Shown in pieces: positions 1-64,000 of a stretch of 64,000 bases of DNA. Under the pieces are notes generated by a model that worked only from the letters and a program-made list of their open reading frames with translations, had not been told where the DNA came from and did not search any database. Source of the DNA: Sanderia malayensis (lineage: Eukaryota; Cnidaria; Scyphozoa; Semaeostomeae; Pelagiidae); contig RQOL01000107.1 of the NCBI GenBank assembly GCA_013076295.1, forward strand, positions 1-64,000, read 5' to 3'. A program made the translations under genes and the position numbers. Position 1 is the stretch's first letter. Each line of letters begins with the position of its first letter.

Positions 1-336
1 ACTGAAATAGAAAACAGTAAGTCAATTATATAATTCATTATGTAAATTTAATCAGCGCAATTAACGTTGCGTTAACTAAATATTTGACCATTGGTTCTGC
101 CAGGAGATCCAAATGAAGATTTGTCCGATCAAGCAGACCCAAAACCCTTCTTCCGACGTGTCAGCTTCAGACGTGTCAGCTTCAGGCGTGTCAGCTTCAG
201 GCGAGTTAGCTTCAGACGTGTTCGCTTGAGACGTGTTAGCTTCAGGCGCATCAGCTACAGAAGATATCGCTTCAGACGCATCAGCTACAGAAGATACCGC
301 TTCAGAAGATTTAGCTTCAGACGCTGGGGAAAATAG
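1..336 (+). CDS. Secreted cationic repeat precursor, copy 1 (3' part only)
   Basis: Only the end of exon 2 (1-16), a GT-AG intron (17-103) and exon 3 (104-336) are inside the window. Exon 3 starts in phase 1, as in the complete copies. It encodes a short acidic stretch (DPNEDLSDQADPKP) and then twelve cationic pentapeptide units of the type FRRVS, LRRVS, FRRIS, YRRYR, FRRFS, ending FRRWGK and TAG at 334-336. A terminal Gly-Lys is a classic C-terminal amidation signal. The frame stays in the basic register throughout, unlike copies 2-4. Gypsy-1 is inserted 22 bp after the stop, so its 3' UTR is cut. The family is not recognised. An antimicrobial or neuropeptide-type precursor is an inference from architecture. 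Confidence 0.6.
150..320 (+). repeat. 15-bp coding minisatellite
   Basis: Imperfect tandem copies of a 15-bp unit (agcttcaggcgtgtc and variants) form the cationic part of exon 3. In one frame the unit reads V-S-F-R-R, in another S-A-S-G-V or A-S-A-T-E-D. Unit number differs between gene copies: about twelve pentapeptides here and seven in copy 5. This is consistent with slippage or unequal exchange. Confidence 0.8.
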
Positions 337-358
337 ATTGGCTGCTGTGTAATGCATG

Positions 359-521
359 TATAAACTTCGTAAGTGAGTGTAAACAAATAAACGCTCGTTG
401 TCCAAATCAGAACCAAACATAACATATATATATTAAAACCACATGGCAAAAGCTATATCCTAAATCTCTTTCTGCTTGACGTTCCTCGTGTCCCTGTGTT
501 CTTCTACACGTCATCACTACA
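359..521 (-). repeat. Gypsy-1 3' LTR
   Basis: 163 bp; on the minus strand it begins TGTAGTGATG and ends GTTTATA. It is preceded by the polypurine tract and followed by the CATGC duplication. I saw no difference from the 5' LTR. Confidence 0.93.
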
Positions 522-575
522 TCACCCCTTTTTTTTAAAGTAACAAAACAATCTAAATACTATTATGAAAGAATA

Positions 576-875
576 CTAATAAGAGAGTCCATGTCCAAAT
601 CGTACTGGTAGAGATCTTGTTCTTTGCGATCTCCTGCGATAATTCTCCACTTGTTCTGGTCTCTTCTGAAGTGCCACGTTCTGCTCTGCGTCGTGCTCAT
701 CCTCGCTGCTTTCTAAACCAACTACATCGGGAATTTTCTTGAAATGTGACACATTCCGTGTGATACGATGATTCTCATTGTTCTCCGCAATAACTGTGGT
801 ACCTTTGCGTTCAACTACGTGATATGGTGTTTTGCTGAAACGAGTCATTAACTTGTGTTTTTTCTCCTGTTGCAC
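576..875 (-). pseudogene. Gypsy-1 integrase C-terminal tail
   Basis: Contains the small C-terminal fold region of pol (RFSKTPYHVVERKGTTVIAE, then RITRNVSHFKKI) and an acidic/arginine-rich tail (RRRSQRTRSLPVRFG). Gypsy-2 has the homologous block at its 3' end. Separated from the integrase by at least one frameshift (876-1009). Confidence 0.8.
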
Positions 876-1009
876 AAGAACAGTATCTCCTACATTGATA
901 TCACGTTCCTTCGCATTGCGATGTGAATCTGCATAAGTTTTATTATACTGGCAACGTTTTTGTTCGTTGCCCTGAGCCTCTTGGTGTCGGTTGATAACTT
1001 TGCAAGGCT

Positions 1010-1753
1010 CTAACGCTGGTAGTGTTCCGCGAACTTGTCGGTTAAAAATAACTCTGATGGAGGTACCTTTGTTGTGCTATGCGGTGTGATTCTGTATTGC
1101 AAGAGAAATCTGGATAGCTCCTGCTGCCACTTCTTCCCTTCTGCAATTGCTGTTGTTAATGCTTTATTTAGCGGTTGCATAAAGCGTTCAACTTCTGCAT
1201 TACCCTGTGGCCATTTTGGTGTAGATGGTTTAAACTTTATACCAAGGAGTTTCAAATATCGAGCGAAATCATCTCCGTTAAAGGGTGGTCCATTGTCGGA
1301 TGTCAACTCGAATGGTATTCCATGCGCGGCAAATATTTTGTCTAATTTTGGAATAACAGCAGAACATTTTGTAGACTTCACGATCTCCACCTCCGGGTAT
1401 CTGCTATACCTGTCGATAATAACCAGAAGTAGGTCACCAGATGGGAGTGGTCCAAAAAAATCAATATTGATCTTGTGCCAAGGTGCGCTTGGCATTTCCG
1501 TCATACGAAGAGGTTCAGGAGGGTTAGGTCTCCCGACAGCTTGACAAGGTAGACATTTTGCAATGATCCCCTTGACAAATGAATCAATTCCAGGGAACCA
1601 GATCTTTTCGCGTAGAAGTGCCTTTGTTTTTTCTAGTCCCTGGTGGCATGCATGGGCTAAGTCAACTGCTTTCTTCTGTAATGATGCAGGTATGACTATT
1701 CTTGAGCCACGTAATATTATATTCGATGTTCCGATTGAAAGCTCATCTTTCAC
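1010..1753 (-). pseudogene. Gypsy-1 integrase
   Basis: The HHCC zinc-binding N-terminus is visible as LAHACHQGLEKT followed by CLPCQ. The DDE core shows NIDFFGPLPSGD (first Asp), TSDNGPPFNGDD (second Asp) and GNAEVERF (Glu). The frame begins after an indel near 1,755 and stops at 1010 before the C-terminal domain. It would insert the cDNA with the 5-bp stagger seen in the GCATG duplication. Confidence 0.9.
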
Positions 1754-1897
1754 GATAAAAACGATTTAACCGTGTCTGTATCCCAACGATTGAGCCGAAT
1801 GCAGCTCGAAGTGCTTTTAAAACTCTATCGTTATCCGTGGCTTCACGAATTTCATCGAGAGTCATTGACTTGGGTATTGCATGCTGTAGTATGAAGT

Positions 1898-2296
1898 TTA
1901 CGTATTCGTCAGCCATTTTTCCTTGTTTGCCAGTATTATTGTCGCAGGGTGTCTTGACAAAAAGTCGGCGTGATTTGTCGGGCCTGGTTTGTATTTGACG
2001 TTGAAGTCATAAGGCTGAAGGCGAAGAACCCATCTCTCGATTCGAGCACATGGTTTCGATTTAGCACTGCCATATATAATTTCCAAAGGCTTATGATCAG
2101 TCTCAAGTGTAAAGGAGTGACCATAAAGGTAGAGATGGAAGTGCTCCACCGCCCAGACAATACTCAGTGCTTCCTTCTCGGTTTGAGAATACCGACGTTC
2201 AACGTCTGATAGTGCTCGGCTTGCGTATGCAATTATTTTGCCTTCTGGGTCACTGGGTGCCTTTTGCGATAAATCCTGATAGTCCACGGACTCCAT
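1898..2296 (-). pseudogene. Gypsy-1 RNase H segment
   Basis: Continuation of the pol frame after the shift near 2,260. It contains the Gypsy RNase H hallmarks KIIAYASRAL, YSQTEKEALSIVWAVE, the TDHKPL box and the downstream ARIERWVLRLQPYDF / DFLSRHPA linker. The frame ends at 1898 and coding appears to resume in another frame toward the integrase, so a further indel lies near 1,900. Confidence 0.88.
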
Positions 2297-4526
2297 CGAC
2301 TGTCAAAACTGTTTCCTTCGCGGCGTCAAAATATGCCATCACTGGAGGTGTAGTTAAGGCTGATTTTAGCTGTGCAAATGCGGTTTGATGACTTTTCTCC
2401 CAGTTGAATACTACTCCGGTTTTCGTTAACTCGCGTAAAGGTGTCGCAATTGTAGCAAAATTGGCAATATATTTCGAGCTGTAATTCACCATTCCCAGAA
2501 AACTGCGCAGTTCGGACACAGTTTGAGGTACTGCAGCATCCAGAACATCTTGTACTCTGCGAGGGTCAGGACGAGTACCCTGTTCTGAGAAAATCTGTCC
2601 GAAAAATTCTAACTCTGTGTTCAAAAAGCGACATTTGGATTTATTCAGCGTAAGTCCTTTCTCTGTAAGACGTTTAAGGCAATTATCGAGCGCATGATCA
2701 TGTTCTTGTCGTGTGCGTCCGAAGACTATGATGTCGTCAGCGATATTCTGGACACCAGCCATACCATGTAAGTGTTGCTGTAATGTATGCTGAAAAAGCT
2801 CTGCGCTGGCGTTAGTACCAAAATTTAGACGCTTGTACCGGTAAAGTCCAAGGTGAGTACTAAATGTTGTAATATAGCGACTGTCCGGATGCAACTCTAG
2901 CTGGTGATAGGCCTGTGATAAGTCGAGTTTTGAAAAGAACTTAGCACCATTCAGCTCTAAGCTCACGTCTGCAACTGTCGGAATCAAGTGACGTACGCGT
3001 TTAATCGCGGTGTTCGCAGCACGCATGTCTACACATATACGGACATTTCCATCTTTTTTTGGTACTGTTACTATTGCTGAGACCCATGGTGTCGGTTGGC
3101 TATCGGGCACTTTTTCGATGATTCCTTGACTTTCAAGCTCTTGTATTGCCACCTTAACTTTTTTTCGCATATGAAAAGGAATTCTGCGTTGCGGCTGAGA
3201 AACTGGATTGACATTTGTGTCAATATTTAGTTTCACCTGGTGATTTTTCAGCTTGCCTAGGCCGTGAAATACAGAAGAATGCTGCTGAAGGATTTTTGCA
3301 AGGTCAGCATCTGTTTTTGGATCTTGATTCAGTAACGTATTCAATCTAAGCTGAATCAGGCCTAGCTCTTGAGCAGTTTGCAGTGAAAGCAAACATCCAC
3401 TGGCTTTTCCTTTTACAACATAAATTGTTCCCACAGTGCATTTTTTCTTGGTTTCGATCAGATCTTCAAATTTTCCGAGAAACTCCACAGGTTTTTCACA
3501 TTGATATGGATAGGCCTTTGTGCTTGTGTGCATGAGCTTTATATTTTGCATTTTAGCAAAAGTTTCTGTATCTATAACATTAATTGTAGCACCACTGTCA
3601 ACAATAGCTTTAAATGTGTAACCTGCAACTGTAATCCATGCTTGTGGTGTATGTGGACGATTGGCTGTAATTGTGTACATGTAATCGTCTTCTGACTCTG
3701 AGCCTGAACTTGATGATGATGATGATGCACTGTGTTTGAGCGGGCGAATCCTCTGCTTATGCTGTCTACGCTGTGGCTTATGGACATGGCTGTGGTCCTT
3801 TTTGTCTCCTTTGCTTCTACAAACAATGGCGAAATGACCTTGTTTACCACAACTTCCGCACTGCTTGCCTTTTGCAGGGCAGTCCCCTTTGTGAGGGTAT
3901 TCCCCTCCACAGGTAAAACATTTCTTTCCCTGTTTGTTTGTGGATTTAATTTGATGTACAGCAGCGGAAGTAGACTCATTCGATTCAATATCACGAGTTT
4001 GATATGCACTCATTTCTTCCCGTCTGCCATCAAGTAACATTTGTTGGAGATTATAAGCAGGATCACGCAAGGCTCTTTTGCGAATTCTTGAAGAAACGCC
4101 ACCAACAACAATTTGCTGCTCAATCTCAAACTCCAAATCCTGAAATTCACACGCCGTAGAAAGAGCTCGTAATCGAGTGTGATATTGGTCAAGTGTTTCC
4201 TGTTGCTCTTGTTTAGTCTCACGAAATCTGTACACTTCGTACCTTCGGTTTTTCTGAGGCTCGAAATGCGTAGTAAGTTTTGTTTTTGCAGTGTCATAAT
4301 CAGCTGCGTCTCCCACATCTTCGAAATGTTGAAAAATTTCTCTTACTCTGCTTCCAGCCAAGTATAGTAATAAGGCTCGTTTCCTTGTTGCATTTGTAAT
4401 ACCACTTGCGGTCAAGAACATTTCAAAATCTGAAAGCCACGTCCGCCATTTTGAAGATAGGCTGGCTCCAAGTTCAGCATCTGGCTGAAACTCTGGCACC
4501 GGAGGAATGTGAAAGCCTTGAGCCAT
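2250..4526 (-). pseudogene. Gypsy-1 gag, zinc knuckle, protease and RT (frameshifted polyprotein)
   Basis: The first Met after the primer site (4526, MAQGFHIPPV) is the likely start. Gag lies at the N-terminus. A Cys-rich knuckle region follows (CFTCGGEYP... then CGSCGKQGHFAIVC). Then comes the aspartic protease motif IVDSGATINVID, and a reverse transcriptase with YHQLELHPD, LNFG and the catalytic IADDIIVFG box (Ala replaces the usual second residue; both Asp are present). The frame terminates at the start of RNase H at 2250, where a 1-nt shift moves coding to the neighbouring frame. Gag and pol form one frame with no separate pol start. The product would act in the cytoplasmic particle and reverse-transcribe the element. 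Confidence 0.9.
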
Positions 4527-4543
4527 TTGTAGTGTAACCTTTA

Positions 4544-4554
4544 CCTCGTCGCCA
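4544..4554 (-). other. Gypsy-1 primer binding site (tRNA-Ser type)
   Basis: The minus strand reads TGGCGACGAGG one base after the 5' LTR. This complements the CCTCGTCG-CCA 3' end of eukaryotic tRNA-Ser(GCU), as I know that tRNA. The same 11 nt are used by Gypsy-2. Confidence 0.75.
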
Positions 4555-4555
4555 A

Positions 4556-4718
4556 TATAAACTTCGTAAGTGAGTGTAAACAAATAAACGCTCGTTGTCC
4601 AAATCAGAACCAAACATAACATATATATATTAAAACCACATGGCAAAAGCTATATCCTAAATCTCTTTCTGCTTGACGTTCCTCGTGTCCCTGTGTTCTT
4701 CTACACGTCATCACTACA
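4556..4718 (-). repeat. Gypsy-1 5' LTR
   Basis: 163 bp, same sequence as 359-521. It is followed on the minus strand by the primer binding site at 4554-4544. It would drive element transcription leftward. Confidence 0.93.
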
Positions 4719-4723
4719 GCATG
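4719..4723. other. Target-site duplication of Gypsy-1
   Basis: GCATG here matches GCATG at 354-358. The unoccupied site is seen in the other array copies, where gene 3' end and downstream sequence are continuous (for example 10,964-10,969). Confidence 0.95.
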
Positions 4724-4934
4724 AACAACATGTAGTTAAATAGCTGATTGCAAATTCATGTACCTTACTCACGTTCACTTTTTAATTATTATGACCAACA
4801 TTTCTACTTGAGTTTGTTTTGATTTGACACGTACCGCCCGTTTTACGTAGGTTCGGATTATTATATATTGCCATTAAGGGCTTGCTATGTCGAGGAGCTG
4901 TTAAGTTGGATTAAAAAATTCCTCAAAGTTTATT

Positions 4935-4977
4935 GAACGTTAGATATGTATAGTCAACCTTTACATATCTAACGTTC
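4935..4977. repeat. Perfect 16-bp stem hairpin, one per unit
   Basis: GAACGTTAGATATGTA, an 11-nt loop and TACATATCTAACGTTC. The same hairpin occurs at 11,180-11,222, 17,403-17,445, 23,615-23,657 and, inverted, 28,914-28,956. It lies about 210 bp after the gene 3' end. It may be a small foldback element or a 3'-end structure; neither is shown. Confidence 0.85.
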
Positions 4978-6166
4978 TCTAGATGTTCAAAGCCGCTTGG
5001 TGTTGTTGCTGCTGCGTAGCGGAACGAGTCCTTCTCGAGAAAAAATCTTGTGAAGATGTGTTTGTTTTTATGTGAAGATGTTTGTCGGATTCTAGCCTGC
5101 GCGTGGCCTTAAATCCTCCTCCGTTTAGCCGCATGCTGGCTTTATTATCAATTCATCAATGGCGGTAATCTTTGCTGCAGTGCAGTTAGACCTCTCAGAA
5201 ACATTGAGAAAACGCCATTTGGTTGGCGTATCTGCTGGTTATTAACTTTTATTCGTTGCCCGAATCGAGAAGACCCCAAAAGGCCATTTTTATTTCGACA
5301 AGAACACAGGAGTGCCTTTCTTGTCGTGGGAAAGGTTCATTAAAATGAATGCATGCAAACAGAAGAGATCTTTGATCTTTATCTTTGATCTTCAAACTGA
5401 GCGTACACCTTCTCTTGATAAAGAATAATTTGCTGAAATGTATTATTGCTGAAATTCCAAAATCAGCTATGAAACGTAAATGTCAATAAGAAATGTCAAA
5501 TACAAATGATAACATTCAAATATATCAAATATAGAGAAACGACCTGTTTTTGTAGCAAATCCTAATCAAAGGAACCTTGAGGTGACTCGCGACAGATGGC
5601 TTTTATTTCACTGTATTATCCAGAAAGCGAAGAAAGTAATATCAATTAAAAGTCAAACTTGCGATTCTAAAAGTTGAGCTTGAACAAAAAACAATAACTA
5701 ATTTTATTGACTATTCACGTTTTTTAACTTTCGACATAAAAAACCTTGGATTTAATTTTCAGGATTGAACGCAGTAAAATAAAGAAACATTGGTTTTGAA
5801 ACCACTCAAGCAAACATTGTGACTTCAATGTTCTATCTTGTTTCATCAAATTTCTCAAACTTGCATTTTCCAAAAAATGAAGTAATATAATTGTTGTATT
5901 AGTTGCATAAGCATACAGCTAGAAAACTTTCTTCTTTTCACCTGATGCTTCCAACAACAAGTCAAAAATGCCACTTCACCGTGCGTAATCGTGCTCGTGG
6001 TCTTGCCCTGCCCAGCGTCTAGTATGGCACGTCACGTTGTTTATTGTTTCAACAAGTTTACATTTTATCCAATGAAAAATTTGCAAAGTGATATGATACT
6101 TGGTAGCCTCATTCCAATCCAAAAGTGAACGTTTGAACCTGTTCCTTTTGGATTTACCACAATTGG
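4978..6166. other. Unit body without recognisable gene
   Basis: No ORF here has a recognisable domain on either strand. A short minus-strand stretch near 5,260-5,310 reads LLDSGNE, which resembles an LTR-element protease box, but stops surround it. Probably decayed LTR-retrotransposon sequence leading into the integrase relic. The equivalents are 11,223-12,411, 17,446-18,633 and, inverted, 27,720-28,913. Confidence 0.5.
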
Positions 6167-6545
6167 ATGTATGTGAACTGCATTCCTTTGTATTTACTTT
6201 CCGATCAAGGCTCTAATGTGGACGGCACATTTGTACGACGCTGGCATCGAAAAAAGAACATCATCAGCGTATCACAGCCAAGGCAATGGCTTTGCCGAGA
6301 GGAACATGCGCACTGTCAAAGACATGTTAAGATCAGTTTTCTTGCATCGTCGTATTCAACAGACTCAATCGCGCAAAATCCTCCATCGACTTGTTTTTGC
6401 TTTAAATACTACAATCAGTAAAGCTACAAATTGCGTGCCGTACAATGTTATATTTGGCAGATCAGCTGCTTTACCTGAAGACGTTGTTTTTCAAAATGGT
6501 CGCCATGAGCGGTTTGATCATAACTCTCCAAGTGAGTACCTCTAA
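6167..6545 (+). pseudogene. Gypsy integrase relic (unit 1)
   Basis: Two overlapping frames carry one integrase core: LLSDQGSNVDGTF in the first, then SSAYHSQGNGFAERNMRTVKDML, FALNTTISKAT and VPYNVIFGR in the second. So the second Asp and the Glu of the DDE triad are seen, with one frameshift between them. Downstream (6,546-6,760) weak similarity continues with stops, then a conserved flank (6,790-6,960) that also occurs at 57.65 kb. The lineage differs from Gypsy-1 and Gypsy-2, which have GNAEVE instead of GNGFAE. Confidence 0.85.
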
Positions 6546-7137
6546 AGGAACTTTGCGTTACAATAGACGATATTTATATTCATGCAATTGAAGGACTGGA
6601 AATAAGTAAAGTTCAAGTGCAGCAACATTACAATCGTAATCTTTGCGCTATTCATTACAAGGAAGGGCAGTAGGTTTGGCTAAAGACAAAACATTATAAA
6701 ATGGGTGAAAACCGCAAATTGGCACCCGGACGAAATGGCCCGTGGACGGTCCGAGAATAATTACCAAATAAGGTGTTAATTTTAAAATACTTAATGTTAT
6801 CTCAAGAAATTGGGCGGTTAGCCTACCGGCCCGGATTGCTTGAGTATGAATAAGCTTTTACGGTCGATTGACCCGATTTGCCGTGCAAATTGTGGGGCCG
6901 GTACACCAGGCAGTACCAACCGAATGGTCAAACTGCAAAATGATAACTGAAATCATAATGTAAATCAAAATAGCTTTGAAACATAATACACTACACTCAT
7001 CGGAATAGTACGTCAGAAGGAGAACGAAAATGAAAACCTAACAAATTATTATACCCAGAAGAGGATCGAAATTGGCCAATCAGAAAAGAGGTGAATGATC
7101 GGTATAGCGCAAAAACAACCAATCATCACCGGTGATG

Positions 7138-7185
7138 GAACAATAGATTATTGAATGATCTATTGTTCGATCAATAATCTATTGT
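7138..7185. repeat. AT-rich cruciform at TE junction
   Basis: Nested inverted repeats of AACAATAGATTATTGA type separated by a related copy (ATGATCTATTGTTCGA). They sit exactly where the Gypsy relic meets the broken 3' end of the LINE relic, and are repeated in every unit (for example 13,378-13,425 and 26,700-26,750 inverted). They may mark the recombination junction. Confidence 0.7.
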
Positions 7186-7192
7186 TGAATAA

Positions 7193-9727
7193 TCAATAAT
7201 GTTTTAGGTCAAGAAATAAAGTCATGTTGACATTCCGATTGTCGACATTTTGCAACCAATAATCTTTACTGCCAAACATTGAAGTAATCGTCGAATGAAA
7301 TTTCCGAAAGGCATATTGATTTTTAGTAAGGGTGTTATTTACATCAGGATACTCGAAAAGCTGGTCATGAGTGATTTTTTTCAAAAATTCGAGAAAAGAT
7401 GCCAAGAACAGAGATTGGTCTATAATTATTTTCATCATCTCTCGCTCTTGATTTATAAATCGGTGCTACCCTCGCTAATTTCCACAGTTCAAGAATATAC
7501 CATTATCTAGAGAGACTTTGAAGATCATTGCTAAAGGTAAAGCGATTTGCTCAGATGCATCTTTGACAAGCGTGGTAGGTACTTTATCCGGTCCACTTGC
7601 CTTGCCATTTTAGCTGCTGTAGTGAGAGCAAAACGCCATCCAAGGTTATTTCTTTGAACGAAAATCTAGTTTGGATGTTTTGTTTTATGTGTTTGATTGG
7701 ATCATCACCTACTTTACTTTCTACTTTTGAGCAATTTCAGGTACAACCGAAACGAAGTGACCATTGAAGGCATTTGCTATTTCCCGATTCTCAGTTCATA
7801 TCTTATTGTTTGCCTTTAGACTGTTAATCGATTTCATATCCTTCGTCTTACCCAAGACTTTATTTATGGTCTTGCACATTTTCTCAGGTTTACCTTCGTT
7901 TTCGTCTATCACCCATTGTAATAGCCTTCTATTGCTTTGTTTACTTCATTAGTAGTTTCATTACGCAACAGTTTGTACTCAGGCCATAGCTCGGGCTTCC
8001 CTACAGCTTCCCATTTTGCTCGGTTTCTCCTTCTTATCAAATCTCTTAGTGACGGAGATAACCATGGAGCATGTTCATCACGTACCCGAAATTTTTTAAG
8101 CGGTGCATAAATTTCCAAATTTGTCTCAGATATTTCTTGAAATAATTGAACCATTTCACTTGGTTCATGATATAAGGGGAAGAGAATTTGCTCCCAGTTA
8201 ATTTTTTGGAGATCATATTGAAACGCGAGTTTGTTATATTTTTTAAGGTTCCTGGTCTCCACATATTTTGGGTTCTTCCATTGTAGCTTTTTTGTTCCTA
8301 TTTTTCTTATCCCATAAACCAAGTAATGATCTACCATTCCTGTTTCTAGTACATCACGTTTGATAATTAAGTTAGGTTTGTTACAAGAGAAATGGTCTAT
8401 CAAGCTTTTCGTAGTTCTGGTGTTATTTTCGCCAGCTTGTACAATTGCTACTCTTGTATAATCCTTGACTAATTGAGTCAGTTGAAGTTCTCTGTGGATA
8501 CTTCTGAGGCTTTTGTATTTGGGTGTTTGGTGTTGTTTTTAAAGTCACAGTTTGCATCACCGATAAGGATTATTTCCTTTTCTTCTTCATCCAGAATGGA
8601 TAAAAGGTTTCTTAGGTTTTCAAAGCTTCTTGTATCATTCCCAGATTTTGGGGGTCGATACCAGCATGCTAGGAAAAATGGTTTGGAATGTTTTGCATAA
8701 TTTCCAAGCATAAAAGTTCTAAATCGTCGCATTTGTACTTCATTACCGGACTAGGTACGGTGTCTTTAATGTAAATAGCTACCCCAGCACCGTTTATATT
8801 ACGGTCGTTTCTGATAATGTGGTAGCCAGGAATCGAGGCCTCAGAATCGCTTATCCTTTCATCTAGCCTCGTTTCACTGAGACCTATGATGTCAATTTCA
8901 CGATTGTGAAGCAGCAGATTCAGTTCATGTCCTCTTTTTCTTACGAACACGATGTTTAAAAAAGCTATTTTAAGACCATTTCTCTTCCTTACAAGCGGCT
9001 TATGCTTTGATTTTTCCTTGTCGCCTTGGTCAATTTTTGAGCTGCGACTTCCTTAGCAGCATTTAATAAAATTAATTAAAATACCTGCAAATTTACGCCC
9101 TCCGCCCTGGTTGATGTGTAGACCGTCGTGAGCTAAATTTGAAAAAGAATGTTATTATTATCATTAATGTCAAATCCATTGATCATCAGTTCTTCTTCGA
9201 GCATCTTGTCCAGTTTTGTGGCTTTCGCATTCAGCTCTTTGTCTTGTCGTCTGAATATGGAGGAGAAAGCTATCTTTGATGTGGGGTTCTTTTCTTGGAT
9301 GGATTTCAATGTGTTCGTGATTTCTGACGCAAGTTTTTCTGGCGCTGATGATCTCAAGTCGTTAGATGCAGCGTGTACAATTATGACGTCACTATCGGTT
9401 ATACAAGCCTTGTTCCCGCTTGCTTGATTTTCATTCCTGATTGTGTTCGTATTTCAACTTGATGGTGCTTGTCATTGTTAATTTTTTCCTCATTAATTCT
9501 CAGGAGTTGCGAGTCTCCAACAATTGTCACCTATGTTTTTCTTGTGGGGTGCCTGGTTGTTGCCATGGCAGTCTGTGATGGATTGTTGTTCGCTTTTTTC
9601 TTCTTAGAATGTTTTGCTTTTCTGCAGCGATGGAGTTATGTGTTTTACCTTTGCTTTGCTTGTTGTTCATGCTTTGTTAATCAACTCTGTGCGGATTTCA
9701 ATGATGACCAACAATGCGACTAATGAA
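7193..9727 (-). pseudogene. CR1-like LINE relic (unit 1)
   Basis: Read on the minus strand, the order is: an ORF1-like part with an SGNH/GDSL esterase domain (IVGDSQ-type start near 9,520; VIIVHAASNDL; ending DGLHINQGGG near 9,110), then an EEP endonuclease (GLSETRLDERI, GAGVAIYIK, CWYRPP, LIGDANCDF, 8,478-8,950), a linker (7,909-8,403) and the RT fingers (LTKNQYAFRKFHST, LFLDLK) at 7,193-7,440. The RT catalytic half is missing; it stops at the cruciform. Frames are broken repeatedly. An esterase-containing ORF1 is typical of the CR1 group of LINEs. Confidence 0.85.
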
Positions 9728-10130
9728 ATTTCCCATTGTTACTAACAAAGACGTTCTTACCAAATCTTCCTCTCTCATAAAGAGAAAAAATACTTCCTTC
9801 GAACAAAGGGTAGGAGAAAAAGGGTTTGATTTTACATCAAAGAGGCAACAAATGCAATTATGCTTGCATTTGTTTGTATATTTGTCACTTGGTTACTGCT
9901 TTGTTTTGAGGGAGAAGCTCTGCGAAGTTCTTCCTCTGTTATTCCAATGAAGATTGGAATTTTCTATTGTTTAGTGGCACATAAATTTCACTGCACATTG
10001 CCAATCAAGTCACTCCACTAATCGTTTCGGTGAAAGCATAGTTTTACTGCACACAGGTTTGTAATTTTTTACAAAAAATTGAACTTGTTAAATAGCTCTT
10101 CGTCTGCACGATTTAATGTGCAGTACAATT

Positions 10131-10193
10131 TATGTATAATTTTTTCTTTTCATTTGAATTGACAGATTGGTTTGTGGCTCATTCAAGCTGAAG
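10131..10193 (+). promoter_or_regulatory. TATA-like element and 3' splice site before gene copy 2
   Basis: A TATAAT stretch (10,135-10,140) is followed by a pyrimidine-rich tract and TTGACAG (AG at 10,164-10,165), 28 nt before the ATG. The tract and AG look like a splice acceptor, so either a 5'-UTR intron (a possible donor CAG-GTTTGT lies near 10,055) or spliced-leader trans-splicing could be used. The same sequence precedes copies 3, 4 and 5. Confidence 0.35.
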
Positions 10194-10962
10194 ATGAAGT
10201 CAATTTTCTTGGCAATCCTTCTGCTCGGATTGGTTTTCTGCCAACTCGGTAAATTTACGGCGTTATTAATCTTTCTCTATCGCCTTTTCATAAAATCGTC
10301 AACTGTACTATATTTGTTTTGTATATTATCATAGCTACTGACTTGTATGATAGATACGTTGGGCGGAAAAGTTCGATGAAATGTTGTTTTATCTTGTAGG
10401 TGCGGCAGAGGAACAGCAAGATCAAGCAAAAGAAGCCCCTGATGCCGAATCCGATGCTGAATCTGATGGCGATGTTGATGCTGGTCCAGAATCTCAGTCC
10501 GATGCTGATCCAGAATCTGAGTCCGATGCTGATGAGTCAGAAGAGCCAAGTGAGGATGAAGATGAGACTGAAATAGAAAACAGTAAGTCAATTATATAAT
10601 TCAATATGTAAATTTAATCAGCGCAATTAACGTTGCGTTAACTAAATATTTGACCATTGGTTCTGCCAGGAGATCCAAATGAAGATTTGTCCGATCAAGC
10701 AGACCCAAAACCCTTCTTCAGACGTGTCAGCTTCAGGCGTGTCAGCTTCAGGCGTGTCAGCTTCAGGCGTGTCAGCTTCAGGCGAGTTAGCTTCAGACGT
10801 GTTCGCTTGAGCGTGTTAGCTTCAGGCGCATCAGCTACAGAAGATATCGCTTCAGGCGCATCAGCTACAGAAGATATCGCTTCAGACGCATCAGCTACAG
10901 AAGATACCGCTTCAGAAGATTTAGCTTCAGACGCTGGGGAAAATAGATTGGCTGCTGTGTAA
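10194..10962 (+). CDS. Secreted acidic/cationic repeat precursor, copy 2
   Basis: Three exons: 10,194-10,248, 10,400-10,582 and 10,670-10,962, joined by GT-AG introns, all in phase 1. Exon 1 is a clean signal peptide (MKSIFLAILLLGLVFCQL), so the product enters the secretory pathway. Exon 2 is extremely acidic (Asp/Glu/Ser-rich, ending ESEEPSEDEDETEIEN). Exon 3 continues acidic to DPKP and then gives FFRRVS and further FRRVS units. A 1-nt deletion relative to copies 1 and 5 (near 10,808) switches to an acidic frame (ASGASATEDIAS units) that ends at TAA 10,960-10,962. Acid pro-region followed by a cationic segment is the layout of many antimicrobial peptide precursors. Function is not known. 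Confidence 0.7.
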
Positions 10963-12411
10963 TGCATGAACAACATGTAGTTAAATAGCTGATTGCAAAT
11001 TCATGTACCTTACTCACGTTCACTTTTTAATTATTATGACCAACATTTCTACTTGAGTTTGTTTTGATTTGACACGTACCGCCCGTTTTACGTAGGTTCG
11101 GATTATTATATATTGCCATTAAGGGCTTGCTATGTCGAGGAGCTGTTAAGTTGGATTAAAAAATTCCTCAAAGTTTATTGAACGTTAGATATGTATAGTC
11201 AACCTTTACATATCTAACGTTCTCTAGATGTTCAAAGCCGCTTGTGTTGTTGCTGCTGCGTAGCGGAACGAGTCCTTCTCGAGAAAAAATCTTGTGAAGA
11301 TGTGTTTGTTTTATGTGAAGATGTTTGTCGGATTCTAGCCTGCGCGTGGCCTTAAATCCTCCTCCGTTTAGCCGCATGCTGGCTTTATTATCAATTCATC
11401 AATGGCGGTAATCTTTGCTGCAGTGCAGTTAGACCTCTCAGAAACATTGAGAAAACGCCATTTGGTTGGCGTATCTGCTGGTTATTAACTTTTATTCGTT
11501 GCCCGAATCGAGAAGACCCCAAAAGGCCATTTTTATTTCGACAAGAACACAGGAGTGCCTTTCTTGTCGTGGGGAAAGGTTCATTAAAATGAATGCATGC
11601 AAACAGAAGAGATCTTTGATCTTTATCTTTGATCTTCAAACTGAGCGTACACCTTCTCTTGATAAAGAATAATTTGCTGAAATGTATTATTGCTGAAATT
11701 CCAAAATCAAGCTATGAAACGTAAATGTCAATAAGAAATGTCAAATACAAATGATAACATTCAAATATATCAAATATAGAGAAACGACCTGTTTTTGTAG
11801 CAAATCCTAATCAAAGGAACCTTGAGGTGACTCGCGACAGATGGCTTTTATTTCACTGTATTATCCAGAAAGCGAAGAAAGTAATATCAATTAAAAGTCA
11901 AACTTGCGATCCTAAAAGTTGAGCTTGAACAAAAAACAATAACTAATTTTATTGACTATTCACGTTTTTTAACTTTCGACATAAAAAACCTTGGATTTAA
12001 TTTTCAGGATTGAACGCAGTAAAATAAAGAAACATTGGTTTTGAAACCACTCAAGCAAACATTGTGACTTCAATGTTCTATCTTGTTTCATCAAATTTCT
12101 CAAACTTGCATTTTCCAAAAAAATGAAGTAATATAATTGTTGTATTAGTTGCATAAGCATACAGCTAGAAAACTTTCTTCTTTTCACCTGATGCTTCCAA
12201 CAACAAGTCAAAAATGCCACTTCACCGTGCGTAATCGTGCTCGTGGTCTTGCCCTGCCCAGCGTCTAGTATGGCACGTCACGTTGTTTATTGTTTCAACA
12301 AGTTTACATTTATCCAATGAAAAATTTGCAAAGTGATATGATACTTGGTAGCCTCATTCCAATCCAAAAGTGAACGTTTGAACCTGTTCCTTTTGGATTT
12401 ACCACAATTGG

Positions 12412-12790
12412 ATGTATGTGAACTGCATTCCTTTGTATTTACTTTCCGATCAAGGCTCTAATGTGGACGGCACATTTGTACGACGCTGGCATCGAAAAAA
12501 GAACATCATCAGCGTATCACAGCCAAGGCAATGGCTTTGCCGAGAGGAACATGCGCACTGTCAAAGACATGTTAAGATCAATTTTCTTGCATCGTCGTAT
12601 TCAACAGACTCAATGGCGCAAAATTCTCCATCGACTTGTTTTTGCTTTAAATACTACAATCAGTAAAGCTACAAATTGCGTGCCGTACAATGTTATATTT
12701 GGCAGATCAGCTGCTTTACCTGAAGACGTTGTTTTTCAAAATGGTCGCCATGAGCGGTTTGATCATAACTCTCCAAGTGAGTACCTCTAA
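12412..12790 (+). pseudogene. Gypsy integrase relic (unit 2)
   Basis: Same relic as at 6,167-6,545, with the same frameshift between LLSDQGSN and SAYHSQGNGFAERN. A few residues differ (for example TQWRKI where unit 1 has TQSRKI; the Trp form is the likelier original since it also occurs in unit 3 and the inverted copy). Confidence 0.85.
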
Positions 12791-13432
12791 AGGAACTTTG
12801 CGTTACAATAGACGATATTTATATTCATGCAATTGAAGGACTGGAAATAAGTAAAGTTCAAGTGCAGCAACATTACAATCGTAATCTTTGCCCTATTCAT
12901 TACAAGGAAGGGCAGTAGGTTTGGCTAAAGACAAAACATTATAAAATGGGTGAAAACCGCAAATTGGCACCCGGACGAAATGGCCCGTGGACGGTCCGAG
13001 AATAATTACCAAATAAGGTGTTAATTTTAAAATACTTAATGTTATCTCAAGAAATTGGGCGGTTAGCCTACCGGCCCGGATTGCTTGAGTATGAATAAGC
13101 TTTTACGGTCGATTGACCCGATTTGCCGTGCAAATTGTGGGGCCGGTACACCAGGCAGTACCAACCGAATGGTCAAACTGCAAAATGATAACTGAAATCA
13201 TAATGTAAATCAAAATAGCTTTGAAACATAATACACTCATCGGAATAGTACGTCAGAAGGAGAACGAAAATGAAAACCTAACAAATTATTATACCCAGAA
13301 GAGGATCGAAATTGGCCAATCAGAAAAGAGGTGAATGATCGGTATAGTGCAAAAACAACCAATCATCACCGGTGATGGAACAATAGATTATTGAATGATC
13401 TATTGTTCGATCAATAATCTATTGTTGAATAA

Positions 13433-15965
13433 TCAATAATGTTTTAGGTCAAGAAATAAAGTCATGTTGACATTCCGATTGTCGACATTTTGCAACCAAT
13501 AATCTTTACTGCCAAACATTGAAGTAATCGTCGAATGAAATTTCCGAAAGGCATATTGATTTTTAGTAAGGGTGTTATTTACATCAGGATACTCGAAAAG
13601 CTGATCATGAGTGATTTTTTTCAAAAATTCTAGAAAAGATGCCAAGAACAGAGATTGGTCTATCATTATTTTCATCATCTCTCGCTCTTGATTTATAAAT
13701 CGGTGCTACCCTCGCTAATTTCCACAGTTCAAGAATATACCATTATCTAGAGAGACTTTCAAGATCATTGCTAAAGGTAAAGCGATTTGCTCAGATGCAT
13801 CTTTGACAAGCGTGGTAGGTACTTTATCCGGTCCACTTGCCTTGCCATTTTAGCTGCTGTAGTGAGAGCAAAACGCCATCCAAGGTTATTTCTTTGAACG
13901 AAAATCTAGTTTGGATGTTTTGTTTTATGTGTTTGATTGGATCATCACCTACTTTACTTTCTACTTTTGAGCAATTTCAGGTACAACCGAAACGAAGTGA
14001 CCATTGAAGGCATTTGCTATTTCCCGATTCTCAGTTCATATCTTATTGTTTGCCTTTAGACTGTTAATCGATTTCATATCCTTCGTCTTACCCAAGACTT
14101 TATTTATGGTCTTGCACATTTTCTCAGGTTTACCTTCGTTTTCGTCTATCACCCATTGTAATAGCCTTCTATTGCTTTGTTTACTTCATTAGTAGTTTCA
14201 TTACGCAACAGTTTGTACTCAGGCCATAGCTCGGGCTTCCCTACAGCTTCCCATTTTGCTCGGTTTCTCCTTCTTATCAAATCTCTTAGTGACGGAGATA
14301 ACCATGGAGCATGTTCATCACGTACCCGAAATTTTTTAAGCGGTGCATAAATTTCCAAATTTGTCTCAGATATTTCTTGAAATAATTGAACCATTTCACT
14401 TGGTTCATGATATAAGGGGAAGAGAATTTGCTCCCAGTTAATTTTTTGGAGATCATATTGAAACGCGAGTTTGTTATATTTTTTAAGGTTCCTGGTCTCC
14501 ACATATTTTGGGTTCTTCCATTGTAGCTTTTTTGTTCCTATTTTTCTTATCCCATAAACCAAGTAATGATCTACCATTCCTGTTTCTAGTACATCACGTT
14601 TGATAATTAAGTTAGGTTTGTTACAAGAGAAATGGTCTATCAAGCTTTTCGTAGTTCTGGTGTTATTTTCGCCAGCTTGTACAATTGCTACTCTTGTATA
14701 ATCCTTGACTAATTGAGTCAGTTGAAGTTCTCTGTGGAACTTCTGAGGCTTTTGTATTTGGGTGTTTGGTGTTGTTTTTAAAGTCACAGTTTGCATCACC
14801 GATAAGGATTATTTCCTTTTCTTCTTCATCCAGAATGGATAAAAGGTTTCTTAGGTTTTCAAAGCTTCTTGTATCATTCCCAGATTTTGGGGGTCGATAC
14901 CAGCATGCTAGGAAAAATGGTTTGGAATGTTTTGCATAATTTCCAAGCATAAAAGTTCTAAATCGTCGCATTTGTACTTCATTACCGGACTAGGTACGGT
15001 GTCTTTAATGTAAATAGCTACCCCAGCACCGTTTATATTACGGTCGTTTCTGATAATGTGGTAGCCAGGAATCGAGGCCTCAGAATCGCTTATCCTTTCA
15101 TCTAGCCTCGTTTCACTGAGACCTATGATGTCAATTTCACGATTGTGAAGCAGCAGATTCAGTTCATGTCCTCTTTTTCTTACGAACACGATGTTTAAAA
15201 AAGCTATTTTAAGACCATTTCTCTTCCTTACAAGCGGCTTATGCTTTGATTTTTCCTTGTCGCCTTGGTCAATTTTTGGCTGCGACTTCCTTAGCAGCAT
15301 TTAATAAAATTAATTAAAATACCTGCAAATTTACGCCCTCCGCCCTGGTTGATGTGTAGACCGTCGTGAGCTAAATTTGAAAAAGAATGTTATTATTATC
15401 ATTAATGTCAAATCCATTGATCATCAGTTCTTCTTCGAGCATCTTGTCCAGTTTTGTGGCTTTCGCATTCAGCTCTTTGTCTTGTCGTCTGAATATGGAG
15501 GAGAAAGCTATCTTTGATGTGGGGTTCTTTTCTTGGATGGATTTCAATGTGTTCGTGATTTCTGACGCAAGTTTTTCTGGCGCTGATGATCTCAAGTCGT
15601 TAGATGCAGCGTGTACAATTATGACGTCACTATCGGTTATACAAGCCTTGTTCCCGCTTGCTTGATTTTCATTCCTGATTGTGTTCGTATTTCAACTTGA
15701 TGGTGCTTGTCATTGTTAATTTTTTCCTCATTAATTCTCAGGAGTTGCGAGTCTCCAACAATTGTCACCTATGTTTTTCTTGTGGGGTGCCTGGTTGTTG
15801 CCATGGCAGTCTGTGATGGATTGTTGTTCGCTTTTTTCTTCTTAGAATGTTTTGCTTTTCTGCAGCGATGGAGTTATGTGTTTTACCTTTGCTTTGCTTG
15901 TTGTTCATGCTTTGTTAATCAACTCTGTGCGGATTTCAATGATGACCAACAATGCGACTAATGAA
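13433..15965 (-). pseudogene. CR1-like LINE relic (unit 2)
   Basis: Same truncated LINE as in unit 1: esterase part (15,371-15,660), endonuclease (14,663-15,300), linker (14,149-14,640), RT fingers (13,433-13,678). Small indels merge two frames that are separate in unit 1, so a 216-codon frame is open from 14,799 to 14,149. No RT catalytic motif remains. Confidence 0.85.
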
Positions 15966-16431
15966 ATTTCCCATTGTTACTAACAAAGACGTTCTTACCA
16001 AATCTTCCTCTCTCATAAAGAGAAAAAATACTTCCTTCGAACAAAGGGTAGGAGAAAAAGGGTTTGATTTTACATCAAAGAGGCAACAAATGCAATTATG
16101 CTTGCATTTGTTTGTATATTTGTCACTTGGTTACTGCTTTGTTTTGAGGGAGAAGCTCTGCGAAGTTCTTCCTCTGTTATTCCAATGAAGATTGGAATTT
16201 TCTATTGTTTAGTGGCACATAAATTTCACTGCACATTGCCAATCAAGTCACTCCACTAATCGTTTCGGTGAAAGCATAGTTTTACTGCACACAGGTTTGT
16301 AATTTTTTACAAAAAATTGAACTTGTTAAATAGCTCTTCGTCTGCACGATTTAATGTGCAGTACAATTTATGTATAATTTTTTCTTTTCATTTGAATTGA
16401 CAGATTGGTTTGTGGCTCATTCAAGCTGAAG

Positions 16432-17185
16432 ATGAAGTCAATTTTCTTGGCAATCCTTCTGCTCGGATTGGTTTTCTGCCAACTCGGTAAATTTACGGCG
16501 TTATTAATCTTTCTCTATCGCCTTTTCATAAAATCGTCAACTGTACTATATTTGTTTTGTATATTATCATAGCTACTGACTTGTATGATAGATACGTTGG
16601 GCGGAAAAGTTCGATGAAATGTTGTTTTATCTTGTAGGTGCGGCAGAGGAACAGCAAGATCAAGCAAAAGAAGCCCCTGATGCCGAATCCGATGCTGAAT
16701 CTGATGGCGATGTTGATGCTGGTCCAGAATCTCAGTCCGATGCTGATCCAGAATCTGAGTCCGATGCTGATGAGTCAGAAGAGCCAAGTGAGGATGAAGA
16801 TGAGACTGAAATAGAAAACAGTAAGTCAATTATATAATTCAATATGTAAATTTAATCAGCGCAATTAACGTTGCGTTAACTAAATATTTGACCATTGGTT
16901 CTGCCAGGAGATCCAAATGAAGATTTGTCCGATCAAGCAGACCCAAAACCCTTCTTCAGACGTGTCAGCTTCAGGCGTGTCAGCTTCAGGCGTGTCAGCT
17001 TCAGGCGAGTTAGCTTCAGACGTGTTCGCTTGAGCGTGTTAGCTTCAGGCGCATCAGCTACAGAAGATATCGCTTCAGGCGCATCAGCTACAGAAGATAT
17101 CGCTTCAGACGCATCAGCTACAGAAGATACCGCTTCAGAAGATTTAGCTTCAGACGCTGGGGAAAATAGATTGGCTGCTGTGTAA
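16432..17185 (+). CDS. Secreted acidic/cationic repeat precursor, copy 3
   Basis: Exons 16,432-16,486, 16,638-16,820 and 16,908-17,185, with the same lengths for exons 1 and 2 as copy 2. The signal peptide and acidic exon 2 are identical in sequence to copy 2. Exon 3 has one FRRVS unit fewer than copy 2, then the same 1-nt deletion that changes the frame from basic to acidic (LSVLASGASATED). The shared deletion suggests that copies 2 and 3 are the closest relatives in the array. Confidence 0.7.
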
Positions 17186-18633
17186 TGCATGAACAACATG
17201 TAGTTAAATAGCTGATTGCAAATTCATGTACCTTACTCACGTTCACTTTTTAATTATTATGACCAACATTTCTACTTGAGTTTGTTTTGATTTGACACGT
17301 ACCGCCCGTTTTACGTAGGTTCGGATTATTATATATTGCCATTAAGGGCTTGCTATGTCGAGGAGCTGTTAAGTTGGATTAAAAAATTCCTCAAAGTTTA
17401 TTGAACGTTAGATATGTATAGTCAACCTTTACATATCTAACGTTCTCTAGATGTTCAAAGCCGCTTGTGTTGTTGCTGCTGCGTAGCGGAACGAGTCCTT
17501 CTCGAGAAAAAATCTTGTGAAGATGTTTGTTTTATGTGAAGATGTTTGTCGGATTCTAGCCTGCGCGTGGCCTTAAATCCTCCTCCGTTTAGCCGCATGC
17601 TGGCTTTATTATCAATTCATCAATGGCGGTAATCTTTGCTGCAGTGCAGTTAGACCTCTCAGAAACATTGAGAAAACGCCATTTGGTTGGCGTATCTGCT
17701 GGTTATTAACTTTTATTCGTTGCCCGAATCGAGAAGACCCCAAAAGGCCATTTTTATTTCGACAAGAACACAGGAGTGCCTTTCTTGTCGTGGGGAAAGG
17801 TTCATTAAAATGAATGCATGCAAACAGAAGAGATCTTTGATCTTTATCTTTGATCTTCAAACTGAGCGTACACCTTCTCTTGATAAAGAATAATTTGCTG
17901 AAATGTATTATTGCTGAAATTCCAAAATCAAGCTATGAAACGTAAATGTCAATAAGAAATGTCAAATACAAATGATAACATTCAAATATATCAAATATAG
18001 AGAAACGACCTGTTTTTGTAGCAAATCCTAATCAAAGGAACCTTGAGGTGACTCGCGACAGATGGCTTTTATTTCACTGTATTATCCAGAAAGCGAAGAA
18101 AGTAATATCAATTAAAAGTCAAACTTGCGATCCTAAAAGTTGAGCTTGAACAAAAAACAATAACTAATTTTATTGACTATTCACGTTTTTTAACTCTTCG
18201 ACATAAAAAACCTTGGATTTAATTTTCAGGATTGAACGCAGTAAAATAAAGAAACATTGGTTTTGAAACCACTCAAGCAAACATTGTGACTTCAATGTTC
18301 GATCTTGTTTCATCAAATTTCTCAAACTTGCATTTTCCAAAAAAATGAAGTAATATAATTGTTGTATTAGTTGCATAAGCATACAGCTAGAAAACTTTCT
18401 TCTTTTCACCTGATGCTTCCAACAACAAGTCAAAAATGCCACTTCACCGTGCGTAATCGTGCTCGTGGTCTTGCCCTGCCCAGCGTCTAGTATGGCACGT
18501 CACGTTGTTTATTGTTTCAACAAGTTTACATTTATCCAATGAAAAATTTGCAAAGTGATATGATACTTGGTAGCCTCATTCCAATCCAAAAGTGAACGTT
18601 TGAACCTGTTCCTTTTGGATTTACCACAATTGG

Positions 18634-19012
18634 ATGTATGTGAACTGCATTCCTTTGTATTTACTTTCCGATCAAGGCTCTAATGTGGACGGCACATTTG
18701 TACGACGCTGGCATCGAAAAAAGAACATCATCAGCGTATCACAGCCAAGGCAATGGCTTTGCCGAGAGGAACATGCGCACTGTCAAAGACATGTTAAGAT
18801 CAATTTTCTTGCATCGTCGTATTCAACAGACTCAATGGCGCAAAATTCTCCATCGACTTGTTTTTGCTTTAAATACTACAATCAGTAAAGCTACAAATTG
18901 CGTGCCGTACAATGTTATATTTGGCAGATCAGCTGCTTTACCTGAAGACGTTGTTTTTCAAAATGGTCGCCATGAGCGGTTTGATCATAACTCTCCAAGT
19001 GAGTACCTCTAA
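18634..19012 (+). pseudogene. Gypsy integrase relic (unit 3)
   Basis: Same relic and frameshift as at 12,412-12,790; protein sequence identical to unit 2 over the readable part. Confidence 0.85.
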
Positions 19013-19648
19013 AGGAACTTTGCGTTACAATAGACGATATTTATATTCATGCAATTGAAGGACTGGAAATAAGTAAAAGTTCAAGTGCAGCAACATTACA
19101 ATCGTAATCTTTGCCCTATTCATTACAAGGAAGGGCAGTAGGTTTGGCTAAAGACAAAACATTAGGTGAAAACCGCAAATTGGCACCCGGACGAAATGGC
19201 CCGTGGACGGTCCGAGAATAATTACCAAATAAGGTGTTAATTTTAAAATACTTAATGTTATCTCAAGAAATTGGGCGGTTAGCCTACCGGCCCGGATTGC
19301 TTGAGTATGAATAAGCTTTTACGGTCGATTGACCCGATTTGCCGTGCAAATTGTGGGGCCGGTACACCAGGCAGTACCAACCGAATGGTCAAACTGCAAA
19401 ATGATAACTGAAATCATAATGTAAATCAAAATAGCTTTGAAACATAATACACTCATCGGAATAGTACGTCAGAAGGAGAACGAAAATGAAAACCTAACAA
19501 ATTATTATACCCAGAAGAGGATCGAAATTGGCCAATCAGAAAAGAGGTGAATGATCGGTATAGTGCAAAAACAACCAATCATCACCGGTGATGGAACAAT
19601 AGATTATTGAATGATCTATTGTTCGATCAATAATCTATTGTTGAATAA

Positions 19649-22181
19649 TCAATAATGTTTTAGGTCAAGAAATAAAGTCATGTTGACATTCCGATTGTCG
19701 ACATTTTGCAACCAATAATCTTTACTGCCAAACATTGAAGTAATCGTCGAATGAAATTTCCGAAAGGCATATTGATTTTTAGTAAGGGTGTTATTTACAT
19801 CAGGATACTCGAAAAGCTGATCATGAGTGATTTTTTTCAAAAATTCTAGAAAAGATGCCAAGAACAGAGATTGGTCTATAATTATTTTCATCATCTCTCG
19901 CTCTTGATTTATAAATCGGTGCTACCCTCGCTAATTTCCACAGTTCAAGAATATACCATTATCTAGAGAGACTTTCAAGATCATTGCTAAAGGTAAAGCG
20001 ATTTGCTCAGATGCATCTTTGACAAGCGTGGTAGGTACTTTATCCGGTCCACTTGCCTTGCCATTTTAGCTGCTGTAGTGAGAGCAAAACGCCATCCAAG
20101 GTTATTTCTTTGAACGAAAATCTAGTTTGAATGTTTTGTTTTATGTGTTTGATTGGATCATCACCTACTTTACTTTCTACTTTTGAGCAATTTCAGGTAC
20201 AACCGAAACGAAGTGACCATTGAAGGCATTTGCTATTTCCCGATTCTCAGTTCATATCTTATTGTTTGCCTTTAGACTGTTAATCGATTTCATATCCTTC
20301 GTCTTACCCAAGACTTTATTTATGGTCTTGCACATTTTCTCAGGTTTACCTTCGTTTTCGTCTATCACCCTTGTAATAGCCTTCTATTGCTTTGTTTACT
20401 TCATTAGTAGTTTCATTACGCAACAGTTTGTACTCAGGCCATAGCTCGGGCTTCCCTACAGCTTCCCATTTTGCTCGGTTTCTCCTTCTTATCAAATCTC
20501 TTAGTGACGGAGATAACCATGGAGCATGTTCATCACGTACCCGAAATTTTTTAAGCGGTGCATAAATTTCCAAATTTGTCTCAGATATTTCTTGAAATAA
20601 TTGAACCATTTCACTTGGTTCATGATATAAGGGGAAGAGAATTTGCTCCCAGTTAATTTTTTGGAGATCATATTGAAACGCGAGTTTGTTATATTTTTTA
20701 AGGTTCCTGGTCTCCACATATTTTGGGTTCTTCCATTGTAGCTTTTTTGTTCCTATTTTTCTTATCCCATAAACCAAGTAATGATCTACCATTCCTGTTT
20801 CTAGTACATCACGTTTGATAATTAAGTTAGGTTTGTTACAAGAGAAATGGTCTATCAAGCTTTTCGTAGTTCTGGTGTTATTTTCGCCAGCTTGTACAAT
20901 TGCTACTCTTGTATAATCCTTGACTAATTGAGTCAGTTGAAGTTCTCTGTGGAAACTTCTGAGGCATTTGTATTTGGGTGTTTGGTGTTGTTTTTAAAGT
21001 CACAGTTTGCATCACCGATAAGGATTATTTCCTTTTCTTCTTCATCCAGAATGGATAAAAGGTTTCTTAGGTTTTCAAAGCTTCTTGTATCATTCCCAGA
21101 TTTTGGGGGTCGATACCAGCATGCTAGGAAAAATGGTTTGGAATGTTTTGCATAATTTCCAAGCATAAAAGTTCTAAATCGTCGCATTTGTACTTCATTA
21201 CCGGACTAGGTACGGTGTCTTTAATGTAAATAGCTACCCCAGCACCGTTTATATTACGGTCGTTTCTGATAATGTGGTAGCCAGGAATCGAGGCCTCAGA
21301 ATCGCTTATCCTTTCATCTAGCCTCGTTTCACTGAGACCTATGATGTCAATTTCACGATTGTGAAGCAGCAGATTCAGTTCATGTCCTCTTTTTCTTACG
21401 AACACGATGTTTAAAAAAGCTATTTTAAGACCATTTCTCTTCCTTACAAGCGGCTTATGCTTTGATTTTTCCTTGTCGCCTTGGTCAATTTTTGAGCTGC
21501 GACTTCCTTAGCAGCATTTAATAAAATTAATTAAAATACCTGCAAATTTGCGCCCTCCGCCCTGGTTGATGTGTAGACCGTCGTGAGCTAAATTTGAAAA
21601 AGAATGTTATTATTATCATTAATGTCAAATCCATTGATCATCAGTTCTTCTTCGAGCATCTTGTCCAGTTTTGTGGCTTTCGCATTCAGCTCTTTGTCTT
21701 GTCGTCTGAATATGGAGGAGAAAGCTATCTTTGATGTGGGGTTCTTTTCTTGGATGGATTTCAATGTGTTCGTGATTTCTGACGCAAGTTTTTCTGGCGC
21801 TGATGATCTCAAGTCGTTAGATGCAGCGTGTACAATTATGACGTCACTATCGGTTATACAAGCCTTGTTCCCGCTTGCTTGATTTTCATTCCTGATTGTG
21901 TTCGTATTTCAACTTGATGGTGCTTGTCATTGTTAATTTTTTCCTCATTAATTCTCAGGAGTTGCGAGTCTCCAACAATTGTCACCTTGTTTTTCTTGTG
22001 GGGTGCCTGGTTGTTGCCATGGCAGTCTGTGATGGATTGTTGTTCGCTTTTTTCTTCTTAGAATGTTTTGCTTTTCTGCAGCGATGGAGTTATGTGTTTT
22101 ACCTTTGCTTTGCTTGTTGTTCATGCTTTGTTAATCAACTCTGTGCGGATTTCAATGATGACCAACAATGCGACTAATGAA
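19649..22181 (-). pseudogene. CR1-like LINE relic (unit 3)
   Basis: Esterase part (21,588-21,880), endonuclease (20,933-21,405), linker (20,346-20,858) and RT fingers (19,649-19,894), truncated at the same base as the other copies. Confidence 0.85.
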
Positions 22182-22647
22182 ATTTCCCATTGTTACTAAC
22201 AAAGACGTTCTTACCAAATCTTCCTCTCTCATAAAGAGAAAAAATACTTCCTTCGAACAAAGGGTAGGAGAAAAAGGGTTTGATTTTACATCAAAGAGGC
22301 AACAAATGCAATTATGCTTGCATTTGTTTGTATATTTGTCACTTGGTTACTGCTTTGTTTTGAGGGAGAAGCTCTGCGAAGTTCTTCCTCTGTTATTCCA
22401 ATGAAGATTGGAATTTTCTATTGTTTAGTGGCACATAAATTTCACTGCACATTGCCAATCAAGTCACTCCACTAATCGTTTCGGTGAAAGCATAGTTTTA
22501 CTGCACACAGGTTTGTAATTTTTTACAAAAAATTGAACTTGTTAAATAGCTCTTCGTCTGCACGATTTAATGTGCAGTACAATTTATGTATAATTTTTTC
22601 TTTTCATTTGAATTGACAGATTGGTTTGTGGCTCATTCAAGCTGAAG

Positions 22648-23398
22648 ATGAAGTCAATTTTCTTGGCAATCCTTCTGCTCGGATTGGTTTTCTGCCAACT
22701 CGGTAAATTTACGGCGTTATTAATCTTTCTCTATCGCCTTTTCATAAAATCGTCAACTGTACTATATTTGTTTTGTATATTATCATAGCTACTGACTTGT
22801 ATGATAGATACGTTGGGCGGAAAAGTTCGATGAAATGTTGTTTTATCTTGTAGGTGCGGCAGAGGAACAGCAAGATCAAGCAAAAGAAGCCCCTGATGCC
22901 GAATCCGATGCTGAATCTGATGGCGATGTTGATGCTGGTCCAGAATCTCAGTCCGATGCTGATCCAGAATCTGAGTCCGATGCTGATGAGTCAGAAGAGC
23001 CAAGTGAGGATGAAGATGAGACTGAAATAGAAAACAGTAAGTCAATTATATAATTCAATATGTAAATTTAATCAGCGCAATTAACGTTGCGTTAACTAAA
23101 TATTTGACCATTGGTTCTGCCAGGAGATCCAAATGAAGATTTGTCCGATCAAGCAGACCCAAAACCCTTCTTCAGACGTGTCAGCTTCAGGCGTGTCAGC
23201 TTCAGGCGTGTCAGCTTCAGGCGAGTTAGCTTCAGCGTTCGCTTAGACGTGTTAGCTTCAGGCGCATCAGCTACAGAAGATATCGCTTCAGGCGCATCAG
23301 CTACAGAAGATATCGCTTCAGACGCATCAGCTACAGAAGATACCGCTTCAGAAGATTTAGCTTCAGACGCTGGGGAAAATAGATTGGCTGCTGTGTAA
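22648..23398 (+). CDS. Secreted acidic/cationic repeat precursor, copy 4
   Basis: Exons 22,648-22,702, 22,854-23,036 and 23,124-23,398. Signal peptide and acidic exon 2 are as in copies 2 and 3. In exon 3, after four FRRVS-type units, two small indels (around 23,236-23,247) give SFSVRLDVLASGASATED. The reading therefore ends in the same acidic frame as copies 2 and 3, but by different indels. The stop is TAA at 23,396-23,398. Either the indels are independent, or noisy consensus near the contig end is responsible. Confidence 0.65.
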
Positions 23399-23404
23399 TG
23401 CATG

Positions 23405-24068
23405 AACAACATGTAGTTAAATAGCTGATTGCAAATTCATGTACCTTACTCACGTTCACTTTTTAATTATTATGACCAACATTTCTACTTGAGTTTGTTT
23501 TGATTTGACACGTACCGCCCGTTTTACGTAGGTTCGGATTATTATATATTGCCATTAAGGGCTTGCTATGTCGAGGAGCTGTTAAGTTGGATTAAAAAAT
23601 CCTCAAAGTTTATTGAACGTTAGATATGTATAGTCAACCTTTACATATCTAACGTTCTCTAGATGTTCAAAGCCGCTTGTGTTGTTGCTGCTGCGTAGCG
23701 GAACGAGTCCTTCTCGAGAAAAAATCTTGTGAAGATGTGTTTGTTTTTTATGTGAAGATGTTTGTCGGATTCTAGCCTGCGCGTGGCCTTAAATCCTCCT
23801 CCGTTTAGCCGCTGCTGGCTTTATTATCAATTCATCAATGGCGGTAATCTTTGCTGCAGTGCAGTTAGACGTTTCAGAAACATTGAGAAACGCCATTTGG
23901 TTGGCTATCTGCTGTTATTAACTTTTATTCGTTGCCCGAATCGAGAAGGCCCCAAAAGGCCATTTTTATTTCGACAAGAACACAGGTGCCTTTCTTGTCG
24001 TGGAAAGGTTCATTAAATGAATGCATGCAAACAGAAAGATCTTTGATCTTTATCTTCGATCTTCAAAC
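23405..24068 (+). repeat. Array unit 4, partial, up to gap
   Basis: Continues the unit for 664 bp. From about 23,800 it differs from the other units by many single-base deletions (gccgctgctgg, gagaaacgccat, ggttggctatc), more than elsewhere. This is typical of low-quality sequence at a contig end. Confidence 0.85.
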
Positions 24069-24168
24069 NNNNNNNNNNNNNNNNNNNNNNNNNNNNNNNN
24101 NNNNNNNNNNNNNNNNNNNNNNNNNNNNNNNNNNNNNNNNNNNNNNNNNNNNNNNNNNNNNNNNNNNN
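24069..24168. other. Assembly gap (100 N)
   Basis: Exactly 100 N, the usual placeholder for a gap of unknown length. The array changes orientation across it, so the true length, copy number and relative orientation are not determined. Confidence 0.99.
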
Positions 24169-26694
24169 TTCATTAGTCGCATTGTTGGTCATCATTGAAA
24201 TCCGCACAGAGTTGATTAACAAAGCATGAACAACAAGCAAAGCAAAGGTAAAACACATAACTCCATCGCTGCAGAAAAGCAAAACATTCTAAGAAGAAAA
24301 AAGCGAACAACAATCCATCACAGACTGCCATGGCAACAACCAGGCACCCCACAAGAAAAACATAGGTGACAATTGTTGGAGACTCGCAACTCCTGAGAAT
24401 TAATGAGGAAAAAATTAACAATGACAAGCACCATCAAGTTGAAATACGAACACAATCAGGAATGAAAATCAAGCAAGCGGGAACAAGGCTTGTATAACCG
24501 ATAGTGACGTCATAATTGTACACGCTGCATCTAACGACTTGAGATCATCAGCGCCAGAAAAACTTGCGTCAGAAATCACGAACACATTGAAATCCATCCA
24601 AGAAAAGAACCCCACATCAAAGATAGCTTTCTCCTCCATATTCAGACGACAAGACAAAGAGCTGAATGCGAAAGCCACAAAACTGGACAAGATGCTCGAA
24701 GAAGAACTGATGATCAATGGATTTGACATTAATGATAATAATAACATTCTTTTTCAAATTTAGCTCACGACGGTCTACACATCAACCAGGGCGGAGGGCG
24801 AAATTTGCAGGTATTTTAATTAATTTTATTAAATGCTGCTAAGGAAGTCGCAGCACAAAAATTGACCAAGGCGACAAGGAAAAATCAAAGCATAAGCCGC
24901 TTGTAAGGAAGAGAAATGGTCTTAAAATAGCTTTTTTAAACATCGTGTTCGTAAGAAAAAGAGGACATGAACTGAATCTGCTGCTTCACAATCGTGAAAT
25001 TGACATCATAGGTCTCAGTGAAACGAGGCTAGATGAAAGGATAAGCGATTCTGAGGCCTCGATTCCTGGCTACCACATTATCAGAAACGACCGTAATATA
25101 AACGGTGCTGGGGTAGCTATTTACATTAAAGACACCGTACCTAGTCCGGTAATGAAGTACAAATGCGACGATTTAGAACTTTTATGCTTGGAAATTATGC
25201 AAAACATTCCAAACCATTTTTCCTAGCATGCTGGTATCGACCCCCAAAATCTGGGAATGATACAAGAAGCTTTGAAAACCTAAGAAACCTTTTATCCATT
25301 CTGGATGAAGAAGAAAAGGAAATAATCCTTATCGGTGATGCAAACTGTGACTTTAAAAACAACACCAAACACCCAAATACAAAAGCCTCAGAAGTATCCA
25401 CAGAGAACTTCAACTGACTCAATTAGTCAAGGATTATACAAGAGTAGCAATTGTACAAGCTGGCGAAAATAACACCAGAACTACGAAAAGCTTGATAGAC
25501 CATTTCTCTTGTAACAAACCTAACTTAATTATCAAACGTGATGTACTAGAAACAGGAATGGTAGATCATTACTTGGTTTATGGGATAAGAAAAATAGGAA
25601 CAAAAAAGCTACAATGGAAGAACCCAAAATATGTGGAGACCAGGAACCTTAAAAAATATAACAAACTCGCGTTTCAATATGATCTCCAAAAAATTAACTG
25701 GGAGCAAATTCTCTTCCCCTTATATCATGAACCAAGTGAAATGGTTCAATTATTTCAAGAAATATCTGAGACAAATTTGGAAATTTATGCACCGCTTAAA
25801 AAATTTCGGGTACGTGATGAACATGCTCCATGGTTATCTCCGTCACTAAGAGATTTGATAAGAAGGAGAAACCGAGCAAAATGGGAAGCTGTAGGGAAGC
25901 CCGAGCTATGGCCTGAGTACAAACTGTTGCGTAATGAAACTACTAATGAAGTAAACAAAGCAATAGAAGGCTATTACAAGGGTGATAGACGAAAACGAAG
26001 GTAAACCTGAGAAAATGTGCAAGACCATAAATAAAGTCTTGGTAAGACGAAGGATATGAAATCGATTAACAGTCTAAAGGCAAACAATAAGATATGAACT
26101 GAGAATCGGGAAATAGCAAATGCCTTCAATGGTCACTTCGTTTCGGTTGTACCTGAAATTGCTCAAAAGTAGAAAGTAAAGTAGGTGATGATCCAATCAA
26201 ACACATAAAACAAAACATCCAAACTAGATTTTCGTTCAAAGAAATAACCTTGGATGGCGTTTTGCTCTCACTACAGCAGCTAAAATGGCAACGCAAGTGG
26301 ACCGGATAAAGTACCTACCACGCTTGTCAAAGATGCATCTGAGCAAATCGCTTTACCTTTAGCAATGATCTTGAAAGTCTCTCTAGATAATGGTATATTC
26401 TTGAACTGTGGAAATTAGCCAGGGTAGCACCGATTTATAAATCAAGAGCGAGAGATGATGAAAATAATGATAGACCAATCTCTGTTCTTGGCATCTTTTC
26501 TAGAATTTTTGAAAAAAATCACTCATGACAGCTTTTCGAGTATCCTGATGTAAATAACACCCTTACTAAAAATCAATATGCCTTTCGGAAATTTCATTCG
26601 ACGATTACTTCAATGTTTGGCAGTAAAGATTATTGGTTGCAAAATGTCGACAATCGGAATGTCAACATGACTTTATTTCTTGACCTAAAACATT
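24169..26694 (+). pseudogene. CR1-like LINE relic (inverted unit)
   Basis: Plus-strand copy with the same domain series: esterase (24,480-24,830), endonuclease (24,945-25,417), linker (25,492-26,004), RT fingers ending LFLDLK at about 26,690. The truncation point and cruciform are as in the forward units. Confidence 0.85.
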
Positions 26695-27340
26695 ATTGAT
26701 TATTCAACAATAGATTATTGATCGAACAATAGATCATTCAATAATCTATTGTTCCATCTCCGGTGATGATTGGTTGTTTTTGCACTATACCGATCATTCA
26801 CCTCTTTTCTGATTGGCCAATTTCGATCCTCTTCTGGGTATAATAATTTGTTAGGTTTTCATTTTCGTTCTCCTTCTGACGTACTATTCCGATGAGTGTA
26901 TTATGTTTCAAAGCTATTTTGATTTACATTATGATTTCAGTTATCATTTTGCAGTTTGACCATTCGGTTGGTACTGCCTGGTGTACCGGCCCCACAATTT
27001 GCACGGCAAATCGGGTCAATCGACCGTAAAAGCTTATTCATACTCAAGCAATCCGGGCCGGTAGGCTAACCGCCCAATTTCTTGAGATAACATTAAGTAT
27101 TTTAAAATTAACACCTTATTTGGTAATTATTCTCGGACCGTCCACGGGCCATTTCGTCCGGGTGCCAATTTGCGGTTTTCACCAATTTTATAATGTTTTG
27201 TCTTTAGCCAAACCTACTGCCCTTCCTTGTAATGAATAGGGCAAAGATTACGATTGTAATGTTGCTGCACTTGAATTTTCTTATTTCCAGTCCTTCAATT
27301 GCATGAATATAAATATCGTCTATTGTAACGCAAAGTTCCT

Positions 27341-27719
27341 TTAGAGGTACTCACTTGGAGAGTTATGATCAAACCGCTCATGGCGACCATTTTGAAAAAC
27401 AACGTCTTCAGGTAAAGCAGCTGATCTGCCAAATATAACATTGTACGGCACGCAATTTGTAGCTTTACTGATTGTAGTATTTAAAGCAAAAACAAGTCGA
27501 TGGAGAATTTTGCGCCATTGAGTCTGTTGAATACGACGATGCAAGAAAATTGATCTTAACATGTCTTTGACAGTGCGCATGTTCCTCTCGGCAAAGCCAT
27601 TGCCTTGGCTGTGATACGCTGATGATGTTCTTTTTTCGATGCCAGCGTCGTACAAATGTGCCGTCCACATTAGAGCCTTGATCGGAAAGTAAATACAAAG
27701 GAATGCAGTTCACATACAT
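27341..27719 (-). pseudogene. Gypsy integrase relic (inverted unit)
   Basis: Reverse-oriented copy of the relic of 12,412-12,790 with the same frameshift and the same readable residues. Confidence 0.85.
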
Positions 27720-29188
27720 CCAATTGTGGTAAATCCAAAAGGAACAGGTTCAAACGTTCACTTTTGGATTGGAATGAGGCTACCAAGTATCATATCACTT
27801 TGCAAATTTTTCATTGGATAAAATGTAAACTTGTTGAAACAATAAACAACGTGACGTGCCATACTAGACGCTGGGCAGGGCAAGACCACGAGCACGATTA
27901 CGCACGGTGAAGTGGCATTTTTGACTTGTTGTTGGAAGCATCAGGTGAAAAGAAGAAAGTTTTCTAGCTGTATGCTTATGCAACTAATACAACAATTATA
28001 TTACTTCATTTTTTTGGAAAATGCAAGTTTGAGAAATTTGATGAAACAAGATAGAACATTGAAGTCACAATGTTTGCTTGAGTGGTTTCAAAACCAATGT
28101 TTCTTTATTTTACTGCGTTCAATCCTGAAAATTAAATCCAAGGTTTTTTATGTCGAAGAGTTAAAAAACGTGAATAGTCAATAAAATTAGTTATTGTTTT
28201 TTGTTCAAGCTCAACTTTTAGGATCGCAAGTTTGACTTTTAATTGATATTACTTTCTTCGCTTTCTGGATAATACAGTGAAATAAAAGCCATCTGTCGCG
28301 AGTCACCTCAAGGTTCCTTTGATTAGGATTTGCTACAAAAACAGGTCGTTTCTCTATATTTGATATATTTGAATGTTATCATTTGTATTTGACATTTCTT
28401 ATTGACATTTACGTTTCATAGCTTGATTTTGGAATTTCAGCAATAATACATTTCAGCAAATTATTCTTTATCAAGAGAAGGTGTACGCTCAGTTTGAAGA
28501 TCAAAGATAAAGATCAAAGATCTCTTCTGTTTGCATGCATTCATTTTAATGAACCTTTCCCCACGACAAGAAAGGCACTCCTGTGTTCTTGTCGAAATAA
28601 AAATGGCCTTTTGGGGCTTCTCGATTCGGGCAACGAATAAAAGTTAATAACCAGCAGATAAGCCAACCAAATGGCGTTTTCTCAATGTTTCTGAACGTCT
28701 AACTGCACTGCAGCAAAGATTACCGCCATTGATGAATTGATAATAAAGCCAGCATGCGGCTAAACGGAGGAGGATTTAAGGCCACGCGCAGGCTAGAATC
28801 CGACAAACATCTTCACATAAAAACAAACATACATCTTCACAAGATTTTTTCTCGAGAAGGACTCGTTCCGCTACGCAGCAGCAACAACAGCAAGCGGCTT
28901 TGAACATCTAGAGAACGTTAGATATGTAAAGGTTGACTATACATATCTAACGTTCAATAAACTTTGAGGCATTTTTTAATCCAACTTAACAGCTCCTCGA
29001 CATAGCAAGCCCTTAATGGCAATATATAATAATCCGAACCTACGTAAAACGGGCGGTACGTGTCAAATCAAAACAAACTCAAGTAGAAATGTTGGTCATA
29101 ATAATTAAAAAGTGAACGTGAGTAAGGTACATGAATTTGCAATCAGCTATTTAACTACATGTTGTTCATGCATTACACAGCAGCCAAT

Positions 29189-29822
29189 CTATTTTCCCCA
29201 GCGTCTGAAGCTAAATCTTCTGAAGCGGTATCTTCTGTAGCTGATGCGTCTGAAGCGATATCTTCTGTAGCTGATGCGCCTGAAGCTGACACGTCTGAAG
29301 AAGGGTTTTGGGTCTGCTTGATCGGACAAATCTTCATTTGGATCTCCTGGCAGAACCAATGGTCAAATATTTAGTTAACGCAACGTTAATTGCGCTGATT
29401 AAATTTACATATTGAATTATATAATTGACTTACTGTTTTCTATTTCAGTCTCATCTTCATCCTCACTTGGCTCTTCTGACTCATCAGCATCGGACTCAGA
29501 TTCTGGATCAGCATCGGACTGAGATTCTGGACCAGCATCAACATCGCCATCAGATTCAGCATCGGATTCGGCATCAGGGGCTTCTTTTGCTTCATCTTGC
29601 TGTTCCTCTGCCGCACCTACAAGATAAAACAACATTTCATCGAACTTTTCCGCCCAACGTATCTATCATACAAGTCAGTAGCTATGATAATATACAAAAC
29701 AAATATAGTACAGTTGACGATTTTATGAAAAGGCGATAGAGAAAGATTAATAACGCCGTAAATTTACCGAGTTGGCAGAAAACCAATCCGAGCAGAAGGA
29801 TTGCCAAGAAAATTGACTTCAT
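29189..29822 (-). CDS. Secreted acidic/cationic repeat precursor, copy 5 (basic frame intact)
   Basis: Minus-strand exons 29,822-29,768, 29,616-29,434 and 29,346-29,189, GT-AG introns in phase 1. Signal peptide as in copy 2; exon 2 has one substitution (QQDEAK instead of QQDQAK). Exon 3 has no frame-changing indel: after DPKP come seven pentapeptide units (FRRVS, FRRIS, YRRYR, FRRIS, YRRYR, FRRFS) ending in FRRWGK and TAG (29,191-29,189). The mature region would be strongly cationic and aromatic with an amidation-type Gly-Lys end. Together with copy 1 this argues that the basic frame is the intended one. This is the only copy in the window that is complete and uninterrupted in that frame. Confidence 0.75.
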
Positions 29823-30290
29823 CTTCAGCTTGAATGAGCCACAAACCAATCTGTCAATTCAAATGAAAAGAAAAAATTATACATAAATTGTACTGCACAT
29901 TAAATCGTGCAGACGAAGAGCTATTTAACAAGTTCAATTTTTTGTAAAAATTACAAACCTGTGTGCAGTAAAACTATGCTTTCACCGAAACGATTAGTGG
30001 AGTGACTTGATTGGCAATGTGCAGTGAAATTTATGTGCCACTAAACAATAGAAAATTCCAATCTTCATTGGAATAACAGAGGAAGAACTTCGCAGAGCTT
30101 CTCCCTCAAAACAAAGCAGTACCAAGTGACAAATATACAAACAAATGCAAGCATAATTGCATTTGTTGCCTCTTTGATGTAAAATCAAACCCTTTTTCTC
30201 CTACCCTTTGTTCGAAGGAAGTATTTTTTCTCTTTATGAGAGAGGAAGATTTGGTAAGAACGTCTTTGTTAGTAACAATGGGAAATTTCA

Positions 30291-32419
30291 TTAGTCGCAT
30301 TGTTGGTCATCATTGAAATCCGCACAGAGTTGATTAACAAAGCATGAACAACAAGCAAAGCAAAGGTAAAACACATAACTCCATCGCTGCAGAAAAGCAA
30401 AACATTCTAAGAAGAAAAAAGCGAACAACAATCCATCACAGACTGCCATGGCAACAACCAGGCACCCCACAAGAAAAACATAGGTGACAATTGTTGGAGA
30501 CTCGCAACTCCTGAGAATTAATGAGGAAAAAATTAACAATGACAAGCACCATCAAGTTGAAATACGAACACAATCAGGAATGAAAATCAAGCAAGCGGGA
30601 ACAAGGCTTGTATAACCGATAGTGACGTCATAATTGTACACGCTGCATCTAACGACTTGAGATCATCAGCGCCAGAAAAACTTGCGTCAGAAATCACGAA
30701 CACATTGAAATCCATCCAAGAAAAGAACCGCACATCAAAGATAGCTTTCTCCTCCATATTCAGACGACAAGACAAAGAGCTGAATGCGAAAGCCACAAAA
30801 CTGGACAAGATGCTCGAAGAAGAACTGATGATCAATGGATTTGACATTAATGATAATAATAACATTTTTTTTCAAATTTAGCTCACGACGGTCTACACAT
30901 CAACCAGGGCGGAGGGCGTAAATTTGCAGGTATTTTAATTAATTTTATTAAATGCTGCTAAGGAAGTCGAAGCTCAAAAATTGACCAAGGCGACAAGGAA
31001 AAATCAAAGCATAAGCCGCTTGTAAGGAAGAGAAATGGTCTTAAAATAGCTTTTTTAAACATCGTGTTCGTAAGAAAAAGAGGACATGAACTGAATCTGC
31101 TGCTTCACAATCGTGAAATTGACATCATAGGTCTCAGTGAAACGAGGCTAGATGAAAGGATAAGCGATTCTGAGGCCTCGATTCATGGCTACCACATTAT
31201 CAGAAACGACCGTAATATAAACGGTGCTGGGGTAGCTATTTACATTAAAGACACCGTACCTAGTCCGGTAATGAAGTAGAAATGCGACGATTTAGAACTT
31301 TTATGCTTGGAAATTATAGAAAGCATTCCAAACCATTTTTCCTAGCATGCTGGTATCGACCCCCAAAATCTGGGAATGATACAAGAAGCTTTGAAAACCT
31401 ATGAAACCTTTTATCCATTCTGGATGAAGAAGAAAAGGAAATAATCCTTATCGGTGATGCAAACTGTGACTTTAAAAACAACACCAAACACCCAAACACA
31501 AATGCCTCAGAAGTTTCCACAGAGAACTTCAACTGACTCAATTAGTCAAGGATTATACAAGAGTAGCAATTGTACAAGCTGGCGAAAATAACTTCAGAAC
31601 TACGAAAAGCTTGATAGACCATTTCTCTTGCAACAAACCTAACTTAATTATCAAACGTGATGTACTAGAAACAGGAATGGTAGATCATTACTTGGTTTAT
31701 GGGATAAGAAAAATAGGAACAAAAAAGCTACAATGGAAGAACCCAAAATATGTGGAGACCAGGAACCTTAAAAAATATAACAAACTCGCGTTTCAATATG
31801 ATCTCCAAAAAATTAACTGGGAGCAAATTCTCTTCCCCTTATATCATGAACCAAGTGAAATGGTTCAATTATTTCAAGAAATATTTGAGTCAATTTTGGA
31901 AATCCATGCACCGCTGAGAAAAATTCGGGTACGTGATGAACATGCTCCATGGTTATCTCCGTCACTAAGAGATTTGATAAGAAGGAGAAACCGAGCAAAA
32001 AGGGAATCTGTAGGGAAGCCCGAGCTACGGCCTGAGTACAAACTGTTGCGTAATAAAACTACTACTGAAGTAAACAAAGCAATAGCAGGCTACTACAACG
32101 GGTGATAGACGAAAACGAAGGTAAGCCTGAGAAAATGTGCACGACCATAAATAAAGTCTTGGATAAGACGCAGGATATGAAATCGATTAACAGTCTAAAA
32201 GCAAACAATAAGATATTAACTGAGAATCGGGAAATGGCAAATGCCTTCAATGGTCACTTCGTTTCGGTTGGACCTGAACTTGCTCAAAAATAGAAAGTAA
32301 AGTAGGTGATGATCCAATCAAACACATACCACAAAACATCCAAACTAGATTTTCGTTCAAAGAAATAACCTTGGATCGCGTTTTGCTCTCACTACAACAG
32401 CTAAAAATGGCAAGGCAAT
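30291..32419 (+). pseudogene. CR1-like LINE relic cut by BEL-A
   Basis: Esterase (30,590-30,940), endonuclease (31,064-31,541), linker (31,611-32,105) and beginning of RT region, then interrupted by the BEL-A 5' LTR at 32,420. It shows private changes relative to the other copies (for example FESILEIHAPLRKIR versus SETNLEIYAPLKKFR). Confidence 0.82.
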
Positions 32420-32621
32420 TGTCAAGTAGAACACGCATGATTGACAGTATTCGATTAGTTACCAAGCCCCAATTATATTTAATCATTCTTATCATAATTT
32501 TATTATTTTATTATTACGTTCATTCTAACATTACGCTTTTGTATTCACGTTTCATTAGTATTCGATATATCAGTTTTGTACATATTTATCCGATGTGTTT
32601 GTCTTCGTTCCGTTCTCCACA
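32420..32621 (+). repeat. BEL-A 5' LTR
   Basis: About 202 bp, TG...CA (TGTCAAGTAG to TCTCCACA). It is delimited on the left by loss of array-unit identity and on the right by the primer binding site. No second LTR is in the window. Confidence 0.75.
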
Positions 32622-32623
32622 TA

Positions 32624-32641
32624 TGGTGCCGTGACCAGGAT
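32624..32641 (+). other. BEL-A primer binding site
   Basis: TGGTGCCGTGACCAGGAT two bases after the LTR. This motif is common at the 5' end of BEL/Pao elements. I did not assign the tRNA. Confidence 0.6.
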
Positions 32642-32676
32642 TATTGTTGTTCGTCTATACAATTTTGGTAGCAGAC

Positions 32677-33690
32677 ATGCCGAAAACGCCGCTCGAAAAA
32701 TTGCAGTTGGAGCGAAGACAACTGAGGCGTAGCTTCACGAAGACTTACAACGAGGCATCAAGTCTATTCAAGAAGGATCGTCTATTGAATGAAGAAATAA
32801 CCTTTCTCAAGACAGCCGCTGCAGCCTTACAAGAGCAATTGAAGGAGTGCCAGAATTTAGACAAAGAAATACGTATCGTCGCCCTAGATGAAATCGAAGA
32901 TGAAGATGAATCGGACGCATTCTTTGATGAAGTCACCGAGGTAACAAACAACAGCCGAGGTAAGATAAGTAAGCTTGCATTTTGTATCTCGGAAATTGAA
33001 AAGAAAAACGCTTCAACTCTCGTTTCCCAATCTTCAACGTCACAATCTACGCTAACGTTAAGGTCGAAGCTACCCGATTTGCAACTGCCCACATTTGACG
33101 GAAAAATCACAGATTGGCACGGTTTCTGGGACAGATTCCAAACCCAAGTAGGCAGTCTATCCGATCTCCCAGCATCTTCAAAATTCACTTATCTGATTGG
33201 TCAGTTACGGGGAGAGGCTCTAAAAACAGTTCAAGGCATTATGCCTTTGGAGATAATTATGCAATTCTAGAAGAAACATTAAAAGAGAATTTTGGCCACC
33301 CCAGACGTATCATTCGCGCTCACGTGAACAATATTCTCAAACAAAATGACTAAGCCAACACAATCTGCCATTAGTTTAAGGAATTTTTATAATGCAGTTA
33401 TGGGAGACATTCGTTCCCTAGAGGCTTTGAAGATCAACGTTTCGGCTTGCGCTCCTTTTATCATCCCAATACTTGAAGACAAATTGCCAGGAAAGGTCCG
33501 CAGTGTAATTTGCGATTCTGGACAGGGTGTCAACTTCCTCCTTAAACAATTCACTGACAGTTTTCGAGATTACATCGCTCGAGAGGAGCAAACACAAACA
33601 GGGTTTTCCCCAGCTACACTGCCACCCTGTCTCGTTGCGAATCATACGAACATAACGTTTCTAGTACCAGTACTTTATCAACCACGCTAA
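32677..33690 (+). pseudogene. BEL-A gag, N-terminal part (frameshifted)
   Basis: Starts MPKTPLEKLQLERRQLRR, a coiled-coil-like charged N-terminus. Then the DUF1759-type Pao gag core is clear: LPDLQLPTFDGKITDWHGFW, FTYLIGQLRGEALKTV. A shift near 33,236 moves coding to the frame with YAFGDNYAILEETLKENFG, and another near 33,350 to the frame with FYNAVMGDIRSLEAL. Coding ends where Gypsy-2 begins. Confidence 0.88.
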
Positions 33691-33705
33691 ACACACGTTG
33701 CCAAC

Positions 33706-33832
33706 TGTTGTGTTTAGAGCATATCAGAGTCAGACAGAGACGCGTGTGAGTTTCATGAACATAACCAATTGAATGAATGACTTTTACAAGTCAGTAGATA
33801 AAACAATAAAAGTCCATAGGGAGTCCATAGCA
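33706..33832 (-). repeat. Gypsy-2 3' LTR
   Basis: 127 bp; the minus strand begins TGCTATGGAC and ends CACAACA. The polypurine tract lies directly inside it, and CCAAC follows on the outer side. Confidence 0.94.
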
Positions 33833-33919
33833 TCTCTCCTTTTCTTCGCAGGAATAGAGTATTACTGACAATGTTTAAATAAAAGAAAATAATACTTATC
33901 TAATCAGTTTCTCGTTAAT

Positions 33920-35765
33920 CTAATGAGTATAAACTTCTCCATATAACGTTGGCATTCGTCTGATTCTTTGAGGATATTGATGAACTGCCTCGTGCTCGAT
34001 TTCGGTCTCGTTTTCATCATCGCTCGATTCAACTTCACTATCGGGATTAGTAATCTGAATGTTTTCGTCATCGGGTGGATTGTACTTTTTGAAGAATGAT
34101 GTGTTGCGTGTAATCTTATGGTCTGATCTGATTGCAGTTATTCTTGTTCCAGCGATCTCTGTCACACGGTACGGACTGGAGTTGAATCTGCTTGTGGTCT
34201 TATCTTTTCTCCCTTGTTTTACAAGAACAAGATCTCCTTTCTGGATTCCTGACTTTTTCGTGTGCTGGCGTTGATCGTAGTAAGCTTTTGCTTTGGCTTT
34301 ACTTTTTGCTTCATTTTCTTGTAGCTCTTTGTGTTTGTTTACTGGTTTTGTTGTTGTGATCATGCTTGGAAGCTTTGTGCGGATTACACGATTGAATAGA
34401 AGTGTTGCTGGTGGAATTTGCGTTGTACTATGTGGTGTTGTGCGATAATTCAGTAGAAAAAGATGAAGTTCTTTTCGCCAATTTTTCCCGTCAATTTTCG
34501 ATGTTTGAATGAGCTTCTTCAGAGGTCGGTTAAAAGATTCGACTTCTGCGTTTCCTCTTGGCCAAAGGGGTGTGCTTGGTTTAAATTGAATTCCCCATGT
34601 CTTCATGTATTGACTGATTTCTTCTCCGTTAAATGGAGGGCCATTGTCACTTACAAATTTAACAGGTATTCCGTGCGTTCCGAAGATTCTGTCGAGTTTT
34701 GGTATGATGCACGATGCTGATGTTGACTTTACGATCTCAACTTCAGGGAAGCGCGAATACGTGTCCACGACAGATAGTAGATATTCACCGGATGGAACAG
34801 GTCCGAAGAAATCTGCCTTTACCGTGTGCCAAGGTGAAGGTGGTAGCGCTGTAGATTGCATTGGTTCCTTGTGGCTTTCTGGTCCTGTGGCTTGGCAGGC
34901 TGTACATTTATCGATGAATTCTTTCGTGTATTTGTTGATGTTTGGGAACCATATTTTTTCGCGAATGAGCATTTTGGTTTTTGTCAGACCAGAATGTCCT
35001 GGTTGATGGGCGAGTTTTATTGCTTTGTTGCGTAATGTTGCTGGCATCACTATGCGAGAGTTTCTGAGAATGATGTTGTCTTTGACCGTTAAGTCTTGGC
35101 GAACTGTGTGTAGAATTCTCAACTCGTCTTTGTTTATTGTTGTATCTTCGATTTGATCTATTTCGTGCCATTTGTTTCTGGAAATGAAGCTTATTGCCGC
35201 TTGAAGTGTAGGATCATTTTGTGTTTCTGTCTCTATTTCATCAATTGTCATAGCCTTCGGGACGGCATTGAGACTTAGAAAATTTACATATTCCTCCGCA
35301 ATGGTATCTTGTTCCGGACGGAATGTTGCTGGGTGACGTGACATATAATCGGCCGGGTTTTCTGCTCCTTTCCTGTATTTTACGGTGAAATCGTAATTCT
35401 GAAGTCGTAACTGCCATCGTTCGATTCGTGCTGGCGGTTTTGATGCTGGGTTGTTAAAGATGACTTCTAATGCTTTATGATCTGTGATGATGTCAAAGTT
35501 TTTCGCACCGTATAGAAATAAGTGTAGTCGTTCTACTCCCCATACTAAGGCTAATGCTTCTTTTTCCGTCTGAGAGTACTTCTGTTCGACTGGTGAGAGT
35601 GATCTTGAAGCGAATGCAATAATTTTTCTATCTGATGATCCTTGCGTTGACGTTTGGGCTAATATTGCACTTAGTCCAACTGGGCTGGCGTCGCATGTTA
35701 CTTCAGTGTGTTTATCGATGTCGAAGTATGCCATGACTGGTTGTGATTGTAACGTATAGATGATA
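33920..35765 (-). pseudogene. Gypsy-2 RNase H and integrase
   Basis: One long open frame. RNase H: TCDASPVGLSAILAQ, YSQTEKEALALVWGVE, ITDHKALEVIF. Integrase: HQPGHSGLTKTKML with CTACQATG (HHCC), then KADFFGPVPSGE, VSDNGPPFNGEE, GNAEVESFNR for the DDE triad. The C-terminal region is KGDLVLVKQGRKDK, SSPYRVTEI, TRNTSFFKKY, with an acidic tail and YPQRIRRMPT. The frame's upstream end lies in the ISL2EU element; real coding begins after the AT at 35,766-35,767. Apart from that interruption this part is undamaged. Confidence 0.92.
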
Positions 35766-36145
35766 TGCATATTGACGTCACAGTCCATTCGCCGCCATGC
35801 TGAGTGGTAAAATGAGTGGTAAGATGGCGGCCACAAAGTAGCCTCTAAATAGGCCCCTTCAAAAATTACACAATAGGCAAGGATGCCAAGTCAGATTTGC
35901 AAAAAAAATTTGTCACTTGACGTCAAAATAGTAGTTTTCTGTAATGAAATCAGATTGTTATCTGATAGACTTTCTCTCTTATAAAAAATTTAACCGAAAA
36001 ACAGGCTGTCGGCCAAGGCTCGCGGCTTTTTAGAAAAAGAGTTAGGCCGAAGTACACAAGTCCCTGTCATTGACAAGAGAGGCTGGTGATGAACAAAAAA
36101 GGGCGCGCAAAACAAATTTTGATTTTGCAGCGATATTTTTTCAAA

Positions 36146-36320
36146 ATGGTTAAGTCTTGTTCTGTTCTTGGTTGCACGAAAAATGGATTTAAGAATGAGG
36201 TCAAATTTCATCGAATTCCCAAAGACCCTGAACGGAGGGAAAGGTGGATTTTTATTGCCAAAATAAACCCAGATAGCAATATTGACCATGCTTGGGTTTG
36301 CGGAATTCACTTTGTCTCAG
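36146..36320 (+). pseudogene. THAP domain exon of transposase
   Basis: MVKSCSVLGCTKNGFKNEVK, then FHRIPKDPERRERW and WVCGIHF: the C-x4-C, invariant Trp and C-x2-H zinc module of THAP DNA-binding domains. The sequence then meets a good 5' splice site (CAG-GTAGGC at 36,321), so this is a first exon. The domain would bind the transposon ends. Confidence 0.85.
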
Positions 36321-36654
36321 GTAGGCCATAACATATTTGTATTTATTCACCATTTTTTCCCTACGGATTGCTCTGATTGGGATGTGAGATTATAATTATC
36401 TGCTTTACACGTTTATAACTAAATAGATACATATGTCTCCTTAATGTTTAGGTCAGAAAAGTGAGAACATAGTCAGAACTTAAAGGAAGACAACATATTG
36501 TATTGAGGTCAGGAGGTTTTCCAACTGAGGACTGATTTGGCATTGTTATCTTTTGAGCAATTACTCTGGAACATGACAATAATAAGCTCCTTATGAAAAT
36601 TCTTGGTTTCATCGAACCTTACATGCATTCCCATCACAACAGAAAGCTCTCTAA

Positions 36655-36890
36655 TTTTCAAGAACTTCTTCTTGCACTAATCTGGTTACATCTTGATTTA
36701 TCAGAGTGATACTTGGCTTATCGTTTTGGAATTCACCAAAGTAGTGTTTGCAGAATTTTCTACAAGTGGATTGGTGTTTTGTCAAAATGTCAATCTGCCC
36801 TTATTCTTTGGCCTGAAAGGAAAGTTCTTCACAAGACCATGCCTACAGCATCCAGAGAGCATTTTTCAAAGTGTGCTGTGATCATTGATT
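36655..36890 (+). pseudogene. HTH/transposase relic (DDE_4 type)
   Basis: One frame with stops reads FQELLLALIWLHLDL, YLAYRFGIHQSSVCRIFYKW, LILWPERKVLHKTMP, KCAVIID. This is the helix-turn-helix and beginning of the DDE core found behind THAP in Harbinger/ISL2EU-like transposases. Catalytic Asp of AVIID is kept; the rest of the core is not recognisable. Confidence 0.65.
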
Positions 36891-37574
36891 AACATTATCT
36901 AATGCACAAATCTACACTGAACTGAGGACCAAATTTCCAAAGCATGGGTGTCTTTTGGACCTCTCGCTCCAAGAGACCCATGCTTGCAAATGATAGCATG
37001 AAATGCCAATATATTAAAAATCATTATTTTTATCTATCTCAGGCACTTGAATATTTTGAATGTTTTATTCATTCTTGTTTTTTGCTTTGAATTTTGTTGA
37101 GTTCCATAAATGCAAAGCTCCTGTTAAAAACTTAACAATGCCTTGCTGCCATACTATGTGACTCGAATTTATTTTGGATGAAATCAAAATTTTCAAATAT
37201 TATACACTTGGGATGGCTTTCTAAATTTTCATGATTAATAAATGCAATATTCTACGATTATAAATGCAATATTCAACGTGCGAATCCTTGTGGAAAGAGT
37301 AATTGGACTGCTTTGAAATAAATTTACAATGTTGCAGAGCATCATCCCCATCAAGTTGTTGATGAGCAAAACTACAGAAGAAGATAGCATTCTTGATGAT
37401 ATCTTGGTTGTATGTTCAGCTCTTTGCAACCTCTGTGAGTCTGTTGTTCCTCTGGAATGAAACAGCAGCACTAAATTTGTCACCTTTTAAATAGCTTTTT
37501 TCAAAGCTACCCAATAGACCAATGTATAACCCCTTTTGTTGTCAAACAGAGTTTATGTATATGTATATATATAT

Positions 37575-38205
37575 CTAGTGGGGCGAGTTGAGTTGACCCA
37601 ACCAAGAACAAAGTTCTGAAGTACAAGAAGATGTAGACTTTTCTTTGAACTCAGAAACACTATAAATATAAAAAAGAATTGCCGCAACATGAGAGCAGAC
37701 TTCCCCTTGTCCGATCAAACAAGTATAATGTCCCCTACATACAGATCCATCATCATTAACGACGACCCAAGCTTGATTAGGCAATTTTTGTGAAAATACT
37801 GCGAGTTTCGTACTTTGCCAAAAAAAAGATACAAGGGGGGCTGGATTCGCTTACAAATTTCCTCATAGGTTTGGCAAGTGACAACATACGGATATGCATT
37901 CATACTTTAATAAGCTTTCAAACTTGAATGGGTAAAATTGCTTGTTGAAGTAACCAGATAATTGTAAACGGCTGCGTAAGAAAATTTAGGCCATTGCTCC
38001 AGAGGAGTATCAAAATCAGACTTTTTCAATAAATATGGGTCTGATATCTGTAAAAATTGCAACTTCTGGTCGTAAACTAATTTTAGCTCAGAGATGAGAC
38101 CAGAGTAATGTACAGAAGGCGAGTGACAAGCTCCAAAAGGGGCGTTCTCCTTCGGCGCCTTTTTCGTGGCCGCCATTTTGCCACTCATTTTACCACTCAG
38201 TCCGA
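37575..38205 (-). pseudogene. SWIM-domain companion protein (broken)
   Basis: The first plausible Met (MSGKMAATKKAPKE) lies inside the terminal repeat. Then DTPLEQWPKFSYAAVYNYLV, an in-frame stop near 37,916, MNAYPYVV, a frameshift near 37,760, and AWVVVNDDGSVCRGHYTC followed by GEVCSHVAAILFYI. The C-x-C-xn-C-x-H pattern is a SWIM zinc finger. In related elements it precedes a YqaJ nuclease, which is absent here. Confidence 0.75.
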
Positions 38206-38245
38206 AAAGAATGAGTTCTGTGACGTCAATATGCATATCATCTAT

Positions 38246-39332
38246 TCTTCAATGTTTCGAAAGCTTTTTCTTGATCTTTTCCCCATTCGAATTTTGCGTT
38301 TTTATGAGTGAGCCTCCGCAGCGGTTCTGTGATAGAAGCGTAGTTTTCGATAAACTTGGAACAATACTGAGACATGCCCATCAAGCTTCTTATTTCGTGA
38401 ACATTTTGTGGTGTATGTATGTCTACAAAGTCTTGAATGAGACTCGGATCTGGGCTCACTCCTTCTTTTTGGAAAACAAGTCCATAGAATTTCAGTCGTG
38501 TTTTGTTGAAACGGCATTTTTCTTTGTTTAGGGTGATTCCCTTTTCCTCAAAGCGTTGTAGAACAGCAGCGAGTGCTTTGTTGTGTTCTTCTGGAGATTT
38601 ACCCCATATGATGACGTCGTCTGACATGTTTCTTGTATTTTCGATGTCTTGAATAGTTTGAGATATTGCGTTTTGGAAGATTTCTGCAGCTGAATTTACC
38701 CCGAAACAGAGCTTCTTATAACGTCTCAAGCCTTTGTGTGTTGAAAACGTGGTGAGATTTCTGGATTCTTCTGCCAGGGTTAGCTGATGGTAACCTTGCT
38801 TCAGGTCCAGTTTTGAAAATATTGATGCACCATGCAGGTCGGTAATGAGTTCCTCTGTTGTTGGCATAGGGTGTCTAGTGCGTTCTATTGAAGTGTTTGG
38901 AAGACGCATATCAACGCATATTCTGATGTCATCGGTGTTTTTCTTTGGGATTATCACCAAAGGACTTACCCAATTCGTCGCTCCTTCCACGTGCTCGATA
39001 ATGTCATCTTTCTCTAGGCGGTCCAATTCATTTTCAACTTTTTTCCTGATGTGAAAGGGTATCCGACGTTGCGGTTGAACGACTGGCTTCACATCCGGAT
39101 TTGTGTGTAATTTGACCTGAAGATTTTTCAAAGTTCCTACTCCTTTGAAAACATTGCTGTGTTTGTCTAGTAAGTGACTGACGTATTCTTCTGACTTAAT
39201 GTTGGCCGCTGGGTCATGTGGGTTTGGCTTCTTTTGTTCTTCCTTTGTTTCCTTTTCTTGCACGTGATTGATGTTGGTCTTGATGAGATTCAAGTTTTCA
39301 GCTGTTGTTGAGCTGAGGAGGTTCCCTTGCAC
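38246..39332 (-). pseudogene. Gypsy-2 reverse transcriptase
   Basis: RT domain: WVSPLVIIPKKN, IRICVDMRLPN, FSKLDLKQGYHQL, LCFGVNSAAEIFQ and the catalytic MSDDVIIWG (Asp-Asp kept, preceded by Met-Ser instead of Tyr-Val). Then LNKEKCRF and LMGMSQYCSKFI. Coding runs into the ISL2EU insertion at 38,245, and RNase H resumes on the other side at 35,767. A frameshift near 39,320 separates it from the protease frame. Confidence 0.92.
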
Positions 39333-40072
39333 TTTTTTGCAACATGGAATTTTGCTAACGTGATTCTTTGATTCGTTTCGATTGTTTCCTCGAATTCCCC
39401 CATCATTTCAAGAGGCGTTTTGGATCCATATGCATAAACTCGCACTTTGGACTGTTTGAGTTTGATTGGTGTCCCTGTCTTCCTGTTGATTTCGGTGAAT
39501 GAGTTCTCGTCCATTATGTTGACACTAGCTCCTGTGTCCACGAGAAATAGGACTTTTTGACCTTTGATTATGAGGGGAGATTCCAGTTTCTTTGTCTTTT
39601 CCATTTTCTTTTCCATGCAATAAACGTACTCGTCAGAGCTTTCGTCTGAGTTTGTGTTTGATTCTTTAGTTGCAACTGTGTGAACCTTTTGCTCTTGTTT
39701 CTTGGCTCGTTGTTTACAGCATCGCGTGAAGTGATTTTTTCGGTTGCAGTAACTGCATGTTTTCCCCTGAGCTGGGCACGGGCCATGTTGATGTGGGAAA
39801 TCAAATCCACAGTTATAACAGGTTTTCCTGGTTTGTTTTTTGTGTGTTTCCCCTCTTGGTTGAAAATTTGATTTTCTAGGTTTCGTGTACTTGGGTGCAG
39901 CAGATCTGATGTGCATTGCTTGCATGTCTGAGGTTGTGGTTGGAAAGGGGTTTTCCATTTCGTTGGCTTGTTGTTTGCTAATTTCGTTTGACTTTCCTTT
40001 CAGCAAGATGTCTTTCAGCGTGACGTCTGTTGTTTTCAAGGCGTATTTTCGCAGCGAGGAGCTGGAGCATCC
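39290..40072 (-). pseudogene. Gypsy-2 gag C-terminus, zinc knuckle and protease
   Basis: Begins just after the LINE insertion (LRKYALKTTDVTLKDI). Zinc knuckle CYNCGFDFPHQHGPCP followed by CSYCNRKNHFTRCC. Aspartic protease LFLVDTGASVNIMDE. It ends with one frameshift before the RT frame. Confidence 0.9.
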
Positions 40073-40077
40073 TTGAA

Positions 40078-40966
40078 CCCACTATTGTTCTTGATTTATA
40101 TAAATGACATCTACAAATCTTCTCAAGTTCTCCAATTCCGACTATTTGCAGACGACACCAGTATTTTATTGGCTAACAAAAATCTTGATATTTTAGAACA
40201 GATCACCAATTCTGAGTTACAAAAGGTATCTGTGTGGTTATTGGCTAATAAGCTATCGCTGAATGTATCTAAATCAAATTTCTTAATCATAAGTCCTCAT
40301 AAAACTGACAAAAATATAAAATTAAAGATTAATAACAGAGACCTAAAACAAGAAAATTATACCAAGTATCTTGGAGTAATAATTGATAACAGCCTGAATT
40401 GGAAATTGCATGTAAAGCAAATAAATTTAAAACTATCGAAAGGAATTGGAGTGTTATACAAATTAAGATATCTTGTACCGAAACATTCACTCAAGACTCT
40501 ATACTCATCATTTGTTCAATCACACGTACTATATGGAATATTAAGTTGGGGGTGTGCTAATAAAACTACCTTGGCAACTCTAAAACTTAACTTGCGAAAA
40601 GCAGTTAGAGTAATTGACTTTGCAGACTACACTGCACATACTGAACCTATCTTCAAACGCCTGAAAATTTTTAACTTCCAAGAACTTTACATGCTTGAGT
40701 CAGCAAAAATGATGTTTCAAATTAACTCAAATATTTTTTCTCTCGAAGGCGAATTTGTAAAAACAAAAAATGTACACAAATATAACACAAGGCAATCTTC
40801 TTCTGAGGGTTTTTCTCTCCCATACATTTCTACAAACTTTAAAAAAAACTTTCTCACTTTTGACGGTATTAAATTTTGGAACTCCCTACCTATAGAGTTC
40901 AAAACAATGTATAATAAACATCACTTTGTGAAGCAGATGAAATACTATCTTATGAACAAAGTTTGA
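40078..40966 (+). CDS. LINE reverse transcriptase C-terminal half
   Basis: Open from the truncation point (PLLFLIYINDI) to TGA. RT motif FADDTSILL contains the catalytic Asp pair. Thumb and C-terminal region follow: ANKLSLNVSKSNFLIISP, YTKYLGVIIDNSLNWKLHV, LYSSFVQSHVLYGILSWG, YNTRQSSSEGFSLP, and WNSLPIEFKT near the end. About 296 residues. Endonuclease and RT fingers are lost to 5' truncation, which is normal for target-primed insertion. It cannot move by itself. Confidence 0.9.
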
Positions 40967-41364
40967 AAACCTGTATGCTTGATTACTTTCTGATTAATTT
41001 ATAATTGCATTTAGCCTTATTCATTAATTTTACTTTATCTATAATTCTTTTTTAATTCTACCATATTTTACTTTATTGTTATTATATCTTGTTGTTGCTA
41101 TTCAAACCTAAAAAAAAAATTTTTTCCTTTTTTATCATAAAAAGCGTCAAACTGGACACATGGCTCGATAGCTTGCCCAAAGTTTTTTCCATGTGTCCAT
41201 CAGCCTAAGATTTCTTAATTACATATTTATACTTAACCATGTTTTTCTATTAAAAAAAGAATGTATTCCTGTACTTAATCTTTTATTATATCAGTATGAT
41301 GTAATTAATCAATTTTATGCTGAAAAAACATTTTGAGTTTGAGTTTTTGAGTTTGAGTTTGAGT
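40078..41364 (+). mobile_element. 5'-truncated LINE inserted in Gypsy-2 gag
   Basis: Flanked by TTGAA (40,073-40,077 and 41,365-41,369); joining at one copy restores Gypsy-2 gag. The 5' end lies inside RT. The 3' UTR is about 400 bp and ends with a short TTTGAG-type repeat instead of poly(A). No damage to the ORF is visible, so it is young. Confidence 0.9.
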
Positions 41365-41790
41365 TTGAATCATTTGCTGCTTAATTTCTTGATCCAGGTT
41401 ATCTGCAGTGAACTGACACGTTTGAGCTAATTTTCGCAAGCGAGTGTGATAAGTATCAAGAGTTTCCTGGGGAAGTTGCTTCGCCTGTCGAAAGCGAAAA
41501 ATCTCGAAGTCAGTGTTCTGCTTGGGAGCGAAATACCCCGTGAGCGCTGTGACTGCTCTATCAAATTCGTCATCTCTGCCAGTGTTGGGAAGCGTGTCAA
41601 AGATTTCTTGTACCTCGAATCCTGCTTGGTACAGTAGTAATGCTCTCTGTTGGGTCTTGTTTGTTATGTTTGCCGCTTTGATGAATGTATGAAAGCGTTT
41701 GATCCAGCTATTCCAGCGAGTTCCTAGGTTACTTGGGTCACTGTGAGGATCGAAGCTTGGAAGCGGTGTCAAATCTAGTTTTGCAGCCAT
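41365..41790 (-). pseudogene. Gypsy-2 gag N-terminus
   Basis: Starts MAAKLDLTPLPSFDPH at 41,790, 44 nt inside the primer site. Gag core: WNSWIKRFHTFI, RALLLYQAG, YFAPKQN, IFRFRQAKQLPQETLDTYHT. It is cut at codons for Met-Ile-Gln by the LINE insertion. Similar to the gag of Gypsy-1 (RFRETKQEQQETLDQYHT). Confidence 0.9.
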
Positions 41791-41833
41791 TTTCCGGGTT
41801 TCCTTCGTTATCTAGAAGTTTGTTTCACTTTTT

Positions 41834-41844
41834 CCTCGTCGCCA
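41834..41844 (-). other. Gypsy-2 primer binding site (tRNA-Ser type)
   Basis: The minus strand reads TGGCGACGAGG, the same 11 nt as in Gypsy-1, three bases inside the 5' LTR. Confidence 0.75.
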
Positions 41845-41847
41845 ATT

Positions 41848-41974
41848 TGTTGTGTTTAGAGCATATCAGAGTCAGACAGAGACGCGTGTGAGTTTCATGA
41901 ACATAACCAATTGAATGAATGACTTTTACAAGTCAGTAGATAAAACAATAAAAGTCCATAGGGAGTCCATAGCA
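41848..41974 (-). repeat. Gypsy-2 5' LTR
   Basis: 127 bp, identical to 33,706-33,832; followed inwards by AAT and the primer binding site. Confidence 0.94.
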
Positions 41975-41979
41975 CCAAC

Positions 41980-42493
41980 TTTGCAAAGGTCCTCATGCCA
42001 CGTCGTCCCACTGCACAATACCCGCCAGTGAGAAGTCAGCCGCAGTTATCCGACAAAGCTTATGCCTTAATTGTTTGAACACGGACATCGTGTTTCTAAT
42101 TGTAACGCAAGAGGGCGCTGCGCAAAATGCAAAGGCAAGCACCATACTAGCATACATGGCATCCGTATTCATTCCACCAATACGACCTTTCAACGAAACG
42201 CGCAGACGCAAAATCAGCCCCCGTCTCGTACTAATACTCACGCTGCAATAATTACGAATGAATCTTCAACCGCTCCGTCCGCCCCGGAAAACGTTTCCAC
42301 CGCCAATTCAACATCGCAGCCCATCACGACAAATTGCGCTCCTTTGTTGAATATCGATATTAATGATTGCTTAGATGATAATCCTCCTTATCCGTCTTTG
42401 CATATCAACGATAAATCGTCTTACGTCAATCGTACAGCTAAACTCAAGCCTCCTCAGAGCACTAACGCCCCGTCTGAAGCTGTTAATCAATAA
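41980..42493 (+). pseudogene. BEL-A gag C-terminus with zinc knuckles
   Basis: Resumes immediately after Gypsy-2. It carries LCKGPHATSSHC and then, after a 1-nt deletion near 42,077, HGHRVSNCNARGRCAKCKGKHH, a CCHC-type knuckle pair. The tail is Ser/Thr/Pro-rich, up to TAA at 42,493. This continuation confirms that Gypsy-2 is an insertion into BEL-A. Confidence 0.85.
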
Positions 42494-42539
42494 ATCAATC
42501 TTAAAACTGCCAAAGCCGTTGCCATTGCAAACGATAAGA

Positions 42540-43493
42540 TGTGAAACGCAAACATATTTTTCGACGAAGGCTCTCAACGCAGTTACGTACGCGCAGAATT
42601 TGCCAATCAGTTGGGATTAAACCCCGAGTCTTATGAGCTTTTATCCGTTTCTGGTTTTGGTGGGACAATTATGAAACGAAACTATGGGGTATCTACGCTC
42701 GGGCTAGAAACTTTGAATTGATCCGAGTTCTCTTTTCTGATGAAATCGTAAAGCCTATAAATCAGAGTGGTTGCTACAATCTGAAAAATGACTCACGTTT
42801 CAAAAAACTCGAATTTGCCAACGATTTCAGCGATGAACACTTTCAAGTTGATATTCTAATCGGTGCTGATGCCGCGTATCGTTTTCTCGGAGCAATTGAC
42901 GATCAATTTCAAGAACCTTTCAATCAGAAATCTAAATTTGGACTTGTTATCTCCGGGCCGTTCCCAAAGCCCATTCCTGAAATGGGAAATCCAGCCCTTT
43001 CAGAGGAAATTACTTCGATTCGTACAAACGCCGCAAAATCTGTCAATGAAGTCGATGTTAATAGTGATAAGTCGTTTAATTCCCCTCCTTCATTTGAAAA
43101 TCTAGTTGACAATGCCGAGCTCTCTGTTCAATTCGAAAAAATTCTGCAACATCAATCTCTAAATTACGAGAACGACAAAAAGAAAGCTAACGCATTTATT
43201 CATGATTACCAACAACGCGTTGAATTTCGATATGGTCAATATTTCGCTTCTTTGCCCTGGAAAGATGAACACCCTCCGTTGCCATCCAATCTCAGCCTTT
43301 GTAAAAACCGTCTTACTCAAGTGACCACACGTTTAAATAAGCTAGGCCTTATGGACCAATACTGCAAAGTAATGTACAAACATTTAGGTAAAGGGTACAT
43401 TGAAGAACTTTCGAATTTAAACCAGCCCTGGCCTGAAGAGGGATGTCACTATTTGCCGCACTTCTTTGTGCTGAAAGATTCCGAACCTGCCTA
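42540..43493 (+). pseudogene. BEL-A protease (DUF1758) and RT N-terminus
   Basis: The protease box FFDEGSQRSYVRAEF lies near 42,555. After a stop near 42,720 the frame goes on with VDILIGADAAYRFLG and VISGPFP, then the Pao pre-RT region (GQYFASLPWK, LCKNRL, GYIEELSN) and HYLPHFFVLKDSE. It terminates at 43,493 before any RT catalytic motif. The 10-bp tandem junction repeat follows directly. Confidence 0.85.
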
Positions 43494-43494
43494 A

Positions 43495-43565
43495 TGGCTC
43501 GTGTTCTTTCGTGTTCACTCGTGTTCATTCGTGTTCACTTGTGCTCACTCGTGTTCTGACTCGTG
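43495..43565. repeat. 10-bp tandem repeat at the BEL-A/BEL-B junction
   Basis: About six imperfect copies of TCGTGTTCAC (variants TTCTT, TTCAT, GCTCAC) lie exactly between the truncated pol genes of two head-on BEL elements. Neither element's coding sequence contains such a repeat, so it was added or expanded at the breakpoint. Confidence 0.85.
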
Positions 43566-44749
43566 TGGTCTATTAGACTGGATCTTACTACACCATGATG
43601 ACATAGATAATGCAATTCATTATTTCCTGTTTTTCGATTTGCCGGTGGCACCTTTTCAATAATGCCCTTAGCAATTTGGTCTTGAAAATAACCATCATAT
43701 TCCTGAAGCAATTCTGGTGTTTTTCTCAAACGTGAATGCAACGAGCTTAAACGACTTTTACTTAACTCATACTGACTATCAAATTGCTTATCTTCATATT
43801 GAGATTTCCAAGGAAGACTCACCTCGTATCTTGAATCGTCCTTGTTGAATTGAATCTGCATTCCTGGTAACTGATTTTCACCTTTTGGCTGCCCTACGGC
43901 ATTCGGTATTTCGTCTTGTGTAAGCCCGCAGGCTTCTTGATTCCAAGACTTGCTCAGTGATTCCACGATTTCTTGATTTTCATCTACTACTTCACTGCTG
44001 GAGGGAATAATATCTAAAACTATATGAGAACTGACATTAAAGCAAAACCACCTTTCATTCTCGTATGAAACTGGGCCTGACAAAAGCCATCCCAGCTTAC
44101 TGGACATGGCAGTAGATCCAGTACTGCCTCTAATGGATTCACCTGTAACAAAATCAAAGTAATAGTTTGCCCCAATTAGTAGGTTAATATTCTTATCTTT
44201 ACGGTTGTAGCTATCTACAAGTTTCAGGCTTGTCAAGCGCGCGCATTCGCTTACGCATACGCTGTTCGTTATCGGAGAACATATCGTTGGAAAACTTAAA
44301 GCCTTAATCGGAATTACTCCTTCATCTATTTCAATATTGGCTGTGACTAACTCACTCTCATTCTTAATTTTCTTATCTGTAGCAAAGGTATTTACATTAA
44401 CAGTCTCTTTTTTCTCACCTTTCAACCCAAGTTTTTTCTTTAGTTCTTCTGTAATGTAGCTTCGTTGACTTCCATCATCGAATAAGATATTTATCTTTGC
44501 CTTCTTTGTCTTGTCGTTTCCATATGCTATTGCTTGGGCTGTTTGCAACAGCACTCCTTCTCTTCCCTTAGATGCCATCGTCGATGTGCTTTTTTCTTCT
44601 TTGGTGTTTACTTCTTCGTGTTTCTCTCCTTCACATATGGCCGTGTTATGTCTTCTCCCACAATCTCTGCATTTGATTGTGCATTGACATTTTTTTGCCG
44701 TATGACCAATCTTCATGCATAAGAAGCAGCGTCTTGTGTTCTTCAACAA
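43566..44749 (-). pseudogene. BEL-B zinc knuckle, protease and RT N-terminus
   Basis: Zinc knuckles: RRCFLCMKIGHTAKKCQC and KCRDCGRRHNTAIC. DUF1758-type protease: ILFDDGSQRSYITEELKKKL. Then NLLIGANYYFDFVTG, SKLGWLLSGPV and the pre-RT region ending LHYLCHHGVVRSS. The break is only a few residues from the equivalent point in BEL-A. The frame is otherwise open; a 1-nt shift near 44,790 separates it from gag. Confidence 0.88.
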
Positions 44750-45632
44750 TCCCTTTCGTTTTAAGACATCTTGTACTACGGTACAATTCGAAGCATAGTG
44801 CGCATTTTTGCAGAAGAAGCACCGGATCTGTCTCTTGTTGTACCGCTCTTGTTGTACCGCTTATTTGCTGTTGTGAAGTTCTGTCTGGTCTTCTATCGTT
44901 CATCTTTACCTTTGTACTCACTTCTCTCGCTTCAATCTCTTTTCTGACGATCTCTAATATTTCTTCTATGTCCCACACATCTTCTGTTGTCTTCCTCGCA
45001 ACTTCTATAGCAATTTCGCTCGGTAGTCTGGTCATTACTACTGGAACTAAAAGGCTTCCATACTCCTTTGATGTCACTCCTAGCGATTTCAATCCTCTAA
45101 TGTGTATGTTCAAATTATCATATACTTCCCGAGTTGACATCATCGTTGTCTTATGGCCAAAATTAAGCAATGCTTGCATGTGGGAGCTAATGATTTTCTG
45201 TGTTTTCCCAAATCGTGCCTTCAAAATTTCTTTCATTTCATCATAGTTACCTTCCGTCAAATCCATGCCTTCGATTGCTTTATAAGCCTGTCCTTCCAAC
45301 GCGTTGACTAGGTATCTCATCTTCTGGATTTTCGGTAGATCTTCGTTCTCGTCAATTGTGCACGTGAAGGACTGCCAGAATGCTTGAAACTTCATCACAT
45401 CGCCGTTAAACTTTCCCAGACTAAACTTCGGCAGTCTTATTCCCGCTTGTATTCGGCTGTTGCTTGACGTATGACTGTGGTTGAGATGATTTGGCGTTGT
45501 ACTTCTTCTTTCTTCGTGTACGTCCTGATTCGTCAATCTGATTTTCAGTGCATCAATCCTTGTGACGATCTCTGTAATATTTGTATTAATTTCATCAGAT
45601 TCTTCAACTTCTCTTTCGATGTCTTCGATATC
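44646..45632 (-). pseudogene. BEL-B gag, main part
   Basis: The frame is open from the target duplication at 45,632, through IEREVEESDE and ITEIVTRIDALK, to the DUF1759 core (IRLPKFSLGKFNGDVMKFQAF, MRYLVNALEGQAYKAI, EIAIEVARKTTEDVW). It ends with a frameshift close to the first knuckle. No Met lies at its left edge, because the real N-terminus is on the far side of the palindrome. Confidence 0.88.
45627..45632. other. Target-site duplication, left (GATATC)
   Basis: Matches 52,753-52,758. The target is itself a palindrome, and one copy restores the BEL-B gag frame. Confidence 0.92.
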
Positions 45633-45719
45633 AGTAGGAGATGAAGTGCGTGTCCGAGCCCACCTGGCGCACGCATGCGCATTAGAATTTTTATTTTATT
45701 TTAGTGTTAAGATCACGCA

Positions 45720-46145
45720 TGCGCGTTCGAATGCGGCGTTCGAATGTACGCGGAAAATCTCTGTCATGAGAAATCAGAAACTTCTAGAATCTGGTAAAGT
45801 TAGTTTGAAGTTGCAAAACATCGCCAAAGCTGATAAAAACCCATAAAAAGCTTAATAACTAAAAAACGGTGTTGTTTATAAAAAATATTTTTACAGCAAT
45901 AAAAAGAAAATCTCTTGATTATATTGAATGACTTATTTCATATTTTCCATGCATTTATAAGATGATAAGAAATTGTTAAATAAATCGCAAGAAAACACAA
46001 AAATATTGAGGAACTGGCAAATTCACGTTCTCGGCTCGAGATTGAATTCAAAAAACCAATCAGAAACTTTCGAATGCGGCGTTCGAATGTACGCGTCAAA
46101 TCTCTGTCATGAGAAATGGGAAATCAGAAACTTCTAGAACTTTTC
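45720..46145. repeat. Subterminal direct repeats in left arm
   Basis: A block of about 70 bp (TTCGAATGCGGCGTTCGAAT, GTACGCG, CTCTGTCATGAGAAATC, AGAAACTTCTAGAA) occurs at about 45,725-45,788 and again at about 46,070-46,137; mirrored in the right arm (52,250-52,660). Repeated subterminal motifs are typical transposase-binding sites; that role is inferred. Confidence 0.75.
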
Positions 46146-46394
46146 CGAGGGGAAATCCCCTGACGTCACATTGAAAAATTTTTCTATTAACAGAAAATCT
46201 CTGCAATCTGATTGGCTGATAGCCAAGATTTCGAGTCACTTTAAAACAAAACTTGAAATGGACATTATTCAAAACAAAATGTGCAAGCTGTTGAAGAAAC
46301 TATTTTAACACGTTTCAAGAAGAAAGACGCCATGAAAAAGAGGCCATTTTCTACATTAGCAAACAATAATATCTAAACCTTTTTATAAGCATTG

Positions 46395-46895
46395 TTATAT
46401 CCTACTATATGGAAATGCTGGAGTACTATTAAATGTTTGTTCATACACTGCAGCATCCTCAGAATCACTAGCTTCCTCTTCTTCGTCATTCTTTGCTTGA
46501 CGTATGATGAGATATTTTCTTTTCTCAATAGCATAATCTAAGGCCTCTTGCATATCCATATCATCTTCCCTTTGGGCTTTTTGCATCGTTGCTATAACTG
46601 CAGTTACAACAGCATCATTTTCAAAACTTCTATTATATAAAAATCTACGTCTGAAAACTTGCAATATGTTTTCATCTTCATCCACTTCCTTACGCATAGA
46701 AGGCCATACATTCCCTAAAGGAAGATCCTCATCAGTGTTGACAGTTTCATCATTATCATGATCACTTTCAACTTCTATCTCATCATCTGAGTCAGACTCT
46801 TCACTGCTCTCCTCGTGCATCTCTTCTTCATGTCGTGCAACATTACTTTTATACTTGGAAGAAAATTCACATTGATCACATTTATACTGACTCGT
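46395..46895 (-). pseudogene. C2H2 zinc-finger acidic protein, left-arm copy (start lost)
   Basis: Same frame as the right-arm gene, but the initiator codon is ACG at 46,895-46,893 (a Thr instead of Met). The next Met lies inside the zinc finger (EEEMH), after both Cys ligands and the first His, so translation there would lose the finger. The rest is open to the same TAG-less end at 46,395. Probably non-coding unless an upstream exon or non-AUG start is used. Confidence 0.7.
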
Positions 46896-47039
46896 GGCTA
46901 GCTGGTTACTTATAATTACCAACTAACTCTTAAATCCCTGAATTCTAGAGTCTCAACTCGCTTGATTTTATAGATAAGTTCCTCCATTCAATATGATACG
47001 GGAGAGGGACTGAACGATATTTCCGAATAAACAAAACTT

Positions 47040-49130
47040 AATCCTTGGATAATGCTAACTAATCCTGTTTAATGACTACTCCATTCTAGCTAATCATTCC
47101 TAGTCATTACCTTCTCAATACTTGATCCTCAATACATCCTTGATTATCATTCCTAATCATTACCTGATCATTAGTTGATCCTTCACTGACCCTTACTAAT
47201 CCTTACCAATCATACCTTTTCATTACCTGATCATTAGTAGATCCTTAACTGATCCTTGCTAGTCCTTATCAATCTTTCCTAATCATCATCTGATCATCAG
47301 TAGATCCTTAACTGATCCTTGATAATCCTTACAGTCATTCATAATCATTACTGATCATCAGTTGATCTTTAACTAATCCTCACTAATCCTAACTAATCAT
47401 TCCTAATCATTACTTCTCATTACTTGATCCTTAACTGATCCTCACTAATCCTAACTAATCATTCCTAATCATTACCTTATCATTACTTGATCCTTAACTG
47501 ATCCTTACTAATCCTAACTAATCATTCCTAATCATTACCTTATCATTACTTGATCCTTAACTGATCCTTTCTAATCCTAACTAATCATTCCTAATCATTA
47601 CCTTATCATTACTTGATCCTTAACTGATCCTTTCTAATCCTAACTAATCATTCCTAATCATTACCTTATCATTACTTGATCCTTAAATGATCCTTTCTAA
47701 TCCTAACTAATCATTCCTAATCATTACCTTATCATTACTTGATCCTTAACTGATCCTTTCTAATCCTAACTAATCATTCCTAATCATTACCTTATCATTA
47801 CTTGATCCTTAACTGATCCTTACTAATCCTAACTAATCATTCCTAATCATTACCTTATCATTACTTGATCCTTAACTGATCCTTTCTAATCCTAACTAAT
47901 CATTCCTAATCATTACCTTATCATTACTTGATCCTTAACTGATCCTTACTAATCCTAACTAATCATTCCTAATCATTACCTTATCATTACTTGATCCTTA
48001 ACTGATCCTTTCTAATCCTAACTAATCATTCCTAATCATTACCTTACCATTACTTGATCCTTAAATGATCCTTTCTAATCCTAACTAATCATTCCTAATC
48101 ATTACCTTATCATTACTTGATCCTTAACTGATCCTTTCTAATCCTAACTAATCATTCCTAATCATTACCTTATCATTACTTGATCCTTAACTGATCCTTA
48201 CTAATCCTAACTAATCATTCCTAATCAATACCTTATCATTACTTGATCCTTAACTGATCCTTATTAATCAGAACTATTCATTACTAATCATTACCTTATC
48301 ATTACTTGATCCTTAACTGATCCTTATTAATCAGAACTATTCATTACTAATCATTACCTTATCATTACTTGATCCTTAACTGATCCTTGCCAATCCTAAC
48401 CAATCATACTTAATCATTAGCAGATCATCAGTTGATCCTCAACTGATCCTTACGAATCCTTACTAATCATTCTTAATTATTATCAGGTCATCAGTTGATC
48501 CTTAGCTGATCCTCACCAATCCTTACCAATCATACATAATCATTACCTGATCATCAGTAGATCTTTTACTGATCCTTGATAATCCTAGCCAATCATACCT
48601 AATCATTAGCTGATCACGAGTTCATCCTTAACTGATCCTCAGTGATCCTTATAGTCATTCATAGTCATTACTGGTCATCAGTTGATCCTTAGCTGATCCT
48701 CACCAATCCTTACCAATCATACATAATCATTACCTGATCATCAGTTGATCCTTAGCTGATCCTCATTAATGCTTACCAATCATACTTAATCATTAGCAGA
48801 TCATCAGTTGGTCCTTAACTGATCCTTGCTAGTCCTTATCAATTTTTCCTAATCATCATCTGATCATCTGTTGATCCTTACTAGTCCTTACCACTCATTC
48901 CTAATCACTACCTGATCCTTAGTTGTTCCTTAACTAATCCTTACGAATCCTTACTAATCATTCTTAATCATTAACTGATCATTAGTTGTTCCTTAACAGA
49001 TCCTTCTAATCCTAACTATTCATTACTAATCATAGCTAGTCATTACATAATCATTAGTTGATCTTTAACTGATCCTGGCTTTATCCATTCAACATTTATC
49101 CTTACTAATCTGACTAATAATTTCTTATCA
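47040..49130. repeat. 63-bp higher-order tandem repeats, left arm
   Basis: Built from 10-12-bp subunits TAATCCTAAC, TAATCATTCC, TAATCATTAC, CTTATCATTAC, TTGATCCTTAAC, TGATCCTT(A/T)C. Between about 47,400 and 48,400 these form regular 63-bp units (about 15); toward the loop and toward the gene the order becomes irregular. Rich in GATC. Confidence 0.9.
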
Positions 49131-49176
49131 TAACCCAATCCTTATTAATCCTTGCCTAGATTTTATTAATCTTCAG

Positions 49177-49208
49177 CAGTAGTGTGGAGGGTGTTCAGTC
49201 GGGATCAA
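49177..49208. other. Palindrome loop (32 nt)
   Basis: Unpaired centre between CTTCAG and CTGAAG, containing AGTGTGGAGGGTGTTCAG. The only non-symmetric DNA of the element. Confidence 0.9.
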
Positions 49209-49254
49209 CTGAAGATTAATAAAATCTAGGCAAGGATTAATAAGGAGTGGGTTA

Positions 49255-51345
49255 TGATAAGAAATTATTAGTCAGATTAGTAAGGATAAATGTTGAATGG
49301 ATAAAGCCAGGATCAGTTAAAGATCAACTAATGATTATGTAATGACTAGCTATGATTAGTAATGAATAGTTAGGATTAGAAGGATCTGTTAAGGAACAAC
49401 TAATGATCAGTTAATGATTAAGAATGATTAGTAAGGATTCGTAAGGATTAGTTAAGGAACAACTAAGGATCAGGTAGTGATTAGGAATGAGTGGTAAGGA
49501 CTAGTAAGGATCAACAGATGATCAGATGATGATTAGGAAAAATTGATAAGGACTAGCAAGGATCAGTTAAGGACCAACTGATGATCTGCTAATGATTAAG
49601 TATGATTGGTAAGGATTAATGAGGATCAGCTAAGGATCAACTGATGATCAGGTAATGATTATGTATGATTGGTAAGGATTGGTGAGGATCAGCTAAGGAT
49701 CAACTGATGACCAGTAATGACTATGAATGACTATAAGGATCACTGAGGATCAGTTAAGGATGAACTCGTGATCAGCTAATGATTAGGTATGATTGGCTAG
49801 GATTATCAAGGATCAGTAAAAGATCTACTGATGATCAGGTAATGATTATGTATGATTGGTAAGGATTGGTGAGGATCAGCTAAGGATCAACTGATGACCT
49901 GATAATAATTAAGAATGATTAGTAAGGATTCGTAAGGATCAGTTGAGGATCAACTGATGATCTGCTAATGATTAAGTATGATTGGTTAGGATTGGCAAGG
50001 ATCAGTTAAGGATCAAGTAATGATGAGGTAATGATTAGTAATGAATAGTTCTGATTAATAAGGATCAGTTAAGGATCAAGTAATGATAAGGTAATGATTA
50101 GTAATGAATAGTTCTGATTAATAAGGATCAGTTAAGGATCAAGTAATGATAAGGTATGATTAGGAATGATTAGTTAGGATTAGTAAGGATCAGTTAAGGA
50201 TCAAGTAATGATAAGGTAATGATTAGGAATGATTAGTTAGGATTAGAAAGGATCAGTTAAGGATCAAGTAATGATAAGGTAATGATTAGGAATGATTAGT
50301 TAGGATTAGAAAGGATCATTTAAGGATCAAGTAATGGTAAGGTAATGATTAGGAATGATTAGTTAGGATTAGAAAGGATCAGTTAAGGATCAAGTAATGA
50401 TAAGGTAATGATTAGGAATGATTAGTTAGGATTAGTAAGGATCAGTTAAGGATCAAGTAATGATAAGGTAATGATTAGGAATGATTAGTTAGGATTAGAA
50501 AGGATCAGTTAAGGATCAAGTAATGATAAGGTAATGATTAGGAATGATTAGTTAGGATTAGTAAGGATCAGTTAAGGATCAAGTAATGATAAGGTAATGA
50601 TTAGGAATGATTAGTTAGGATTAGAAAGGATCAGTTAAGGATCAAGTAATGATAAGGTAATGATTAGGAATGATTAGTTAGGATTAGAAAGGATCATTTA
50701 AGGATCAAGTAATGATAAGGTAATGATTAGGAATGATTAGTTAGGATTAGAAAGGATCAGTTAAGGATCAAGTAATGATAAGGTAATGATTAGGAATGAT
50801 TAGTTAGGATTAGAAAGGATCAGTTAAGGATCAAGTAATGATAAGGTAATGATTAGGAATGATTAGTTAGGATTAGTAAGGATCAGTTAAGGATCAAGTA
50901 ATGATAAGGTAATGATTAGGAATGATTAGTTAGGATTAGTGAGGATCAGTTAAGGATCAAGTAATGAGAAGTTAATGATTAGGAATGATTAGTTAGGATT
51001 AGTGAGGATTAGTTAAAGATCAACTGATGATCAGTAATGATTATGAATGACTGTAAGGATTATCAAGGATCAGTTAAGGATCTACTGATGATCAGATGAT
51101 GATTAGGAAAGATTGATAAGGACTAGCAAGGATCAGTTAAGGATCTACTAATGATCAGGTAATGAAAAGGTATGATTGGTAAGGATTAGTAAGGGTCAGT
51201 GAAGGATCAACTAATGATCAGGTAATGATTAGGAATGATAATCAAGGATGTATTGAGGATCAAGTATTGAGAAGGTAATGACTAGGAATGATTAGCTAGA
51301 ATGGAGTAGTCATTAAACAGGATTAGTTAGCATTATCCAAGGATT
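49255..51345. repeat. 63-bp higher-order tandem repeats, right arm
   Basis: Mirror image of the left-arm array (AAGGATCAGTTAAGGATCAA, GTAATGATAAGGTAATGATT, AGGAATGATTAGTTAGGATT). Position-specific variants of single units are mostly shared with the left arm, so the arms were copied from each other after the array had formed. Confidence 0.9.
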
Positions 51346-51489
51346 AAGTTTTGTTTATTCGGAAATATCGTTCAGTCCCTCTCCCGTATCATATTGAATG
51401 GAGGAACTTATCTATAAAATCAAGCGAGTTGAGACTCTAGAATTCAGGGATTTAAGAGTTAGTTGGTAATTATAAGTAACCAGCTAGCC

Positions 51490-51990
51490 ATGAGTCAGTA
51501 TAAATGTGATCAATGTGAATTTTCTTCCAAGTATAAAAGTAATGTTGCACGACATGAAGAAGAGATGCACGAGGAGAGCAGTGAAGAGTCTGACTCAGAT
51601 GATGAGATAGAAGTTGAAAGTGATCATGATAATGATGAAACTGTCAACACTGATGAGGATCTTCCTTTAGGGAATGTATGGCCTTCTATGCGTAAGGAAG
51701 TGGATGAAGATGAAAACATATTGCAAGTTTTCAGACGTAGATTTTTATATAATAGAAGTTTTGAAAATGATGCTGTTGTAACTGCAGTTATAGCAACGAT
51801 GCAAAAAGCCCAAAGGGAAGATGATATGGATATGCAAGAGGCCTTAGATTATGCTATTGAGAAAAGAAAATATCTCATCATACGTCAAGCAAAGAATGAC
51901 GAAGAAGAGGAAGCTAGTGATTCTGAGGATGCTGCAGTGTATGAACAAACATTTAATAGTACTCCAGCATTTCCATATAGTAGGATATAA
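51490..51990 (+). CDS. C2H2 zinc-finger acidic protein, right-arm copy
   Basis: 166 residues from the first ATG (MSQYKCDQCEFSS), preceded by an in-frame stop, to TAA. One C2H2 finger: C-x2-C-x12-H-x4-H (residues about 6-28). Then a long Glu/Asp/Ser region (ESDSDDEIEVESDHDNDE), a middle region rich in charged helices (VFRRRFLYNRSFENDAVV, MQEALDYAIEKRKYLI) and a Tyr/Pro C-terminus (NSTPAFPYSRI). The only intact gene of the palindromic element. The single finger could recognise the element ends or target. No relation to a known transposase or integrase seen. The gene faces the element terminus, where the tandem repeats could act as upstream region. Confidence 0.75.
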   Translation: MSQYKCDQCEFSSKYKSNVARHEEEMHEESSEESDSDDEIEVESDHDNDETVNTDEDLPLGNVWPSMRKEVDEDENILQVFRRRFLYNRSFENDAVVTAVIATMQKAQREDDMDMQEALDYAIEKRKYLIIRQAKNDEEEEASDSEDAAVYEQTFNSTPAFPYSRI

Positions 51991-52752
51991 CAATGCTTAT
52001 AAAAAGGTTTAGATATTATTGTTTGCTAATGTAGAAAATGGCCTCTTTTTCATGGCGTCTTTCTTCTTGAAACGTGTTAAAATAGTTTCTTCAACAGCTT
52101 GCACATTTTGTTTTGAATAATGTCCATTTCAAGTTTTGTTTTAAAGTGACTCGAAATCTTGGCTATCAGCCAATCAGATTGCAGAGATTTTCTGTTAATA
52201 GAAAAATTTTTCAATGTGACGTCAGGGGATTTCCCCTCGGAAAAGTTCTAGAAGTTTCTGATTTCCCATTTCTCATGACAGAGATTTGACGCGTACATTC
52301 GAACGCCGCATTCGAAAGTTTCTGATTGGTTCTTTGAATTCAATCTCGAGCCGAGAACGTGAATTTGCCAGTTCCTCAATATTTTTGTGTTTTCTTGCGA
52401 TTTATTTAACAATTTCTTATCATCTTATAAATGCATGGAAAATATGAAATAAGTCATTCAATATAATCAAGAGATTTTCTTTTTATTGCTGTAAAAATAT
52501 TTTTTATAAACAACACCGTTTTTTAGTTATTAAGCTTTTTATGGGTTTTTATCAGCTTTGGCGATGTTTTGCAACTTCAAACTAACTTTACCAGATTCTA
52601 GAAGTTTCTGATTTCTCATGACAGAGATTTTCCGCGTATATTCGAACGCCGCATTCGAACGCGCATGCGTGATCTTAACACTAAAATAAAATAAAAATTC
52701 TAATGCGCATGCGTGCGCCAGGTGGGCTCGGACACGCACTTCATCTCCTACT

Positions 52753-52758
52753 GATATC
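52753..52758. other. Target-site duplication, right (GATATC)
   Basis: Second copy of the 6-bp duplication. Confidence 0.92.
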
Positions 52759-52863
52759 GCAAAGTTCCATAATTTTTTCGTTTAGCTGGTGGAAGTATTT
52801 CTTCTTTTCCCTCAAGGTATTTATCAATGAATCAGCGTTTGTGATCACTGTATCCCGCGGCAT
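52753..52863 (-). pseudogene. BEL-B gag, N-terminal fragment beyond the palindrome
   Basis: The minus strand from 52,863 encodes MPRDTVITNADS and a charged helix-like stretch up to the GATATC copy at 52,753-52,758, in the frame that continues at 45,632 once one GATATC is removed. This fragment is the decisive proof that the palindrome is an insertion in gag. Upstream of the Met the frame stays open for about 12 codons to a stop. Confidence 0.8.
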
Positions 52864-53129
52864 ATTGTCCGATTCTCTTAAAGTGCTTATGCAACGAATT
52901 TTTACATAGTGTTTTTATTTCAAAAATCTATAGATTTCAATGCACTGATTAACGTGGCGCAAATAAAATTTGCAAATTATGTATACTTTTTTCGCTATTA
53001 ACCTTCAAAGTAGGCAATTTTGACCTTTTTCGTGCGAAAACTGAACATCACTCTGATGTCATCAAACGTCGCGTCTGCAACGTCAAGCAATCGTATTCAA
53101 TACTCCCTCCGTGCAGAGATTCATGGCAC
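52864..53129. other. Upstream flank of BEL-B, nothing recognised
   Basis: AT-rich; no LTR boundary, primer site or coding similarity could be supported. Confidence 0.4.
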
Positions 53130-53369
53130 CTCCATGCCAAACGAGCAAATTATGTGGCAAAATTATGGAAATCGAGCTTCTGCAGCACAGTTGAAATCAA
53201 GAATGTAGAAGATCACGGCTGGACAGAGAACGGAGAAATCGTTTGGGTAAAATAGGCATTTCCAGAAGACGTTGAGGAACTCTTACTTTCCGTCGAAAAT
53301 GAAAATTGTGACGATGACAGGTTCTATTTAATAGAAGATGCAGATCCCGACAGTGATAGCAACGATTAG
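53130..53369 (+). pseudogene. TE-associated protein tail (relic)
   Basis: One frame with a single stop (TAG 53,253-53,255) reads HAKRANYVAKLWKSSF, then DHGWTENGEIVWV, AFPEDVEELLLSVENE and an acidic end (DADPDSDSND) with TAG at 53,367-53,369. The order (R)-N-Y-(x)-A-x-(L/I)-W-(K/R), a Gly-Trp turn, and a conserved F-P-E-x-(V/I)-E-x-L-L motif is one I associate with C-termini of repeated, transposon-linked proteins in cnidarian genomes. No better name is justified. Confidence 0.45.
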
Positions 53370-53614
53370 GTGAGCAGAATACTTTGTTTTCTTGATTAAA
53401 ATATTATAACATCATATAAATATTATGTTTATAGTTTTATGTAAATGTAAAAAAGTTACCCACCACGACCCCCAGAAACCCCTACCCCACCCCCTATTCT
53501 CTATTTTGCAGCAGGCATGGCCAGTTGACAAACAGACTAACATTTATTGCCATTTTGCTTGTTTTCATAAGTGAAGTCTCTCTAAAAAACCGTTTTTACG
53601 AAAATCACGATCTG

Positions 53615-53639
53615 ATGACGTCATTTTTTATGACGTCAT
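53615..53639. repeat. Paired ATGACGTCAT palindromes
   Basis: Two copies of ATGACGTCAT (CRE-like) separated by 5 nt. The surrounding 53,370-54,788 has no coding signal that I can support. A C-rich stretch lies near 53,470-53,500. Confidence 0.7.
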
Positions 53640-54788
53640 AAAATTTAAACAGCTAATAACATATGAACAACAAATGATATCGAGATCAAATAACGTTCAG
53701 TGTGATAAGATTCTCATCTGCTACTAGAAAAATTAAAATAACTAGTCATGGAAAGCTGCATCGGGATGAAATAAACAACTTTTATTTTATAAGGGCTCAG
53801 TACTGAAATCCTGAAGTAACAATTGCCCATAAATGGTAAACGCAGCAGCCCCCCCTTGATCACCAAAACTTTTTTAGGGGTTCTTGTGATGGGCTTTCAG
53901 AAAAAAGAGGTCTCGTTTGGTTCGGCTTTGGGTTACTCCTACCGTACTCAGGGCCTGGTCATTTCCTTACCGTCTTCGCATTCCTCAGCACTGCAATCCC
54001 TGCTGTCATGAACTACTATCCAACTAAGAATGTTTAATTTATGGGACCTTCTATTCAATTCTGATCACCAAAAATTGCACAAATACCCACGAATACACAC
54101 AACGAGATACGACAAAGCGCAAAAACTATCTATTATACTGAATGTAGTCATACGCCCGCCCCCACTGAGCACATTGAAAAGCCACTACATGGGCAATTTG
54201 TATTTCCTCCCCACAGCTGCAAGCTCTTCAAAAACCCTTCAAATTCCAACCCCAATATGCGCCGACCTGTTTCTCATCATCAAAGTAGAAAAATCAAATA
54301 TCAAGCTCATCGTGTGCAAGAAAATCGATGTCAAATTTGTTTCTTCAGTACGGGAAAAAAACGGGGTTCCCACTATGATGTCGTAGTGGACTCGACCCAT
54401 TCCTAAAAATGAGACACGAAAGTGTGAACGCAATCGCTCGTAACTCAACAACTACTCATCAGAGCAAAAAATATAAACGGTATCAGAATCAGCGCATTCG
54501 ATTCTATACTTTTATAGGTGTTAAATGCAATTTAAGAACAATTAATGTGCGATAGAAATTGCCACTGCGAAATAATGTGTATGTCCATCAACATGATCCC
54601 ACAAGGGTGTGGTTAAACAAACCTAACAAACATATATTGACGTCGGTAATCTCTTGGCAATTTATTCAAGGCATGTTCGTGCCAAGTTCAGATGCAACAA
54701 TCATTCTAAGGCCTAGCGCACAGAACAAGGATTGATTTTGCTATCCACATTTGTCTTTGTGTTTGTTACACTGGACTTAACGCTGGTG

Positions 54789-55121
54789 CCATAGGCGCCG
54801 ACTTTTATTCTTCCCAGGGGGGGCTCAAAATTAAAAAAAAAACTGGAAAAATAAAAAGGTAGAAAAACTTCCTGTCACTTTTAAATAACGTACAATATAC
54901 ACATGTATTATGTATAATAAAACACAAAACATTGCAGTAAAACAGATATAACATCATGGTCTACAGTATCATCAGTTCAATTCTTTAATTAGTGTTTCTT
55001 CAATAAAATAAACGTGTTTTTTCAGATCACAAACAAAATTCCCAGGGGGGGCTGAGCCCCCCCATAGAAATTTCCATAGGGGGCTTGAGCCCCCAAGCCC
55101 CCACGTAGTCGGCGCCTATGG
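54789..55121. mobile_element. MITE with GC-rich terminal repeats
   Basis: 333 bp. Ends CCATAGGCGCCGACT / AGTCGGCGCCTATGG. Flanking 6-bp duplication CTGGTG (54,783-54,788; 55,122-55,127). Inside are two hairpin-forming stretches (GGGGGGGCTGAGCCCCCCC and GGGGGCTTGAGCCCCC) and an AT-rich centre. No coding capacity; mobilised in trans if at all. Confidence 0.85.
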
Positions 55122-55127
55122 CTGGTG

Positions 55128-56792
55128 CACTTGTACTGAAGAAAGATCAGATAAGCTATGGAATTAGTTGGTTTGGCAGGATTGCGCATAAGGCAATACA
55201 AGGGAGAAAGGAGAATCGATTTGGTGAGATTGTTTCTTATCACATTTCTTTCGATATTGATTTACACCAAACTTTCGTTATTTTATCAGTCTTCAGACAG
55301 ACTTCATTGTGTATTGAGGGGTACCTTGTTACTACAGGGCTGTTCCGCATTATATCTCTTCCAGTATTCATTTTACACCAAACTTTCGTTATTGTTCAAC
55401 AATCCTCAAACTGAGTTCAAATAAATATGTCCTTGGTATTGCAGGCCTGAGAGCCACAGTCTTTTCGATTAATTCGGCCAAGATTTTGCACCAGCTACAC
55501 AGTGAAGCCGTGTGTCCCCCTTCAAGTTGAGCTTACGCAATCGTGTCCCCAGAGGCTGATGCTTCGACTATTTTAAATTTGTTTTGTTATTTAACTTCAT
55601 TTAACTGCATGTCTGTCTCTTGCCCTTCTCTGTTGTCATTTGGTTTTCGTAACATATATTGTTCGTTTAGCAAACTACCCTACTCAGGACCCCGGCACCG
55701 GTTAGCAACACTAGCGAATCTGGTGGATATGAGAATCTTTAGAGCTTCCCTCCTCACCATTTATTGATAGAAAGCGACAGGCTCGCTACAAAAATTACCC
55801 CTTCGAAGTAAATGGCTACAACCTCTTGACAAAGTTGAATTGATTGATATAATGTAAGGAAGGTTGGAGGAATGCTGCTATTTAACCATCCATAAGTGCT
55901 ATGAAATCTGAATCTTGGAGCACGAGCACGGTCAAGAAGGTCACTTTCCCCAAATCTAGCTTGTCAAATCAGAATTCATCATGTGGGGCAAAGGGTGGAA
56001 TGCACGCCATGCTTTCTGTTTGAGCAATCCTGCCCACGCTGTGCCTAACGGCTTTCATTGGATAAATAATTGTTTTTGATGCCTTCTGTCTCGAATATTC
56101 TACACCCGGGGATTGCCCGCCACCGCGAAGTGTTATCATCTGCGGGGTGGCTGTCACTTTTGAGCAAAGTTTATTGGCTGTTTTAATTAACAAAGAAACT
56201 TATCTTTGCAATATCAACAACAACAGTTCTTGGACTTTCGGACTTTTCATGCTACAATGGCACTAAATGTTTACCTAACATCCCGGATGCGGGTTCATTG
56301 TCATGGAATATCGCATTTGTCTTAGTTCCTCTTATCTATATTCTCACGCATTTTGTTAGTTCATATATTCGGCACCCGCACGAGTGGTAAATATCTTGAG
56401 CTGCTTTTTCTGGACCCGCAAATCGTTCGGCTCATTGTCATATATGTCAAAGTAGCATGCGCACAAGACATGCCTCCGCTTTCATAAGGACGTAATGAGC
56501 GTCCTGTCCTTGACCATCCGGTTGGGTCAAGGCGTTTTAGTAATCTGCACCCAGGGTGGCCAATATAGATTTTCAAACCCAATGCTAGCAATCCGGCTTT
56601 TGTGAATTTGTTTGATTTCGATTATATCTCTCTGGTGGTCGCAACGTGATCTACTCCTAAATTTTACATGAACATAACTCACAATCACATTGTGCCATTA
56701 CCTATATGCGTCAAGCAACATGCGTCGTCGTGGCAGCTTTTATACCAACAGGCCTAATCATGGCTCTTTTGATACCAACAGGCTGTGTTCAT
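55128..56792. other. No gene recognised
   Basis: Short open frames without domains. A phrase ACACCAAACTTTCGTTATT occurs twice (about 55,263 and 55,377). Nothing else supported. Confidence 0.5.
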
Positions 56793-57262
56793 GGCCTGCA
56801 TGTGATATAATAAATGATTCCCACAGAAGTCAGTCAAGCGCCGTGGTGGCCAGTCCCCACGTGACTGGTACTATCTGGGGTTTCTGCGTTTTTGCCAACC
56901 ATATTCTGTATAACATGTAATGGTTATGTATTTGCATTGCCACTAGGCTTTGTTTTGGCTGTATTCTTGGCCTGCATGTGATATAATAAATGATTCCCAC
57001 AGAAGTCAGTCAAGCGCCGTGGTGGCCAGTCCCCACGTGACTGGTACTATCTGGGGTTTCTGCGTTTTTGCCAACCATATTCTGTATAACATATAATGGT
57101 TATGTATTTGCATTGCCACTAGGCTTTGTTTTGGCTGTATTCTTGGCCTGCATGTGATATAATAAATGATTCCCACAGAAGTCAGTCAAGCGCCGTGGTG
57201 GCCAGTCCCCACGTGACTCGTACTATCTGGGGGTCTGCGTTTTGCCAACCATATTCTGTCTC
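56793..57262. repeat. 176-bp tandem repeat, nearly three copies
   Basis: GGCCTGCATGTGATATAATA starts at 56,793, 56,969 and 57,145, giving a period of 176 bp. Each unit contains the E-box-like CCCCACGTGACT. The third copy is incomplete and more diverged. Short open frames in it only reflect the repeat. Confidence 0.9.
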
Positions 57263-57640
57263 CATTGGTGGCTTAATAATAAAAGAAATGCGTCGCGTTG
57301 GCGGCTTAATACCAACTTGCAAAAATATGCCACTCTTTGGGTTCGTCTGGCCTTATGCCTGCGGCCTTTTTGGCTTTTAGTTTCCTTAGGAGGCCACCGT
57401 CGACTCGCTGAAGTCGGCAGCGGGTGACCTCCATTATGATTTTATGATTTCGCAGTTATGTTTATGCATTTTGTTCCTGATCTGCCATTTTGTTAAGCCT
57501 TTTTGTTTGGAGGGCCAGGAGAAGTCACTTCCACCTGCTCCCCAGAATAGGTAGTTTTGAAACAGTTCTGACAGAAAGAAACTAATTATACTCACGATAA
57601 TAATAAAAATAATAATGCGTTCGGTGGGGTCACACTTCGT
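57263..57640. other. No gene recognised
   Basis: Nothing supported apart from short AT-rich runs near 57,595. Confidence 0.5.
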
Positions 57641-57644
57641 GTTC

Positions 57645-57757
57645 TGTGGGCCGAAATTTGCACAGCAAATCGGTATCACCGACCGTAAAAGCTTATTCCT
57701 ACTCAAGCAATACGGGCCGGTATGCTTAACGCCCAATTTCTTGAGATAACGTTAAAG
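57645..57757 (-). repeat. Dispersed copy of the Gypsy-relic flank
   Basis: On the minus strand it matches 6,790-6,905 of the array unit with about a dozen differences (core CTCAAGAAATTGGGCG, GCTTTTACGGTCG, GATTTGC-GTGCAAATT). Likely LTR or terminal sequence of the Gypsy lineage whose integrase relic is in the array. Confidence 0.75.
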
Positions 57758-57823
57758 CCAATAAAAAAACCGTACGGGCACTTAGTACACAAAGATTCAA
57801 AACAAATACCTTATTTCCTCGAT

Positions 57824-57911
57824 TAAACGCCCCGCCCCGGCGTTTCTTAATCTCGGCACTTTTTGAGGGGGCGCCTAATCGAGGGGGCCATTATTCGAGG
57901 AGGGGCGTTTA
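57824..57911. repeat. Short inverted repeat TAAACGCCCC/GGGGCGTTTA
   Basis: 88 bp, GC-rich, with TCGAGG-type motifs inside; MITE-like foldback. Confidence 0.6.
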
Positions 57912-57921
57912 GAAAGTAAAT

Positions 57922-58011
57922 GATGGAATGGAATGGAATGATATGGAAAACATGGAATGATATGGAAAACATGGAATGCTATGGAAAACATGGAATGATA
58001 AGGAAAACATG
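57922..58011. repeat. 19-bp minisatellite
   Basis: About four copies of ATGGAATGATATGGAAAAC preceded by (TGGAA)n. Confidence 0.85.
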
Positions 58012-58157
58012 AAATGATTTTCAAAAATTTTGATGGGAAAATATATGATATATTGTAGCAAAATATACATGTTTGTGTTCTTCTATATCTTTTAACCCTA
58101 ACGTTAGCATAAGCTTTGATCTATTACGCATAAATTAAGAATAAACTCATCCACTTG

Positions 58158-58187
58158 ATTCATTTCATTTCATTTCATTTCATTTTA
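58158..58187. repeat. (CATTT)n microsatellite
   Basis: Five to six pentanucleotide copies. Confidence 0.85.
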
Positions 58188-58554
58188 CATTTTTTACCCA
58201 CGGTAACCCCGTCAATCAAAATAGACTGCTTTACAGGGGGCCGTGCAAAAAACTACAACATTACATATTAAAAACTTACTTCACATGTCACACTTTACAA
58301 GAACAGTTTATAAATGGGAAGGATGTTGTTTGTGTTTATATTTCTACGCAAAACAACATGTATTTGTTACAAAATGCAAGTATATGCCTTGTCAGTGCTG
58401 TGGTGAGAACCAATAGCGGCGTGAATAGTTTTTGTCGTGTTTTTCTGAATTTAAGCATTTTCTGTTTCGATTACGGGCTTGAAACTTGCAGTCGAATAAA
58501 TGACGCATTTCGAGTTGTCACCGGAGTATGATGTGTCAAGTACCGATATTGGCG

Positions 58555-59052
58555 CTAGAAGTGTTTTCGGTGAAAAAATTGAAGCACTTTCGCTGTGATT
58601 TTGTCGACAAGCGTGTCTGGATTAACAGGCATGCAATGATCCTGCGTCGTCGGTTTCTTAGATGTGAAGGATTCGATTCCCGCTATTTGTAATCTTCTCG
58701 TTTCTGTTGCCAATTTATCGATATTTGCAGAATTGAAATCTGGCAAAGATTTTAGGGCAATTTGCATTTTCAAATGAAGTCCCTTCACAAAATAATCCTT
58801 GGCGATAGTATTTCGTGTTTTGACGTCAAATGCTGGGTAGGCCAGGGTTACCTGTTCCTGAATTTTATAGGCGAATTTCTGACCGGATTCGGCATCATGT
58901 CGCATGCGATTTGCTAATTCATGAACTGCCAGTTGTCTATTTTGCTTTCCCCTCTCGAACTCTTTCAACAACTCTTCTTTGATTCTATCAGGTTTTTTCC
59001 TGTCGGCATCTGCAAGCCTCAGATAAACATCAAAAGCTCGGCCTTCCAGCCT
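58555..59052 (-). pseudogene. Retrotransposon gag fragment
   Basis: Frame open from about 59,052 (LEGRAFDVYLRL) through KKPDRIKEELLKEFERGK, LAVHELANRMRHDAE and VKGLHLKMQIALKSLPDF to 58,555. The spacing of a helical gag core with a (V)KGL motif resembles LTR-element gag of the type EFxxxLxxLAxxAFP...FxxGL. Ends without zinc knuckle. Not the same gag as Gypsy-1 or Gypsy-2. Confidence 0.6.
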
Positions 59053-59228
59053 ACACTTTTTTTATAAGAATGCTTAATCTTTTGCTGGCAATATTCTTAA
59101 AATTTTCTTAAATTTCACGAATTTCGAGCCTCATCTTTCAATCATGAGTTTTTTATGTGGAATATAAATGCTTACTATTATTATTATTACTATATGATTA
59201 AAGGTTGAAAAACCTAAGGATTAACACT

Positions 59229-59942
59229 CTAGTGTCCATCCCTTCTGATATGTTGGATCATATCTACCAGTGAGTTGCTATCAGCTCTTCTTATTGCGGT
59301 GTAACCCACCAGTTGGGGCTCATCTGGAATAAATTTCAGAAAGTCATCTAGAGCCTTTTTGAACGTGGGGAGTGGAGTATCAGTTATGTCTCTGATATGT
59401 CTTGGTAGTAGGTTAAATAGCCTAGGGCCATTCACACAGAAACTGATTTCTACTATAGATTGAATCTTTCTTTGATTGCCATTGATTCGTTTAATAATAC
59501 ACTTTCTTTCTACCATGACGAATATGGTCTGATATAATGCTGTCATTGACATTTGGCACAAGCCCTTCCAGAATCTTCCAAACATAGATGATCCTGTATC
59601 GTTCACGTCTGCGTTGAGGAGAGTAGATCTGACAGTGCTCCAGGGCTTCCCAGTAGTTTACTTTTGACTCTAATTTGATTTTTCGTATGGACGACCACTG
59701 AACGGCATATAGTTTTTGGATCAATGAAGCTTTTGACGGTGACCACAATACGCTACAATACTCAATTAAAGGAACGAGATAAATTTTCCAGAAGAGTAGC
59801 ATATGGTCTTTCTTTCTTGTCTTAAATACACGCAGTACCCAGGATATCATTTTCTTGCATTTTTCAATGGACTGGGCGGTGTGTGTGTCAAATGAACAGT
59901 TATCAGACATTGTGACACCAAGATCTCTTAGATTTTCCTTCT
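59229..59942 (-). pseudogene. CR1-like LINE RT, C-terminal part
   Basis: Two overlapping frames with one shift near 59,510-59,600. Reads DLGVTMSDNCSFDTH, YLVPLIEYCSVLWSP, KLYAVQWSSIRKIKL, RRRERYRIIYVWKILEGLVPN, then FNLLPRHIRDITDTPLPTFKKALDDFL. The upstream part of the same LINE is at 62,859-63,125, on the far side of a 2.9-kb insertion. Confidence 0.85.
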
Positions 59943-59944
59943 TA

Positions 59945-62856
59945 GACAGGGCATATAGTCTAACAATCTAACAAAGTGCCTAATGTTTGTTTTCTCGCTT
60001 GATTCTGATAGATATGATGGTAAGCTTCAAAATTGCACTTGGTACCTTTCCGAAAATTACCCCAAAGTCACATGACTGATGACGTCATTTTTCGCAAAAT
60101 TTTTGGGCCTAATCGTTTATAACTTTTTTGTTGTTTATCTTAGGTCAAAATAAAGTTCTGTTATAGGCTCTACGTTGGAAGAGCTTTCGAATGATATATA
60201 GTTTTTTATATTTTGCCGATATTTATATTTTGGTCACGTGACCTGGTCAATAACTCTGAAAATCGCAAAAATTGCAATTCACGCTCAAACCACGGATTCC
60301 AATGGAGGAATTTTTATTTACGTCAAAGTGCCCCCAAATAGTTGTGGGTACACCTCCATCAGGCCATAGACATGCGGCTAGCGCGATGACAAATGTCAGA
60401 TAATTGAAATTACCGGGTTCGCCAGAAAATGATATACACGTTTAAAGAGACATGGTGATACCAATTTCGGTTTTTGGACATCTAACTTCACTAGACATTA
60501 TCTAATGTGTTTTTAAGATACCCCAAGCTTTAAGTTTGCTCTTTGGACAATGCTTTTGAGAAGTAAGTCCAACTTTCTGTTGTAAAGATGTTGAGAAATA
60601 GCTCTGCAAATGTCTCTACTTTTCCTGGTGCACCCGGTATATGCCTATAATGCTAAGATAACATATATTTGAAAAAGCGTAACAAAACTTTGAAGTTATA
60701 AATTCAGTTGTGCGAAATTTCAGTATATCACCTTTTTTTATCTCCCTCAAAAGAATTTCACGTTCATGGCATGTAGTCGTTATCTGAAGAAGTGATCAAT
60801 TGACTGTCTGTTGTAGAAAAGTTGCTTTGCCACCCCGGTAACCTCTCATTATCAGTGGTGCTAGATACATGTCCAGCTTTGAACGCAGTAGATTCCTCGC
60901 TCGGCATATCAGAAAGGAATATCAACTATCGATTTTTTTTCGCCGTGGTGGTATATTGAGGCATCTGGCTCTGTATGGCAGATTGACTCTTCAGTAGCTT
61001 GGTCGGGTAATCGAGGTACCTGTGCATCTAAGCATCGAAGCTACGAGGAGCACTGCATGTGTCTCTCTCTAGGTACCATGACCATCATGGGCGTAAGTGG
61101 TCATGGTCTTCCTTTTTTCTTCGATATTTTGCCGCATGTAGAATGTCATTTGTTGTCATCATATAATCCTTTGCCATGGATGGTAACATCATTTTTCTCT
61201 GCCTTCCTCTCGCTTTCTTGCCTTGAATCTTTCCCGTGAATACAATTTGTTCCAACTCTTCTTTCCGTATCACATGACCTATAAACTTTCTTTTCCTTTG
61301 TGTAATGTCTTTCCACAACGACCTTTGCGTTTTTGCTATCTGCAGTGTTTCCTCATTGCTGACATGTCATGTCCAGGATATTATTAGCATTCGTCTAATA
61401 AACCACATTTCTGAAGCTTCGATTCGCTTCCTCACCGTAGAAGATACTGTCCAGCACTCGGAACCATATGTAAGGATTGGAATGATGTAAAATTTGCATG
61501 AACTGCATGAATTCTCAACATGGCTTTCGTTTTCTTGCCCACTGTACATAATGTCTTGCTTGAATTGCTTTGCACCAACGACGCTTTCGCAAAAGTCTTT
61601 TGATTTGCCTAAGTTTTCAATTAATTTTAGAAATTTTTTATTCTTTGCGATTTTCTTAAAAATTCTAATTTTTCCGACATTTAATTTATATGCTGTCGTG
61701 TCGCCGCCATTTATTGCGCGCAACTGAGGAAGCACCTGACAAACATTTTCTCGAAGCCTTTCTACGATATATGATATAAGAAGAAATACAGGAAAGCCGA
61801 CCAAGCTACTTAAGAGTCAATCTGCCATACAGAGCCAGATGCCTCAATATACCACCACGGCGAAAAAAATCGATAGTCAATATGCCTTTCTGACATGCCG
61901 AGCGAGGAATCTACTGCGTTCAAAGCTGGACATGTATCTACCACCACTGATAATGAGAGGTTATTGTGGTGGCAAAGCAACTTTTCTACAACAGACAGTC
62001 AATTGATCACTTCTTCAGATAACGACTACATGCCATGAACGTGAAATTCTTTTGACAGAGATAAAAAAAGTGATATACTGCAATTTCGCACAACTGAATT
62101 TATAACTTCAAATTTTTTTTACGCTTTTTCAAATATATGTTATCTTAGCATTATAGGCATATACCGGGTGCACCAGGAAAAGTAGAGACATTTGCAGAGC
62201 TATTTCTCAACATCTTTACAACAGAAAGTTGGACTTACTTCTCAAAAGCATTGTCCAAAGAGCAAACTTAAAGCTTGGGGTATCTTAAAAACACATTAGA
62301 TAATGTCTAGTGAAGTTAGATGTCCAAAAACCGAAATTGGTATCACCATGTCTCTTCAAACGTGTATATCATTTTCTGGCGAACCCGGTAATTTCAATTA
62401 TCTGACATTTGTCATCGCGCCAGCCGCATGTCTATGGCCTGATGGAGGTGTACCCACAACTATTTGTGGGCACTTTGACGTAAATAAAAATTCCTCCATT
62501 GGAATCCGTAGTTTGAGCGTGAATTGTAATTTTTGCGATTTTTAGAGTTATTGACCAGGTCACGTGACCAAAATATAAATATCGGCAAAATATAAAAAAC
62601 TATATATCATTCGAAAGCTCTCCCAACGTAGAGCCTATAACAGAACTTTATTTTGACCTACGATAAACAACAAAAAAGTTATGAACGATTAGGCCCACAC
62701 ATTTTGCGAAAAATGACGTCATCAGTCATGTGACTTTGGGGCAATTTTCGGAAAGGTACCAAGTGCAATTTTGAAGCTTACCATCATATCTATCAGAATC
62801 AAGCGAGAAAACAAACATTAGGCACTTTGTTAGATTGTTAGACTATATGCCCTGTC
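59945..62856. mobile_element. 2.9-kb element with about 1.06-kb inverted repeats, TA duplication
   Basis: Ends GACAGGGCATATAGTC in inverted orientation; arms 59,945-61,006 and 61,798-62,856; flanked by TA (59,943-59,944; 62,857-62,858). It splits one LINE RT. Arms differ by scattered substitutions and contain GATGACGTCAT and GGTCACGTGACC motifs. The 0.8-kb centre holds a different LINE fragment, so no transposase of its own remains. TA duplication fits the Tc1/mariner group or a MITE of similar specificity; not assigned. Confidence 0.8.
61085..61797 (-). pseudogene. LINE RT C-terminal fragment inside the inverted-repeat element
   Basis: Reads IIPILTYGSECWTVSSTVRKR, IEASEMWFIRRMLIISW and, after a shift, RKRKFIGHVIRKEELEQIVF, TGKIQGKKARGRQRKMM. 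This is the C-terminal tail common to RTE/Jockey-type LINE pol proteins. Upstream part (61,560-61,797) is of unclear origin. Confidence 0.75.
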
Positions 62857-62858
62857 TA

Positions 62859-63125
62859 TCTGGGCAATAACTTGGCCATTTGGAGTGATATATGACGTAC
62901 AGTGTTTTAGTGTATGATCATTACCATAACGTAATACCTCAAATTTGGTGTCATTTAAATCCATATTTGATTCTGTTGTCCAGTCATATATTGTATTGGT
63001 TTCTTTTTGGTGATCACTAACATCCTGAACATTTTGAACATTCCTTGTACACCTGGTATCATTAGCAAAGGATCTTGCTACACTTTTATTTAGGTTTTTG
63101 TCGATGTCTGATATATGTATTGTTT
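62859..63125 (-). pseudogene. CR1-like LINE RT, middle part
   Basis: The minus strand reads DIDKNLNKSVARSFANDTRC, IYDWTTESNMDLNDTKFEV and PNGQVIAQID, ending at the TA before the insertion. FANDT replaces the catalytic FADDT, so the RT was dead. Upstream the similarity fades. Confidence 0.8.
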
Positions 63126-63696
63126 CCTTTTTGTTTGAGCATTGGATTATTTCATTTTCAGTTGCCCTTCTATATTTGAGGATTTGTTTTCTTATTTTTA
63201 CATGCGTTTTCTTATTTTAATTTGTGTCTGACTTTTAATTTGTTTGACTCGGGCCACCGTATCAATGATATTACGAATAGTTTTACTTGGAACCAAAGTA
63301 GCCTCCTTTTGGAAAGTTTTGATTTCACCTTCTCAGCAAACTTCAAAATTCAGCCATTACAGATTACGCAAAGAAAGCTTGAAACAAGGCGACGACACTG
63401 CTTTAAAGTCTGTTGAATGCTCTTTCGAATTCCGATGGTTTATCATAATCGTCGATCTTACAATCCGATAATCGATGGCAAGAAAACGAGGACGCTGCAC
63501 AGGAGGCTCGGGTCACCTTTCTGAAGCGGGTGGGACTTCATATCACTGGCCATATGCCTTAAATCCTCGAATTAGCCCCCTCGGGGCCCATTTAGTGTGC
63601 GTTCTTTTGGAAGAGTTCCGAATTCGCAAAAAAGTAGAGTTCGTGGTCTTCAGGTCCACGACTCCAGCAGGTCGTACTGTGAACTCTATTGCTCTT

Positions 63697-63727
<31 letters not shown>

Positions 63728-64000
63728 CTGACTTTCTTTTTCTTGTTTCCTGTTCCTTCCTTCTTTGCTGAAAAACAAAAGATCACATCTTGCTGCAAGC
63801 TTGGTGGCTCTGACTACATATGGTTTTCTTGGATGTTTCAATAAATTCTGCCCACATAACTCACTGAAAGGTGACAAGCGTCGTGAGTGGAAGCTCTCGA
63901 ATTAATGGAGAGTCTAGCAAGAAAGACAGGCGGTCAAATTGATGGTAAAAATATGTGCCTGAATTTGATGATAGCATTAATTAATATTTTTGATTCTGAG
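63126..64000. other. No gene recognised; (TTG)n microsatellite
   Basis: A (TTG)n run at 63,699-63,727 makes leucine or glutamine runs in open frames on both strands; I do not take these as genes. Remainder without recognisable signal. Confidence 0.5.

Follow-up and report, generated by a model that had tools for sequence, protein, structure and literature searches.

A palindromic foldback element with Polinton-type ends in the genome of Sanderia malayensis

The stretch of DNA analyzed here, which we call the window, covers positions 1 to 64,000 of contig RQOL01000107.1 of the scyphozoan Sanderia malayensis, and positions 45633 to 52752 of it form a palindrome that begins with AG, ends with CT and is flanked on each side by the 6-bp target-site duplication GATATC (left copy 45627..45632, right copy 52753..52758). 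The left arm (45633..49176, forward strand) and the mirrored right arm (49209..52752, reverse strand) are each 3,544 bp long, and a global alignment of the two gave six substitutions and two 1-bp indels, making them 99.8% alike. The extreme left end, 5'-AGTAGGAGATGAAG (45633..45703, forward strand), differs among copies of the element. Toward the center, each arm carries a 63-bp minisatellite, with about 31 units on the left (47146..49076, forward strand) and about 30 on the right (49352..51239, reverse strand), and between the arms lies an asymmetric 32-nt spacer (49177..49208, forward strand) with the short inverted repeat CTTCAG...CTGAAG on either side of it. The alignment and the other copies described below bear out the palindrome as it had been drawn in a preliminary description (3,544-bp arms, 32-nt loop, AG/CT ends and GATATC), and we conclude that it is a real unit. 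A search of Rfam returned no matches within window positions 44000 to 54500.

Each arm also contains a zinc-finger frame, which at 166 aa from its ATG is the longest in the element and lacks a transposase domain. The preliminary description assigned one zinc-finger ORF to each arm; the frame is indeed present in both, but only the right-arm ORF (51490..51990, forward strand) has kept its ATG, while in the left arm (46395..46895, reverse strand) the start codon has changed to ACG at position 46894. The 166-aa product of the right arm is predicted to have one C2H2-type finger, an acidic linker and a helical C-terminal part in a low-confidence AlphaFold model (mean pLDDT 64; 9 sequences), and a PDB fold search with this model gave no match at E <= 0.001, with single zinc fingers at the top. 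Four close and five distant relatives of the protein were found, none of them named, so that no Polinton context could be read from them, and none was found in viral contigs. The ORF has a pN/pS of 0 to ~0.75 (eight pairs, few changes), which hints at selection. No Polinton-type frame was found inside the palindrome, in agreement with the earlier statement that it has no known element's gene set.

The insertion adjoins a piece of a host BEL gag gene (44646..45632, reverse strand) that matches Pfam DUF1759. The gag frame reads on across the insertion junction, as had been described, although it does not by itself prove a defined unit, because a 6-bp duplication is neutral to the frame and keeps it with one or two copies. 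That proof comes from a near-identical BEL locus, C424, where the insert is absent and both flanks abut with a single GATATC: C424:9000-18900 is collinear with window positions 39858-45632 (99.8%) and 52753-56892 (99.3%). Matches to the left flank lie at nine other places in the genome, and at eight of these they abut a right-flank match exactly; the remaining one, C275, matched only in part. Based on the empty site in C424, the window insertion is recent, and the palindromic family has therefore been recently active.

A genome search with the element ends, as had been suggested, recovered further copies that have these ends and 6-bp duplications; matches to the terminal 204 bp are scattered over many sites, frequently in pairs of opposite orientation. 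At 10 sites besides the window, the unit was read with both of its ends and a 6-bp duplication of its own, and perfect 6-bp duplications, all different, flank 11 of the 11 palindromic copies with two readable ends. Within each of these 11 copies the two ends are 94.6-100% alike over the first 200 bp. The spacer was present at 40 scored places (the best 40 of 62 candidates), with both arm edges at 34 of them, and one spacer, with lineage-specific insertions, is common to 17 of 17 aligned copies. Arms lacking an obvious partner also exist at three places (C913, C609 and C155), each consisting of the family arm and the minisatellite, and the spacer is found in two of the three. Among the best-scored matches to the zinc-finger stretch (best 40 of 120 scored) and to the spacer (best 40 of 62 scored), few of which were opened, none could be shown to be a non-palindromic progenitor carrying the zinc-finger gene.

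Polintons, or Mavericks, have terminal inverted repeats with AG...CT ends and make 6-bp duplications. Most of the terminal 490 bp of the palindrome recurs in three elements of 19-22 kb (C714, C871 and C440), whose terminal repeats match arm positions 78-490 at 94.9-96.4% identity (window 45704..46116, forward strand; by symmetry 52269..52681, reverse strand, in the right arm). In C714 and C871 the terminal repeat measures ~475 bp, and this match is thus essentially the Polinton terminal repeat. As far as compared, neither the zinc-finger gene nor the minisatellite of the arm interior occurs in the three long elements. As expected by the preliminary description for a longer relative with the same ends, C714 carries genes for polymerase B (PF03175), an rve/chromodomain integrase (PF00665 and PF00385) and a packaging ATPase (PF04665), together with an adenain-like protease (similarity to S273R, E 3.2e-4; to adenain, E 0.066); the gene scan was done on C714, which C871 and C440 match in DNA. 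No Pfam match was obtained for 6 of 10 C714 frames in one scan and for 5 of 8 frames (seven from C714) in another, and PDB sequence searches with a polymerase piece and with a large unassigned frame gave no useful match. A search with PF03175 gave seven places, which we do not use as a polymerase count because C714, C871 and C440 are missing from them. AG...CT ends and a 6-bp duplication are also found at C714 and C871; in the C440 element the two ends differ from each other and no matching duplication flanks them. The tips of some palindromes resemble those of full Polintons, which points to tip exchange: over 200 bp, an end of C815 agrees at 97.5% with a C714 end and an end of C616a at 99.0% with the left end of C440, in both cases closer than to any other palindromic end compared. 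Because the C440 ends are unlike and lack a matching duplication, the C616a match is silent on the direction of exchange. The shared ends, the 6-bp duplications and the gene-bearing long relatives support one of the two readings offered earlier, in which the palindrome would be an extreme non-autonomous Polinton derivative; it would be so by its ends, and not an autonomous Polinton, since Polinton-type frames are absent from it.

We compared the two arms of each copy with one another and with the arms of other copies. Across 10 copies, arms of the same copy agree in 847 of 870 informative cells; re-paired arms agreed at a mean of 548 and a maximum of 829 cells, and none of 2,000 re-pairings reached 847. 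Arms oriented by the spacer do not form separate lineages (12 copies; means 0.0630 and 0.0629). Near the spacer, 48 cells have changed on both sides, compared with 14.1 in shuffles (0 of 500 reached 48), and sliding the partner arm left only 0-8 such cells. The both-side changes may represent few events, as 9 of the 14 pairs concerned fall in one five-copy subfamily. An arm tree places 5 of 10 pairs as sisters, among them C859 with a support of 93/93. The remaining five pairs fall at forks that are poorly resolved, and a fork supported at 90/85 separates the two arms of C479b. Copying is incomplete near the spacer, because one arm difference 39 bp from it is common to 5 of 17 copies, and the arms of C815 and C660 are unequal or diverged. 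Since arms of one copy share variants while copies differ, these alignments show that the arms of each copy have been made alike, one being copied onto the other.

We infer that this likening takes place during replication. Ordinary gene conversion of the kind that acts in other chromosomal palindromes, taking place once the element has inserted, would also give a concerted arm pattern in a Polinton-type foldback, with no role for replication, and it accommodates C616a, whose arms do not differ over 3,338 bp while the closest other arm in the comparison is 2.0% distant. We nevertheless regard it as unlikely, if the strongest competitor: unconverted arm differences persist in C815, C558 and C660 (11, 10 and 36 substitutions, respectively, in the outer 1,290 bp), and left and right terminal repeats of the full Polintons, ~19-22 kb apart, are also alike (98.3% in C714, 97.7% in C871 and 95.7% in C440). 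The arms of the recent window insertion are already 99.8% alike, as expected had they arrived so, a weak point that conversion allows as well. A separate class of foldback with its own transposase, having captured or converged on Polinton-like ends, was the second reading offered earlier. In the outer 1,450 bp of the arm, a 31-bp stretch was the one match to the Polinton pieces beyond about arm position 517, and these pieces lack the minisatellite core, as such a class would have it. Hundreds of bases of end sequence in common are more than a motif, however, and the longest frame encodes a zinc finger and no transposase domain, which leaves this reading very improbable; an element with the shape of a foldback and the ends of a Polinton also does not call for a separate class. 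A false inverted duplication from chimeric long reads can practically be dismissed: although palindromes are hard to assemble and one further copy of the unit (C432) is internally tandem-duplicated in a suspicious 4.88-kb tandem array, exact 6-bp duplications bound the unit at all 11 readable sites, the arms differ at some positions and a site without the insert exists.

We suggest that the palindrome is probably a non-autonomous foldback with ends taken from Polintons and with arms that are made alike by copying in trans-supported replication. Each arm consists of a Polinton terminal repeat followed by the zinc-finger gene and the minisatellite, with two such arms facing each other across the fixed 32-nt spacer. 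Its ends and the length of its duplication agree with those of Polintons and point to insertion by a Polinton integrase acting in trans, and a Polinton protein-primed polymerase, also in trans, would copy the palindrome from either end. Any single strand of the palindrome could fold into one long hairpin, so that a nascent or displaced strand could switch template within itself or hairpin mismatches could be repaired; either event would make the arms alike and leave the unpaired spacer unchanged. The founder probably arose once, given the one spacer shared by copies, when a strand folded back at CTTCAG...CTGAAG and copied itself to the end. Fold-back copying of this kind, in the course of protein-primed replication with the enzymes supplied in trans, is the mechanism we favor. 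More tentatively, the element could be a self-complementary Polinton satellite that borrows protein-primed machinery to replicate as a linear replicon able to form hairpins, rebuilds both halves from one while copying, swaps tips with its helper and has its own zinc-finger gene, whose product may bind the minisatellite arms or the helper ends.

Several transposon lineages are considered to have evolved foldback structures independently of one another; most of them are of the Mutator type, and Galileo is among the few exceptions (PMC4079207). Here, a foldback with Polinton ends is present in many copies, has recently inserted and shares its genome with closely similar full Polintons; our literature searches found no other foldback with such ends. 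The mirrored mutations are a natural record of one arm copied onto the other, and the proposed protein-primed strand-displacement replication of Polintons could therefore be tested on a simple, helper-dependent substrate. If the dependence on Polintons is true, Polintons have gene-carrying satellites of their own.

Compared with Polintons, the palindrome has the same AG...CT ends and 6-bp duplication and a nearly identical sequence over most of the terminal 490 bp. Polintons encode a protein-primed polymerase B, an rve integrase, a packaging ATPase and a protease (PMC6431247), whereas the palindrome is only 7 kb long, has no Polinton genes that we found and is spanned entirely by its inverted repeats. 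Among foldbacks, the first Galileo copies are described as long terminal repeats alone (PMC3573991), and Tetris as non-autonomous with tandem repeats within its arms; Galileo belongs to the P superfamily and most foldbacks are assigned to Mutator (PMC4079207). With Drosophila FB, Galileo and Tetris our element shares long, internally repetitive inverted arms that form most of its length, but it differs in its Polinton ends, 6-bp duplication and an open gene in the arms. Mutator- or P-type foldbacks make duplications of 7 bp or more, unlike the 6 bp found in every one of the 11 copies whose ends could both be read. Palindromic derivatives are also formed by protein-primed linear replicons such as adenovirus and yeast linear plasmids. 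In integrated pAL2-1 invertron plasmids of Podospora, flanking inverted repeats have been explained by racquet- or panhandle-shaped intermediates of replication (PMC1864894). The likeness to all of these lies in their inverted-repeat products, but they are viruses or plasmids, whereas here a chromosomal transposon family has a palindrome as its own body.

The palindromic element (window 45633-52752, exact in outline) consists of two mirrored arms of 3,544 bp with a 32-nt spacer between them, has the ends 5'-AGTAGGAG and is flanked on both sides by GATATC; the arm length, loop and duplication reported in the preliminary description were all recovered from the window sequence. The two arms differ by six substitutions and two 1-bp indels. 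From the outside inward, each arm is made up of a variable tip of about 70 bp, a segment shared with Polintons that extends to about position 490, a zinc-finger frame that reads toward the outer end and, innermost, a 63-bp minisatellite spanning about 1.9 kb.

The host is a BEL element, interrupted in its gag region (DUF1759). It had been claimed that the gag frame resumes when one GATATC is removed; the frame does run on over the joined flanks, and it does so alike with one GATATC or two. When each flank was searched alone in the same genome, a site without the insert was found at C424, where 14543-14775 directly abuts 14776-14947; over a longer range, C424:9000-18900 aligns with window 39858-45632 (99.8%) and window 52753-56892 (99.3%). 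Eight of the nine other left-flank matches in this genome abut a right-flank match exactly, and the match at C275 is partial. Whether C424 represents the other allele or a duplicate of recent origin, the window insertion is recent. Elsewhere in the window, positions 4719-32418 contain copies of a unit of about 6.2 kb, first in head-to-tail order and then in inverted orientation, mostly 98-99.5% alike; each of five copies holds a frame of 209-219 aa, which gave no Pfam match in the one copy scanned.

With the terminal 204 bp as query, several of the best 40 of 563 candidates, which were scored, form inverted pairs. For the spacer query, 40 of 62 candidates in this genome were scored: 34 match all or nearly all 166 bases and hence include both arm edges, three have the spacer plus at least 33 bases of each arm edge, and three have the spacer and little of one of the arms. 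A two-strand match alone is no proof of mirroring, because the arms match each other. Ends were read in 12 palindromic copies picked for high scores of both arms, so this sample leans to well-kept copies; the visible pairs C453 and C479:803630 lie outside it. Perfect 6-bp duplications, all mutually different, flank 11 of the 11 copies with both ends readable, and the proposed check for other copies with the same ends and duplications was thereby borne out; the right end of the twelfth copy, C829b, was looked for and not found. One copy, C432, has ACCCTT at both outer sides and a tandemly duplicated interior, its left part and host flank recurring every 4.88 kb (L038, C432:107600-113250, and L039) as a result of either an assembly fault or tandem duplication that followed the insertion. 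In one subfamily (C660, C773, C613, C605 and C866; L041-L044, L009), the spacer exceeds that of the window copy by about 16 nt.

The zinc-finger protein has 166 aa, with one C2H2-type finger (PF13909, 27.4 bits against a cut-off of 27), an acidic linker and then a C-terminal part that is helical in a low-confidence structural model. Judged by indels and stops, with start codons compared in the window copy only, the frame is free of both in 15 of 23 arms read, has an in-frame 3-base gap in one and is broken in seven; it is open in both arms of 7/12 copies. Relatives in other assemblies, none of them named, show 76-97% and 33-40% identity. Our guess is that the protein could bind the minisatellite or the terminal repeat.

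Three long Polinton-type relatives, C714 (22.3 kb), C871 (19.2 kb) and C440 (19.3 kb), have tips in common with the palindromic element. C714 was scanned for genes in pieces, and C871 and C440 were compared as DNA, matching C714 pieces at 95-99.8%. The preliminary description had suggested a search for a longer relative with polymerase, integrase and ATPase, and C714 carries all three behind the same tips: a polymerase B match (PF03175, 65 bits), an rve integrase with chromodomain and a Pox A32-type ATPase match. It also has a Fic protein match and a protease that resembles S273R (E 3.2e-4) and adenain (E 0.066). Several large C714 frames gave no match, and capsid genes might sit in these. The C714 polymerase region is broken by an insertion; about 2.5 kb inside this region (L015 3810-6362) is missing from C871 and C440.

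C714 and C871 have terminal repeats of about 475 bp, the point at which the main homology with the arm stops. Over the arm's outer 1,450 bp, the remaining Polinton matches are to repeats of this terminal segment, reaching position 517, and to a single stretch of 31 bp; the 19-base minisatellite core was found in none of the Polinton pieces examined. A second partial copy of the terminal repeat lies about 2 kb inside one end of Polintons (L017 4829-5247, L014 7716-8131). C714 and C871 have 6-bp duplications and C440 is without one. The two ends of C440 differ in type, the left being that of the palindromic copy C616a and the right resembling C714, with no matching duplication (L021, L023), and C440 looks like a recombinant. 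Tip identity is 97.5% between the palindromic copy C815 and C714 and 99.0% between C616a and the left end of C440; palindromic tips look to have been exchanged with Polinton tips, C440 itself being of mixed type.

We compared arms over the outer 1,290 bp in 10 copies, dropping C807 and C829b, whose right arms are interrupted or cut. Arms of the same copy agree in 847 of 870 cells (87 gap-free informative columns), with agreement in all 10 copies at 69 columns; when right arms were re-paired at random, agreement averaged 548 cells and peaked at 829, and 0/2,000 re-pairings reached 847. Spacer-oriented arms of 12 copies, two poor right arms included, had mean distances of 0.0630 on the same side vs 0.0629 on opposite sides, and no separate left and right lineages were seen among them. 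Near the spacer (118 mirrored column pairs; 17 copies, 16 distinct), two-sided changes occupied 14 pairs and 48 cells vs 8.5 and 14.1 in shuffles (0/500 reached either). The shuffle ignores relatedness among copies, and one five-copy subfamily supplies 9 of the 14 pairs, so the cells outnumber the events. With the partner shifted by 1 to 3 columns, 0-8 two-sided cells remained. Since tips and blocks are likewise replaced on both arms together, we infer that mirrored changes reflect copying and not selected RNA structure. Exceptions are a difference 39 bp from the spacer, present on one side in 5/17 copies and mirrored in a sixth, the unequal arms of C815 (3,144 vs 3,773 bp) and 36 differing sites between the arms of C660 (outer 1,290 bp). 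In the arm tree, 5 of 10 pairs are sisters and C479b is split (support 90/85).

The palindromic element thus inserted with a 6-bp duplication, has Polinton ends, descends from one founding spacer in the aligned copies and keeps its arms alike within copies. The main rival holds that gene conversion after insertion keeps the arms alike, and it predicts largely the same pattern as copying during replication. We consider it likely that the element is a non-autonomous foldback with Polinton ends, moved and copied by Polinton proteins in trans, with confidence slightly reduced because the tip exchange with C440 is ambiguous. Polinton proteins would integrate and copy it, and copying from protein-primed ends would yield single palindrome strands able to fold on themselves. 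If such a strand then switched template to its own other half, or hairpin mismatches were repaired, one arm could be copied onto the other and the spacer left as before; a switch somewhat past the spacer would let a difference close to it survive.

Polintons are typically 15-25 kb and encode a protein-primed polymerase and a retroviral-type integrase, according to PMC6431247, and foldback elements are described in PMC4079207 and PMC3573991 as mostly Mutator, with exceptions including Galileo, in P. PMC3573991 mentions in a single clause that Polinton inverted repeats have been reported to expand, and in cod a palindromic MITE derived from hAT is described in PMC12368964. Because no palindromic or foldback Polinton was found as a paper's subject in the titles and abstract starts among the Polinton/Maverick papers listed, with subscription journals and Repbase outside the search, we regard the element as apparently undescribed in that literature, and as a variant of the known Polintons and foldback elements.
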